Below are positions 1-58,748 of a stretch of DNA of 58,748 bases, piece after piece. Origin of the DNA: Kiritimatiellia bacterium (lineage in GTDB: Bacteria > Verrucomicrobiota > Kiritimatiellia > JAQICX01). The number at the start of each line of letters is the position of its first letter. Position 1 is the stretch's first letter. The position numbers and the translations under genes were made by a program. The notes under the pieces are model-generated. The model had not been told where the DNA came from and did no database searches. It worked only from the letters and a program-made list of their open reading frames with translations. The stretch is taken from contig JAQICX010000002.1 of assembly GCA_027858345.1 (NCBI GenBank), forward strand, positions 1 to 58,748, in the 5' to 3' direction.

Positions 1-573
1 CGTGAGATACGTCTTTCAGAACGTTTTTTCTATCAGAAAATAAAAGATATTTATACCACGAGCATAGATTATAACCCAAAAGATGAAAAGAGTATTGAGT
101 TTTTCAAAATTGTGCAAAATAAATTGCTTTGGGCAATAAGCAGTCAAACGGCAGCTGAATTAGTCTATCGCAGAACAAATGCATCTCTTCCTCTAATGGG
201 AATGCAATCTTATGACAAGAAAAATGTTGTAAAAATAAGAAAATCCGATGTCAGTATCGCCAAAAACTATTTGAATGAAGATGAAATTAAATTACTCGGA
301 TTGCTTGTAGAACAATACTTAGCCTTTGCTGAAACTATGGCACAGCAACATACGCCGATGTATATGGCAGATTGGATTAAGCAATTAGATGTTATTTTAA
401 CAATGAATAAAAGAGAATTGTTAAGCCATGCAGGTGAAATATCACATCAAAAAGCAATTGAAAAATCGTCTGAAGAGTATAATAAATATATATATGAACA
501 GAAACAGATTGAAAAAGAGCAAAATCTTAAAGAACTAGAACAAGACATAAAAAAGATAAAAGCAAAAAAATGA
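1..573 (+). CDS. RhuM-family (virulence RhuM/Fic-DOC N-terminal-like) protein, 5' end outside window
   Basis: Frame 1 is open from base 1 (REIRLSERFFYQKIKDIYTTSIDYNPKDEKSIEFFKIVQNKLLWAISSQTAAELVYRR...KIRKSDVSIAKNYLNEDE...PMYMADWIKQLD); this pattern is typical of RhuM proteins. Stop overlaps the next start by 4 nt. Confidence 0.8.
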   Translation, partial: REIRLSERFFYQKIKDIYTTSIDYNPKDEKSIEFFKIVQNKLLWAISSQTAAELVYRRTNASLPLMGMQSYDKKNVVKIRKSDVSIAKNYLNEDEIKLLGLLVEQYLAFAETMAQQHTPMYMADWIKQLDVILTMNKRELLSHAGEISHQKAIEKSSEEYNKYIYEQKQIEKEQNLKELEQDIKKIKAKK

Positions 574-3227
574 AATTAACTTTTGAATCAGACCTGCAAT
601 ATCAGCAAGAAGCTATAAAATCAATTACCGCATTGTTTGAAGGTCAACCACCTCAGGATTCTGTTGATGAATATAACTTCAAGAAAGAAGAAGGCATTTT
701 AAACTTGATCAACGGCATCGGCAACAAACTGGTATTGTCAGAAGGTCAGATTCTAAAAAACTTACAGGCAATACAGTCCGAGAACGAAGTTAATAAATCT
801 GCCGAGCTTGACGGAATGAACTTTTCCGTTGAGATGGAAACAGGTACAGGTAAAACTTATGTGTATTTGCGTACCATATATGAACTGTTTACTCAGTACG
901 GATTTAAAAAATTTGTCATTGTTGTTCCATCTGTGGCTATTCGGGAAGGTGTATTAAAGAATCTTGAAATCACTCACGAGCATTTTCAAAACCTGTACGA
1001 CAACTGCCCTATCCATTTTCAGGTATACGACAGTTCAAAAGTTTCTGCCCTGCGTGGTTTTGCTTCAGGAAATACAATTGAAGTATTAGTAATTAATATT
1101 GATTCCTTTGCCAAAGATGAAAACATCATTAACAAGCCAAACGATAAATTAAATGGTCAGAATCCCATTGGATTTATCCAGTCAACAAATCCTTTTGTAA
1201 TTGTTGACGAACCCCAGAATATGGAAACAGAAAAGCGTATTTCTGCAATTGAAAATTTAAATCCTCTTTGTACATTACGTTATTCAGCAACACATAAAAA
1301 CAAATATAATTTAACTTACAGCCTTAACCCTGTAAAAGCTTATGACTTGGGCCTAGTAAAGCAAATTGAGGTTGATTCTATTGTTGAAGAAAACTCATTT
1401 AATGATGCTTTTATATCAGTCGATGCTATCAAAGCAACCAAAACAAAAGTAACCGCAAAACTATCAATTAATGTAAATGACAAAGGTGCCGTAAAGAAAA
1501 AAGCCGTTAATGTAAAGGTTGGAGATGAGCTTTACAACCTTTCAAACGAACGCGAGATATATAAAGACGGTTACATTATTGAAGAAATAGATGCATCAAA
1601 CAACTGTATTTCTCTTTCAAATGGTAATATCCTTTACAAAGGAGACTCGCAAGGCGGATTGACAGATGAAGTAATGAAATTTCAGATTCAAAAAGCCATT
1701 GAAGAACATTTGAAAAAGGAGCTGCGCTTAAACCCAAAAGGCATAAAAGTCTTATCACTGTTTTTTGTTGACAAAGTTGCCAATTATAGGCAATACGATG
1801 CCGATGGCAATCCCGTAAAAGGTAAATTTGCAGAATGGTTTGAAGAAATCTACAAGGAATTCACTTCAAAACCAGTTTTTCTGGAACTAGATAAACACCC
1901 TGTAGCAGAAGTACATAACGGCTATTTTTCGCAGGATAGAAAAGGAAAACTAAAAGACACATCAGGCGAAACCAAGGCAGACGACGACACCTATAACTTA
2001 ATCATGAAAGATAAAGAAAAGCTTTTAGATATTCACACTCCCCTACGTTTTATCTTTTCACACTCTGCTCTGCGGGAAGGCTGGGATAATCCTAATGTAT
2101 TCCAGATTTGCACTCTAAACGAAACAAAATCAGAAATGAAAAAACGCCAAGAGATCGGGCGTGGTTTGCGTTTGTCGGTTAACCAAAACGGAAACCGTAT
2201 TTATGACCAGAATATAAACAAACTAACCATAATTGCTAACGAAGCTTATGACGATTTTGCAAAGACTCTACAGCAAGAAATAGAAGAAGATTGCGGAGTT
2301 GAATTTACAGGCAGAATTAAAAACAAAATAGAACGAACAGCTATCAAATATCGTAAAGGATTTGAAGTCGACCCACGTTTTCTTGAGATTTGGGAAAAAC
2401 TAAAAAAGAAAACCACCTATCGTGTTGATTATGATACAAACGATCTGATTGTAGTAGCAGCAAAAGCGATTAAAGATTTACCAGAAATTAAAGCTCCTTC
2501 AATCCGTTCAACCAAAGTATCGATTCAAATGAGCGACGAGGGCGTTGATACAAATTATGTTGGTGACAAAATAGAATCTTATGACGCTTATTCTTGGAAA
2601 ATTCCTGATGTTTTAGGCTACATTCAAAGCAAGTCCGAATTAACACGCTCTACAATTCATGAAATACTTGTAAAATCTGGACGCATCGGTGATATTCTAG
2701 TAAATCCTCAATTGTTCCTTGATTTATCTTCGCAAGCAATCAGAAGAACCTTGTATTCATTAATGATTGATGGAATCAAGTATCAAAAAATCGGTGACTC
2801 CAATTATGAAATGGCATTGTTCGAAGCACAGGAACTTGAAATTTATTTGAATGAATTCACTTTTAATCTTTCAGATAATTCAAAAACTATTTATGAAGAA
2901 TTTGTCCCATTAGACTCTAAAGTAGAGAGCCGATTTGCAAAAGACTGTGAAACAAGCGAACAAATAAGATTCTACTTCAAGCTCCCTAATTGGTTTAAAA
3001 TTCCGACACCGATTGGCAACTACAATCCAGACTGGGCAGTGGTTTTTGAAGACGATAAAAAAATCTATTTTGTAGCCGAAACCAAAGATACAGGTACAAT
3101 TCCAGTTGATGTGAAAAAACTGAAAACAGATGAACAATTAAAAATCAAATGCGGCAAAGCTCATTTCAAAGAATTTGAGAATTTGGAATATGAAGTAGTC
3201 AGCACAGTCAGTGAATTGATAAATTAG
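570..3227 (+). CDS. Type III restriction enzyme Res subunit (DEAD/DEAH helicase-nuclease)
   Basis: Walker A METGTGKTYVYLRT, VVDEPQNMET, SALREGWDNPNVFQICTL, RQEIGRGLRLSV; C-terminal nuclease-like NPDWAVVFED...FVAETKDT. Confidence 0.92.
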   Translation: MKLTFESDLQYQQEAIKSITALFEGQPPQDSVDEYNFKKEEGILNLINGIGNKLVLSEGQILKNLQAIQSENEVNKSAELDGMNFSVEMETGTGKTYVYLRTIYELFTQYGFKKFVIVVPSVAIREGVLKNLEITHEHFQNLYDNCPIHFQVYDSSKVSALRGFASGNTIEVLVINIDSFAKDENIINKPNDKLNGQNPIGFIQSTNPFVIVDEPQNMETEKRISAIENLNPLCTLRYSATHKNKYNLTYSLNPVKAYDLGLVKQIEVDSIVEENSFNDAFISVDAIKATKTKVTAKLSINVNDKGAVKKKAVNVKVGDELYNLSNEREIYKDGYIIEEIDASNNCISLSNGNILYKGDSQGGLTDEVMKFQIQKAIEEHLKKELRLNPKGIKVLSLFFVDKVANYRQYDADGNPVKGKFAEWFEEIYKEFTSKPVFLELDKHPVAEVHNGYFSQDRKGKLKDTSGETKADDDTYNLIMKDKEKLLDIHTPLRFIFSHSALREGWDNPNVFQICTLNETKSEMKKRQEIGRGLRLSVNQNGNRIYDQNINKLTIIANEAYDDFAKTLQQEIEEDCGVEFTGRIKNKIERTAIKYRKGFEVDPRFLEIWEKLKKKTTYRVDYDTNDLIVVAAKAIKDLPEIKAPSIRSTKVSIQMSDEGVDTNYVGDKIESYDAYSWKIPDVLGYIQSKSELTRSTIHEILVKSGRIGDILVNPQLFLDLSSQAIRRTLYSLMIDGIKYQKIGDSNYEMALFEAQELEIYLNEFTFNLSDNSKTIYEEFVPLDSKVESRFAKDCETSEQIRFYFKLPNWFKIPTPIGNYNPDWAVVFEDDKKIYFVAETKDTGTIPVDVKKLKTDEQLKIKCGKAHFKEFENLEYEVVSTVSELIN

Positions 3228-3255
3228 AGATAGTTCACCTGATAACATATAGAGG

Positions 3256-3518
3256 TTTACAAATGATGAGCGTGAATACTATCTTCGTCTTGTGGCAAAA
3301 GAAAAACTGAGCAAACGGGAACTGGAACGGCAGATTGATGTATCTTTGTTTGAACACAGCAGAATAGAAACAAAACTCTCACCGCCGGTGAGAGAATTGC
3401 ATCCCGATATCAATCTGGCATTAAAAATGCCTATTTTCTTGAGTTCTTGGGACTTCCAGAAGTTCACAGCGAAAATGATCTTTTTCAAAAACAAGAGAGA
3501 AGCACAATGCATTCCTAA
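3256..3518 (+). pseudogene. DUF1016/YhcG-family (PDDEXK nuclease) N-terminal fragment, frameshifted and truncated
   Basis: Frame 1: RFTNDEREYYLRLVAKEKLSKRELERQIDVSLFE...LHPDINLALK. It continues in another frame from ~3434 as FLEFLGLPEVHSENDL, then diverges and stops. Confidence 0.75.
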
Positions 3519-3647
3519 AAGAATTGGGGCTCCCTCCTATTTAGATCATTAACAAAACATAAATGATTTTAAGAATTTTTGAAATTATTTTTCTTTCTTG
3601 GAAAATTCTTCTTGTATTTAGTTAAATATTGATGTATTATTTACACC

Positions 3648-3672
3648 ATTTGATGCAACAGTTACATCAAAT
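3648..3672. promoter_or_regulatory. Inverted repeat ATTTGATG-CAACAGTTA-CATCAAAT
   Basis: 8-bp perfect arms, 9-nt spacer; upstream of the wHTH/NTase pair. Confidence 0.3.
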
Positions 3673-3716
3673 GATGCATAATTAGGGCTTACTGTTTAAT
3701 GTGAGAATGCCTGAGA

Positions 3717-3800
3717 TTTTGCTATAAGACACTTTCGCCTTTAGCTCGCGGTCCCGCCTTGCGGGATCCCGCTCTGCGGGATACTTGTTGCATAGCAAAA
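3717..3800. repeat. Nested palindrome: outer TTTTGCTAT/ATAGCAAAA arms with inner GCGGGA/TCCCGC hairpins
   Basis: ttttgctat...gcggtcccgccttgcgggatcccgctctgcgggatac...atagcaaaa. Confidence 0.5.
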
Positions 3801-3982
3801 GGTTAGGTGTTATCGCATTACAGATTCATAAATTGTATTAAATTTATATTATAGTCCTTCTGCAAGCTTTTGATCTAAATGTGCAAAAAAACCTTGCATT
3901 TTAGCATGCAAAAGAAAGCATTAATATTTACCAATACGTTAGTTATGAATTAAACAGGATGCCCTAATTAGGAGTTTAAAAT

Positions 3983-4312
3983 ATGATAGAAGTACTACTT
4001 GGATCAACAAGTTGCGAGCAAGTTTTGCTCTATATACTTAATAGAGAGGAAGGATATCCGCGAGAGATAGCCCGATTTTTCAATGTTGACTACAGACCAA
4101 TTCGTAATCAACTAGATAAACTTGAAGCAGGCGGCATTTTGTGCAGTCGTTCTGTAGGTCGAACACTTTTGTATTCTTTTAATCCCCGCTGCCCTTACTT
4201 AAAGGAACTAAAATCTCTTTTGCAAAAGGTCATGACGTTTTGCCCGGACGACATGAAAGAAATGCTTGTTATGAATAGGCGCAGACCCAGACGACAAGGA
4301 AAACCGTTGTGA
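3983..4312 (+). CDS. Winged-helix DNA-binding protein (ArsR-like)
   Basis: EGYPREIARFFNVDYRPIRNQLDKLEAGGILCSRSVGRTLLYSFNP is wHTH-like; 4-nt GTGA overlap with the next gene. Confidence 0.7.
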   Translation: MIEVLLGSTSCEQVLLYILNREEGYPREIARFFNVDYRPIRNQLDKLEAGGILCSRSVGRTLLYSFNPRCPYLKELKSLLQKVMTFCPDDMKEMLVMNRRRPRRQGKPL

Positions 4313-4860
4313 AACCAGTTGCCCAAATGACTAGAGCTGATCTTGGTGCATATGTTCAGGAGCACCTTAGAACAAAAGGTATTGATGTCGTTCTTAGCGG
4401 AGGAGCATGCGTTGCTATTTATAGCCATGACAAGTACGTTTCCATGGATTTGGATATGATCCACACCTCTCTAATAAAACCAAAACGCAAAAACATTCGT
4501 GAAGCGATGAGCGAACTAGATTTTATTGAAGATGGTCGTTACTTTAAACATGGTGATACAAATCTATTCGTCGAGTTTCCTCCAGGACCACCGGCTGTAG
4601 GTGAAGAGCCGGTAAAAGAAATTATAGAACGCCAAGAAACAACTGGAATCCTTAAAATTATATCTCCTACCGATTGCGTGAAAGATCGTTTAACAGGTTT
4701 CTATTATGACAACGATTTGCAATGTCTAGATCAGGCAATTCTAGTAGCACAAGATAATCAAGTTGATATTAACGAGGTTGAGCGATGGTCAAAGCAAGAA
4801 GGTGAACTGAAAAAGTTCAGCCAGATACGGGAAAAATTATGCAAAAACGAATTTCTTTAA
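4309..4860 (+). CDS. Nucleotidyltransferase-fold protein (DUF6036/AbiEii-like), GTG start
   Basis: VVLSGGACVAIYSHDKYVSMDLDMIH resembles the GG/S-x-DxD NTase core; translationally coupled to the wHTH gene. Confidence 0.6.
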   Translation: MKPVAQMTRADLGAYVQEHLRTKGIDVVLSGGACVAIYSHDKYVSMDLDMIHTSLIKPKRKNIREAMSELDFIEDGRYFKHGDTNLFVEFPPGPPAVGEEPVKEIIERQETTGILKIISPTDCVKDRLTGFYYDNDLQCLDQAILVAQDNQVDINEVERWSKQEGELKKFSQIREKLCKNEFL

Positions 4861-5060
4861 TTTTAACATGCCTTATTTTCTGTATAGCGCCAATACATTT
4901 TTTTGTCCCAGGCAACATTAGTCTTATACTTTTATTTAGTAGCATATTATTGATGCTCATTGTAGTTTTCATATACTTTACAAGCAAAGGAAACGTAAAG
5001 CTCAAACTCTTATTAATTGCAGTTGCAGGAGTGATCCTAAACAGTTTACTTACCCACTAA
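4839..5060 (+). CDS. Small two-helix membrane protein, hypothetical
   Basis: Hydrophobic 73-aa ORF overlapping the NTase gene by 22 nt. Confidence 0.5.
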   Translation: MQKRISLILTCLIFCIAPIHFFVPGNISLILLFSSILLMLIVVFIYFTSKGNVKLKLLLIAVAGVILNSLLTH

Positions 5061-5068
5061 GAATAAAT

Positions 5069-5428
5069 ATGATTAATATAACAAACAACAAAGAAGGTAA
5101 GAAGTTTCGAATGCGACCTCATATACTTTTTTGCATCTTAACAATATCAATATTTGTTGCATTCCATTTGAAAGTCTGCCCAAAATTCATTTCAATCTAT
5201 GCAGACTTGGGATTAACTTTACCACTAGCAACAAAGATAGTTACTTCATGGATATATATACCATTTGGAATATTTATGTTATTAATACCTGCAATAATCT
5301 CATTCCTAACCAAACGAAATTTCATCTCACGTTATTGTCTCGTCATCTTAGGAATGCTGGCATTTGCAACCATAAGCCTTATTCTGCCACTAGACATCAT
5401 AATGACAGGAATACCTACTAGTCAATAA
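5069..5428 (+). CDS. Small multi-helix membrane protein, hypothetical
   Basis: 119 aa, three hydrophobic segments, motif CPKFISIYADLGLTLPLATKIV; starts 8 nt after the previous stop. Confidence 0.55.
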   Translation: MINITNNKEGKKFRMRPHILFCILTISIFVAFHLKVCPKFISIYADLGLTLPLATKIVTSWIYIPFGIFMLLIPAIISFLTKRNFISRYCLVILGMLAFATISLILPLDIIMTGIPTSQ

Positions 5429-5457
5429 GTATCATATCAACATTGCAGGTGTAACCA

Positions 5458-5706
5458 TAGTTTTTCGGTTGAAAGGAAAAGCATGCATTTGAGTTAACAA
5501 AATAAAGCATTAAAATTTCAACTTTTACTTTTTTCCATGCGTCGATCTGCGAGCTATGCAGGACACGGTGGGTGATAAAGTGAAAAATATTATTTTATGA
5601 CAACGAGGACGTTGTCGCTCCCAGCATGCAAACAACCGTTGTCTTGGAAAAACGGGAGCGGGAATGTCCTCATTGCCATAACTACGTTCAACCAAAAAAT
5701 CAAGGG
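5458..5706 (+). repeat. Shell element S1 carrying cargo B and a 34-bp submodule
   Basis: tttttcggttg...gagttaacaaaat...gggtgataaag...cgctcccagcatgcaaacaaccgttgtcttggaaaaacgggagcg...aactacgttcaaccaaaaaatcaagg. Confidence 0.75.
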
Positions 5707-5861
5707 GTGTAAAATACCCCAACCTTTCTTCTTGCATAGAGCAGCTGTTTTAGTTTAAACCAAAAAGATGGGAGAACTCACTTTAAAGAATTGCCTTTCA
5801 CATGGAAAGATTATATCATTCTCTGTAAATCTTTATTCTTATAATCTAAAGGAGATGCTTA

Positions 5862-6114
5862 ATGAAATCGGACCAGATAGCTGTAAGTCCATGTTCAAAT
5901 CCAGAAATGGATATTGATGAAGTTCTTCAGGCTTATTCCGCTATGGGATACACCAACTTTGAGGTATTCACATCCTGGGCAAAAAGTGCCTTTAACTACC
6001 ATCTTTCACCTAAGTTATATCTGGGAAAGCTATAAAAGCATGGTGCTATATGAGTCAATTAATGAATCAATCAAATCAGGCATGCCTGTTGAGGTGAAAT
6101 ATGAACAAATATAA
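5862..6114 (+). pseudogene. Scar joining the N-terminus of a sugar phosphate isomerase/epimerase-like gene to the C-terminus of a Gfo/Idh/MocA-like gene
   Basis: 5862-6035 encodes MKSDQIAVSPCSNPEMDIDEVLQAYSAMGYTNFEVFTSWAKSAF... and stops. Another frame then gives SMVLYESINESIKSGMPVEVKYEQI. Confidence 0.5.
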
Positions 6115-7426
6115 ATTACAACGTGACATTTTAATTGAAGACGGTTACGACATTGTGGTAGCAGGAGGAGGACCAGCAGGAAGCGCAGCGGCAATCTGTG
6201 CTGCACGACTGGGGGCAAAAGTGCTACTTGTTGAAGCAACAGGTTGCCTCGGCGGTATGGGTACATCAGGATTGGTCACGGCTTTCGACCCTATGGCTGA
6301 TGGAGAGAAGGGATTGGTCGGAGGCTTAATGCGGGAAATAGTCGAAACCCTATATGAACGTGGAGAACTGGGACCACAAGTAACTCCGGATTTCTGGCGA
6401 AAAAACTACCATTGCTGGACTCAATACAAAGTTGAAGGTCTAAAGAAACTTCTAGATGAGCTAACAGATGACGCAGGCGTCGAGGTTCGTCTATTCACAA
6501 CGGTAATCGAAGCAGATGCAGATGCAAACACGATAAACGGCATAGTTATCCACAATATTGAAGGACTAAAATATATTAAAGCCAAGACATTCATCGACTG
6601 CACAGGAGATGGAGTATTAGCAGATTTATGCAATGCTGAATGCCGTACAAATCCTGAGTTCATGCCCGGTACACTTTGTTCTCTTCATGCAGGGATAAAT
6701 TGGGAAAAGCTAAGAAAACAAAATCAGCACAAACTGCTGGAGCAAGCTATAAAAGAGGGTCACTTTACACAACCAGATCGCCACCTTCCAGGCATGACAC
6801 GTGTCGGCAATGCAATTGGCTATCTCAACGGAGGACACCTGTTCGGCAAAGATGCACTAACATGCAAAGGCAGAAGTGAAGGCATGGCTCTTGGAAGAAA
6901 ACTTGTCAAAGAGTATGTCGACTTCTATCGTAAGTATGCAGATGGATGTCAGGACATAGAACTAGTCATAACAGCTGCACTCATGGGAGTGCGTGAGACT
7001 CGACGTATTGTCGGGGAATATGAACTGACATTTGAAGACTACATCGCACGCCGGCAGTTTCCAGATCAGATTGGTGTATTTAATAAATTTGTAGACATTC
7101 ACGTGCGCAACTGTACAGACAAAGAATATGAGCGTTTTTTGAAAGAAAAAGATGATATCGGACGTCTCGGTGTAGGCGAATGTTTCGGCATTCCATATGG
7201 AATTATCGTACCAAAAGGATGGAATAATCTTTGGGTTGCCGGACGATGCAATTCTTCAGATATTCAAGTGCATGGATCAATCCGTGTTATGCCAGCAGCG
7301 GCCATGATGGGACAAGCTGCAGGAACAGCGGCTGTGCAGGCAATCAGGACTTCTCAATCAGCCTTCGACATTGACACAAATGAACTTGTGGCAACACTAA
7401 GACAACAAGGTGCGTATCTTCCTTAA
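6101..7426 (+). CDS. FAD-dependent oxidoreductase
   Basis: N-terminal dinucleotide-binding motif YDIVVAGGGPAGSAAAICAARLGAKVLLVEATGCLGGMGTSG; C-terminal GSIRVMPAAAMMGQAAGTAAVQA. Confidence 0.9.
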   Translation: MNKYKLQRDILIEDGYDIVVAGGGPAGSAAAICAARLGAKVLLVEATGCLGGMGTSGLVTAFDPMADGEKGLVGGLMREIVETLYERGELGPQVTPDFWRKNYHCWTQYKVEGLKKLLDELTDDAGVEVRLFTTVIEADADANTINGIVIHNIEGLKYIKAKTFIDCTGDGVLADLCNAECRTNPEFMPGTLCSLHAGINWEKLRKQNQHKLLEQAIKEGHFTQPDRHLPGMTRVGNAIGYLNGGHLFGKDALTCKGRSEGMALGRKLVKEYVDFYRKYADGCQDIELVITAALMGVRETRRIVGEYELTFEDYIARRQFPDQIGVFNKFVDIHVRNCTDKEYERFLKEKDDIGRLGVGECFGIPYGIIVPKGWNNLWVAGRCNSSDIQVHGSIRVMPAAAMMGQAAGTAAVQAIRTSQSAFDIDTNELVATLRQQGAYLP

Positions 7427-7570
7427 GCTGGCAAAGCCAGCTGCTCAAACTTTATATTAAACAGTAAGCCCTATTTAAGATTTTATATTGTTTGATAAAT
7501 CATAATTATATAAGTCTGCACGTTAAATAGATAGTTATAATTATTTTAATTTACAAATATGGGGGAAGAT

Positions 7571-7762
7571 ATGAAATGTGATGTAGACCAGGAATTATGC
7601 ATAGGCTGTGGAATATGCGAAGAGACGTGCCCCGAGGTATTCAAAATAGTTGATAATAAAGCTTTCGTTATACTAGATCTTGTTCCTATAGCATCAGAGT
7701 CAGACGCTTTATCGGCAGAAGAAGGATGCCCTGTTCAGGTGATTTCACATAAAGATTGGTAA
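7571..7762 (+). CDS. Ferredoxin, single [4Fe-4S] type
   Basis: CIGCGICEETCPEVF...EEGCPVQVI; ggggga ribosome-binding site just upstream favours the ATG at 7571. Confidence 0.88.
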   Translation: MKCDVDQELCIGCGICEETCPEVFKIVDNKAFVILDLVPIASESDALSAEEGCPVQVISHKDW

Positions 7763-7828
7763 GTGAATTACTAATATTCTATTGTTTTTCAGACATGTCA
7801 AAATTAATTGTCATCAGATTAAATAAAT

Positions 7829-9037
7829 ATGATAAGGATTAAAAAAATTAAAGTTATTGCAATGTTTTTTCTAATTGCGTTTTCATATATTTATGCAGAA
7901 GATAATACTGATGCACCATTTTATTTTGGGGTGCTACAGAGTAAAGAAAAAAATCTTCAGAAGAATCGCGAAATCGGAGCTAATATTGTTGTAGTTGAAC
8001 TTGGTTGGAACAGAGCGGAACCGAAGCCTGGCGAATTCTCCACCAACTATTTTGCGAAGATCGAAAACAAAATAGAGACACGTCGTAAACTCGGGTACGT
8101 GATCTCACTTGATCTTGGTTTTCAGTATCCACCAAAGTGGATATTTAAGCTACCTAACGCACGCTACGCAAATCAGTATGGACAACCTTTTTCCTCTGAA
8201 CAAATTGGTAAAGATGTGCCGAATGCCGTATTCAGTCAGACCGTGCGAGACCGTCAAAAGGCCTACATGGAAGAGGTCTTCAAACACCTCGGCACAGACT
8301 TTGCGTTGATACGCCTTGGCTGGATGAAATACGGAGAAATAGCTTATCCTATCAACAAATATGGGGACAAAAAAAACTGTTACTGGGGCTTCGACGACAT
8401 TGCGCAAGGGAAAGCCGTGGGACTAGCGGAAGGTCTGTCTCCTTGCCCCGTACCCGGCTGGATTCCTGGCACCCAGAGTTTGGCTCACACGAAGGCAAAA
8501 ACATTTTTAGACTGGTATATCGGTGCATTGCAGAACTATCATGATTGGCAAATCGAAACAGTCAGAACATTCACTTCAGCTCCATTGGCCATGTTGTATC
8601 CATCTTGGGGCATGCGCCCTGGAGGCATCGAAAAAGCAGTTGGTGCTGACCTCGACGGAAGCACCCATTCGGAGATAACCGGAGAAGTACAAAGAGGACT
8701 GGACTTTAAGCGTCTAGTTTCAGGCATATCGGACACCAACGTTTATGTTTACTGCACTTGGATCGATTCATCTCCAAAGTTTAGTAAAGACAGCAGTGAT
8801 GATTCTGCCAGTTGGTCACCAGCCCATTATCTTGCCTCGCTCGCTGCAGAACATCAGCCTCCTTTGCAAGTATGGGGAGAAAATACAGGCGGTGGTGATA
8901 TGAAAACCGTGGAACTCTGTTTTGATCGTATTAAGGAATACAACTACAGAGGATTTTTATGGGCATTTGAACACCAGCTATACGATGGGGAAAAACCGGA
9001 GATTGAAGATTTAAAATCATACATAGATTCTCGTTAA
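7829..9037 (+). CDS. Secreted glycoside hydrolase-like protein (GH42/beta-galactosidase-like TIM barrel)
   Basis: Signal peptide; NIVVVELGWNRAEPKPGEFSTNYFAKIE...; family assignment tentative. Confidence 0.55.
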   Translation: MIRIKKIKVIAMFFLIAFSYIYAEDNTDAPFYFGVLQSKEKNLQKNREIGANIVVVELGWNRAEPKPGEFSTNYFAKIENKIETRRKLGYVISLDLGFQYPPKWIFKLPNARYANQYGQPFSSEQIGKDVPNAVFSQTVRDRQKAYMEEVFKHLGTDFALIRLGWMKYGEIAYPINKYGDKKNCYWGFDDIAQGKAVGLAEGLSPCPVPGWIPGTQSLAHTKAKTFLDWYIGALQNYHDWQIETVRTFTSAPLAMLYPSWGMRPGGIEKAVGADLDGSTHSEITGEVQRGLDFKRLVSGISDTNVYVYCTWIDSSPKFSKDSSDDSASWSPAHYLASLAAEHQPPLQVWGENTGGGDMKTVELCFDRIKEYNYRGFLWAFEHQLYDGEKPEIEDLKSYIDSR

Positions 9038-9118
9038 GGTTCTGTCAAAAGTTTCGTGCTCTTGTCAAACCCCTACAATAGTTATTGGTTTTTAGCTAAG
9101 AAACTCCCGAGCCCACGG

Positions 9119-9190
9119 GACTCGGCTACAGGGCTCAACAAAAAGTCAACGGTTAAACTGCAATTTCTACGATGTAGTCGCGCCCCTCGG
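9119..9190 (-). repeat. CTACAG-core palindrome, reverse orientation
   Basis: gactcggctacagggctcaacaaaaagtcaacggttaaactgcaatttctacgatgtagtcgcgcccctcgggc. Confidence 0.65.
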
Positions 9191-9476
9191 GCTCAGGAAT
9201 TTTCCGGGAACGCTAAGCTTGAAGGAACAACTCGGGTCTTAATCAGTTATTTAGGGCTATCAAGCATTAAATTGGTGGGCAACAGTTAGACAAACAAGGA
9301 AAAACGGTCGCCTCAACTATGTATAGAAACCTGTTTGTATGCCCTGAATTTGTGAGATTAGGGAGATTTTTGGTTAATCATGACAGGAAACAACAGTAAA
9401 AGTCATTAAAATCGATTTTTATTATTATTTTTTATGGACAAAATGTTTTTTTTTGTTTATGATTAAGTTAATTATT

Positions 9477-9495
9477 GTTAATGATAATCATTGAT
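9477..9495 (+). promoter_or_regulatory. Fur-box-like palindrome GTTAATGATAATCATTGAT
   Basis: 15/19 by eye to the classical GATAATGATAATCATTATC; lies ~35 bp before the first small-protein start. Confidence 0.5.
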
Positions 9496-9529
9496 AAATT
9501 AAATTAATTAAGAAAGGAATGCTATTCAT

Positions 9530-9823
9530 ATGAAAAAAGCATTAATAGTATTGGCAGTAGCAATGTTGTCAATTAGTGTGTTCACACAGAGTGCAGTGGC
9601 TCAAGAAAAAGGTCGTGGCGGTGCAATGGGCTTTATTGCTGGTTGCTGTTTTGGTATCAGAGCGGCGGGCGCATACAATGACGGAAAAGAAATACAATGG
9701 AGAGAGTGGTGTACACTTATTCCATACGTCAGTATTGTCTTCTCAATCTGGAATGGCGTTGATGGTATGCAAGGCGTAACCACAGCTGATTTGGCTGAAA
9801 AATATGGTTCTATATATTATTAA
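9530..9823 (+). CDS. Small exported protein, GCCFGIR family (paralog 1)
   Basis: Signal peptide, then RGGAMGFIAGCCFGIRAAGAYNDGKEIQWREW...DGMQGVTTADLAEKYGSIYY. Confidence 0.8.
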   Translation: MKKALIVLAVAMLSISVFTQSAVAQEKGRGGAMGFIAGCCFGIRAAGAYNDGKEIQWREWCTLIPYVSIVFSIWNGVDGMQGVTTADLAEKYGSIYY

Positions 9824-9841
9824 TTTGAAAGGATTTTTATA

Positions 9842-10132
9842 ATGAAGAAATTACTAATTTTATTGGTAGCTGTAATGGTAACATTAGGCTCCGTAAATCA
9901 AACAGTCGCAGCAGAGCAAAGTCGTGGTGGTGCAATGGGATTTATTGCTGGATGTTGTTTTGGTATCAGAAGTGCTGGTGCATATAATGATGGCAAAGAA
10001 ATTCATTGGAGAGAATGGGTTATGCTTGTTCCATTCGTAAATATTGTATTTGCCGTTATGAATGGTATTGATGGCATGGACGGTACTACTACCGCTGACC
10101 TAGCCGAACAATATGGCTCTACATATTATTAA
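9842..10132 (+). CDS. Small exported protein, GCCFGIR family (paralog 2)
   Basis: Near-colinear with the previous ORF: RGGAMGFIAGCCFGIRSAGAYNDGKEIHWREW...DGMDGTTTADLAEQYGSTYY. Confidence 0.8.
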   Translation: MKKLLILLVAVMVTLGSVNQTVAAEQSRGGAMGFIAGCCFGIRSAGAYNDGKEIHWREWVMLVPFVNIVFAVMNGIDGMDGTTTADLAEQYGSTYY

Positions 10133-10140
10133 TAAATAAT

Positions 10141-11010
10141 ATGAAAATATTTCGAATATTTGTAAAAAGGAACCTAATTCTTGTTGGGTTCCTTTTTTAT
10201 TTTCTACACACCTTTGCTATTGTAGCTCAAACAGTCCAAAGCAAGGATGTAACAACCAAGCTTATTAAACAATTTGCAAAAGATGCAAATTGGAAAAATT
10301 GTTATGTCGAAGCGATGAGGGCTGATATTTCATATCCCGAAAATCAAGAGTTCAAATATTATAAGGCCATGTCGGCACTTAAGCTGAATAAAAACAACGA
10401 AGAATCTCTTGAAACATTATACAAAATTTACACATCAACCAATTTGCCAACGTCCAACAGAACAAAAACATTGGCCGCATATGAATATGGTAGAGAGCAG
10501 TGGAAACAAGCCAATGATAAACAGGCATTTGACGGGGTAACATACACATTTTATAATACCAAGAGTCCAGAACTATTCATACTATCAGGATGTGCACTTT
10601 TTCAATTTGCATCAGACTTTCCCCAATATAAGAAAGACAATCCTGATTTATATATGCAGATAAATAGTTCACGCGATTTATGGAACGCGAAATACTTCAC
10701 ACTTTCAAAGGTAGAGATTAAACACGAAAACACAGGGTTAATAACCAAGGCTGGAAAAGGATTTATAACATTTTACCGTACACAGATTGGTCCTGCAATT
10801 GGTGATAGATGTGTACTACAGCCAAGTTGCTCAGAATATTTCAAACAAAACCTGAATGCACATGGAATTGTTGCTTTGCCAATGCAGACCGACCGATTTT
10901 TTAGGGAGCCTGATATGGCTCACCGAAGTAGTAATGTCATAATTGTCAATGGAAAAGTTAAACATACTGATCCTATCTCAGACCATGACTTCTGGTTTGA
11001 GAAAAAATAA
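10141..11010 (+). CDS. Exported TPR-like domain fused to a C-terminal YidD-like domain
   Basis: C-terminal GKGFITFYRTQIGPAIGDRCVLQPSCSEYFKQNLNAHGIVALPMQTDRFFR matches the YidD pattern (FYQxxISP..G.rCrf.PSCSeY...hG); N-terminal ~170 aa looks helical/TPR-like. Confidence 0.75.
   Translation: MKIFRIFVKRNLILVGFLFYFLHTFAIVAQTVQSKDVTTKLIKQFAKDANWKNCYVEAMRADISYPENQEFKYYKAMSALKLNKNNEESLETLYKIYTSTNLPTSNRTKTLAAYEYGREQWKQANDKQAFDGVTYTFYNTKSPELFILSGCALFQFASDFPQYKKDNPDLYMQINSSRDLWNAKYFTLSKVEIKHENTGLITKAGKGFITFYRTQIGPAIGDRCVLQPSCSEYFKQNLNAHGIVALPMQTDRFFREPDMAHRSSNVIIVNGKVKHTDPISDHDFWFEKK
10164..10200 (+). terminator. Intrinsic terminator hairpin inside the start of the YidD-like ORF
   Basis: AAAAAGGAACC-taattcttgttg-GGTTCCTTTTT, 11-bp perfect stem ending in a T run. 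Confidence 0.7.
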
Positions 11011-11490
11011 GTCATAAGAAAGAGGTATTAGCCACTGATTAAAACGGATTTTCACGGATAAAGAAAAAAAGAATTTTTACCAAGAAGTGCTTAGGGGGGG
11101 GGCTAGCCGCCTGTCTGCGTGAGTACACGAACAGGCAGGCAACCAAAAAAGGTTCTCGCACGAAGGCACAAAGAACGCAAAGAAAAAGATAAATGGATCA
11201 AGAACATCCAACATCGTTGAATGAACACCCCTCCCACCTCGCAGGCGAGGTGACCTCCTCCCGCAGAGCGGGACTAGCGAGCTAGCCGGGGAGGAGCTTT
11301 GGCGGACTAAGGCTGATTGGCAGGCACCACACCTGTAGCGTCGGGCGTTGACCGACGAAAGGTCGGTGTTTCCACCGACCTTTTAAATTGTGAATTACTG
11401 TTTTTTTTGTGGTAAAACGAAAAGTTGACATGCATGAATTTGTGTTGGAAGTTGTTTGTAATAAAATAGTTAGAAAAATTTAAAATAAAA

Positions 11491-11529
11491 ATCGACCATA
11501 AAAAACAAGAAGTTGAAGGGTTGTAGTAC
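11491..11529 (+). repeat. 39-nt repeat, copy 1
   Basis: atcgaccataaaaaacaagaagttgaagggttgtagtac; identical to 56662-56700. Confidence 0.85.
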
Positions 11530-11556
11530 GGATTAAAAAAAAAGGATTTAATAAAT

Positions 11557-12420
11557 ATGATAAAGATAATTACACTAATATTTTTTATGTGTTGCATGGT
11601 TTTACAGGCAGACCAGTCAACCTATTTAGATTCGACAATTGAACTTGCAAAAGAACTCGATGCATCATCGGAGTTTCAGCAGTCTGCAGTTGAGTTCAGA
11701 AGGGCATCATTGATATCAACAAAGCCAGAGGAGACGGCAATATTTTCAATATTTGCGGCAAATGAATACATTAAAGCTAATCTCTTTAAGGAGTCTTTAA
11801 CTGAGCTTGATAAGGCAGGAGAAAATTCTACAAAACTAGATGACGAGCTTGGTTTGTTATATTTCAAGGCAAACGATCAACAGAAAAAGTACAATGATGC
11901 CAAATTTTATCTTGAGCCACTACAATTTTATGGAGATGAGATTTCTCAATATTCAATACTCAACATTGCAGCAATTAACGTCAGAGAAAAGAATCTGGCT
12001 AATGCAATAACCCTTTTAGAGAACGCCAACTTTGACACAACTAAAGAGCTTATGGCAATTGAGAGATACAGCAAAGGCAAAGATAAAACCCCATGGATTG
12101 GCGGGATTCTAGGTATCATCCCCGGGCTTGGATATGCATACACGGGTGAATACTCTAATGCTCTCAGATCTCTAATCTTAAATGGAATTTTTATTTTTGG
12201 AATGGTTGAAACAGCAGAAGATGATCTTTGGGGTGCTTTTGCTGTGATAACATTTTTTGAAGCGACTTGGTATACAGGTAGTATTTATGGTGGGATTGAT
12301 TCATCTCACAGATATAACAGAAATAGACTTGAAGAGTGCATCGAAGATATATCAGGCAACACTAAGTTCAATTTAGAAACAAAAGACATTCCCGCAATAA
12401 CACTTAATTTTCAATTCTAA
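11557..12420 (+). CDS. TPR-like exported protein with C-terminal membrane segment
   Basis: Signal peptide, helical repeats, then GILGIIPGLGYAYTGEYSNALRSLILNGIFIFGMVETAEDDLWGAFAVITFFEATWYTGSIYGGIDSSHRYNRN. Confidence 0.7.
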   Translation: MIKIITLIFFMCCMVLQADQSTYLDSTIELAKELDASSEFQQSAVEFRRASLISTKPEETAIFSIFAANEYIKANLFKESLTELDKAGENSTKLDDELGLLYFKANDQQKKYNDAKFYLEPLQFYGDEISQYSILNIAAINVREKNLANAITLLENANFDTTKELMAIERYSKGKDKTPWIGGILGIIPGLGYAYTGEYSNALRSLILNGIFIFGMVETAEDDLWGAFAVITFFEATWYTGSIYGGIDSSHRYNRNRLEECIEDISGNTKFNLETKDIPAITLNFQF

Positions 12421-12422
12421 TT

Positions 12423-15293
12423 ATGAAAAAGTTCTTACTATTAATTCTAATTTTAACACAAAACGTCTTTGGTGGCTACATTGCACTGGAGACATCCACA
12501 TCATCAACCCTCCGTGACAAAACAGAATTTGACATATCCAGCAAACTTCTAAACAAGGGTAATGAGCCTGCAATAAAGATTTATCAGGAACTTACATTAG
12601 AAGACCAAACGATATCAACAGATGTAATAAAACTTCTGCCATCCAATTCAGCAATATATCTAAAAGCAACTTTTAACAACTTACATCTAGGCAAAGGGCG
12701 ATATTATATAATAATCAAAAGCCATTACAGCGATATAAACAACTATCCATTCTCTGCCATATCATCAATTCCCATGTTAACTGCCATACCAGATGAACTT
12801 CCCCTGTTTGAACCAACTTCTATAGAATCCGAGATTAAAAAAAATGGCATTGTCAACATCACACTGAATGCTCAATCAGATGAACTTCCACAAACAGGCA
12901 AAATTTCACTATATGTGCCGCACAATCTTGAAGCTTCACCTACCATTGAAATATCTGATGGCAATTGGCCTGAAACAGTATCCTTTGAGATAACAAATAT
13001 AACAGGCTTACCAAACAGTTCATTTATTTATGAAGCAATAATAGAATATGACTATAAAGGATTTCATGAGAGTATTAGCTGCGATGGAATAATCAAACTT
13101 ATACCCTCAAAACTATCTTTAATGAAAGTGCAGATAATATGTTCCATACTATTTCTTGCTATTGGAATTGTTTTTACAGTCCTTTCAAAAATCAAAGCAT
13201 CAAGTTTTCAAAAAACATTCATATTGTTAACTATTGTAGTTGTCCTTGGATTTATCATATATCACTTGGCTCCTGAATACATGTTCCTCAACACAACACC
13301 AACTGGAGGAGACATCCCTGCACATAACTACATGGTTAAGCATCTCAAAGAACAACTATTCTCAAGTTTCCCATTCAAGATAACATCCTGGGCACCAGGG
13401 TGGTGGTGTGGATTTCCACTATTTCAATTCTACTTCCCTCTTGGATATCTCTTGATGGCTCTTTTGAGTTTTGTTATACCCATTAACATTGCATTTAAGA
13501 TTATTATGGTAATTGGATTACCTGCACTGCCACTTACCTGCTTCTTTGCGTTTAGGAGGTCTGGTTTAAAACCACAAACAGCACTTCTCGCTGCAATCCT
13601 GACAATACCGTTCATATTTGACAGCTCAAACACAATGTGGGGAGCAAACATATATAGTACACTTGCAGGCATGATCTCAAACAGCATAAGTTTTGCCCTT
13701 TTCATACTCACACTCTCCTTCATGTCAAAAGATATTGCCGATGCAAAGATTAGAAAAAGCTCAATACTTCTTTTATGTCTGCTTATTTCATCACATTTTT
13801 TCACATCAATAATGGCTGCCTTAATGGTTGCTATAATGCCATTTCTGTTCCCAAACAAGAAACTATACAGATCATTTCTTACAGCTATTGCCGAAGGATT
13901 ACTTGCACTTGGGCTGATGAGCTGGTGGATACTTCCTGTGCTTCTAAAAAGAGATCACTTTGTTGATTTTGGACTCAACTGGGATGTAAATATTTTAACC
14001 CAGTTGCCATTGTCATTTAAGATCATGGTAATTCCTGCACTAGCAAGTATTTTTATACCAAACAAGAGCCGAGAACAATGGAGACTTGTCTGCATATATA
14101 GCTGGATGCTGATATGCGGAACATTTCTTTTCCTTTTTGGATTCAGCATAAAACCAATATTCGTTAACGTGCGTCTGTGGCCATTTATGACGTTTCCTTT
14201 ATGCATGCTCACAGCAATTACAATAGGTCAACTGCTCTCCTTAAACAATAAAAAGTATATCAACTACACTATAATTGCTGTCGTTGCAACCATATGTGTT
14301 ATTTTGCCAGACAATCCGGGACTTGCAAAAGCCATGGCAAATGGAAACTTTATTGGACTTGAAGGTCTACCCTACTATGACGTAATTGAAAAATTGGTAC
14401 TACCTCTTGACAAAACACCTGGTAGACTTGCCAACGATCTGCATCCTGACAACACAATACTTGGCTCAAGCAGAGTTTTTGAAACAGTTCCTGCACTAAT
14501 TGACAAACCAATACTTGAGGGAGGCATTGTTAATTCAGCAATTGGTTCATACTACTCATACTATGTGCAAAGCGAAACATCTGATAACTGTGCCGGATTT
14601 CCTCCGCTTGTCAAACCAACCACATTCAACATTGATAATGCAACAAAGCATCTTGAACTCTTTAATGTCAAACATTTCATTGCTCGCTCACCAAGAACCA
14701 TCAAAGCACTTGACAGACATCGAGATTGGACTGCTATCACAGACAAAGATGGATGGCATCTTTATGAGCTAACATCACATGACGGAAGCTACATTTTTAC
14801 GCCAAAATATCAACCAATTTTTGTGAATACATCCAACTGGAAAGAGAATTCACTAGACTGGCTATACGAAATCAGAGCACTTGAGCAACCATTTGCATTC
14901 GTAAAAGATAACACACATAATGCCATATCAGAAGAGCAATTCTATGACATTCTTCAAGAGATAAGCAATAATGAAGCAAGTTATTATGAGTCTCAAAAGC
15001 TTTTGCCAACTGCCAATATAGAAACAATTGAACATACATCGTCAAAATTTGTTTTCAAGACAGATCAGATTGGACTGCCACACATAATTAAAATGAGTTA
15101 CTTCCCAAACTGGAAAGTTAAAGGAGCGAAAGCTGTATACATGGTTTCTCCTGATTTCATGTTAATATACCCGGAACAGGAAACCGTCACACTTTACTAC
15201 GGCAAAACTACCGTAGATATAATTGCCTACATCATCACATCAATATCAGTATGTATGGCAATCTTTTTAGTATTGAAAAAGAAAAAACGATAG
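12423..15293 (+). CDS. Large polytopic membrane protein (GT-C/PTPS-related membrane domain-like)
   Basis: Signal peptide, extracytoplasmic N-domain, many TM helices, TGGDIPAHNYMVKHLKEQLF...WAPGWWCGFPLFQFYFPLGYL. Confidence 0.6.
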   Translation: MKKFLLLILILTQNVFGGYIALETSTSSTLRDKTEFDISSKLLNKGNEPAIKIYQELTLEDQTISTDVIKLLPSNSAIYLKATFNNLHLGKGRYYIIIKSHYSDINNYPFSAISSIPMLTAIPDELPLFEPTSIESEIKKNGIVNITLNAQSDELPQTGKISLYVPHNLEASPTIEISDGNWPETVSFEITNITGLPNSSFIYEAIIEYDYKGFHESISCDGIIKLIPSKLSLMKVQIICSILFLAIGIVFTVLSKIKASSFQKTFILLTIVVVLGFIIYHLAPEYMFLNTTPTGGDIPAHNYMVKHLKEQLFSSFPFKITSWAPGWWCGFPLFQFYFPLGYLLMALLSFVIPINIAFKIIMVIGLPALPLTCFFAFRRSGLKPQTALLAAILTIPFIFDSSNTMWGANIYSTLAGMISNSISFALFILTLSFMSKDIADAKIRKSSILLLCLLISSHFFTSIMAALMVAIMPFLFPNKKLYRSFLTAIAEGLLALGLMSWWILPVLLKRDHFVDFGLNWDVNILTQLPLSFKIMVIPALASIFIPNKSREQWRLVCIYSWMLICGTFLFLFGFSIKPIFVNVRLWPFMTFPLCMLTAITIGQLLSLNNKKYINYTIIAVVATICVILPDNPGLAKAMANGNFIGLEGLPYYDVIEKLVLPLDKTPGRLANDLHPDNTILGSSRVFETVPALIDKPILEGGIVNSAIGSYYSYYVQSETSDNCAGFPPLVKPTTFNIDNATKHLELFNVKHFIARSPRTIKALDRHRDWTAITDKDGWHLYELTSHDGSYIFTPKYQPIFVNTSNWKENSLDWLYEIRALEQPFAFVKDNTHNAISEEQFYDILQEISNNEASYYESQKLLPTANIETIEHTSSKFVFKTDQIGLPHIIKMSYFPNWKVKGAKAVYMVSPDFMLIYPEQETVTLYYGKTTVDIIAYIITSISVCMAIFLVLKKKKR

Positions 15294-15295
15294 TA

Positions 15296-15333
15296 ATTAA
15301 TGGATAATGTTTAATGATTAATGATTAATGTTG
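15296..15333 (+). repeat. 7-nt-period array (attaatg)n
   Basis: attaatg gataatg tttaatg attaatg attaatg ttgg, immediately after the stop at 15293. Confidence 0.8.
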
Positions 15334-15472
15334 GAATTGCCACTACGCTAATTTGATTTAAGCACACGTCCAAAGGTAAGTAAGGGAGCCTGAGACAGCA
15401 ATGGAACGCGGTGTAATGGACTACCGAAAGCCTATCTTACGCTGGTTGGATATCGCTCATGGCTTGTTTTTA

Positions 15473-15500
15473 GTCCTGAGTCGTTAGTCCAGAGTCCTAA
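15473..15500 (+). repeat. 7-nt-period array (gtcctga)n
   Basis: gtcctga gtcgtta gtccaga gtcctaa. Confidence 0.8.
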
Positions 15501-15599
15501 CGAGCTAGCCTTGCTGGTCTCCGCAGGGTTGAAAACAAATAGTAACGAGAAATGTCAACACACTTTTGACAGAAGTCAAAACAACAAAAAGGAAAACAG

Positions 15600-16127
15600 A
15601 TGAGTATAATAAAACTAATCAAACTTATAATTATAACAGTAGTATCTTTAGTAGCTATAGTTGTAATATATACATTCGTTATTCACCCAATAACCTGGAA
15701 AATCCATGCAGACAAAAATGCTATTCAAGTTCTTCAACAAGTTCAAACAACAAATGAACTTGCTCAAGTAGTGGGTGATTTAGGTGTATTCCTAACATTT
15801 CAGGATGGCTCATGGATGGCAATAAAATATAGCGATTCTCATGCAGGAAGAGTTGTCTCTTCCGCAATTATTCGTGACAGCGAAGACCAATGGTATTCAA
15901 GTGATTACCATTTCTGTGGTTATTTCACCGTATATCCAGAAAGAGTTGAAGCAGCAAAAAGAATCGAAAACTTGACAGATGAGGATTTAAGCAAAGGTGC
16001 AAACTCGTTAGCAATGGCTGGTTTCGAAGACATTCATCAACTAATAATATCGCCAGACTTGAAAACTGCTCGAAAAAACCTTGAACCATTCAATGTTGAG
16101 AAGCTTGAGATAAACAATGGTAATTAA
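15600..16127 (+). CDS. Hypothetical protein with N-terminal TM helix
   Basis: 175-aa ORF with LIKLIIITVVSLVAIVVIYTFVI anchor. Confidence 0.6.
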   Translation: MSIIKLIKLIIITVVSLVAIVVIYTFVIHPITWKIHADKNAIQVLQQVQTTNELAQVVGDLGVFLTFQDGSWMAIKYSDSHAGRVVSSAIIRDSEDQWYSSDYHFCGYFTVYPERVEAAKRIENLTDEDLSKGANSLAMAGFEDIHQLIISPDLKTARKNLEPFNVEKLEINNGN

Positions 16128-16173
16128 TTATTAATGACTCAAAATAAGTGGGGATTGATAGCGAAGCTGTGGC

Positions 16174-16536
16174 AGAACATGGTTTTTAGTTAGTAAAATC
16201 AGCAGAAACCGCATTGTCTTATCACTCGTTCCATGCGTCGCTCTGCGAGCTAGCAGGACACAGGGTGTAATAAAGTTGAAAAGTAATTTATTATGACAAT
16301 GAGGGTTCCACCCTGCGGGATCGCTCCTGTTTTTCCAAGATAATGTGTGCTTGCATGGTAGTAACGACACTCGAACCTGCGAGAGAGGCTTTAACAACAC
16401 CCAACCAAAAGGAGATAGGCTTGACGAATGTCAAGCAACGAAAGGAAGGGTAGTGACAAAACAGAAACGATAGGGTGAGGGAATGGCCTACAGTCGTCAT
16501 CGTTGTCATAACTACGTCCAACCGAAAAATTAAGGT
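16174..16536 (+). repeat. Shell element S2, expanded cargo B
   Basis: ccatgcgtcgctctgcgagctagcaggacac submodule; gctcctgtttttccaagataatgtgtgcttgcatg; cgttgtcataactacgtccaaccgaaaaattaagg end. Confidence 0.65.
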
Positions 16537-16619
16537 CGAGTTTAAGATTTTACTTGTTAGTCTTATTAATCTTGTCTATAATTGGCGTTGCATAATACGA
16601 ATCAAGCGAAAGAAAAACT

Positions 16620-16832
16620 ATGAATAGCAAGTGGACATGTCCCAAATGTAGTAACTCAGCCTATGAAACAGACCAATTTGCAGCAACAGGAGGTGGCTTT
16701 TCAAAATTTCTGGATGTTCAAAACAAAAAAATCACTACAGTCTCTTGCACACAGTGCGGATTTACAGAGTTTTACAAAACAGAAACAAGTACTCTTGGCA
16801 ACGTCTTTGATTTTTTCATGAGTAACAACTAA
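16620..16832 (+). CDS. Zn-ribbon protein (DUF2082-like)
   Basis: CPKCSNSAYETDQFAATGGGFSKFLDVQNKKITTVSCTQCGFTEFYK. Confidence 0.75.
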   Translation: MNSKWTCPKCSNSAYETDQFAATGGGFSKFLDVQNKKITTVSCTQCGFTEFYKTETSTLGNVFDFFMSNN

Positions 16833-16857
16833 AAATGATAAAAAAGGTTATTTAACT

Positions 16858-17784
16858 ATGATAAAGGTTCAAGAATTAATTTATGATTACCCAGGGACTC
16901 GTGCACTTGATAAAATTTCATTGGAAATTCAGGAAGCAACTATTACAGCACTTGTTGGTCCAAATGGAGCGGGCAAAACAACTCTTCTGAAATGCATATC
17001 TGGACTGGAAAAACCATTTTCAGGTTATATTACAGTTGATGGTATTGATGTTATACGCAACCCTCGTGATTGCCATAAAGTCATTGCATTCCTTCCTGAC
17101 TTTTTTGGTCTTTATGAAAGTCTCACGGTTCGGCAGGTTCTCATGTTTTTTGCTGCAGCTGCTGGACTTAAAAATGAAGCTATTCTTGAGGCAGTGTATA
17201 GAACAGCTGAATTATTATGGTTAACAAAACTACTTGACACTGGTATTAAAGAACTTTCAAGAGGTATGAAACAACGAGTTGCAATTGCTCAAGCAGTCGT
17301 AAAACAACCGAAAATTCTTTTACTGGATGAACCAGCGTCAGGACTTGATCCTGGCGCAAGAAATGAGTTGAGTTCTGTTTTTAAACAACTAAAAGCCGAA
17401 GGTATGACTCTTATTGTCTCATCACACATTTTAGCAGAACTGGAAGAATATGCTGATAGTTTAATGATAATAAATAAAGGACAAGTTGTTAAAGCTGGCG
17501 AAAACATAGAAAAAGAATCTATCACTGTATCAATATCAACTATTGACTCTTCAGAAAAATTGAATCAAATAGTTAAAGCTACAGAATATGTTGAAAATGT
17601 TAAGGAGTATGATTCAAACTTAATTGTTGAACTCTCAGGTGGCAAAGAGCAGGCTGCTGATTTGCTAAAAACAGCAATCAGAGAAAACTGTGAAATATAT
17701 AATTACCAGATAATCGAGAAGGATATGCAAAGTGAATACATGAAAGCTATCAAGCTAGAGAAGGGAGAAAACAACCATGAATAA
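16858..17784 (+). CDS. ABC transporter ATP-binding protein
   Basis: GPNGAGKTTLL, LSRGMKQRVAIAQAVVKQPKILLLDEPASGLDP. Confidence 0.95.
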   Translation: MIKVQELIYDYPGTRALDKISLEIQEATITALVGPNGAGKTTLLKCISGLEKPFSGYITVDGIDVIRNPRDCHKVIAFLPDFFGLYESLTVRQVLMFFAAAAGLKNEAILEAVYRTAELLWLTKLLDTGIKELSRGMKQRVAIAQAVVKQPKILLLDEPASGLDPGARNELSSVFKQLKAEGMTLIVSSHILAELEEYADSLMIINKGQVVKAGENIEKESITVSISTIDSSEKLNQIVKATEYVENVKEYDSNLIVELSGGKEQAADLLKTAIRENCEIYNYQIIEKDMQSEYMKAIKLEKGENNHE

Positions 17785-19138
17785 CAGCGAAATCAAACGT
17801 AACATATGGTTGGAATTTACCAAAGCAAAAGCTATTATAAGTCCTGTTCTGGCACTTTCTATGATAATAATTGTCTCAATTGCAACGAAAAACGATGACT
17901 ATTCTGGAGATATATATCAGAACCTATTAGTTTGTTCTGCAATTATGATAGGAATCATTCTTTTCGTCTGGGGCATGAAGCTTGCATCAGAGAGTGTAAC
18001 ATCAGAAATTTCAGATAGAACATGGATATTTCAAAGAATGTCAAGTATAAGTGCTTTTGACATGACTTTAGGAAAGCTATTTGGGAGTACTGTATACACT
18101 TGGTATACCTCAATGTATTTTTTTATAATCTATTTTTTCTGTGCCTTTCATGTTGACAAGAAAATAATCTTTATAAAGTTTGGTGTTTTGATGATTTTAT
18201 TCGCACTCATCCTTCATGCTTTATTATTACTTGTTAGTTTATCCATAGTTAAATATTCTAGAGAACGAGGTCACATTCAAAAAAATGCAACGTTTATTCT
18301 CGGAGTTATACTAGCTTTTCAGTTTACCTCTGTTGCAACAAAATTCCTTACGGCAGATGTTTATGAGTCTATGAAGTGGTATATTCTGCCCGTAACATAT
18401 GCAAATTTCATATTGTTGTCTGCTCTATTTTTTGCCAGCTGGCTAATAGTAGGTGTATACAGACTGATGCGGGTAGAACTGCAATACGATAACACACCAT
18501 TTGTCTGGTGTCTATTCCTGCTATCATATATTATATATTTTGCAGGTATTACATCTGGCATGCCATCTGAATTTGATTTGTTCTCTGGAAACATTTTTCT
18601 GTGGACAAGTTTTTATACCCTAGCAATTGTTTCTTACTGCACCATTGTTTCCGAAACATTCAATCTCGTAGAGATGAGAAAAGCTGTAGACAGGTTTAGA
18701 AAGAGACATTGGAAAGAACTTGCAATTGTTGCACCTATATGGGTGCCAACGTTTGGACTTTTGGTTATAACAACAGCAATACTTGTTCTCACACAGCTTA
18801 TCTATGGCAATACAATTATCACTGATGTAAGCAGAGAACACATTTTATCTGCTTTGCCAATTGCAATTCTATGCTTAATCATCAGGGATCTTGGTATTAT
18901 TAGTTATATTAAAACATCTTCTGCCAAAAAAGCTCCGTTTTATATATTCTTTTATCTTCTTGTTGTATATGCAATACTACCTATATTCTTTAGTGTTGCG
19001 GACGCAGATATCATGCTACATTGCTTTTATCCGATAGTTAAAGATAGTTTCTCCTTGCAAATTATACCTTTAGCAATTGAAGCAATTATCGCAACTTATA
19101 TATTCTGGAGTAGAAGAAAAAATATACTATTTAAATAA
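17777..19138 (+). CDS. ABC transporter permease
   Basis: Polytopic protein overlapping the ATPase gene by 8 nt. Confidence 0.8.
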   Translation: MNNSEIKRNIWLEFTKAKAIISPVLALSMIIIVSIATKNDDYSGDIYQNLLVCSAIMIGIILFVWGMKLASESVTSEISDRTWIFQRMSSISAFDMTLGKLFGSTVYTWYTSMYFFIIYFFCAFHVDKKIIFIKFGVLMILFALILHALLLLVSLSIVKYSRERGHIQKNATFILGVILAFQFTSVATKFLTADVYESMKWYILPVTYANFILLSALFFASWLIVGVYRLMRVELQYDNTPFVWCLFLLSYIIYFAGITSGMPSEFDLFSGNIFLWTSFYTLAIVSYCTIVSETFNLVEMRKAVDRFRKRHWKELAIVAPIWVPTFGLLVITTAILVLTQLIYGNTIITDVSREHILSALPIAILCLIIRDLGIISYIKTSSAKKAPFYIFFYLLVVYAILPIFFSVADADIMLHCFYPIVKDSFSLQIIPLAIEAIIATYIFWSRRKNILFK

Positions 19139-19148
19139 AACTAAAACT

Positions 19149-20207
19149 GTGAAAAATATACAAAATTTAATTCAGGGACAAATAGACAATGCAGTTGAGT
19201 CTGGACGTGAAAGCGCAATTCAGGTTGCCGCTTATCTGGATGGCAAACTTATAGTTAATGCGTGGTCAAGTGAAAATAAATACCCTATAGACGAAAACAC
19301 ACTCTTTCCATTTTTCTCCACGGGTAAAGGAATTGCCGCTACAGCAGTTTTGAGACTTGCTGAAAAAGGTATAGTATCGCTAGATGTACCAATCTCTGAA
19401 TACTGGCCGAGGTTCGGCTGTAACGGCAAAGAGAACATAAACCTACGACAGGTTTTGAGTCACACAGCCGGCATGCATCTGATGCCTCTAGAAAAGACAT
19501 GTGTAACCGACTGGCATACAATGTGTAATTTTCTTGCAGATGCAAAGCCGGTCTATGAACCTGGAACTCAACGCTCTTATCACGCAATAACATATTCATG
19601 GCTATTAGGCGAAACCGCTCAAAGAGCCGATGGGCGTAACTTTAGCAACATCATTCATGATGAAGTTTTTGAACCACTTGGAATTAACTCTATCTTTTTT
19701 GGTCTGCCCAATGAAAAATATGCGATTGCACTTGATGCTGAAAAAGAGGTTACTGCTTCAAATATTGAGCCATCGCCTCCAGATACAGAAACACCAAGTG
19801 CAATACCTTATTGGGTTTGCCCATTAGAGGACTGGATAAATCGTAGAGATGTCAGAAAAACATGCATGCCATCATCAAACGGTTTCGGCAATGCCTTGGG
19901 TATCGCTAAACATTATGCATCTCTGCTCGGCACTGGCGTTGATGGCATTCGTCTGCTCTCAAACGAAACCGTTGAAATGGCAACATTCTGGGATAAAGCC
20001 GAATGCGAACGTGTTGGAGGTGCAAGCTTGGGATTATATGGTTTTAAAGGTCCCGAAGACAATCCGGGATCTGTTTTTGGCCATGGAGGTTATGGAGGAT
20101 CGCTGGGTATTGCAGACAAAACAAATAAACTTGCGTTAGCTGTTGTCAAGAATCGAATGGGAGGAAACATTGCAGATGAAATCTACCAAAATTTAAAACA
20201 ATTGTGA
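19149..20207 (+). CDS. Serine hydrolase (class C beta-lactamase/esterase fold), GTG start
   Basis: FFSTGKG (SxxK), YHAITYSWL (YxN-like), HGGYGGSLG (HxG). Confidence 0.88.
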   Translation: MKNIQNLIQGQIDNAVESGRESAIQVAAYLDGKLIVNAWSSENKYPIDENTLFPFFSTGKGIAATAVLRLAEKGIVSLDVPISEYWPRFGCNGKENINLRQVLSHTAGMHLMPLEKTCVTDWHTMCNFLADAKPVYEPGTQRSYHAITYSWLLGETAQRADGRNFSNIIHDEVFEPLGINSIFFGLPNEKYAIALDAEKEVTASNIEPSPPDTETPSAIPYWVCPLEDWINRRDVRKTCMPSSNGFGNALGIAKHYASLLGTGVDGIRLLSNETVEMATFWDKAECERVGGASLGLYGFKGPEDNPGSVFGHGGYGGSLGIADKTNKLALAVVKNRMGGNIADEIYQNLKQL

Positions 20208-20450
20208 ATGGCGCTGCCATTAGTGGTAAGTGGTAAGTGAAGAGAGGCTAATTAATATCAAGGTTAAGATCTGGTCTTTCCAGCTGAAGAATGGAATTCG
20301 CATCTCCCATGGTTTGTTTGAGTCGTTAGTCCTAACGAGCAAAGTTTATATGCAGGAATAACAACTGTAGCCGACCTCAGGCTTGTCGAGCCGTAGTCTC
20401 GCAGAGCGAAGGATGAAGCGGTCGGAAACATTGTCCACGGTCTGCGGATC

Positions 20451-20525
20451 TCGGCTACAGTATGGAAATTGCAGTTTAACCGTTGGCTTTTGAATGACTC
20501 CTGTAGCCGAGTCGCTTCGGCTCGG
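20451..20525 (+). repeat. CTACAG-core palindrome
   Basis: tctcggctacagtatggaaattgcagtttaaccgttggcttttgaatgactcctgtagccgag. Confidence 0.65.
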
Positions 20526-20583
20526 AAGTTCTTAGCTAACGACGAATAAATCTTAACAAAACAATAAATATAAGGAATTGATA

Positions 20584-20949
20584 ATGGAAACAACATTTTT
20601 AAAGAAAAAAAGTGAAATGCTGAGCAAAGACTTGGATAAATGTCATGATGGAAATGGAGCCATACACTGGATTAGTGTTTTAGGCGGTAATGACCCAGGA
20701 GGAGAACATGTTCAGTTTTTTCATGATGACATCTTGCCTCCAAACACTTCTATAGGTGTGCACCAGCATAATACCGATCAGGAATACTACTACATAATCT
20801 CAGGCTGTGGAATTATGACTCTTGACGGGAAAGAGCATAATGTCACAGCTGGTGATATCACTGTGGTACTGCCTGGAGGCTCACACGGATTGAAAAATGA
20901 GTCGGACCAAGATCTTCGCATAATAGTTATAAGCGTAAAAGTAGCTTAA
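20584..20949 (+). CDS. Cupin-domain protein
   Basis: GVHQHNTDQEYYYIISGCGIMTLDGKEHNVTAGDITVVLPGGSHGLKN. Confidence 0.9.
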   Translation: METTFLKKKSEMLSKDLDKCHDGNGAIHWISVLGGNDPGGEHVQFFHDDILPPNTSIGVHQHNTDQEYYYIISGCGIMTLDGKEHNVTAGDITVVLPGGSHGLKNESDQDLRIIVISVKVA

Positions 20950-20957
20950 AAGAAACA

Positions 20958-21179
20958 TTAAGATTGGCTGATTCGAAAATCTTTATACCTTGCAGAACGG
21001 GTGAACATGTGACGCAACCCAATACGACCTGCATCAATTCCGGGTGCTTGATTATTAACCCAATGGAAATAGCAAGTTTTTTCAGCATTACGAATCTCCA
21101 TGGCAAGTTCATCACCCTTTTTAATTATAGTGAAATGGTGTGGCATTCCCGGGGCAAAAAGTCCATAATTGAAATACTG
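20958..21179 (-). pseudogene. C-terminal remnant of a DUF1961-like protein
   Basis: Minus strand open segment QYFNYGLFAPGMPHHFTIIKKGDELAMEIRNAEKTCYFHWVNNQAPGIDAGRIGLRHMFTRSARYKDFRISQS; preceded by a stop, no start region. Confidence 0.45.
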
Positions 21180-21493
21180 TCAAAAGTTATATGAAAAATA
21201 TAATTCCGCTCATAGAGCGGACGCTACAACTTAACCTTAGCTCTTCCCGCTTATCACCGCTGGCTTCACCAGCCATTGTTCATGCATTAAGAATCAGTCT
21301 TGTTTGCAAGTTTCATGCTGTAGTGGCGGTCGATGACCGCCAAAAACGATCGCTTTTTTTTGACTACAGGACTTCAACGACTACTATCGACTTCGAGCGT
21401 GGCTTTCGCCATCATGTCCGCCGTAGCCTGACCGCGTCCTGCGTAGTTTACAAAACGACCGTGTCCTGCATAGTTTGCAAAACGACGCTGGAA

Positions 21494-21555
21494 GCGGGAA
21501 GTGCTAAGTTTAAGTTCGTTAACCTCGTACTTCCCACTTATCACCTAACACTTTT
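21494..21555. repeat. Inverted pair of 7-nt-period arrays
   Basis: gcgggaa gtgctaa gtt ... cttccca cttatca cctaaca ctttt. Confidence 0.65.
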
Positions 21556-21560
21556 TTCAA

Positions 21561-23819
21561 CTATTTCGTCAAAACGAGGGTGTTTTCACCTGGTTCAAGG
21601 ATAGTTTTTTCACCCTTCCAGCCTTCTGGAGGATAAAATGTACCTTTTGCTCCTTGGGGAACATTCATAGTAACTTTCAATTCACTGTCTAACAATTCCC
21701 AATGGATTTTAGCTTCGCCATACGAAGTGTTCAAATGAGCTTCAGCCCATTTGATAGTTCCACCTGGACGAGGTTTAAAGATTATGTTACTAAACCCTGG
21801 ATTTTCGTCATCAAGATCAAGTCCGGCAACACAACGAATCATCCAATCCCCTACGCATCCGTATGCATAGTGATTAAATGAGTTCATACCTGGAGACTGA
21901 AAGCCTTTATCAGGAGTCCAGCCATCCCAGCGTTCCCAAATTGTTGTTGCTCCATTTTTGACAGGGAACAACCATGACGGGAATGTCTCTTGCTCAAGAA
22001 GCTCATAAGCCACATCAATATGACCAGATTTTTCAAGCACATCAAGCAGGTATGGAGTTCCAACAAACCCCGTTGCCAGATGCATGCCATTGTCCTTAAT
22101 ATTGCGAACCAGCATATTTGCAGCCTCTTCTCTAGCATTTTCGGGAATCAACCCAAAATGTAATGACAAAACATAGGAAGTCTGTGTTCCGGATGCCATC
22201 AGTCCATCAGGTGTTATATAACGACTTTGGAACGCTGAAACTATTTCAGAGTGTAGCTTTCTATATTTGGATGCATCCTCATCTTTGCCTAGAATTGATG
22301 CAATGCGAGAAAGCAAATCTGCATTGTTAGCGTAAAACGCTGTACCAATCAAATCCTTTGGTGTTCCACCATCTGTTTTGCCGCTTCCATCAAGTGCAAG
22401 CCAGTCACCAAAACCACCCCATACTCCAAGAGCAGGATGACAACGAATATTATCCTTAATCTTCTTTTCTACAAGATAGTCCATGTATGCAGTCATGCAA
22501 CCATAGTGATCTTTCAGAATATCAACATCATTATAACAAAGATATAAAGTCCATGGACAGATAATGGTCGCATCAGCCCATGCCGAGTTGCCATCATTCT
22601 CAAGATCAAATGAAGCTGAATTAGGAATTATAGGGGGAATTGCTCCACCTGGGCATTGGTCGTCGCGCATATCCTGCAACCATTTATGAAAGAAAGATTG
22701 CACATTCATGTGTGATGCTGCTGTGCGAATAAAGACCTGCGCATCCCCCGTCCAACCAAGACGTTCATCTCTCTGCGGACAATCCGTTGGTACTTCCAAA
22801 AAATTACTTTTCTGCCCCCAAAGTATATTGTGCTCAAGTTGATTCAACAGTGCATGAGAACAGCTGAAGCCACCTGTGACATCCATATCATTGTGCAGAA
22901 CAATTCCGGCAACTTCACAGATGTCATTTTTATCAAGACCGTTTATACCAACATAACGAAAACCATGGAATGTAAAGACCGGTTCCCACTCAACAATTCC
23001 ATCAACAGCACAGGTGTAATAATCTGTAGCTTTTGCCCCTCGTAGATTTTCAGTATATAAGGCACCATCATCTTGTAACATTTCTGCATATCTAAATGTG
23101 ATTGTACGCCCTGGTTTCGATTTAAAACGCAATCTAGCCCTACCAGTAAAATTCTGTCCAAGGTCTATTATTCTTTCGCCATGAAAGTCTGTTTCACCGA
23201 CACTATTTATCTCTTCAATGCGGCGAACAGGAGGTGCAATTGGTTGTTCAACTGAAATATCCTTTTTTTCGCCAATCAGAACCTGTTGCCAGTTGGAGTC
23301 ATCATAGCCCGATTTTGACCAATCACCAAGTTCACGTCGCGCATCATAGGTTTCTCCCATCAAAAGATCGGAAGATAGAATTGGTCCAACATTCGTTTTC
23401 CAAGTTTCATCAGAAGTAATTATTTCTTTTGTACCATCTACATATTCCACAGAAAGTTCACAAAGCAGTTCAGGAAACTCTCCATAATTTTCACGAGGGT
23501 TATTTCCAATATGTCCACAATACCAACCATCTCCCAAAACAGCACCAATGGCATTGGATCCTGTTTGGAGCAAATCAGAGACATCGTGTGTCTGAAAGGT
23601 TATGCGTTCTCTATAGACAGTCCACCCTGGAGCAAGAACATGGTCACCAACTTTCTTACCATTAATCTCACATTCATATAGACCCAAGGCAGTTATGCAA
23701 AGCGTTGCCTTTGAGATTTCTTTCGTTAGCTGAAACTCTTTACGAAAATATGGGGCTGGTGGGGAAACTTTCTTACCGCCAACATTACTACTACTAATCC
23801 AAACTGCACGCTCAATCAT
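21561..23819 (-). CDS. Alpha-L-rhamnosidase, GH78 family
   Basis: GDGWYCGHIG, EVPTDCPQRDERLGWTGDAQVF, TTIWERWDGWTPDKGFQSPGMNSFNHYAYGCVGDWM. Confidence 0.93.
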   Translation of the reverse strand: MIERAVWISSSNVGGKKVSPPAPYFRKEFQLTKEISKATLCITALGLYECEINGKKVGDHVLAPGWTVYRERITFQTHDVSDLLQTGSNAIGAVLGDGWYCGHIGNNPRENYGEFPELLCELSVEYVDGTKEIITSDETWKTNVGPILSSDLLMGETYDARRELGDWSKSGYDDSNWQQVLIGEKKDISVEQPIAPPVRRIEEINSVGETDFHGERIIDLGQNFTGRARLRFKSKPGRTITFRYAEMLQDDGALYTENLRGAKATDYYTCAVDGIVEWEPVFTFHGFRYVGINGLDKNDICEVAGIVLHNDMDVTGGFSCSHALLNQLEHNILWGQKSNFLEVPTDCPQRDERLGWTGDAQVFIRTAASHMNVQSFFHKWLQDMRDDQCPGGAIPPIIPNSASFDLENDGNSAWADATIICPWTLYLCYNDVDILKDHYGCMTAYMDYLVEKKIKDNIRCHPALGVWGGFGDWLALDGSGKTDGGTPKDLIGTAFYANNADLLSRIASILGKDEDASKYRKLHSEIVSAFQSRYITPDGLMASGTQTSYVLSLHFGLIPENAREEAANMLVRNIKDNGMHLATGFVGTPYLLDVLEKSGHIDVAYELLEQETFPSWLFPVKNGATTIWERWDGWTPDKGFQSPGMNSFNHYAYGCVGDWMIRCVAGLDLDDENPGFSNIIFKPRPGGTIKWAEAHLNTSYGEAKIHWELLDSELKVTMNVPQGAKGTFYPPEGWKGEKTILEPGENTLVLTK

Positions 23820-24487
23820 TTAATTCTCCAGATATTTGGTTTGTTAATAAAGAAACAAGTTATTCAGGGTTTCCTTTTCGATTCATACACATTAAACAGG
23901 TCCCCTGTCTAATGGTCTAAATTTTATCAAACCTCCAAACATCAATCAACACCTATTTATCATTTTATCAATGGAAGCTTGATTTTTCGGTTGTTTGCAA
24001 CAATTCGGTGGTCAAGGCCCGCCGCTTCGAGCCTTCGCCATTCTGGACTACGGCGAACAAGACAATTGTGAGAATTGCTATTAATATTTATCTTTCTGCA
24101 TAACATCTGCCTGTCGCAAAGGCCTGTTCGCCGTAGCCTAACAGGCGAAGGCTGGAAGGAACGAAGGCGGATAACAGCGGATGCTGGCCGCCGAAAATAA
24201 AAATGACGAAAACGACATAAGCGACAAAAAACTATTGAGAACCAGTAGTGGAACAACAGAAAAACATACTTCAACCTACTATCAAACGGAGTAAAGCTCC
24301 ATTGCTATTAGTGAGTTATTGGTGATTATTCATGGCTAAAAATGCTTTGAAAATCAAAAAGACCAAGAAAAAATAAAAAAATAGAAATCAAGACTTGCAA
24401 ATTTTCAAATAAATGATATATTTCTAACTTGAATTTAGTATGGATTCTTAAGTTTTTAAATTATTGAATAAATATGAGGAAAAAATC

Positions 24488-25591
24488 ATGGGTAAATTAG
24501 TTAGAGTTTTGGTTTTCTTATTTTTGGCATTAAGCATTGGTTCACTTGTTTTGGGCACACTATTATATATGGATAAAGAAATCATCAAGGGACGTAATCA
24601 GGCTTTAGAAACAGCAGTGATAACACTTGGTTTAACTATCGAAAAGGGAATAGACAAAGAGCAGACATCGGTAGGTTTCACAGCAAAAGATATATCTCCT
24701 GTTACATCTGAAGAGCTTTCAACACCTGAACTATCTGATTTCTGGGATGAGTATGAACTATACCTGGAAACACTTGATACAGAAACTCTTAAACTTAAGG
24801 ATAGAAGACAAGAGTTAATGTCTTACTATAAAATTGATCCGGCAACAGGCAAACCAATCAAAGGAATAACAGATGGACCAGGAACCCTACAAGGCGTGCT
24901 TGATGACTTGATTGAATCAGCTGAAACACAATACGATATCCTCAACCTCACTCGTCAACAACTTAAAGAAGTCAGAGTTGAACTTGTTGATACAATTGAA
25001 GAATTAAACAGAGTTAAAATCACTGCAAGAAAAGATAAGGCTACAATCGTAGAACTTAATCAGCAACTCACAGAACTTCAAAGCGAAATTTCAAGATTGG
25101 AACAAAAAGTTGAATTGCTTCAAGATGAAAAGCAGACACTTGAAGATGAAGTTGCTGAAAAGACAAGAGAGAATGCTACACTGCTAGAAGAAATTTCACA
25201 AAAGAATGATGAAATTGAAGCTCTTAAAATTAAGCTCACAGATGAAATTGCAAAAGGAAGGGAACCAGGAAGGCCTGATGGTAGTCCAGCTATCGACGAT
25301 AAAGCTCTTGCTAACATTAACCCAGGTGATAAAGGCAAAATCATTGCAGTGAACTCAGAATGGGAATTCATTGTTGCAGAACTTGATCCGGCATTTGTAA
25401 CACAATTGGTTAACCTAACGCCAGAAGGTACTGTACCAGCTCTAGAAGTTATGATCAAAGATGAAAACGATAAATTTGTTGCCAAAGCTCGTTTAACACA
25501 ACTTAAAATTGCCAAAAACACAGCTATCTTTGATGTGCTATCAGACTGGCAGACAGCACCAATTGAAATTGGCGATGTAATTTTTAAATAA
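24488..25591 (+). CDS. N-terminally anchored coiled-coil protein
   Basis: TM LVRVLVFLFLALSIGSLVLGTLLYM, long heptad coiled coil, C-terminal beta-rich domain. Confidence 0.75.
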   Translation: MGKLVRVLVFLFLALSIGSLVLGTLLYMDKEIIKGRNQALETAVITLGLTIEKGIDKEQTSVGFTAKDISPVTSEELSTPELSDFWDEYELYLETLDTETLKLKDRRQELMSYYKIDPATGKPIKGITDGPGTLQGVLDDLIESAETQYDILNLTRQQLKEVRVELVDTIEELNRVKITARKDKATIVELNQQLTELQSEISRLEQKVELLQDEKQTLEDEVAEKTRENATLLEEISQKNDEIEALKIKLTDEIAKGREPGRPDGSPAIDDKALANINPGDKGKIIAVNSEWEFIVAELDPAFVTQLVNLTPEGTVPALEVMIKDENDKFVAKARLTQLKIAKNTAIFDVLSDWQTAPIEIGDVIFK

Positions 25592-25627
25592 TTATTTACA
25601 TACACACTTAGGTTAAATAATTTTAAT

Positions 25628-25661
25628 AAAAGGTGGTTGTCTTCTGACAACCACTTTTTAG
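25628..25661 (+). terminator. Intrinsic terminator
   Basis: aaaaggtggttgtc-ttct-gacaaccacttttta. Confidence 0.85.
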
Positions 25662-25711
25662 TTTAAACAGATAACATTACTTCGTAATACAAAAATAATC
25701 GATACCACTTT

Positions 25712-25861
25712 ATGAAAAACATATTATACATTTTGATATTGGCAATAATATTTCTTGTTGTTCAAGGTTGCATAACGATTCCTGAAGAATCTGACCAGCC
25801 TTGGAATACACGTCAAGACTGGGAAGGTGCACCTTCTGTACCTGGAATGAATGGATCATAA
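25712..25861 (+). CDS. Small lipoprotein (49 aa)
   Basis: MKNILYILILAIIFLVVQGCITIPEESDQPWNTRQDWEGAPSVPGMNGS; lipobox-like VVQGC. Not in the supplied ORF track. Confidence 0.6.
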   Translation: MKNILYILILAIIFLVVQGCITIPEESDQPWNTRQDWEGAPSVPGMNGS

Positions 25862-25878
25862 AAGTTTAGGAGCTTAAT

Positions 25879-26676
25879 ATGTCTACAAAGAAAAAGTTAA
25901 CAGCAATCGTCTCAACATTATTAATTAGCTTTATATTTGTAGGGTGCGGAACTCTTGGCAGATTAAACAAAGAAGATACCCTAAGGGTTGGAGTTGATCC
26001 TAACAGAAATCCTGTAATATACAAAGTCGGCAACAAATATTCCGGTTTTGAAGCCGAATTTGCCAAGCTACTTGCAGCAAAGGTGAAAAAGACTCTTGTA
26101 TTTGTTCCTATGAACAGATCGAAACTTGTAACCGCACTTGAAAAAGGCGACATTGATATTATCATGTCCGGCATAAGCATGACAGAGATGCGACAGTTAA
26201 GAATTAATTTCACACAGCCTTATATGCGTATATATCAAACATCCCTATTCCGTCGAACAGATATAAGAAAATATAGTTCTCCACAGATGATTTTGCTTTC
26301 TAACGACAGAATGGGTGTTGAGAAAAACTCAACAGGCGAGATGTTTGTCCAGCAAAGTTTTCAGCCTGGCACAATCACAACATTCTCAACTCTTGAAAGT
26401 GGTGCAAAGGCATTAATGAAAAATAAGATTGATATTCTCATCGGCGACTTACCTCTTATATGTAGACTTGGTGCAGTTCACGAAGCTGACGGACTAATCT
26501 ATATGCTTTCTCCATTTGCTCAGGAATATTATGCATGGGCAGTGGCAAAGGACAATCCTGAACTTCTTGCACAAGCCAATGAATTATTGACAGACCTCAA
26601 GCAGAGCAAAAAGCTAGATAAGATAATTACCCAGTATTTTACTCTATACCCTCAGTTGAAGTTGAACGTAAATTAA
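25879..26676 (+). CDS. Family-3 extracellular solute-binding lipoprotein
   Basis: Lipobox FVGCG; LRVGVDPNRNPVIYKVGNKYSGFEAEFAKLLAAK...IMSGISMTEMRQLRINFTQPY. Confidence 0.88.
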   Translation: MSTKKKLTAIVSTLLISFIFVGCGTLGRLNKEDTLRVGVDPNRNPVIYKVGNKYSGFEAEFAKLLAAKVKKTLVFVPMNRSKLVTALEKGDIDIIMSGISMTEMRQLRINFTQPYMRIYQTSLFRRTDIRKYSSPQMILLSNDRMGVEKNSTGEMFVQQSFQPGTITTFSTLESGAKALMKNKIDILIGDLPLICRLGAVHEADGLIYMLSPFAQEYYAWAVAKDNPELLAQANELLTDLKQSKKLDKIITQYFTLYPQLKLNVN

Positions 26677-26702
26677 GAGGCTGGCTTTGCCAGCTGTATT
26701 AA

Positions 26703-26733
26703 GTGATAAGTGCTAAGTATTACGTGGGAAGAG
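26703..26733 (+). repeat. 7-nt-period array (gtgataa)n
   Basis: gtgataa gtgctaa gtattac gtgggaa gag. Confidence 0.8.
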
Positions 26734-27032
26734 CTGACTTTCGTCAGCGGAATTAAGGAATGGCTTCGCTATTGTTTTGTTTCCTAGGGCGTTGCCCTAG
26801 GCTGTTTATATAGGGCTTACAGCCCTAAAAGCTCGCTTTATTAGTACTAAGGGGTCAGTACTTCGAGGTCTGACATGTGAGGCATAATCCTCAACCTTGT
26901 TCTCGTAGTTAGCAGAACGAGGCAAGAAGAGTGAAACCTTATGACCTCGGCTACAGTTGGCGATGCTGAGAATTAGTATTAAGTGTTAATTTTCAACGGC
27001 TTTGGCGATTAAAACTTAAAGGTTGATTATTG

Positions 27033-27482
27033 ATGAAGATAGTTATTGCAAACGACCATGGTGGTTATAAACTAAAACTTGAGGTTGTTGAATACCTAAA
27101 AAAGAACAACTATGAAGTAGAAGACCTTGGCAGCGACTCTGAAGAGATTGTCAGGTATCCCTACTATGCAGAAACTGTTGCCAAGCTAGTACAATCCTCA
27201 GATGATGTACGAGGAATCCTTATATGCTCGACAGGCATTGGCATGAGCATTATTGCAAACAAGTTCAAAGGTATCAGAGCGTCTATGTGCACATCCACAT
27301 ATATGGGACGTATGACCCGTGCCCACAACAACTCAAACATACTTTGTCTTGGAGGCAAAATTACGGGCGAATTTGAAGCACTGGATATACTTGAAGTATG
27401 GCTGGATACTGAGTATGAAGGCGGAAGACACGACATATCTCTTGATATCATTAAAGATATTGAAATCCAGAATTTTCAATAG
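27033..27482 (+). CDS. rpiB: Ribose-5-phosphate isomerase B (RpiB/LacAB family)
   Basis: MKIVIANDHGGYKLKLEVVEYL, GILICSTGIGMSIIANKFKGIRA, AHNNSNILCLGGK. Confidence 0.9.
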   Translation: MKIVIANDHGGYKLKLEVVEYLKKNNYEVEDLGSDSEEIVRYPYYAETVAKLVQSSDDVRGILICSTGIGMSIIANKFKGIRASMCTSTYMGRMTRAHNNSNILCLGGKITGEFEALDILEVWLDTEYEGGRHDISLDIIKDIEIQNFQ

Positions 27483-27711
27483 TTTCCCTTGAATGCTTTT
27501 AAGGTTCTTTCTAAAATTTCATCCTTTTTTCAAACCTATACAATAGTTATTAGTCTTTAGCTATTAGTTTTTAGCTAAGAAGCTTCCGAGCCCAAGGGAC
27601 TCGGCTTCCGCCTTCGCACTCCGTGTCTACGGCGCGACAAGACAAAGATTTCATCCCGCTGGGGTTCTTATTTAATAACAATTGTTATCCACAAAATATT
27701 ACGAAGAACGC

Positions 27712-27927
27712 CTTAATTTTTCGGTTGCAGATAAACATGTGCGTTTGAGCCAATGAAATAATAGAGTGAGTTCTTTAAATCTTCATTTCCGAGTGATAAA
27801 TCCGCAAAATGATTTATTATGACAACGAGGACGTTGTCGCTCCCAGCATACAAACAACCGTTGTCTTGGAAAAACGGGAGCGAGAACGTCCTCGTTCTCA
27901 TAAAGTGTCGCAACCGAAAAATTTAGG
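27712..27927 (+). repeat. Shell element S3 carrying cargo B
   Basis: ccttaatttttcggttg...atgtgcgtttgagccaatgaaat...gtgataaa...cgaggacgttgtcgctcccagcatac...cgcaaccgaaaaatttaggg. Confidence 0.8.
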
Positions 27928-28026
27928 GAAGAACCTAATGTTATAAATATTGGTTGCAATTTTTAAAAAAAAAGATTATTATGTATTCAGGTGTAAAGGA
28001 TTATAACTCTTATTAAGGTTGTATTT

Positions 28027-31000
28027 ATGAAGATTTCTCGTTTTTTAATAGGTATGTTTTTTGTAGCTACTGCATTTACACAGGAATTAATTACAGATGA
28101 CAGTGCTAATAACATAAAGACCTCCACACGCATTATGACTCAACAGACAAGTTCAGACAAGAATTCTATTGCCTTAACGGACGAAGAGCAAGTTTGGATT
28201 AATGCAAACCCAGTTATTAAAGCATGGAGTCCAATCAACTATCCTCCTTATAGTTTTGAAGATAACGGACAGCTTCTTGGATTTGTTCCTGACTATTTGA
28301 AACTACTTACAAAAAAACTTGGTTTGGAAGTTGAATTTATTCATATTCCACTAAGACAAGCAATTCAGGAAATGACTCAAGGTAGCATAGATGTCATGGG
28401 ATTCTTCATAGATTTACCGCAGTATGAGAAACTGATGTCATATACACCTCCATATATCACTGGCTACGAGGCTGTATTTGTTCAAATAAACAACAATGGA
28501 ATTAACAATCTAAGTGATCTTTCAGGAAAGAGTTTTGCATTAATACAAGGATATCCAACATTTTTCTTGCCTGATGATGTGGAAATAGTCTGGTTTGATA
28601 CTGTGCTTGAAGCTCTAAGCTCTGTAGCACTAGGTGAAACAGATGCAACGATTGCAAATGTTGAAGCTGCCGGATTTTTTATCCGTAAGCAGGGCTTAGG
28701 AACTCTCACAGCTACTTTCAAAGTTGATCTTGACCAAAATACAGCCGGGATCAATTATGTTATGGGAGTGAGAAAAAATATACCGATTCTTGCAACTCTA
28801 TTATCAAAAGCAATGGCAAGTATTCCTGAAAAGGAGATGATAGCTCTTGAAAAAGAATGGTTTGACACATACAACATATATAAAGATTATTCTGAAATAG
28901 AACTAACCGAAGAAGAAAAAAAGTGGGTTAAGTCACATCCCGTTATAAGAATGAGAGTGGGAAATAATCCTCCAGATCATTTCTACGAGGATGGGGCGAA
29001 AGGTGTGTCAGTTGATATCATTAAAACAATTAGTGAAATGTATGGGTTCAAAGTCAAGTTTGTGTCACATCAAACAAGGTCAGAAGCACTTAAGAGCATC
29101 AAGGAACATAAAAACGTAGATGTTTTACCATTAACGATTCCTACTCCTGAACTAGAAGAGTATATGGTATTCAGCCAGCCATATATAAAAGATTCAGTAG
29201 TGGTCTTTACACAAAAAAATGATACTGAAATCTTTTCTATGGAAAATCTTTTTGACAAGACAGTGATTGTGGCACAAGATTATGCAGTACAAAAACAGAT
29301 TGAGGAAGCATACCCGCAAATTAAGCTAAAATTTGCAGATACACCTTTGGAAGCAATGCAGGAAGTAAACAATGGCAATGCCGATGCATATATTGGCAAC
29401 CTGACAATAAGTCGTTATGAGATGATTCACCATGGAGTTACAAGTATCAAAGTTGCTGCACCAACAACCTTTGCCGATCACCAGTTTTCGTTTTCTATTC
29501 GTGATGATTGGCCAGAACTGGCAACTATTCTAAATAAAGGACTTGCATCCATTAGTCCCGAAGAACGAGCCGAATTTCACTACAAATACTACTTGATTAA
29601 TCCCAATAAAAGTCGCACTAAATATTTAATTCTTTTATGGACTCTTCTCGGGTCAGGTATTATTCTACTTATAATTCTTTTCTGGAACCACACATTACGC
29701 AAAAAAGTTGCAGAAAGTACTTTGGAAGTTACAAAATATAGTGAACATCTTGAAGAACTTGTCTCTGAACGAACAAAAGAAGCTAAGGATACCTCAAAAC
29801 GTTTGACCTCACTATTTGAGCACATGCCAAACGGATTTGCCGAGCATGAGATTATTCAAGATGAGAACGGCAAAGTTATTGATTACAGATACCTAAATAT
29901 TAACCCTGCGTTCTCCAAACAAACAGGTCTTAATAAGAATATAATTGGGAAAACAGTTAAGGAGATAATGCCTGAGATCGAACAAGACTGGATTGATGTA
30001 TACGCAGATGTTGCTTTAGCCGGAACGTCAAAGTCATTTGAGCAATATGCGGCTCCACTTAAAAAATATTTTGAAGTGCATGCTTTTTCGTCTGACAACA
30101 ATAAATTTGCAGTTCTCTTTGAGGATATAACGCCAAGAAAAGAGATTGAAGAAAAATTGGAGCAGGCGAATTTCTTGTCCCACATGTCTCTAAATCTCGC
30201 TGGAGCAGCATCCTGGTATATGGATGTTGCAAACTTTCCAGACAGAATATTCATCACTCCTGAAGTTGCAAAAATTCATGGACTACCAGATCCCGATAAC
30301 ACTGAATATGTTCGCATAAAAGAGATCAGGGAAAATGCTATGAAGAGTAACCCAAAGGCAGGCAAGACAACTTTTGATCTACTCGAAGATGCAATTAGCA
30401 ATGGTACAAAAAATTATGATTCAACATGGCAATACACCCGGCCTTATGACGGAAAAGCCATATGGCTCAGGTCTCTTGCCCAATCAGAAACAAATGAAGA
30501 TGGAATCGTTACTGATATATATGGAGTGACGCAGGATATCACAGAATTGAAAGCTAATGAAAATCTAATTAAGGAGCAGAGAGGACGTTTCAAAGCCCTC
30601 TTTGAACAGTCATCTGGTGCTTACCTGATTCTAGACAAAAATCTTTTTGTTGACTGCAACCAAGCTGCTGTTGAATTATTTGGCTACTCCAAAAAAGAAG
30701 AATTAATTAATACACCTCCATGGGATCTTTCACCTGTACTACAGCCAAACAGACAACCTTCTGCAATACTTGCACAAGACAAAATTGAGTATGCCTATAA
30801 GAATAAGTCAAATAGCTTTGAGTGGATTCACAGAAAGAAAGATGGAACAGAGTTTCCTTGTAAAGTCATGTTAACACGTATGGAACTTTCCGGGAGGCCA
30901 ATGATTTTGACCATTCTGCATGATCTTACTGAGATAAAACAATCTCAGCAATCAGTGCAAGATAGTCAACAACAACTCAACATGGCTTTACATGCTGCAA

Positions 31001-32909
31001 ATCTTGGACTATGGGACTGGAACATAGAAACAAATATGATTTTCACAAGCGATATATGGCACTCAATGTTGGGATATGAAGCAAAAGCGAAAACAGAAGA
31101 GTTTGAAAAAACTGAAATGCTTGTGCTCCCTGAATTCCATGAACTAGTAGCTCAAAAAATCAAAGACCATATTGAGGGTAGAACCGAATTATATCGCTTC
31201 GAACTCAAGATGTACTGTGCGGATAGAAGCGAAAAGTGGATACTCTCTATAGCACAAATTTGTGAACGTAATGCAGATGGCAAACCAACTCGCATGATAG
31301 GCATTCATAGCGATATAACCAAAATGAGAGAGCTACAGGATGAACTCACAAACGCAAAAGAAATTGCCGAAGCAAATGCACGTGCCAAAGCAGATTTCTT
31401 ATCAAACATGAGTCATGAAATTCGTACTCCTTTAAATGCTGTAATCGGTATGAGTTATTTGATGAGCAAAACAAATCTCAATGAAAAGCAGAGTGCATAT
31501 TTGCAGAAAATGCAAAATTCATCTAATATATTAATGGAGACTCTCAACAATATACTAGATTTTTCAAAGATTGAGGCAGGTAAAATTAAACTTGAGCATA
31601 TTGCATTTGATGTGGAAGATCTCCTAAATAAAATTATGGATGTAAACTCTGTTCCTGCGAATGTCAAAGGAGTGGAGTTAGAAGTTTTCTATTCAAACAA
31701 AGATATACCAACGCTAATTGGTGACCCTACTAGAATCACCCAAGTTCTTAATAATTTAGTCAGCAACGCAATCAAATTCACAGAACAAGGAACTGTAACT
31801 ATCAACTGCAAAATCACAAATCAAGTGGAAAAATATGCTGTTGTAGAATTTTGTGTTCAGGATACAGGTATTGGACTAAGCGAGAAACAGAGCAAGAATC
31901 TATTTGAAGCTTTTACACAAGCCGATACATCAATCACTAGAGAATATGGAGGTACAGGCCTAGGACTCTCAATATGTAAGAGCTTTGTAGAGTTAATGGA
32001 TGGAGAAATTTGGGTGGAGAGCAAACTTGAACAGGGTTCAAACTTCATATTCAGGCTACCTCTTGATATTTCAGAGACATGCATTAAAACTAAACATGAC
32101 ACAAACAGTTCTGAAAACATTTCAGAAGTGGAGCAATCTGTGCACGGTGCACGTATTCTAGTTGCAGAAGACAACCCTGCAACCAAAACGTTGCGCGCGA
32201 AATACTTGAACTCATAGGAGCAAAGACAACAATTGTAAACAACGGCAGAGAAGCTCTTAACATATTAAATGCTGCAAAAATCGACTTAATCCTCATGGAC
32301 ATACAGATGCCTATTATGGATGGATATGAGGCAACTTGCCGGATTAGGATGGATGAGCGTTTCAATAAACTGCCTATAATAGCCATGACAGCTAATGCTT
32401 TGGAAAGCGATAGAAGGAGAGCATTCGATGCTGGTATGAATGGCCATATATCCAAACCATTCATACCAAAAGAACTGTTTGCAACTATCAAAGAATGGAT
32501 TCACATTGATGACAGCAAGGAAATGGAAATAGTAAACGAAGATGATTTTCCTAAAATTGACGGACTAGATACATCTCTTGGACTAAGCTATACAGGATTC
32601 CCATATCTATATATGGAAACCATGCAAAGCTTTGTGGAAAACTATGAAAACATTACCCAACAAGTAGCGGACTTACTGAAGAGTGATGATTATAAAGAAG
32701 CTCGTAGATATGCACATTCTTTCAAAGGGCTTGCCGCAACAATTGGTGCAGTCGAAATGCAAAAGATCGCAGCAACCCTTGAAAAAGATATATTGGAGAA
32801 AAAGCCAAGCATTGATGATGATTTAATTGCTGTAGAAAAACTATTGCCGACCCTGATGAAAAATATCAAAGATACAATTGCCGCACATCCTGAATTGTTT
32901 GAAGACTAA
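28027..32909 (+). pseudogene. Hybrid sensor histidine kinase (2x SBP_bac_3, TM, several PAS, HisKA, HATPase, REC, HPt) with a -1 frameshift near 32181
   Basis: 28027-32217 ends ...VHGARILVAEDNPATKTLRAKYLNS. The alternate frame reads (N)VAREILELIGAKTTIVNNGREALNILNAAKIDLILMDIQMPIMDGYEATCRIR and continues to an HPt (YAHSFKGLAATIG) ending at 32909. Confidence 0.9.
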
Positions 32910-32961
32910 GAGTTCGCTACGCTCATCTTAAGATTAAGATTGAGAGCTGGCAAAGCCAGCA

Positions 32962-33003
32962 GTAATAGGTAATAAGAGGGAAGTGATAAGCTAGAAGAGT
33001 TGA
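32962..33003 (+). repeat. 7-nt-period array
   Basis: gtaatag gtaataa gagggaa gtgataa gctagaa gagttga. Confidence 0.7.
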
Positions 33004-33033
33004 GAAATATGATGACACTTATGGTTTGTTTTA

Positions 33034-33061
33034 GTCCAGGGTCCTGAGTCCTTAGTCCTAA
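33034..33061 (+). repeat. 7-nt-period array (gtcctga)n
   Basis: gtccagg gtcctga gtcctta gtcctaa. Confidence 0.8.
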
Positions 33062-33163
33062 CGAGCTCATCCAACTAGCTAGCTAAAATTAAAAAATGGA
33101 GTGGTCAAACAGAATTTTTGATTTGCAAACCACATAATACATTGCTATAATGTCTTTTTTTTA

Positions 33164-33240
33164 CGGGGCGTAGCGCAGTTTGGCAGCGCGCTTGACTGGG
33201 GGTCAAGAAGTCGTGAGTTCAAATCTCACCGCTCCGACCA
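33164..33240 (+). tRNA. tRNA-Pro (GGG)
   Basis: Acceptor CGGGGCG/CGCTCCG, anticodon arm CTTGA-CTGGGGG-TCAAG, T arm gttcaaat, encoded CCA. Confidence 0.95.
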
Positions 33241-33341
33241 ATACAAAATGTAACTTGAAAAAATAAAAACAATCTTTTTTCTCTTTTATTTATTGACAGT
33301 GTTGGCTAATTTTAATAGAATCCCCGCACTTTTTAAGTAAT

Positions 33342-33417
33342 GGGTCGTTAGCTCAGTTGGTAGAGCAGTACACTTTTAATGTACGGGTCGACGGTTCGAA
33401 TCCGTCACGACCTACCA
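33342..33417 (+). tRNA. tRNA-Lys (TTT)
   Basis: GGGTCGT/ACGACCT acceptor, anticodon arm GTACA-CTTTTAA-TGTAC, encoded CCA. Confidence 0.95.
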
Positions 33418-33432
33418 TTTACTGGAAATTTT

Positions 33433-34395
33433 ATGAACCAAAAAGTAACGAACTTTTTTAACATTCTACATTTGATTTTTGCAACTCCATTTGTTTGTAT
33501 AGTTCCCTTTCTTCCCCGCTGTTTTATTGTCTCTATATCTCGCTTTTTAGGTAGACTCACCTGTCTGTTTTCTAAAAGAGACTATAAAGTATCCATGGCG
33601 AATCTCAATCTTGTATATGGAGACACCAAGAACGACATTGAGAAAAGAAAGATTATATTATCATCATTCTCAACTTTTATATTAACAGTTCTTGATATGG
33701 CATGGTTTTCATTTAGAACCAAACAGAGAATGAAAAAATATGTTGTTAATCCTGAAGCGCTTGAACCACTGCTCACAAACCGTGGAGCAGTCACTGTCAC
33801 AGGACACATTGGCAATTGGGAGTTACTGGCAAAGCAAGGAGCTTTCTATTGTCAACAACTGATCACAATTGCTGCACCATCAAAGAATCCATATATTGAC
33901 AAACTAATCTGCAAATTACGAGCTAGTGATAAACTTGTGATGATTCCCAAGCAAGGAGCCTTGAAACGACTGCTTAAGTCTCTAAGATCAAATGATACAA
34001 TTGCAATTGCAGCAGACCAAAACACTTTGCCAATGAATGGCGGAGTTTATGTAAACTTCTTAGGATTGCCGGCACCAATTACAAGAGCACCTTTCCTGCT
34101 AGCCGAAAAGACATCATCTCCAATATTTGTTGGATACTGCATACCAACAGAAAAATATAAATACAAAATTTATCTATCAGAGCCATACTTGATTTCAGAT
34201 GATAACAGCGAAGAAAATATCATAAATTGTGTTGTGAAGGAGTTGGAAGACGCAATTAATTCATATCCGGAATATTGGCTATGGATGTATAAAAAATGGA
34301 AATACATTCCAAAATCAATTGATGAGAAACGATATCCTTTTTATGCAAAACGCCATAATAGAGAGCGTTTCTTTGCCCCTAAAGACAATATGTGA
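33433..34395 (+). CDS. Lysophospholipid acyltransferase family, LpxL/HtrB-like lipid A acyltransferase
   Basis: GHIGNWELLAKQGA, IAIAADQNTLPMNGGVYVNFLGLPAPITRAPFLLAEKT. Confidence 0.85.
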   Translation: MNQKVTNFFNILHLIFATPFVCIVPFLPRCFIVSISRFLGRLTCLFSKRDYKVSMANLNLVYGDTKNDIEKRKIILSSFSTFILTVLDMAWFSFRTKQRMKKYVVNPEALEPLLTNRGAVTVTGHIGNWELLAKQGAFYCQQLITIAAPSKNPYIDKLICKLRASDKLVMIPKQGALKRLLKSLRSNDTIAIAADQNTLPMNGGVYVNFLGLPAPITRAPFLLAEKTSSPIFVGYCIPTEKYKYKIYLSEPYLISDDNSEENIINCVVKELEDAINSYPEYWLWMYKKWKYIPKSIDEKRYPFYAKRHNRERFFAPKDNM

Positions 34396-35117
34396 AATCA
34401 ATAATTGACATTTATAAAGATACTCTTGACTTTATCTGGTCAAGATTCTGCATACACTGTAACGCTAAACTAAGCAATAAAGATCAAATCTTCTGCTGCA
34501 GCTGTATAGATCGCATCAACTATATAAAACAACCATACTGCAGAAAATGTGGCGACCCAATCTTTGGTGATGTAAACCCCAATTATCTTTGTCACTATTG
34601 CACATCAAAGAAACCACATTTTGAAAAAGCACGTTCGGCAATTCGTTTTAATAATATCATCAAAAATGCAATATATGAGTTGAAATATGGAAACGGCACA
34701 TATATTGGCAAATATATATCTGAATTTGCCGTCCAAACTATAAAAGAAGAGTATCCAAAAATTCTGTTTGATTATGTCACATTTGTACCTCTTCATAAAA
34801 AAAGGGAGCGACAAAGAACATACAACCAATCACAAATTCTAGCAAAGTATATTGCAAAAAAACTAAAAATTCCGCTGGCATCAGACCTGGTAATAAGAGC
34901 GAGGTATACAAACACGCAGACGCTATTAAATTTCAAAGAGAGAAGTCAGAATATTTCAGGAGCATTTGAGGCTCTGAACGAGTTAAAACTAAAGAACAAA
35001 ACGATTCTACTTGTTGATGATGTTATGACAACTGGTGCCACTGTAAATGAATGCTCAAAGGCACTAAAAAAAGGTGGTGCTTTACAAGTCTATGTCATCA
35101 CGGTCGCCAGGGGATAA
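34392..35117 (+). CDS. ComF-family phosphoribosyltransferase-like protein, GTG start
   Basis: CIHCNAKL...CRKCGDPIFG...YNQSQILAKYIAKKL...ILLVDDVMTTGATVNECSKALKKGGA. Confidence 0.9.
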   Translation: MKSIIDIYKDTLDFIWSRFCIHCNAKLSNKDQIFCCSCIDRINYIKQPYCRKCGDPIFGDVNPNYLCHYCTSKKPHFEKARSAIRFNNIIKNAIYELKYGNGTYIGKYISEFAVQTIKEEYPKILFDYVTFVPLHKKRERQRTYNQSQILAKYIAKKLKIPLASDLVIRARYTNTQTLLNFKERSQNISGAFEALNELKLKNKTILLVDDVMTTGATVNECSKALKKGGALQVYVITVARG

Positions 35118-35354
35118 TAAAATTAAGGCTGAGACTAAGATTAAGGTTAAGAACTTAGGAACCATAGCAAAACAATCGAAAAGCCCATGCGACAGATGAA
35201 GGAATCTCCGGCGGGCTTGCCCCGTCGGGATTAAGACTAAGAGCTAGTTTTGCCAACTATACTAAGTGGGACGTGGGAAAAATTGAGAAACTGTTCAGTA
35301 CTTCCTATGTACAGACGAGATTTATCGCGTCCCACCAACAAACAAACCAAAAAC

Positions 35355-36341
35355 TCAATCAATCCAGGCCAGTATGCCACACAGAGAACTTTCGCGAACC
35401 TTTCCGCTCCCTCTGAAGTCTTTACCTTGCCCGACCTTGTTAAAAGCAAGAATCTTGCGCTGTGTGTCGCCTGCTGCCCTTACTAAACATGAATGCAAAA
35501 AATCATGTGAGAGTGCGGAGTTGTTTGTGGAAACAAAAATAGTCCCATTTGGTTCCAAAAGCAATAATGATTTCTTGATTAGAGTATAAAATGAATCTTT
35601 TGCAGAGAAATGGGATTTTTTATTTCGCGAGAAGGACGGAGGATCCATCACAACACAACTAAATTTTTCACCAGCAGCCAATGCCTTATCAAGATACTCC
35701 AAAACATCCGATTGAACAAATTGGTGTTCATCATCATCCAACCCATTCAATTCATAATTCTTTTTACCCCAATCCAGAATTTTTCTACTGACATCAACAT
35801 TTACAGTTTTGCAACCATTTGTTGCAGCATAAACACCGAATGAACAGGTATAAGAAAAACAATTTAACATTGTTGAACCATCTCTTAGACCATCTGTCAC
35901 TTTCTTACGATTGTCACGCATGTCTAGAAAAAGTCCATTATTCACAGCATCATTGCAATCAATAAAAAACTTGCGTCCATTTTCTGTTACAACAGTTTCG
36001 CTGGATGAGGGTTCATCCTTCAATACAATCATTTGAGTATGTCCCAAAGATAAGCCATCCGATGAACTTCGCAGTTTTATAATAAAATATTGAGCATCAA
36101 TACAACTCAAAAATTTTATTCCAAGATACTCGGCTCTCTTTTCCAAGTCTTTATTAAAGATCTGCATTACATAGTGCTTATCAAACTTATCAAGAGTAAT
36201 CCCTGAGAGTCCATCACCAATCCCATTAAAAAACCTATATGTGTTGGAATTTATTCCTTTTCTGAGTTCAACAGCCTTTTCAAAAAACTCAGGAATTTTA
36301 TGATATTCATTCGCCATTCTTCTATTCAAATCTCCCATCAC
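35355..36341 (-). CDS. Class I SAM-dependent rRNA methyltransferase (RlmI-like)
   Basis: FFIDCNDAVNNGLFLDMRDNRKKV, VLNCFSYTCSFGVYAATNGCKTVNVDVSRKILDWGKKNYELNG, CVVMDPPSFSRNKK. Confidence 0.88.
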   Translation of the reverse strand: MMGDLNRRMANEYHKIPEFFEKAVELRKGINSNTYRFFNGIGDGLSGITLDKFDKHYVMQIFNKDLEKRAEYLGIKFLSCIDAQYFIIKLRSSSDGLSLGHTQMIVLKDEPSSSETVVTENGRKFFIDCNDAVNNGLFLDMRDNRKKVTDGLRDGSTMLNCFSYTCSFGVYAATNGCKTVNVDVSRKILDWGKKNYELNGLDDDEHQFVQSDVLEYLDKALAAGEKFSCVVMDPPSFSRNKKSHFSAKDSFYTLIKKSLLLLEPNGTIFVSTNNSALSHDFLHSCLVRAAGDTQRKILAFNKVGQGKDFRGSGKVRESSLCGILAWID

Positions 36342-36436
36342 TTGAGTTTTAAGTTCCTTAACAATCTTCCTAATTTCCTATAGTATAACGCAATTCACAT
36401 GTTTTTCCAACCATTTTCTATACATCAATTACCCTC

Positions 36437-36661
36437 CCTTGATTTTTCGGTTGAACACCCTTTTTGGCGGGGTCACGGACCCCGACCCTACAGTTGCGGA
36501 TGCTGCAACCAAAGCTAAAAGGTTGATTGCAAATGGCTTCTGTAGGGTCGGGGTGCTTCACCCCACCTTTTAAATATAATTTTCAACTTTATCACCCAAA
36601 ACTGAAAAGAACAAGCTTTCATTTGCTGATTTTATTGGTTAAAACAGATGTTTTCGGTTGA
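36437..36661 (-). repeat. Shell element S4 carrying CTACAG-core cargo with GGGGTC/GACCCC arms
   Basis: Minus strand: catctgttttaaccaataaaatc...gggtgataaagttgaaaa...ggtggggtgaagcaccccgaccctacag...ctgtagggtcggggtccgtgaccccgcc...gttcaaccgaaaaatcaaggg. Confidence 0.7.
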
Positions 36662-36937
36662 ACGTAGTTATGACAACGAGGACGACTGTAGGCCATTCAC
36701 TACGTTCATTGCTTCACCCTATTGTTTCTTTTTAGTGATTAAAGCCTCTCTCGCAGGCTCGAGTGTCGCTCCCAGCATGCAAACAACCGCTGTCTTGGAA
36801 AAACGGGAGCGGCAATGTCCTCATTGCCATAAAATAATGTTTTTCACTTTATCACCCAAAAAAGTAAAAGTTGAAATTTTAATGCTTGATTTTGTTGGCT
36901 CAAACAGATGTTTTCTTGTCCAACCGAAAAATTAAGG
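36649..36937 (-). repeat. Shell element S5 carrying expanded cargo B, fused to S4
   Basis: Minus strand: ccttaatttttcggttggacaagaaaacatctgtttgagccaacaaaatc...gggtgataaagtgaaaaacattattttatgg...aactacgttcaaccgaaaac. Confidence 0.75.
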
Positions 36938-36945
36938 TTACCCTC

Positions 36946-37106
36946 CCTTAATTTTTGGGTTGTTTGCCATAATTCGGCGGTCAACGACCGCCACTACAGT
37001 GTGAAATGTGCAGTTTAATGATCTATTGCAAAATCAACGGCTGTAGCGTCGGTCGGTGACCGACGAATGTGCTACCAAAGCTGCGATCAACCGAAAAATT
37101 TAGGTA
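36946..37106 (+). repeat. Shell element S6 carrying CTACAG-core cargo
   Basis: ccttaatttttgggttgtttgccataattcggcggtcaacgaccgccactacag...ctgtagcgtcggtcggtgaccgacg...gatcaaccgaaaaatttagg. Confidence 0.75.
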
Positions 37107-37169
37107 TTTAAAAAAAAATAAAAAAAACTCTTGCATTTTTATGTTTTTAGGAATAAATTATAAACATAC

Positions 37170-37187
37170 TTGGTATGAGTATACCAA
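37170..37187. promoter_or_regulatory. Inverted repeat TTGGTAT-GAGT-ATACCAA
   Basis: 7-bp perfect arms ~70 bp upstream of the GEVED-protein gene. Confidence 0.4.
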
Positions 37188-37255
37188 TTTTAGAAATTAA
37201 ATCATGGTAACTGTAGGCAATTGTCTAAGACAATGGTTAACAACAAGGAGAAACT

Positions 37256-39517
37256 ATGAACTCAATAATCAAAACCGCAATACTCACAGCCACTATATTA
37301 GTCGTTGTGAGCATGTCAAATGCACAAACCAGTATTTACTACAGCGTAGATATTGGTAGTGACCTCGAATTCAGCGACCCGTTCCAAGATGGTGACGAAG
37401 TTCTAGATCCGGGAGATATCTATGGGGTGAACATCGGACTTCCCCAATCTAGACAACTGATAAAGAATGATTCAAGCATTTTTCAAGGAGTAGATCCCGA
37501 TCCAAGCTCTATTGCAACCAAAGTTCCTGTTCAGGACTGGGGCGGTCTTGTTAATCCAGAATGGCCCGATATGTATTTCGATATGGATGGCGAAGATCAG
37601 CTCACCAATAAATACATAATCATGGAAGGTCCAATATCGGTAGTAGCACAAGGAGGAGGATTAATTCTCAATCCGGATATCATTCTCTTTTCATATGAAG
37701 ACGATACAAAACTTGGATGGTGGAGAGATGATGTACCCGTTAAAATTATGCCAGATCATGGTACTGCTCAAAACGAGCTTCTTAAATCAACGGGTTGGTA
37801 CAGCTGGTTAGTTGATATGCCTTACACCGATGAAACAATGATAGGTCTTGCAAGCAATCCTGTTGCTACAGTGCTGGATGACGATGTTGATGCTTTAGAT
37901 ACTGAAACAAATCGTTATTGGTACTGGACAAGTGATCATGAAGCTCACTACGGAACAGACCCGGGTGATATATATGTTACCGACAGAAATGTAGGTGGAT
38001 ATACAAACGCAATCGATAACTTAGTGCTTGGCGTTCCTGATGGAACCGACATCGATGCATTTGAATTCTGTATCACGGATGATCAAAATATATTAAACCA
38101 TTTTGTTCTTCAGGCTTCAGGAGCACCCTATCTTGCCGTAATCTTCTCGGTTGATGAAGATGATCCTGATACTATAGTAAATGAATCAGGGGGACTATCA
38201 CCATCGAGTGTCTACATAAGTTTACTAACGTGGTCTCCTCCAATGCTGCTTACAGAAAAGCTGGAAGATATCGATGCTATTACTTTGAAAGAGCCACCAA
38301 AAGATTGGGGTGATGCTCCAACGCCTTACCCGACACTTTCTGCAAATAGTGGTGCCAACCATACAATATCAAATGGATATCACCTTGGTACACTTATTGA
38401 CAAGGAAGCTGATGGTCAGCCAACTCTTATGGCAGACGGTGATGACAACACAAACTTGCCTGATGAAGATGGTGTCATGTTCACATCAGTAATGTATGAA
38501 GGACAGCTAGCAAGTATTGTAGTTATTGCAAGTGGCAATGGACTTCTTAGTGCATGGATAGACTTCAACCACGATGGCGACTGGAACGACGCAGGTGACA
38601 TACTATTTACAGATGCACCAATAATGGCTGCTGCCAACAACATAACAATTACTATTCCTAATCATAGTTCTGTGACACCATTCAATACGTTTGCACGATT
38701 CAGATTCTCATCTCAGTCGATGCCAACACCAACTGGCGCATCTATTGATGGTGAAGTTGAAGACTATAGAGTCGCAGTATACCCGAATCCAGATGAATAT
38801 CCTGAAATGTCTATGGATTTTGGAGATGCAGAGGCTATGTACCCGGTTCTACTCGCCAATAATGGTGCAAGGCATGTTATGGCAACAAACTTCCTGGGTT
38901 CTATAATTGATACAGAATTCGATGGACAACCATCGCCTGATGCATTGGAAGACGACCGAATCAATACAGACGACGAAGACGGTGTTGCTTTATTATCTAA
39001 TGTTATTCGAGGTTCAAATGTCGTTATACAAGTTTTTGCAACTGACAATGGATTCTTAAATGGATGGGTAGATTACAATCAGGACCAAGATTGGGCTGAC
39101 TCTGGAGAAAAGATAATAAATACTTACATTCTTTCCGGGGTAACTAATCTGAACATAAGTGTTCCATCAAGTGCTATGCTTGGTGAAACTTTTGCACGTT
39201 TCAGGTTCTCATCTATTTCAGGACTATCATATGATGGTTTTGCAGCCAATGGTGAGGTTGAGGACTACAAAATTCCAATCATGCAGGTTGCTTCAACAAA
39301 CCTGGTTGTAACAAACATGGTAGTTATGACCAATAGCAACGTTGAAGTTAAATGGAATAATGAACCTAATGTACTTTATGCGTTGCAGATAACAACAAAT
39401 CTGACAACCAACATCACATGGACAACCATTAAAACTGTCACAGGCGGTATGTCGGTTGACAGCAATGCAACTGATGACATCAAATTCTACCGCATTGTTG
39501 CACCGTTCACGCCATGA
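37256..39517 (+). CDS. Exported GEVED-domain protein
   Basis: Signal peptide; two DWGDAP/DFGDAE...EDGV...AWIDFNHDGDWNDAGD...ARFRFSS...GEVEDY units. Confidence 0.88.
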   Translation: MNSIIKTAILTATILVVVSMSNAQTSIYYSVDIGSDLEFSDPFQDGDEVLDPGDIYGVNIGLPQSRQLIKNDSSIFQGVDPDPSSIATKVPVQDWGGLVNPEWPDMYFDMDGEDQLTNKYIIMEGPISVVAQGGGLILNPDIILFSYEDDTKLGWWRDDVPVKIMPDHGTAQNELLKSTGWYSWLVDMPYTDETMIGLASNPVATVLDDDVDALDTETNRYWYWTSDHEAHYGTDPGDIYVTDRNVGGYTNAIDNLVLGVPDGTDIDAFEFCITDDQNILNHFVLQASGAPYLAVIFSVDEDDPDTIVNESGGLSPSSVYISLLTWSPPMLLTEKLEDIDAITLKEPPKDWGDAPTPYPTLSANSGANHTISNGYHLGTLIDKEADGQPTLMADGDDNTNLPDEDGVMFTSVMYEGQLASIVVIASGNGLLSAWIDFNHDGDWNDAGDILFTDAPIMAAANNITITIPNHSSVTPFNTFARFRFSSQSMPTPTGASIDGEVEDYRVAVYPNPDEYPEMSMDFGDAEAMYPVLLANNGARHVMATNFLGSIIDTEFDGQPSPDALEDDRINTDDEDGVALLSNVIRGSNVVIQVFATDNGFLNGWVDYNQDQDWADSGEKIINTYILSGVTNLNISVPSSAMLGETFARFRFSSISGLSYDGFAANGEVEDYKIPIMQVASTNLVVTNMVVMTNSNVEVKWNNEPNVLYALQITTNLTTNITWTTIKTVTGGMSVDSNATDDIKFYRIVAPFTP

Positions 39518-39540
39518 TATAACAATAACAACTAAATTAT

Positions 39541-39571
39541 TAAAACTGCCGGCAACACGCCGGCAGTTTTT
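39541..39571 (+). terminator. Intrinsic terminator
   Basis: aaaactgccggc-aacac-gccggcagttttttt. Confidence 0.9.
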
Positions 39572-39574
39572 TTC

Positions 39575-39690
39575 GGCGGTCATCGCCCGCCGCTCCCGTT
39601 TTTCCAAGATAACGGTTGTTTGTATGCAGGGAGTCCCGGAATGCGGGATCCTCGTTGTCATATTCTATAATCAACCGAAAAATTGAGGGA
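39575..39690. repeat. Shell element S7, partial, cargo B in reverse
   Basis: ggcggtcatcgcccgccgctcccgtttttccaagataacggttgtttgtatgcaggga...cctcgttgtcat...atcaaccgaaaaattgaggg. Confidence 0.65.
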
Positions 39691-39752
39691 ATACCCAAAA
39701 AACATTAATTTGATTGCAAAAACCACAAAAAAACTCTATATTACCACCCACC

Positions 39753-39773
39753 TTTACGCAACAGTTGCGTAAA
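39753..39773. promoter_or_regulatory. Operator-like palindrome TTTACGCAAC-A-GTTGCGTAAA
   Basis: 10-bp perfect arms, 1-nt centre, just upstream of uxaB-like gene. Confidence 0.6.
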
Positions 39774-39797
39774 CTGATTTGAAAAAAAGGAAATATA

Positions 39798-41327
39798 ATG
39801 GAAAAACTTAATAGAGCTTTATTTGAGAACAATAATTTCACACTACCACAAGACGTAACAATTGGCAGTGTAGCCCCATTACCGGTAAAAGCAGTTCAAT
39901 TCGGCGAAGGCAATTTTCTTAGAGCCTTTATTGACTGGATGATTGATGAGCTAAACAGAAGCGACATGTTTAACGGTAGCATTACAGTTGTTCAACCAAT
40001 CCAGCATGGACTTATTGACATGCTTAACGATCAAGATGGCATATACACCTTGTTCTTAAGAGGAATCCAGAATGGTGAGCAAATTGAACAAAAAAGAGTT
40101 ATCACATCTATCAATAATGGAATAAACCCATATAAAAATTGGGATTCTGTACTTACCCTTTTCAAGCAACCGGAACTGCGCTTTATGTTTTCAAACACAA
40201 CCGAAGCAGGCATTGCATTCGCTGAAGAAGATTTTTCTAAAACAGAAACACCAAATACTTTTCCTGCAAAAGCAGCAAGATTACTGTTTGAACGCTGGGA
40301 AGCCTTCAATGGTGCCGATGATAAAGGTCTAATAATCATTCCTTGTGAATTGATTGATAGAAATGGAGATAAACTCAAGCAATTTATACTACAATATGCA
40401 AAAAACTGGAACCTACCAGATGATTTCTCAAACTGGATTGAAAACTCATGCCAGTTTTTAAATACACTTGTGGACAGAATTGTTCCAGGATACCCACGAG
40501 AAGATGCAGGAAGCATTTGTCAGGAGCTTGGATATAAAGACAACCTTATAGACACTGGAGAGATTTTCCACCTTTGGGTAATTGAAGGACCAAAAGAGCT
40601 TGCCAAAGAGCTACCGTTTGACAAGGTTGGTTTAAATGTTATATGGACAGATGATATGACTCCTTACCGAACACGTAAAGTCAGGATGCTTAACGGAGCC
40701 CACACATCAAGTGTGCTTGGGGCATATCTCGGAGGTGTTGACACAGTTGGCGACATGGTCAAAGATGATGTGTTCGGTCCATACCTTAACAAAGTTCTTT
40801 TCAATGAAGTTTTACCAATTCTTGACGGAGACAAAGAAAACAACAGGGAATTTGCGGCAGGAATTATGGAACGTTTCAGCAATCCATACATTCGTCACGA
40901 ATTACTTTCAATATCTTTAAACTCTGTATCAAAATGGAAAGTTCGCGTTATGCCATCCTTTTTAGAGTACGTTGAAAAGATGAACGAATTGCCTGCCGCA
41001 ATGACATATTCATTGGCAGCACTTATTGCATTTTATCGCGGCAAAGAAAACAACGGCACGTTCGAAGGTTCACGAGAAACAAATAGCTATACAATTAAAG
41101 ATAGCGAAGATATTCTTGAATTCTTTGAAGACCAATGGGATGCCTTTGATGAAGAAAAAGATGTGACATCTTTAGTTGCTGAAACTCTTTCAAATGTTGA
41201 TTTCTGGGGACAAGACCTAACTCTTGTTGACGGCTTTGTCAATGCAGTTACTGCAAATTTAATCAGCATACTCACAATTGGCTCAAGGGCAACGGTTAAA
41301 AATAGTATTCTAGTTGATAGTAAATAG
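39798..41327 (+). CDS. uxaB: Tagaturonate reductase (UxaB-like, mannitol dehydrogenase family)
   Basis: VQFGEGNFLRAFIDWMIDELN, IDRNGDKLKQ, TRKVRMLNGAHTSSVLGAYLGG. Confidence 0.87.
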   Translation: MEKLNRALFENNNFTLPQDVTIGSVAPLPVKAVQFGEGNFLRAFIDWMIDELNRSDMFNGSITVVQPIQHGLIDMLNDQDGIYTLFLRGIQNGEQIEQKRVITSINNGINPYKNWDSVLTLFKQPELRFMFSNTTEAGIAFAEEDFSKTETPNTFPAKAARLLFERWEAFNGADDKGLIIIPCELIDRNGDKLKQFILQYAKNWNLPDDFSNWIENSCQFLNTLVDRIVPGYPREDAGSICQELGYKDNLIDTGEIFHLWVIEGPKELAKELPFDKVGLNVIWTDDMTPYRTRKVRMLNGAHTSSVLGAYLGGVDTVGDMVKDDVFGPYLNKVLFNEVLPILDGDKENNREFAAGIMERFSNPYIRHELLSISLNSVSKWKVRVMPSFLEYVEKMNELPAAMTYSLAALIAFYRGKENNGTFEGSRETNSYTIKDSEDILEFFEDQWDAFDEEKDVTSLVAETLSNVDFWGQDLTLVDGFVNAVTANLISILTIGSRATVKNSILVDSK

Positions 41328-41476
41328 TAAATGGGCAAATGCGAAAATTCGAAAATGCGAAAAGAGTCGGAACGCCTACAGCGTATTTGGTTAATAATTA
41401 AGAATTTGGGAATGACGACTATTTTAAGTCTTTTATGTCCTTTTTGTCTTTAGTTAAAAACAGGAATTGAAAAATA

Positions 41477-42958
41477 ATGAAACAATATATAAAGATAAAC
41501 CCAAAGGATTCAGTTGCTGTTGCACTGACAGACCTCGCAAAAAATCAAATACTTGAAGAATTTGATGTAACAACACAAGAGGAAATCAAACAAGGACACA
41601 AAGTTGCATTACAGGACACTTCAGAAGGCGAAAAAGTAATTAAATATGGCAATCCAATTGGCTATGCAACTCAAAACATTGCTAAAGGACAGTGGATTCA
41701 CACTCATAACATAAAAACAACCTTGTCTGGAGTAGAAGAATATGAATATGTTCCAAACTTCTCTCCTGTGAAGTATAAGGATGACCAAAAAATGTTCATG
41801 GGATATCGAAGATCCAACGGGGAAATTGGCATACGCAACGAAATATGGATTATTCCATTAGTTGGCTGCGTAAATAAAACTGCAGAAATTCTTGCAAAAG
41901 ATTTCTCTGAATATATTGACGATAATATTGACGATATCATTGCATTTCCCCACCCTTTCGGCTGTTCACAGCTTGGAGATGATCACCTACACACTCAACA
42001 GATTCTTGCAGGACTTGCACAACATCCAAATGCCGGAAGTGTGTTGCTAATTGGGCTTGGCTGCGAAAACAATCACATGGAAGCTTTTAAAAAAGTTCTT
42101 GGTAAATTTGATGCCGATAGGGTCAAAACAATGATAACACAAGAGTGTAGAAATGAACTTGAAGAAGGCAGAAGACTAATGCAAGAGCTTATAATGCATG
42201 CATCTCTTGCAGAAAGAGAGCCATGCTCAGTTGCTAAGTTGAAAATTGGTTTAAAATGTGGTGGGTCAGATGGACTTTCAGGCATCACTGCAAATCCGCT
42301 TGTCGGGGTGTTCTCTGACATGCTAATTGCAAATGGAGGAACAAGTGTTTTATCGGAAGTGCCGGAAATGTTTGGTGCAGAAAAGCTGCTTATGGAACGC
42401 TGTCTGACAAAAGAGATCTTTAATGACTGCGTTGACATGGTCAATAACTTTAAAAAATATTTTATGAAATATGATCAACCTGTGTATGAAAATCCATCGC
42501 CGGGAAATAAAGAAGGCGGAATTTCAACCCTTGAAGACAAATCCTTAGGCTGCACACAAAAGGGTGGTTCCAGTCCTGTTGTTGATGTGCTTGCATATGG
42601 CGACAGATTGCATAAGAATGGTCTAAACCTTATGACAGGGCCAGGCAATGATATGGTTGCAACAACTGTGCTGGCAGCAGCTGGAGTTCATGCGGTGCTT
42701 TTCACAACCGGGCGAGGCACACCATTCGGAGGACCAGTGCCAACAGTAAAAATCAGCACAAACAGCCAACTAGCTGATAAAAAATCAAACTGGATTGATT
42801 TTAATGCAGGCACTCTTGTTGAGAATACATCAATGAAAAGACTTGCAACAGATTTTTTTGATTACATCATTGATATGGCATCCGGAAACACAAAAACAAA
42901 GAATGAGCTTAACGGCTACAAAGAAATCTCCATCTTCAAGGATGGGGTCACTTTGTAG
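41477..42958 (+). CDS. uxaA: Altronate dehydratase (UxaA-like)
   Basis: GYRRSNGEIGIRNEIWIIPLVGCVN, FPHPFGCSQLGDDH, LGLKCGGSDGLSGITANPLVG-type motifs, TTGRGTPFG. Confidence 0.92.
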   Translation: MKQYIKINPKDSVAVALTDLAKNQILEEFDVTTQEEIKQGHKVALQDTSEGEKVIKYGNPIGYATQNIAKGQWIHTHNIKTTLSGVEEYEYVPNFSPVKYKDDQKMFMGYRRSNGEIGIRNEIWIIPLVGCVNKTAEILAKDFSEYIDDNIDDIIAFPHPFGCSQLGDDHLHTQQILAGLAQHPNAGSVLLIGLGCENNHMEAFKKVLGKFDADRVKTMITQECRNELEEGRRLMQELIMHASLAEREPCSVAKLKIGLKCGGSDGLSGITANPLVGVFSDMLIANGGTSVLSEVPEMFGAEKLLMERCLTKEIFNDCVDMVNNFKKYFMKYDQPVYENPSPGNKEGGISTLEDKSLGCTQKGGSSPVVDVLAYGDRLHKNGLNLMTGPGNDMVATTVLAAAGVHAVLFTTGRGTPFGGPVPTVKISTNSQLADKKSNWIDFNAGTLVENTSMKRLATDFFDYIIDMASGNTKTKNELNGYKEISIFKDGVTL

Positions 42959-42987
42959 AGAAAAAACAAGCAGGCCCATCAATAAAA

Positions 42988-43578
42988 ATGAGCAACATAA
43001 AAATTGAACGTAACACCATGCTTCAGCTATTGGCTCCATACATTGCTGTACTGGCCTTCTGGTGCATTTTTAAAAACGGCTGGCTTGCAATACTTGCATA
43101 TCATGCACAAATTTTGTTTTGGCTAAAACCAGGGGAAACACAACATAAGCTAAACAATAAGCGAATTCTACTCACAGCATTACCAACGGTACTAGCTGGA
43201 CCAATACTATATTTCTTGCTTCCATACATTGCCAAAACTAATTTATCAATTTGGCTGGAAGAATATCAAATATCAGGACTATCACTTATGTTGATGATTC
43301 CCTACTTTGGCATCATTCATCCATATCTTGAAGAGCTACACTGGCAGAAAATACGTGAAAAGAATTATATATCACACATTGTTTTTGCAGGATATCATAT
43401 CATAGTTCTTTATTCATTTGTAAAGATACCATGGTTGATAGCATGTTTTTTTACCCTTGCTACAGCATCAACAATATGGCAATACACAACAAAGAAAACA
43501 AACAGCATCGTACCTGCTGTTATATCACATATACTAGCCGACCTAAGCATAATCATTGCAGTGTACATTATTCAATGA
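42988..43578 (+). CDS. Polytopic membrane protein, hypothetical (possibly CPBP-like)
   Basis: 196 aa, several TM helices, HPYLEELHWQ and late SHILADLSIIIA. Confidence 0.6.
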   Translation: MSNIKIERNTMLQLLAPYIAVLAFWCIFKNGWLAILAYHAQILFWLKPGETQHKLNNKRILLTALPTVLAGPILYFLLPYIAKTNLSIWLEEYQISGLSLMLMIPYFGIIHPYLEELHWQKIREKNYISHIVFAGYHIIVLYSFVKIPWLIACFFTLATASTIWQYTTKKTNSIVPAVISHILADLSIIIAVYIIQ

Positions 43579-43627
43579 ATAATTATTAATGGTTAGTGAT
43601 TAATGTTGGTAGCTGGCAAAGCCAGCT

Positions 43628-43658
43628 GTGATAAGTGCTAGGTGGGAAGTGGGAAGTT
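43628..43658 (+). repeat. 7-nt-period array (gtgataa)n
   Basis: gtgataa gtgctag gtgggaa gtgggaa gtt. Confidence 0.8.
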
Positions 43659-43911
43659 TTTTCAAGCCTTCGCCGTTCCGGACTACGGCGCGATAGGCAG
43701 GACTGATCCTGCAAACTAACCTTTAACCTGCAACATTCACACTGTAGCCGAGGTCAGCAGACCTCGGTTTTTTGCCCGACCTCTACTGAGATCGGCTACA
43801 AGCACTGTATCTGCAAACCAACTTTTAAACTGCAACATTCACCCTGTAGCCGCGTCGCCCCGGCGCGGACATAATCATAATATGAGCATAGCGAATTCCA
43901 GTATTTCACCA

Positions 43912-43946
43912 TTCAAAGTTCACCATCCAAAGTTTACCATTTACAA
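43912..43946 (+). repeat. 7-nt-period array (ttcacca)n
   Basis: ttcaaag ttcacca tccaaag tttacca tttacaa. Confidence 0.75.
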
Positions 43947-44078
43947 TTTTTAAAGGGGTATTTCCCTTCATCCTTGGACATTCGTTGCCACTCCTTACAA
44001 TCGTTGCTTTAGCTTCGCTAAAGCTTGTCTCCACTACGTTCCGGCCGCTGGATATTGGATATTCCTCTTTTATATAAA

Positions 44079-46763
44079 TTATTTCAGCACAATATAAAGT
44101 GCATCTTCAGGAAGCGTAATTATAACCTTATCGCCGGAATTCCTTACTTCCAGCTCTTTTACAGCCATTCCGTTGGCATCCAAGGCATATGCTTTAGACA
44201 CGTAAGCATTATTAATACTAATCATAGCTTTTGTCTTTTCAACATTCCAGATTGACTGACCTGTACTTATTATTTTAAATCCTTTGATTGAAGGTTTTCC
44301 TTTGCGTTGAATAGTGGTAGGAGTTTCACTGAATTCATATGGCCGGCAATAAGTTCCAACTTGAACTAAAATCTTTTTAGAAGAATTTATAGGTGCACCA
44401 TCCATTGAAACAACTGTAATTGTTGAATATTCATTATCGGACTTAATCATAACATCTGACAATTTTATAAGCCCCTCTTTTGCCAACCAACCTGAAGCTC
44501 CCTGTGCTTTAGGAGCATTTAGAGTGAACACACCTTTGCCATAGTTAAGCTTTAGTTGACCTGTAACACTTTCAACTGTCTGCGCAGAGCTATTAATATA
44601 TTTAGCCAAATCTGCAACAAAATTGTCTGTTTGATTTCCACCGTAAACAACCTCTACAGGTCCAACAAGGAATGCCAAAGGTGTCACAAGAGTATTATCG
44701 TTGGCACCACTGTTATCCATATCATCTCTGTTTGGATCATATGATTGACTTTCACTAATAAGAGGATTCTCTCTCTTCCACATGCTATCAAAAGTTCTAT
44801 GCTCAATAACAACAGGTTTTCCACGTTCGACATAACCTTGCCTGAACATTAGTGCAGCTGCAGGAAACTGACCCAATAACATTGGATTTCCAACGCTCCA
44901 TTTTCCAAAAGTTGAATCCCACTCTTCCTTGCCATGAGCAAACCAGAATAGAGAATCAACACCATTTAAAGAACTGTAAGCAGCAGTTAAGAGCGCTCCT
45001 TCTGATTGATATTTTTCAGGTGGAACCCATGTGCTTTCAGGAACAATCATTGCCTTACCCTTAACCTGCTTAAGAGCTACAGGCAGAGCACTCGGATTTA
45101 GCAAAACAGAACTATTTGCATATGTATCTCCAGGCATTATGAGATATCCACTTTTTGGTCCATCATGAGTTGTGGATTTATACTTGTTACAACCAATAAC
45201 CTCATTTGCATCATATGAATAACGCTCGCTGTCAAGCATTGTAACATCATCCGCTGTACGCCAGTTGCCTGCATTAATAATTTGCTTGCAGCCAAGTTCA
45301 TTTCTTAAATAATCTGACATGTTCTTATTGAAATCATACATCAGCTTTGTGTAAAACTCAAGCTGATCTGACTTGCGTTGCTCGAATCCAGGGTCATTAC
45401 GCTGTTGAGTCAACTCCCAAACTAATACAAGATCAAGCTTGCCGCTAGTAACGTCATCAGCTGGAAGGTTCTTCCCATTCCAAGCTTTATATGCCGCATC
45501 CAATGAACCATACTTCTTTTCAACAAATTTGCCAAACAACTTTTTCAAGTCTTCCCGCACCTGCCCTTTCACAGTCTGCATTGTATAGAAAAGCATACTG
45601 TCTTCATTCTGAAACTGAATAATTGCAACCGCAGGATCATCTTTCAAAGCAATTCCTGTATATGGATTTTTTGTTGTATAAAGCTCTTTGAGCCATCCTT
45701 TGTAAGCATTCTGTACTTTTGGATCCCAGAAAACGACTGCGGATAAATTTTTATTATCGATATGATCCAATCCCCAACTTGGTTTGTTATCGGTATGAGA
45801 GCCCCAGTAAGGTGAAAGACATGTGTATATTCCATTTGCCTTCATAGCTGCAACAAGCTTGAAACTATCATCAAGAGCTTGTTTGTTAACATCTTCAAGC
45901 TTAGTATCTTCTTTTATGGTATCAGTAGCAACATGTCCATGCCAGCGAACCATATTAATACCACGTTTTGCCAGCCAGTGACCATGTCTTGTCAAGCCTT
46001 CTAAATCTATTTTGCCCTGTGCATATGCATTCAAAGACCAAAAACGTATTGGTTTTGTACCATTAACAAAATCACCATTTTTATCAATAGAAATAAATGG
46101 ATCAGAATTCTTAATTGGAGTGTTCAAGTATGTTAAATCCAGCATTGATTTATCGCTGAATGCATCAAATTCAGGTTCAAATGCCCACATGCCTTCATCG
46201 GCTTCAGACGCACCACTACCAGGTCGTTTTTTACCACTGGGAGAAAATGGTGTTTGCGTCAAATAAAAGCAATCAAGACTACCAAAGTTATTGTTGTCAC
46301 TTGAAAACTTGAACTTTAGAGTGTTGGATCCCTGTTGCAAATCAACCTTACCAATCTTGACCCAGGCAATAAAACGCATATCAGGTTTGCCATCTGTTGC
46401 AATATTACGTTTATCCTTTTCCGTAGAAAAATCAATATTCTTCCATCCTGTTCCGCTCAAATCATATGAAGCCTTAGGATTCGCTACCGGATTCATTCTT
46501 GCCCAGAAGGTATAAGAACCTGATTCAACGGCATTAAACTTAAAAGTTGCTTCAGCGTTAGCACCCGCTGCAAAGTTAGAAAGGAAATCATCACCAGAAA
46601 GCTCTCCTTTTTTAACAGCTCCTGAGTACCAGTTATGAGGCTTCATAGTAGAACTAGCGGCATCCTCTCCTTCAACCCAAATGTCTTCACCTGCAAAAAC
46701 AGACATACACATTGAAACCAGTACCACACTCAACATACATTTAAGCATCTTTGACATCGTCAT
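44079..46763 (-). CDS. Secreted glycoside hydrolase-like protein with N-terminal CBM-like domain
   Basis: Signal peptide; EDIWVEGEDAASSTMKPHNWYSG...GSYTFWARM; HGHWLAKRGINMVRWHGH, ...VAIIQFQNEDSMLFYT (possible catalytic Asn-Glu). Confidence 0.65.
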   Translation of the reverse strand: MTMSKMLKCMLSVVLVSMCMSVFAGEDIWVEGEDAASSTMKPHNWYSGAVKKGELSGDDFLSNFAAGANAEATFKFNAVESGSYTFWARMNPVANPKASYDLSGTGWKNIDFSTEKDKRNIATDGKPDMRFIAWVKIGKVDLQQGSNTLKFKFSSDNNNFGSLDCFYLTQTPFSPSGKKRPGSGASEADEGMWAFEPEFDAFSDKSMLDLTYLNTPIKNSDPFISIDKNGDFVNGTKPIRFWSLNAYAQGKIDLEGLTRHGHWLAKRGINMVRWHGHVATDTIKEDTKLEDVNKQALDDSFKLVAAMKANGIYTCLSPYWGSHTDNKPSWGLDHIDNKNLSAVVFWDPKVQNAYKGWLKELYTTKNPYTGIALKDDPAVAIIQFQNEDSMLFYTMQTVKGQVREDLKKLFGKFVEKKYGSLDAAYKAWNGKNLPADDVTSGKLDLVLVWELTQQRNDPGFEQRKSDQLEFYTKLMYDFNKNMSDYLRNELGCKQIINAGNWRTADDVTMLDSERYSYDANEVIGCNKYKSTTHDGPKSGYLIMPGDTYANSSVLLNPSALPVALKQVKGKAMIVPESTWVPPEKYQSEGALLTAAYSSLNGVDSLFWFAHGKEEWDSTFGKWSVGNPMLLGQFPAAALMFRQGYVERGKPVVIEHRTFDSMWKRENPLISESQSYDPNRDDMDNSGANDNTLVTPLAFLVGPVEVVYGGNQTDNFVADLAKYINSSAQTVESVTGQLKLNYGKGVFTLNAPKAQGASGWLAKEGLIKLSDVMIKSDNEYSTITVVSMDGAPINSSKKILVQVGTYCRPYEFSETPTTIQRKGKPSIKGFKIISTGQSIWNVEKTKAMISINNAYVSKAYALDANGMAVKELEVRNSGDKVIITLPEDALYIVLK

Positions 46764-46889
46764 CCCCTTTCTTTTGTAGTTTTTAGTATTACACACGTAA
46801 TCAAAAATTTTCAAGAGGATAATACCTTTGCAAAAAAAAATCAACGCTAAAATCTAAATTTCATATTATATCTCATTTTTACGAGAAAT

Positions 46890-47182
46890 CATCTCAATTT
46901 TTCAGTTGGAGAATGAAACATCTGTTTGAGCCAACAAAATTAACAGAAAATACATTGTTTTATCACCAAATGGGTGATAAAAACAGAAAATATGTGTAAA
47001 GGCTTAATATTCAATAAATTATGTCCAATACGACCCCTCCGCCTTCGGCACCTCCCCTTCAAGGGGAGGAGTGGGTGAGTTGTTGTGTAAACCGTTTGAA
47101 TTGCAAGTTTTACAACTGCTCCCGCTTTTAGGGGAGCTGTCATGCGTGCATGACTGAGGGGTACTCAACCGAAAAATCAAGG
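46890..47182 (+). repeat. Shell element S8 carrying a different palindromic cargo (E)
   Basis: ctcaatttttcagttgg...ctgtttgagccaacaaaatt...gggtgataaa...cacctccccttcaaggggaggagtg...ctcccgcttttaggggagctgtcatgcgtgcatgactgagggg...caaccgaaaaatcaagg. Confidence 0.65.
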
Positions 47183-47263
47183 AAACAATCAATATGATTT
47201 GATACAAATTGACATATCAACAATAATATAATAGACTACCGAAAATAATAATTAAGGAAAAGA

Positions 47264-48511
47264 ATGAACGATCGCGAAATAGCATATAATATAGTTTTGA
47301 AAATGATACAGACATCTGGCTTCCCTGAAAAAGAGATGACAAAAGTGAATGCATCACCGTTTGTAAGAGAACTGGTATTGGGAACAGCAAGACAACTTGG
47401 AACACTACGTTGGATCATTGGCAAACTGGTTGAAGAACCTCCAGCACCATCAATGGAAGCCCTTATGCTAACAGGACTATACCAGATATTTTTCATGCGA
47501 AAATCAGAAGACTACGCTGTAGTTAACGAAACCGTAAACATTTTAGAGGGCAAGGGTGCATCAAAAAATCAAAAAGGTTTTATGAATGGCGTACTGAGAA
47601 ACGCAGTAAGAAGAAGAACGTTTATTGAGATAGACCTTCAAAAACAACCAATACATATTAAATATTCACATCCAGACATTTTAATTACTCGTTGGCTGAA
47701 AGCATTTGGTGAAAGAAACACAATCAATCTCTGCACATGGAACAACACGCCTTCGTTTACAATCATTCACCCTGCACTGCATAAAATTTCAATGGAAGAT
47801 TTCAAGAAAAGCCTTGATGAAGTCGATATCAAATATACAGAGCATCCTACTTTTGGTGATGAATTTCTAATTCTACAAAGAGGCATATCTGTCACAAAAC
47901 TTCCAGGTTTTGAAGAAGGTATGTTCTCCGTTCAGGATCCCGCAACAGTTAACGCAGTTAGAATGCTTGATATTCATGAAAATGATGTCATTCTTGATGC
48001 ATGTGCAGCGCCAGGGGGCAAAACAATACTTATTGCTGAATTGCTGAACGGAACCGGCAGCGTAATTGCCTCTGATATATATGAGGATCGCTTAATACCA
48101 CTGAGACAAAACATTGACAGAATGAATCTGACAAATGTCAGACTCGCTCAAGCCGATGCTGCCCGCGACAATCTTGCTCAAATTAACGAGGGAAATCTCT
48201 TTGATAAAATTCTTTTGGATGTTCCTTGCTCAAACACTGGCGTAATTAGAAGACGCCCCGATGCCAGATGGAACTTTACAAACAACAAACTTAAAAAACT
48301 TGTCAACCTTCAAGGACATATTCTTAAGAATGCACTGACTTATCTTAAACCAGGCGGACTTCTTGTCTACAGCACATGCAGTATAGAATCCGAAGAAAAC
48401 GAGGGTCATCTAAAAAGACTTGATGGCGTTGAGATTATGTCCACCAAATCAACACTTCCTTTTAAAGACAAGATCGATGGCTCCTTCACCGCTCTCATCA
48501 AAAAACTATAG
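47264..48511 (+). CDS. rsmB: 16S rRNA (cytosine-967-C5)-methyltransferase RsmB
   Basis: NusB-like N-domain; FSVQDPATVNAVRMLDIHENDVILDACAAPGGKT, LLDVPCSNTGVIRRRPDARW, VYSTCSIESEENE. Confidence 0.92.
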   Translation: MNDREIAYNIVLKMIQTSGFPEKEMTKVNASPFVRELVLGTARQLGTLRWIIGKLVEEPPAPSMEALMLTGLYQIFFMRKSEDYAVVNETVNILEGKGASKNQKGFMNGVLRNAVRRRTFIEIDLQKQPIHIKYSHPDILITRWLKAFGERNTINLCTWNNTPSFTIIHPALHKISMEDFKKSLDEVDIKYTEHPTFGDEFLILQRGISVTKLPGFEEGMFSVQDPATVNAVRMLDIHENDVILDACAAPGGKTILIAELLNGTGSVIASDIYEDRLIPLRQNIDRMNLTNVRLAQADAARDNLAQINEGNLFDKILLDVPCSNTGVIRRRPDARWNFTNNKLKKLVNLQGHILKNALTYLKPGGLLVYSTCSIESEENEGHLKRLDGVEIMSTKSTLPFKDKIDGSFTALIKKL

Positions 48512-48804
48512 TTTACACTTAACCTTCCCTTCTTCGGCGGGGGTGTTGGCGTTTTGACTCTTGCAACGAGGATCGTTGCATTACCTTGGCAGCACACTCA
48601 AGCTTGCGAGAGCGGCTGGAGCTTGCGACAACAATAATCCCGCAGTGCGGGAGAATGACCTATCTTCCAGATTGTAGGCATTTTTCACACTGCAAGCTGG
48701 AAGCTTACGTTACCCATTTCTTTGCTCCTTATAACATGGGTGCAGGCTCAGCCTGCTAGCACAATCTTCCAGATTGTAGGTGTTTTTAACCTTCCCGAGC
48801 CGGG

Positions 48805-48885
48805 GCGACTCGGCTACAGGGCTGTTCTCCAAATCAAGGTTAATTTGCATATTCCACCCTGTAGCCGCATCCCATGGGCGCGGAA
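48805..48885 (-). repeat. CTACAG-core palindrome, reverse
   Basis: cggctacagggctgttctccaaatcaaggttaatttgcatattccaccctgtagccgcatccc. Confidence 0.6.
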
Positions 48886-49153
48886 AATGTTGCCAGAACT
48901 CATCCGCCTCCGCACCGAGAGCTATACAAGACAGACCTTTTAGCACTGCGTCGTGCATAGCCGCAGGCGACACATGATTTACTATCATCCATTTACTCTT
49001 TGAACTTACCTTTATCTTAATTTGTATTAATCTTTATCTTAATTCAGTGGTGTTTGAAGCGTTTTTCGAGAAAAATACTTTTTTTCAGAAAAAATGGTTG
49101 CAATTATTCACAATAAAACGTAGAATTCCACGCATTGTTAATTAAGACAAGAA

Positions 49154-49229
49154 GGCGAGATAGCTCAGTCGGTAGAGCAGAGGATTGAAAATCCTCGTGT
49201 CCCCAGTTCGATTCTGGGTCTCGCCACCA
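49154..49229 (+). tRNA. tRNA-Phe (GAA)
   Basis: GGCGAGA/TCTCGCC acceptor, GAGGA-TTGAAAA-TCCTC anticodon arm, encoded CCA. Confidence 0.95.
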
Positions 49230-49394
49230 CTTCCCCCAACACCCCATTTTCAGACATCCAGACTTTGTCCAAATATTTGATTAATGTTAGCCACTGATCA
49301 ACACGGATTTTCACGGATAAAGAATGATGAACATGATTGTCACCACGACCTTGTCTTGTGTAAGCAAAAAAGGGTGTATTATCCTTAAAGACCA

Positions 49395-49433
49395 GTACTA
49401 AAACCCTTCAACTTCTTGCTTTTTTTGATCGAT
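49395..49433 (-). repeat. 39-nt repeat, diverged copy 3 (reverse)
   Basis: gtactaaaacccttcaacttcttgctttttttgatcgat; 4 mismatches by eye to the reverse complement of copy 1. Confidence 0.65.
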
Positions 49434-49536
49434 ATATTATTTTACTATAAATAACCCCGTATTGCATACGGGGCTACTCAAATCAAACCATTCCGTGGTT
49501 TTATAAAGACTGCAAAAGTGTCCTAATCTTTAATTT

Positions 49537-49674
49537 TCCTTAGTTTTTCAGTCGGACAAAAAAACATATATTTTAGTCAATAAAATCAGGGAATGAATCT
49601 TAAATTGGCCCGTTTTTGGGTGACAAACTCACACAATAATTTCTTATAACTACGTTCAACCAAAAAATTAAGGA
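49537..49674 (+). repeat. Shell element S9, no cargo (empty)
   Basis: ccttagtttttcagtcgg...tttagtcaataaaatcagg...gggtgacaaactcacacaataatttcttataactacgttcaaccaaaaaattaagg. Confidence 0.7.
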
Positions 49675-49680
49675 ATCATT

Positions 49681-49917
49681 GCCTTGTTTTCTCGAGTGGA
49701 GGTAAATATGTGCGGCTGAACTAGTAAAGATAAGGTTCTAATTGCCAATTCTAAAGGTTCTGGGTGATAAACATGAAATATATGTTTTCGACGGTCAGCG
49801 CCCGCCGCTACAGTATGAAATGTGCAGTTTAACGGTTGATTGCAAAATTAATGGCTGTAGCGACGGGCGTTGACCGACGGATATGCGTTATGCAATGACT
49901 TAACCGAAAAATCAAGC
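49681..49917 (+). repeat. Shell element S10 carrying CTACAG-core cargo
   Basis: aaatatgtgcggctgaactag...gggtgataaacatgaaatatatgttttcgacggtcagcgcccgccgctacag...ctgtagcgacgggcgttgaccgacgg...taaccgaaaaatcaag. Confidence 0.7.
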
Positions 49918-50009
49918 AATCATTGGTGTACACACGAAATCTAATTGACGATAGACTTTTAGAGTGTTAGACTACAGGCAAAATTAATTTCTAATTAGGA
50001 GCAATATAA

Positions 50010-51155
50010 ATGACCAGAGATTTCATCCCATTTTCAAAACCGTCCATATCAGAAGAAGCAATCAATGCAGTTGCCGAAGTTCTGCGTTCAGGCTGGATAA
50101 CAACCGGTCCAAACTGTGCAAGATTTGAAGAAGACATCTGCAGATATACAGGAGCCAAGAATGCAATTGCGCTTTCGTCTGCAACAGCAGGAATGCATAT
50201 TGCATTGAAGGCTCTGAATATAGGTCCAGGTGACGAAGTGATCACACCATCCATGACATGGGTATCAACCGTAAATCTTATTGAGCTGGCTGGCGCTACA
50301 CCCGTTTTTTGTGATGTGAACAAAGACACTCTTATGGTAGAAGCCAAAGACATAGAACCACTGATAACAGAAAAGACAAAGCTTATAATTCCCGTCCACT
50401 ATGCAGGAGCTCCTGTTGATCTTGATAAGATACGCAGACTGGCAAAAAAACATAAGATTAAAATCATTGAAGATGCTGCCCATGCAATAGGCACAGAATA
50501 CAAAGGAGAAGCGATTGGCAGACACGGAACAGCAATTTTTTCATTTCATCCAATCAAGAACATCACCACTTGCGAGGGTGGTGTCATTGTAACTGATGAT
50601 GACGAGCTTGCAACACAGTTGAAACAGCTGAAGTTCCACGGACTTGGTGTAGACGCTTTTGATCGTGAAACGCAAGGCAGAGCACCTCAGGCAGAGGTTC
50701 TGACCCCAGGATACAAATATAACATGACAGATGTATCCGCTGTCATTGGCATACACCAGCTTGCGAAACTGGATAAGTTCAACAGCAAAAGACGCAATCT
50801 TTCAAAGCACTACAACAAATTACTTAAAGATATTCCAGGAATAATACCTTTAGAACATCCTAAATATGACCATAAACATGCAACGCATCTGTACATCGTC
50901 AGAGTTGACGACAATATTACCGGAGTTGAGCGCAACACATTTATGGAAGAACTAAAAAAGGTTGGCGTTGGAACTGGATTACATTTCAAGGCAGTACACC
51001 TGCATAAGTATTACAGAGAAAACAGTACGACACAACGTGGAGACCTTCCAAAAACTGAATGGAATTCTGACAGGATCTGCTCTCTACCTCTATTTCCAGA
51101 CATGACATTGGATGACATAGACTATATTGTTGACAAAATCAGACAAATAATATAG
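50010..51155 (+). CDS. arnB: UDP-4-amino-4-deoxy-L-arabinose-oxoglutarate aminotransferase (ArnB, DegT family)
   Basis: [63 protein letters not shown]. Confidence 0.87.
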
Positions 51156-51381
51156 TATCAGCCAATTAATTCTTATTTACCTGGATTATTAGTAAACTTT
51201 GTAGCGAAATAGCGTAGAGTGCTTAAAATCAATGAGATAGTGTAGAATAACAGATGTAGGTTTATAAACATAAATCAAATTTGTTATTCAAACTAATTCT
51301 TTGAATTTGAGTGCAATACACTGTTGCAGTAGATTTTTATGAATAATTCAGGTTAGCAACCCCTAATGTAATGGAAACAAT

Positions 51382-52329
51382 ATGACAGAAACTTTATCAG
51401 TTGTAATACCTGTTTTTAATGAAGAAGATAATCTTGATGAACTTATTAAAAGAACGCTGGCTGCATGTGACAAAACAGAGATACAATATGAGATTATTCT
51501 TGTTGACGATGGAAGCAAAGACAAATCTGTTGCTATCCTTGAAAAAGCATCAAATGAATTCCCTACAAAAGTCATTTCCGTTCTCCTAAACAGAAACTAT
51601 GGACAGCATGCAGCCGTTATGGCAGGACTGGAAGCTTCAAAAGGTTCAATTGTTGTTACTTTGGATGCAGATTTACAAAATCCTCCAGAAGAGATACCAA
51701 ACCTGGTGAATGAGGTTATCGAAAAAGGCGTGGATGTTGTAGGAACAATCAGAGAGAATCGTCAAGACTCAATTTTTAGAAAGCTTCCATCAGCAATGAT
51801 TAACAAAGCAGTTCAGAAAGCAACCGGTGTTGCAATGAGCGACTATGGTTGCATGCTCAGAGCCTACAGAAGAAACATTGTTGACGCAATGCTTCAATGT
51901 CATGAGAGAAGCACATTCATCCCAATTCTTGCCAACTCATTTGCAGCAAAAACAAGCGAAATCAAAGTTGCTCATGCAGAGAGAAGTGCTGGCGATTCAA
52001 AATATAACTTTATTAAACTAATTGCATTGCAGTTTGATTTGGTAACATGCATGACCACATTCCCTATCCGAATGCTAACATACATTGGAACATTCATTGC
52101 AATGCTTGGAACTCTATTTGGTGTTCTAATTATCATTTTAAGACTAATCCATGGAGCCGCATGGGCAGCAGAAGGTGTCTTCACACTATTTGCTATTCTA
52201 TTTATATTTGTCGGGTTACAATTCTTAGCAATGGGCTTGCTTGGGGAATATATTGGAAGAATCTATGAAGATGTCCGTGCAAGACCAAGATATTTCATAA
52301 GAGAAATAAAGGGAAAGACAACACTTTAA
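51382..52329 (+). CDS. arnC: Undecaprenyl-phosphate 4-deoxy-4-formamido-L-arabinose transferase-like glycosyltransferase (ArnC)
   Basis: [47 protein letters not shown], two C-terminal TM helices, [20 protein letters not shown]. Confidence 0.85.
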
Positions 52330-52348
52330 AAGCTGGCTGACGCCAGCA

Positions 52349-52382
52349 GGTTAAGGTTAAGACTAAGGTTAAGGTCAAGGGC
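52349..52382 (+). repeat. 6-nt-period array (ggttaa)n
   Basis: ggttaa ggttaa gactaa ggttaa ggtcaa ggg. Confidence 0.75.
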
Positions 52383-52412
52383 GAAAAAACGACCAAATCT
52401 TAACGAGTTTTA

Positions 52413-52440
52413 GTCCAGAGTCCTGAGTCCTGAGTCCTAG
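52413..52440 (+). repeat. 7-nt-period array (gtcctga)n
   Basis: gtccaga gtcctga gtcctga gtccta. Confidence 0.8.
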
Positions 52441-52539
52441 ACGTGAAGATCCGTGTGAATCCGTGGCTAAAAACAGATTTGAAAAACAATTTAAGAAGAT
52501 TACACAAAATTAAAAATAAGAAATGACATAAGGAAAACA

Positions 52540-54534
52540 ATGAAAACTATAGTTTTTGCATATAATAACATTGGTTGCGTCGGCATTCAGTCACTAATTG
52601 AAAATGGATACGACATTCAAGCCGTCTTCACGCACACAGACTCTGCAAATGAAAACATCTGGTTTGAATCAGTTGCACAGGTTGCAGCAGCAAACAACAT
52701 ACCAGTATACGCTCCAGAAGATGCCAACCATCCAATATGGGTGCAGAAGATAAAAGAACTTGCACCAGACGTAATATTCTCATTTTACTACAGAAACATT
52801 CTCAAGCAGGACATCCTAGATATACCAACAGCAGGCGCATACAACCTGCACGGATCTCTACTACCAAAATATCGTGGTCGTTGTCCAATCAACTGGGTGC
52901 TTGTTAATGGAGAATCAGAAACAGGTGTTACACTTCACCACATGACAGCAAGACCAGACGACGGCGATATCGTTGCACAAAAAACAATTGCAATCGAAGA
53001 TGCTGACAATGCAAAATCTCTAAGTCTAAAAGCAACATGTGCAGCAAAAGAATTACTAAAAGAAATTTTACCTAAGATTGCAGATGGCACTGCACCAAAA
53101 ATGGCTCAAGATAGCTCAAAAGCATCATACTTTGGTGGCAGAAAACCAAAGGATGGCGAAATTAATTGGAACGATTCTGCTACAAAAATCAGAAACTTGG
53201 TTCGAGCTGTGACTCTTCCATGGCCAGGTGCATACACATTTATCGGTACCAACAAATGTTTTTTCTGGGATGTTGATGTTGTTGCAGATAACGAAGGCAA
53301 AACAGCTGGAACCGTTTTGAGTGCAGAGCCTTTAACCATTGCATGCGGTAAAGGAGCAATAAAAGTAAACTTTGCTCAATCAGAAACTGGCGTATATTCT
53401 ACCGGCAATCAATTTGCACAACAAATGAGTATCGTTGAAAATATGAAGTTCACATCTGACACATCAAAACTTAAAGAGAAAAATCGCAAGAAATCAGTTT
53501 TGATTCTTGGTGTTAACGGTTTTATCGGCAACGCACTTAGCGAAAGACTTCTTGCAAGCGGCAAATTTGAAGTTCATGGCATGGACTTACGTTCAAACAA
53601 CATAACCTCCCTACTTGATAGACCAGACTTCCATTTCTTTGAAGGTGACATCTCCATTCACAGAGAGTGGATTGAATATCATGTAAGAAAATGTGACATA
53701 ATTCTTCCTCTTGTTGCAATTGCCACACCAATTGAGTATACAAGAAATCCACTTAGAGTTTTTGCACTGGATTTTGAAGAAAATTTGAGAATTGTTCGCT
53801 ATTGCGCAAAATATAACAAACGAATTGTATTCCCATCAACATCTGAAGTTTATGGGCAATGTCCAGATGACGAATTTGATGAAGATCATTCTCAGTTAGT
53901 TACTGGACCAATCAGCAAGCAACGTTGGATCTATTCATGCAGCAAGCAGCTGCTTGACAGAGTTATTTGGGCATATGGAACAAAAGAAAATTTACCTTTC
54001 ACACTATTCAGACCATTCAACTGGATGGGACCAAAGCTTGACTCTCTTACATCAGCACGAATCGGCAGCTCAAGAGCAATCACACAGCTGATTCTTAATC
54101 TTGTTGAAGGTACACCAATCCAACTTATTGATGGTGGCGAACAAAAACGCTGCTTTACAGATGTTACAGACGGTATTGAATGTCTATACAGAATCATTGA
54201 AGACAAAGACAATGTATGTAACGGCAAAATTTTCAACATTGGTAATCCTGTTAATGAAGCAAGTATCAAAGAACTGGCAAATATGTTGCTTGATAAATTT
54301 GAAAAACATCCTTTGCGTTCAAAATTCCCTCCGTTTGCCGGCTGTGTGGAAAAAGAGAGCAAAGCGTACTACGGAAGTGGTTATCAGGATGTTCAGCATA
54401 GAAAACCAAGCATCAAAAATGCTCAGAAATATCTGAACTGGACTCCAAAACTTACAACTGAAGAATCTGTTGAAGAGACTCTTGACTACTTCCTTAAAGA
54501 AGCTGTTGAATCACACGAGTTTGAAACAAAATAG
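52540..54534 (+). CDS. arnA: Bifunctional UDP-Ara4N formyltransferase / UDP-glucuronate decarboxylase (ArnA)
   Basis: [45 protein letters not shown]; second domain [18 protein letters not shown]...STSEVYGQC...[15 protein letters not shown]...[11 protein letters not shown]. Confidence 0.92.
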
Positions 54535-54552
54535 AGGCTGACATTGCCAGCA

Positions 54553-54584
54553 GTGGGAAGTAGGAAGTGATAAGTGTTAAGTTT
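54553..54584 (+). repeat. 7-nt-period array (gtgggaa)n
   Basis: gtgggaa gtaggaa gtgataa gtgttaa gttt. Confidence 0.8.
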
Positions 54585-54740
54585 CTCGTCCTACTTCGCT
54601 CTTCAACCTACGCTGGACGCTTCGCCCGTGGCGATGGTAGTCCTGCTGTCCAGTAGTCCCGTAGTCCAATATTAACCAAATGACTCAACAGCCATTAGAT
54701 TGTGGCTGAAAATAATTAAAAAAAACTTAAAGGGAAAAAA

Positions 54741-55058
54741 ATGTCAGAATTTAAAAATGTAACAATTGTAAAAGCTGCCAATGTCTATTCAGACGGCAAG
54801 GTAACAAGCAGAACAGTAATCTTTGAAGATGGAACAAAAAAGACACTTGGCATCATGTTGCCAGGCAACTATGAATTTGGAACAGCAGAAAAAGAGATAA
54901 TGGAAATCATGTCCGGCGAAATGGATATTCTATTACCAGGATGCTCTGATTGGCAGACAGTTGTCGGTCCTCAAACTTTTGAAGTTCCAGCAAACTCAAA
55001 ATTCAGTCTAAAAGTAAAAACAGTTTCAGACTACTGCTGCTCATACATCGCTCAGTAA
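54741..55058 (+). CDS. ppnP: Pyrimidine/purine nucleoside phosphorylase PpnP (DUF1255)
   Basis: [45 protein letters not shown]...[11 protein letters not shown]. Confidence 0.88.
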
Positions 55059-55123
55059 AACAAGAGACTTCTCCATGCTCTAGTATCTCTGTGCAAAAAC
55101 AAAAAAGTTAAAGGAAGCCCAAC

Positions 55124-56029
55124 ATGTCGGAAAGCATTACACACACAGCGGTCGTTGACGACTGCCTCAATTTTGTTTTAAACCAATCAGAAGAATTCTC
55201 TGGTGCTTTTTTCGAGGCTGCAGAAAAACTTAGACCATTTGCACAGCTTGGCGGAATTACCCGTCATGGCGACAAGCACAATCCAATGCTTTTGGAAAAA
55301 CTGAGAGAACAATACAAAAATGGTGAGTTTGACGACCACTGTCTTTCAAAACTTGCATTTGTAATTGGCTGGATGTCGCACAGAGCGGCCGATCGGCAGT
55401 TCAAACGCATATTCAGATCTGTTGATCCCGACTGCGAGTTTCGCCCAACCAACTGCTCGGTATATCATGATGCATATCTTTTCGGTGTTTCATATGACAA
55501 TGGAAACACATCTCCATACACTCCTGCAATACTGAACCCAGGCATGGAACCTGATGAAAACACAAAATTGGTTAATGTTGAAACGGTTGAGAAACTTTTT
55601 GACCAGATGTGGATTCGTATGCTGATACAAATGCACACTTTTATACCGGACGATGACGATATCGAGCCATGGCTTGATAACGTCTGCTCAAAACGTCAGA
55701 AAATCTATGTAGATCTAAACAGATATGCAGCAGCTTATGCAAATCCAGACAAGGATATGTACAAAAGATTCATCACAGACATAAATTTTTATGACGCCAA
55801 TGATAAACTTCTGGAAATTGCAGAAATTTTAAGACAGGATATAAATCAGAATAAATTTGAACTTGATGAACCTCAGAAAGTAGCTACCGAGCAATCTCAA
55901 TATGCACAGGCTCTCTCAAGAGCATTTAAGTACGTAAGAGCTGCAAACAGTTTCTTCAAATATGAAATTTCAATGGAAGAACTTGTTGAGATTCTAGACA
56001 TAGGAAAACCTGAGCTATCAAAGGTCTAA
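55124..56029 (+). CDS. Hypothetical protein, conserved-looking alpha-helical (possibly Zn-dependent phospholipase C-like)
   Basis: 301-aa ORF with ribosome-binding site; IGWMSHRAADRQFKRIFRSVDPDC and other His/Asp-rich helices. Confidence 0.6.
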   Translation: MSESITHTAVVDDCLNFVLNQSEEFSGAFFEAAEKLRPFAQLGGITRHGDKHNPMLLEKLREQYKNGEFDDHCLSKLAFVIGWMSHRAADRQFKRIFRSVDPDCEFRPTNCSVYHDAYLFGVSYDNGNTSPYTPAILNPGMEPDENTKLVNVETVEKLFDQMWIRMLIQMHTFIPDDDDIEPWLDNVCSKRQKIYVDLNRYAAAYANPDKDMYKRFITDINFYDANDKLLEIAEILRQDINQNKFELDEPQKVATEQSQYAQALSRAFKYVRAANSFFKYEISMEELVEILDIGKPELSKV

Positions 56030-56064
56030 TTTTGCTCCCCCCACCAATTTAGAGAAAGAGCAAA

Positions 56065-56178
56065 ATGAAAATAGTAATATTAGAACCGTTGGCAATATCC
56101 GATGAGGTTTTGAATAAATATATCACACAATTTACCGTTGCTGGTCATGAAGAGTCAAGTCCTGAAATGGTAAATTGA
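56065..56178 (+). pseudogene. N-terminal stub of a D-2-hydroxyacid dehydrogenase-like gene
   Basis: MKIVILEPLAISDEVLNKYITQFTVAGHEESSPEMVN; ends ~10 nt before a shell terminus (ctcaatttttcggttg). Confidence 0.5.
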
Positions 56179-56661
56179 TTTGCTCTCAATTTTTCGGTTG
56201 TAGATTCTTTATTCTATTAGCCACGGATAAACTTAGGGCGGCGTAGCCGCAACCAAAAGAATATTAACCACGGAAGACACCGAAAACACGGAAAATGTAA
56301 GAGTTTTGAACCACGAAAGGCACGAAAAACACGAAAATCGCTTTGCTCAAAAAGAATGCATCGCCATTGAAACTTTTGTTCTATTGCTTTTATAGAAAAA
56401 AGCAATAGTGCCAAAAGTTTATGGAACGATGCATGTTAGCAACTCTGATTACAGATGGCTAGCTCTGCTAGTCCCGTATGCGGGAAGCGGTAGCATGTAG
56501 CCACGGGTGTAAACCCGTGGAGATAAAATACAAGCAACGCTTGTACCTGCTCAGGGCAGTGTATGCCGTAATGAAATGAAGGCAAAACAGAAAAGTTGGA
56601 CACCGGTCTTTCCTTATATAAGGCGTTGCAAACAAAGATGTTATAAAGTCCATTAAAAATA

Positions 56662-56700
56662 ATCGACCATAAAAAACAAGAAGTTGAAGGGTTGTAGTAC
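56662..56700 (+). repeat. 39-nt repeat, copy 2
   Basis: Identical to 11491-11529. Confidence 0.85.
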
Positions 56701-56981
56701 AAAGGACACAAAGGGCGGAGATAGGAAGAATGGGACATATGGGACTTATGGGACCAATGTTGATTGCATCAGGGATATTCGTTACTATTGGTTTGCAGAT
56801 GGATATCCAATTACCTATGGGGCTAGCAACACTTTAAAGATAAGTACTAAAGAAGCTGGCACAGAAATCAGATGTATGGTCAAAGCTGTTGGTGCATGCA
56901 GCATGCCGGAAGGTGTGAGTGCGGAGAATGTTGAGTTGTTTAAGATGATTGCGCATGAGCTGGCGGCTGGCAGAGCCAGCA

Positions 56982-57013
56982 GTGCTAAGTGATAAGTAGG
57001 AAGTGATAAGTTT
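56982..57013 (+). repeat. 7-nt-period array (gtgataa)n
   Basis: gtgctaa gtgataa gtaggaa gtgataa gttt. Confidence 0.8.
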
Positions 57014-57139
57014 TCCGCGCCGAGGCGACGCGGCTAGGTGAGGAATGAGCTTCCGCTCATGTTGTTATGCCGAGCTGGAGCTCGGCGTTCCCAGAAGATG
57101 AACCAACGAATAAGCGTTTCAAGGAATCTCCCGCGCCGG

Positions 57140-57225
57140 GGCGACGCGGCTACAGCGTGGAAAGTGCAGTTTTAAGGTATATTGGATAATCAGCCCTGTA
57201 GCCGAGAGTGAAGGAAATGGGCTCG
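57140..57225 (+). repeat. CTACAG-core palindrome
   Basis: cggctacagcgtggaaagtgcagttttaaggtatattggataatcagccctgtagccgag. Confidence 0.6.
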
Positions 57226-57458
57226 GGGGATTGAAGTTTTAGAATGTCCAACATCAGCCTTCGCCATTCCGGACTTCGGTGCGACAGGGCAGAAGACTGG
57301 CAATGCTAAACGGCTATCGTTTTTGGTGCCGTCGTTTTTCCATCCGTCCTATTAGTCCCGTAGGTCCTATCGTGAAGAATGGGAGATATGGGATTAATGT
57401 GGTGACTGCGTCACCGAAGGATGATAGACTGTTCTTGCTGACCTTAAATTTATTCACT

Positions 57459-57703
57459 TTTTCCTTAACTTTTCGGTTGGAGATAAATTTGTGCGTTTGA
57501 GCCAACAAAATCAGACATTGATTCTTCGAAGGTTTCGTTTCTTGGAGATAAAATGGAAAAATGTTTTTCGGCGGTCAGCGACCGCCGCTACAGTATGAAA
57601 CGTGCAGTTTAACGGTTGATTGCAAAATTAAGCACCTGTAGCGTCGGTCGATGACCGATGGATATGCCGTCATACAATGATTCAAAAAAAAACCTCAATT
57701 TTT
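57459..57703 (+). repeat. Shell element S11 carrying CTACAG-core cargo, right end degraded
   Basis: ccttaacttttcggttggagataaatttgtgcgtttgagccaacaaaatc...ggcggtcagcgaccgccgctacag...ctgtagcgtcggtcgatgaccgatgg... Confidence 0.7.
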
Positions 57704-57783
57704 CAGGTGAAATTTTTGCAGTTGAATTTTTTGAGAGATAATGTTATCATAGTAAGTTAATTAATTTTAAGGAAGAATCTATA

Positions 57784-58473
57784 ATGAAAACATATATATT
57801 ACCATCTTTGCTTGCGGCAGATTTTGGAAATCTTGCAGGTGGAGCAGTTTTAGCAGAGAAGAGTGGGGCAGATGAATTACATCTTGATATTATGGATGGT
57901 CATTTTGTGCCAAACATAAGCATGGGGCCTGATGTTGTTCAGATGTCAACAAACACGATTTCTATACCACGCAATGTTCATCTTATGTTGACTTATCCAG
58001 ACAAATATGTTGAAAAATTTGCAGATGCCGGTGCATCTTCAATTCAGATTCATGTTGAAGCAGATTGCGATATAAAAGCTTGTCTGGAAGATATTAATCA
58101 ACGAGGTATTAAATCGGGGATAACAATTAATCCTGATACAGCTGCAGATGCAGTGTTTGAGTATTTGCCATTGGTTGATGAGGTTCTTTGTATGTCGGTT
58201 CATCCAGGATATGGTGGACAGTCATTTATGCCAAACGTTTTGCCAAAATTGAAAGCAATTAGGCTTAAGGCAAATGAGCTTGGACTGGATGATCTTAGAA
58301 TAATGGTTGACGGTGGAATTAATAGGGAAACGGCAGTTGAGTGTGCAAGAATGGGGGCAAATGCATTTGTTGCGGGGACATTTCTTTTTAAGTCAGATGA
58401 TATGGCTGAAGAGATTGAAAATTTAAGAAAATCTACAGAGTTAGATTATGGGAAAGGTTTACTCACTACGTAA
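57784..58473 (+). CDS. rpe: Ribulose-phosphate 3-epimerase
   Basis: ILPSLLAADFGNL, ELHLDIMDGHFVPNISMGPDVV, VHLMLTYPDKYV, CMSVHPGYGGQSFMPNVLPKL, MVDGGINRETA. Confidence 0.96.
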   Translation: MKTYILPSLLAADFGNLAGGAVLAEKSGADELHLDIMDGHFVPNISMGPDVVQMSTNTISIPRNVHLMLTYPDKYVEKFADAGASSIQIHVEADCDIKACLEDINQRGIKSGITINPDTAADAVFEYLPLVDEVLCMSVHPGYGGQSFMPNVLPKLKAIRLKANELGLDDLRIMVDGGINRETAVECARMGANAFVAGTFLFKSDDMAEEIENLRKSTELDYGKGLLTT

Positions 58474-58490
58474 GCACTTCGTTAAAAACT

Positions 58491-58525
58491 GTAAATGGTG
58501 AATAGTAAATTGTAAATGGTAAAAT
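58491..58525 (+). repeat. 7-nt-period array (gtaaatg)n
   Basis: gtaaatg gtgaata gtaaatt gtaaatg gtaaaat. Confidence 0.8.
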
Positions 58526-58569
58526 ACAGGAATTTGCTACGCTCATGTTCTGACTATGTCCGTGCCGGG

Positions 58570-58640
58570 GCGACACGGCTACAGTGTGAAAATTGCAGTT
58601 TAACCGTTGATTTTTAAATGAGCACTGTAGCCTAGAGCAT
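58570..58640 (+). repeat. CTACAG-core palindrome
   Basis: cggctacagtgtgaaaattgcagtttaaccgttgatttttaaatgagcactgtagcctag. Confidence 0.65.
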
Positions 58641-58748
58641 TGAACAAATGAAACGCTGTAAAGATTTTATTCGAGGACGACGTTGGGCTTAAAAAAAAAT
58701 CAAGTAATAGCAGGCCTATTGCGTATTTTTTTGAAAGATTCAACGGAA

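Follow-up and report, generated by a model that had tools for sequence, protein, structure and literature searches.

The AbiE systems (AbiEi/AbiEii; COG5340/DUF1814) are classified as type IV toxin-antitoxin (TA) systems, and AbiEi antitoxins are described in PMC7319586 as repressing their own transcription via inverted repeats. In MenAT1 (Rv0078B-Rv0078A), the partner of the nucleotidyltransferase (NTase) MenT1 is MenA1, a protein of 68 aa without a DNA-binding domain, and the system is without transcriptional autoregulation (PMC10435456, PMC11375011). PDC-M05 comprises an NTase and a HEPN protein (PMC12988326).

The genes analyzed here, from a 58,748-nucleotide stretch (the window) of contig JAQICX010000002.1 of a Kiritimatiellia bacterium genome, look like an unnamed relative of the AbiE/MenAT systems. 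A gene for a wHTH protein (positions 3983-4312, forward strand; 109 aa), a predicted autorepressor/antitoxin, is followed by one for an NTase-fold protein (4309-4860, forward strand; 183 aa, GTG start), the predicted toxin. As in AbiE, the wHTH gene precedes an overlapping NTase gene (divergent in one family of relatives), an inverted-repeat operator is predicted at the promoter of the pair, and the NTase has an S-x-D-x-D core. Unlike AbiE, the wHTH protein has no AbiEi C-terminal (COG5340-type) domain (the best PADLOC AbiEi match, in one relative, was 0.028), and the NTase is much shorter at about 180 aa. No AbiEii match to Pfam or PADLOC was detected in the NTase or the paired relatives scanned, and a weak one (7e-4) was found only in L058, a distant, unpaired cousin. 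Judged by these profiles, the pair is probably not an AbiE member. As in MenAT1, the NTase is short, and MenT1 is its best toxin match in Foldseek; the NTase fold is likewise combined with an S/T-x-D motif and a catalytic-type Lys and Asp, with S45, D47, D49, K125, and D136 invariant. DUF1814, the sequence family also considered for MenAT, did not match the NTase. Unlike MenAT1, the pair includes a DNA-binding wHTH partner and is predicted to be autoregulated. A homologous wHTH domain is shared with PDC-M05/MNT-HEPN; unlike in those systems, it is encoded by a separate gene and the NTase is of a different family. The initial annotation had proposed an AbiE/MNT-like TA or defence module: the resemblance of a two-gene wHTH/NTase-fold module to AbiE/MenAT is upheld, and the sequence definitions of AbiE and MNT/HEPN do not fit.

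A wHTH-NTase gene pair and its relatives

The initial annotation had described a four-gene cassette at 3983-5428, in which the pair is followed by two membrane ORFs, TM73 (4839-5060; 73 aa) and TM119 (5069-5428; 119 aa). Its coordinates are exact for all four ORFs, as are the GTGA start-stop overlap of the wHTH and NTase ORFs (4309-4312), the 22-nt overlap of the NTase ORF with TM73, the 8-nt gap between TM73 and TM119, and the placement of GGACVAIYS..KYVSMDLDMI in the second ORF. The restriction locus that it noted nearby consists of a RhuM fragment (112-573) and, after it, a type III Res (570-3227). The close spacing of the four ORFs favors a single cassette with membrane effectors. Nevertheless, comparative data contradict such a cassette and make it very improbable: the membrane ORFs are private to this genome, and a search of 17 related stretches recovered neither of them nor Res. 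No convincing homolog of either membrane ORF was found anywhere searched; TM73 has no credible one and TM119 showed only weak transmembrane similarity to open frames of 280-500 residues, resembling its PilC/GspF matches. Neither the membrane ORFs as conserved effectors nor the type III restriction-modification (R-M) system as a linked partner was retained, and the membrane ORFs are probably unrelated neighbors of the pair. A defence island also fails as the general context, as relatives lie alone among unrelated chromosomal genes or with other plasmid TA genes. No third gene is conserved next to the pair in relatives. Comparison comes close to showing a two-gene autoregulated module.

With regard to the restriction locus, we observed that a RhuM-type frame at the end of another contig, C72, apparently runs on into the first positions of JAQICX010000002.1. 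If so joined, the methyltransferase-like ORF of C72, RhuM, and Res (L022 12566-15005 on C72 and 1-3227 here) probably belong to a single type III R-M locus that the assembly has divided. Upstream of that DNA methyltransferase-like ORF, C72 carries a 172-bp NTase fragment (L022 10921-11092) that is 98.8% identical to 4410-4581 and may represent a duplication connected with the acquisition of the R-M locus.

Close NTase relatives (54-71% identity) were identified in 14 of 193 genomes of the class, this one included, with named records being Lentisphaerota and Kiritimatiellae MAGs; an NTase profile search also reached further genomes of the same phylum. Plasmid relatives were identified in Sulfurospirillum and Sulfurimonas (Campylobacterota), Bdellovibrio, and Leptospira. 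One viral contig carries a relative; a phage-borne origin was rejected, because none of 50,697 phage records matched and viral sequence was limited to this one contig. Pairing was checked in 41 fetched stretches, in which 30 NTases are essentially intact. In all 30 a wHTH gene adjoins the NTase gene, upstream on the same strand in 22 and divergently in 8, the latter all from one family of the same phylum; the wHTH gene is cut by a contig end in one case (L026) and in two pieces in another (L042). Stretches without a wHTH gene contain NTase fragments. Thus, the counter-evidence that the initial annotation had named, NTase homologs consistently lacking a wHTH partner in housekeeping contexts or a prediction without an NTase fold, was not encountered. 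The 4-nt wHTH-NTase overlap is found at the Kiritimatiellia locus and in most co-directional relatives. Both ORFs represent conserved genes that share 52-84% identity between genera and keep dozens of residues invariant, and between two related copies dN/dS is about 0.04 for the wHTH and about 0.13 for the NTase.

The distribution of the pair is patchy, with decayed copies, and its plasmid neighbors include Phd/YefM-PIN, HigBA, and HepT genes. In plasmid records, of which those from Leptospira are largely clonal, coverage of at least 80% was seen for the wHTH in 42 of 42 and for the NTase in just 17 of 42. In the Leptospira plasmids L104, L105, and L107, the wHTH was seen to stay intact and the NTase to be often disrupted.

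Distant NTase cousins of 195-215 aa (L058-L072; GGSAVEFYTEGAYMSGDID) were excluded from the family; no wHTH partner was found in the three of these loci searched (L058, L059, and L067). At least one of the cousins has an adjoining small ORF with a WEEWKxxRxAxR segment and another carries such a segment C-terminally; perhaps these represent another two-part system.

Features of the two proteins

The NTase (4309-4860) has no match in Pfam, NCBIfam, or PADLOC, and a sequence-based search of the PDB returned only chance matches. An NTase fold, as the initial annotation had proposed, was recovered by AlphaFold (AF2 model, pLDDT 86, pTM 0.83) and Foldseek, with PDB matches to 5uvd (5.9e-5), MenT1 in the MenAT1 complex (6e-4; 8an5_B, TM 0.56), ANT(2'')-Ia (9.6e-4), and LnuA (1.4e-3). 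Since these E-values are modest and TM-scores are about 0.5-0.6, they support the fold and do not decide the subfamily. The core motif is GG(A/S)CV...YxSxDLD, and residues invariant across 13 relatives are G31, G32, S45, D47, D49, E89, the block I117-S119-P-T-D-C-V-K-D-R-L128 (containing K125), and D136. The spacing of S-x-D-x-D is as in MenT3 (S78/D80) and MenT1 (T39/D41) (PMC10435456), and we infer that K125 and D136 correspond to the catalytic Lys and Asp of MenT (K137 and D152 in MenT1). The NTase also shows sub-threshold sequence similarity and a likeness in fold to DUF2204/ANT(2'')-like nucleotidyltransferases, families whose definition, unlike that of the pair, does not include a wHTH partner and whose Pfam cut-off is not reached; a literature search for DUF2204 returned no papers.

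The wHTH protein (3983-4312) has weak Pfam matches and a PADLOC match to PDC-M05A (2.6e-10) that covers the wHTH part only. Its AF2 model, whose closest Foldseek folds are ArsR/MarR-type repressors, comprises within 109 aa only the wHTH, two C-terminal helices, and a tail. This tail is conserved and arginine-rich (RRRPRRxGKPL), and divergently arranged copies keep it (as RRRPRAKDKPV), which suggests that it is selected as protein and not as DNA for the NTase start.

Predicted promoter and operator, and a MITE-like insertion

A sigma70-type promoter of the pair is predicted at 3612-3640 on the forward strand (-35 TTGTAT at 3612-3617, a 17-bp spacer, and -10 TATTAT at 3635-3640). The predicted operator (3630-3679) comprises TGATGYA at 3630, 3651, and 3672, a spacing of 21 bp, with inverted TACATCA at 3663. 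Short repeat and palindrome arrays also occur upstream of the wHTH gene in relatives, where they differ with the recognition helix: helix YRPIR accompanies TGATGCA/TGCATCA, which also forms arrays upstream of three relatives with the same helix as this locus (L024, L025, and L027); LYGIQ accompanies ACCAA..TTGGT, LNPIQ/LAPIQ accompanies TGACC/GGTC, and PDSIQ accompanies TGTCAGA/TCTGACA. Taken one by one, about half of the loci had more repeats in their last 95 bp than dinucleotide shuffles did (P <= 0.05). In Mantel correlation, 6-mers shared between loci followed recognition-helix identity with r = 0.46 (P = 0.0002), compared to r = 0.05 (P = 0.21) in a control region, with overall relatedness as a partial confounder, given that the rest of the wHTH yielded r = 0.37. 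A promoter-like pattern, TTG-N20-YANNNT, which was chosen after inspection of the sequences, directly adjoins the first half-site of the operator at 11 of the 15 related loci (0.05 expected in shuffles) and was absent from the control region. Across nine divergent intergenic regions, GACY-N9-RGTC palindromes occur 16 times (0.17 expected), and 7 of the 9 contain two palindromes exactly 21 bp apart. These observations strongly support a model in which the wHTH protein would bind palindromes spaced by 21 bp at its own promoter and repress the operon.

The predicted promoter/operator site (3612-3679) is split from the wHTH and NTase genes by a 282-bp MITE-like interspersed repeat (3684-3965) with inverted AGGGC...GCCCT ends and an AATT target duplication (3680-3683 and 3966-3969). 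At least 54 matching pieces were identified in the genome, with ends AGGGCTTACTG and CAGGATGCCCT and target duplications of 4-5 bp in several copies. When the flanks are rejoined without the repeat (...CATCAAATGATGCATAATTAGGAGTTTAAAATATG), the spacing is as in relatives. An integron attC considered at 3690-3950 was superseded by this finding. The element would add 286 bp to the 5' leader and apparently disrupts neither the promoter and operator nor the ribosome-binding site or either of the ORFs.

Proposed function and rival readings

Collectively, our observations lead us to lean toward a compact two-gene, TA-type module that is negatively autoregulated and works in a manner like AbiE/MenAT, with toxicity and neutralization deduced by analogy. 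Its fold and residues suggest that the NTase would act as a Mg2+-dependent nucleotidyltransferase; when free, it would add nucleotides to a cellular target, for which analogy with MenT/AbiEii makes the 3' end of tRNA the most likely candidate. More speculatively, the wHTH protein would double as the antitoxin, limiting NTase synthesis and perhaps binding the NTase, with its arginine-rich tail a conceivable contact. The TA reading draws on the AbiE/MenAT analogy, the TA-rich plasmid surroundings, the patchy, decaying distribution, and a wHTH that survives better on plasmids than the NTase does, an asymmetry expected of antitoxin versus toxin. Fitting it poorly is the L. noguchii plasmid L042, where the wHTH reading frame is interrupted and the NTase is intact, because the wHTH would then not be an essential antitoxin; also against it are the divergent members without translational coupling and the antibiotic nucleotidyltransferases that Foldseek ranks nearly level with MenT1.

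ANT(2'') and LnuA come close to MenT1 in their scores, which makes an enzyme of ANT(2'')/LnuA type under repressor control the main rival; here, the wHTH protein would be a ligand-released repressor and the NTase would inactivate or modify a small molecule. The ArsR/MarR repressors as closest wHTH folds and the divergent regulator and enzyme in one family are consistent with such an enzyme, as is a weak Pfam Aminoglyc_resit match (0.026), which was below the cut-off and confined to one relative. We nonetheless consider it unlikely, as both partners are very strongly conserved across phyla, the pair sits in plasmid TA clusters, the NTase has often decayed where the wHTH is kept, and a simple repressor leaves the invariant arginine-rich tail unexplained. 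Less probable still is a split relative of wHTH-MNT/HEPN (PDC-M05/MntA-HepT), in which the NTase would modify, in the manner of an antitoxin, a toxin that is either absent or located at a distance. The PDC-M05A match of the wHTH protein (to 5.6e-9 in relatives) and the NTase-HEPN composition of PDC-M05 point in this direction; against it, only the N-terminal region of the M05A profile is matched, by the wHTH gene and not by the NTase, and no conserved third gene that could be a HEPN partner lies beside the pair.

Within the favored TA reading, we tentatively suggest a more specific and rather doubtful model: an undescribed, phylum-crossing family of NTase TA systems with operonic and divergent forms, in which a minimal wHTH antitoxin would neutralize by inserting its invariant, arginine-rich C-terminal tail into the active site of the NTase, and operator half-sites may have diversified alongside the recognition helix, keeping co-resident copies insulated from each other.

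The analysis defines a compact, recurrent NTase/wHTH module that is absent from Pfam, NCBIfam, and PADLOC and whose operator code is readable. The Kiritimatiellia locus provides an example of a MITE-like element that separates a TA-type promoter from its own genes, and the wHTH-NTase pair offers a small, testable system for the control of NTase toxins.
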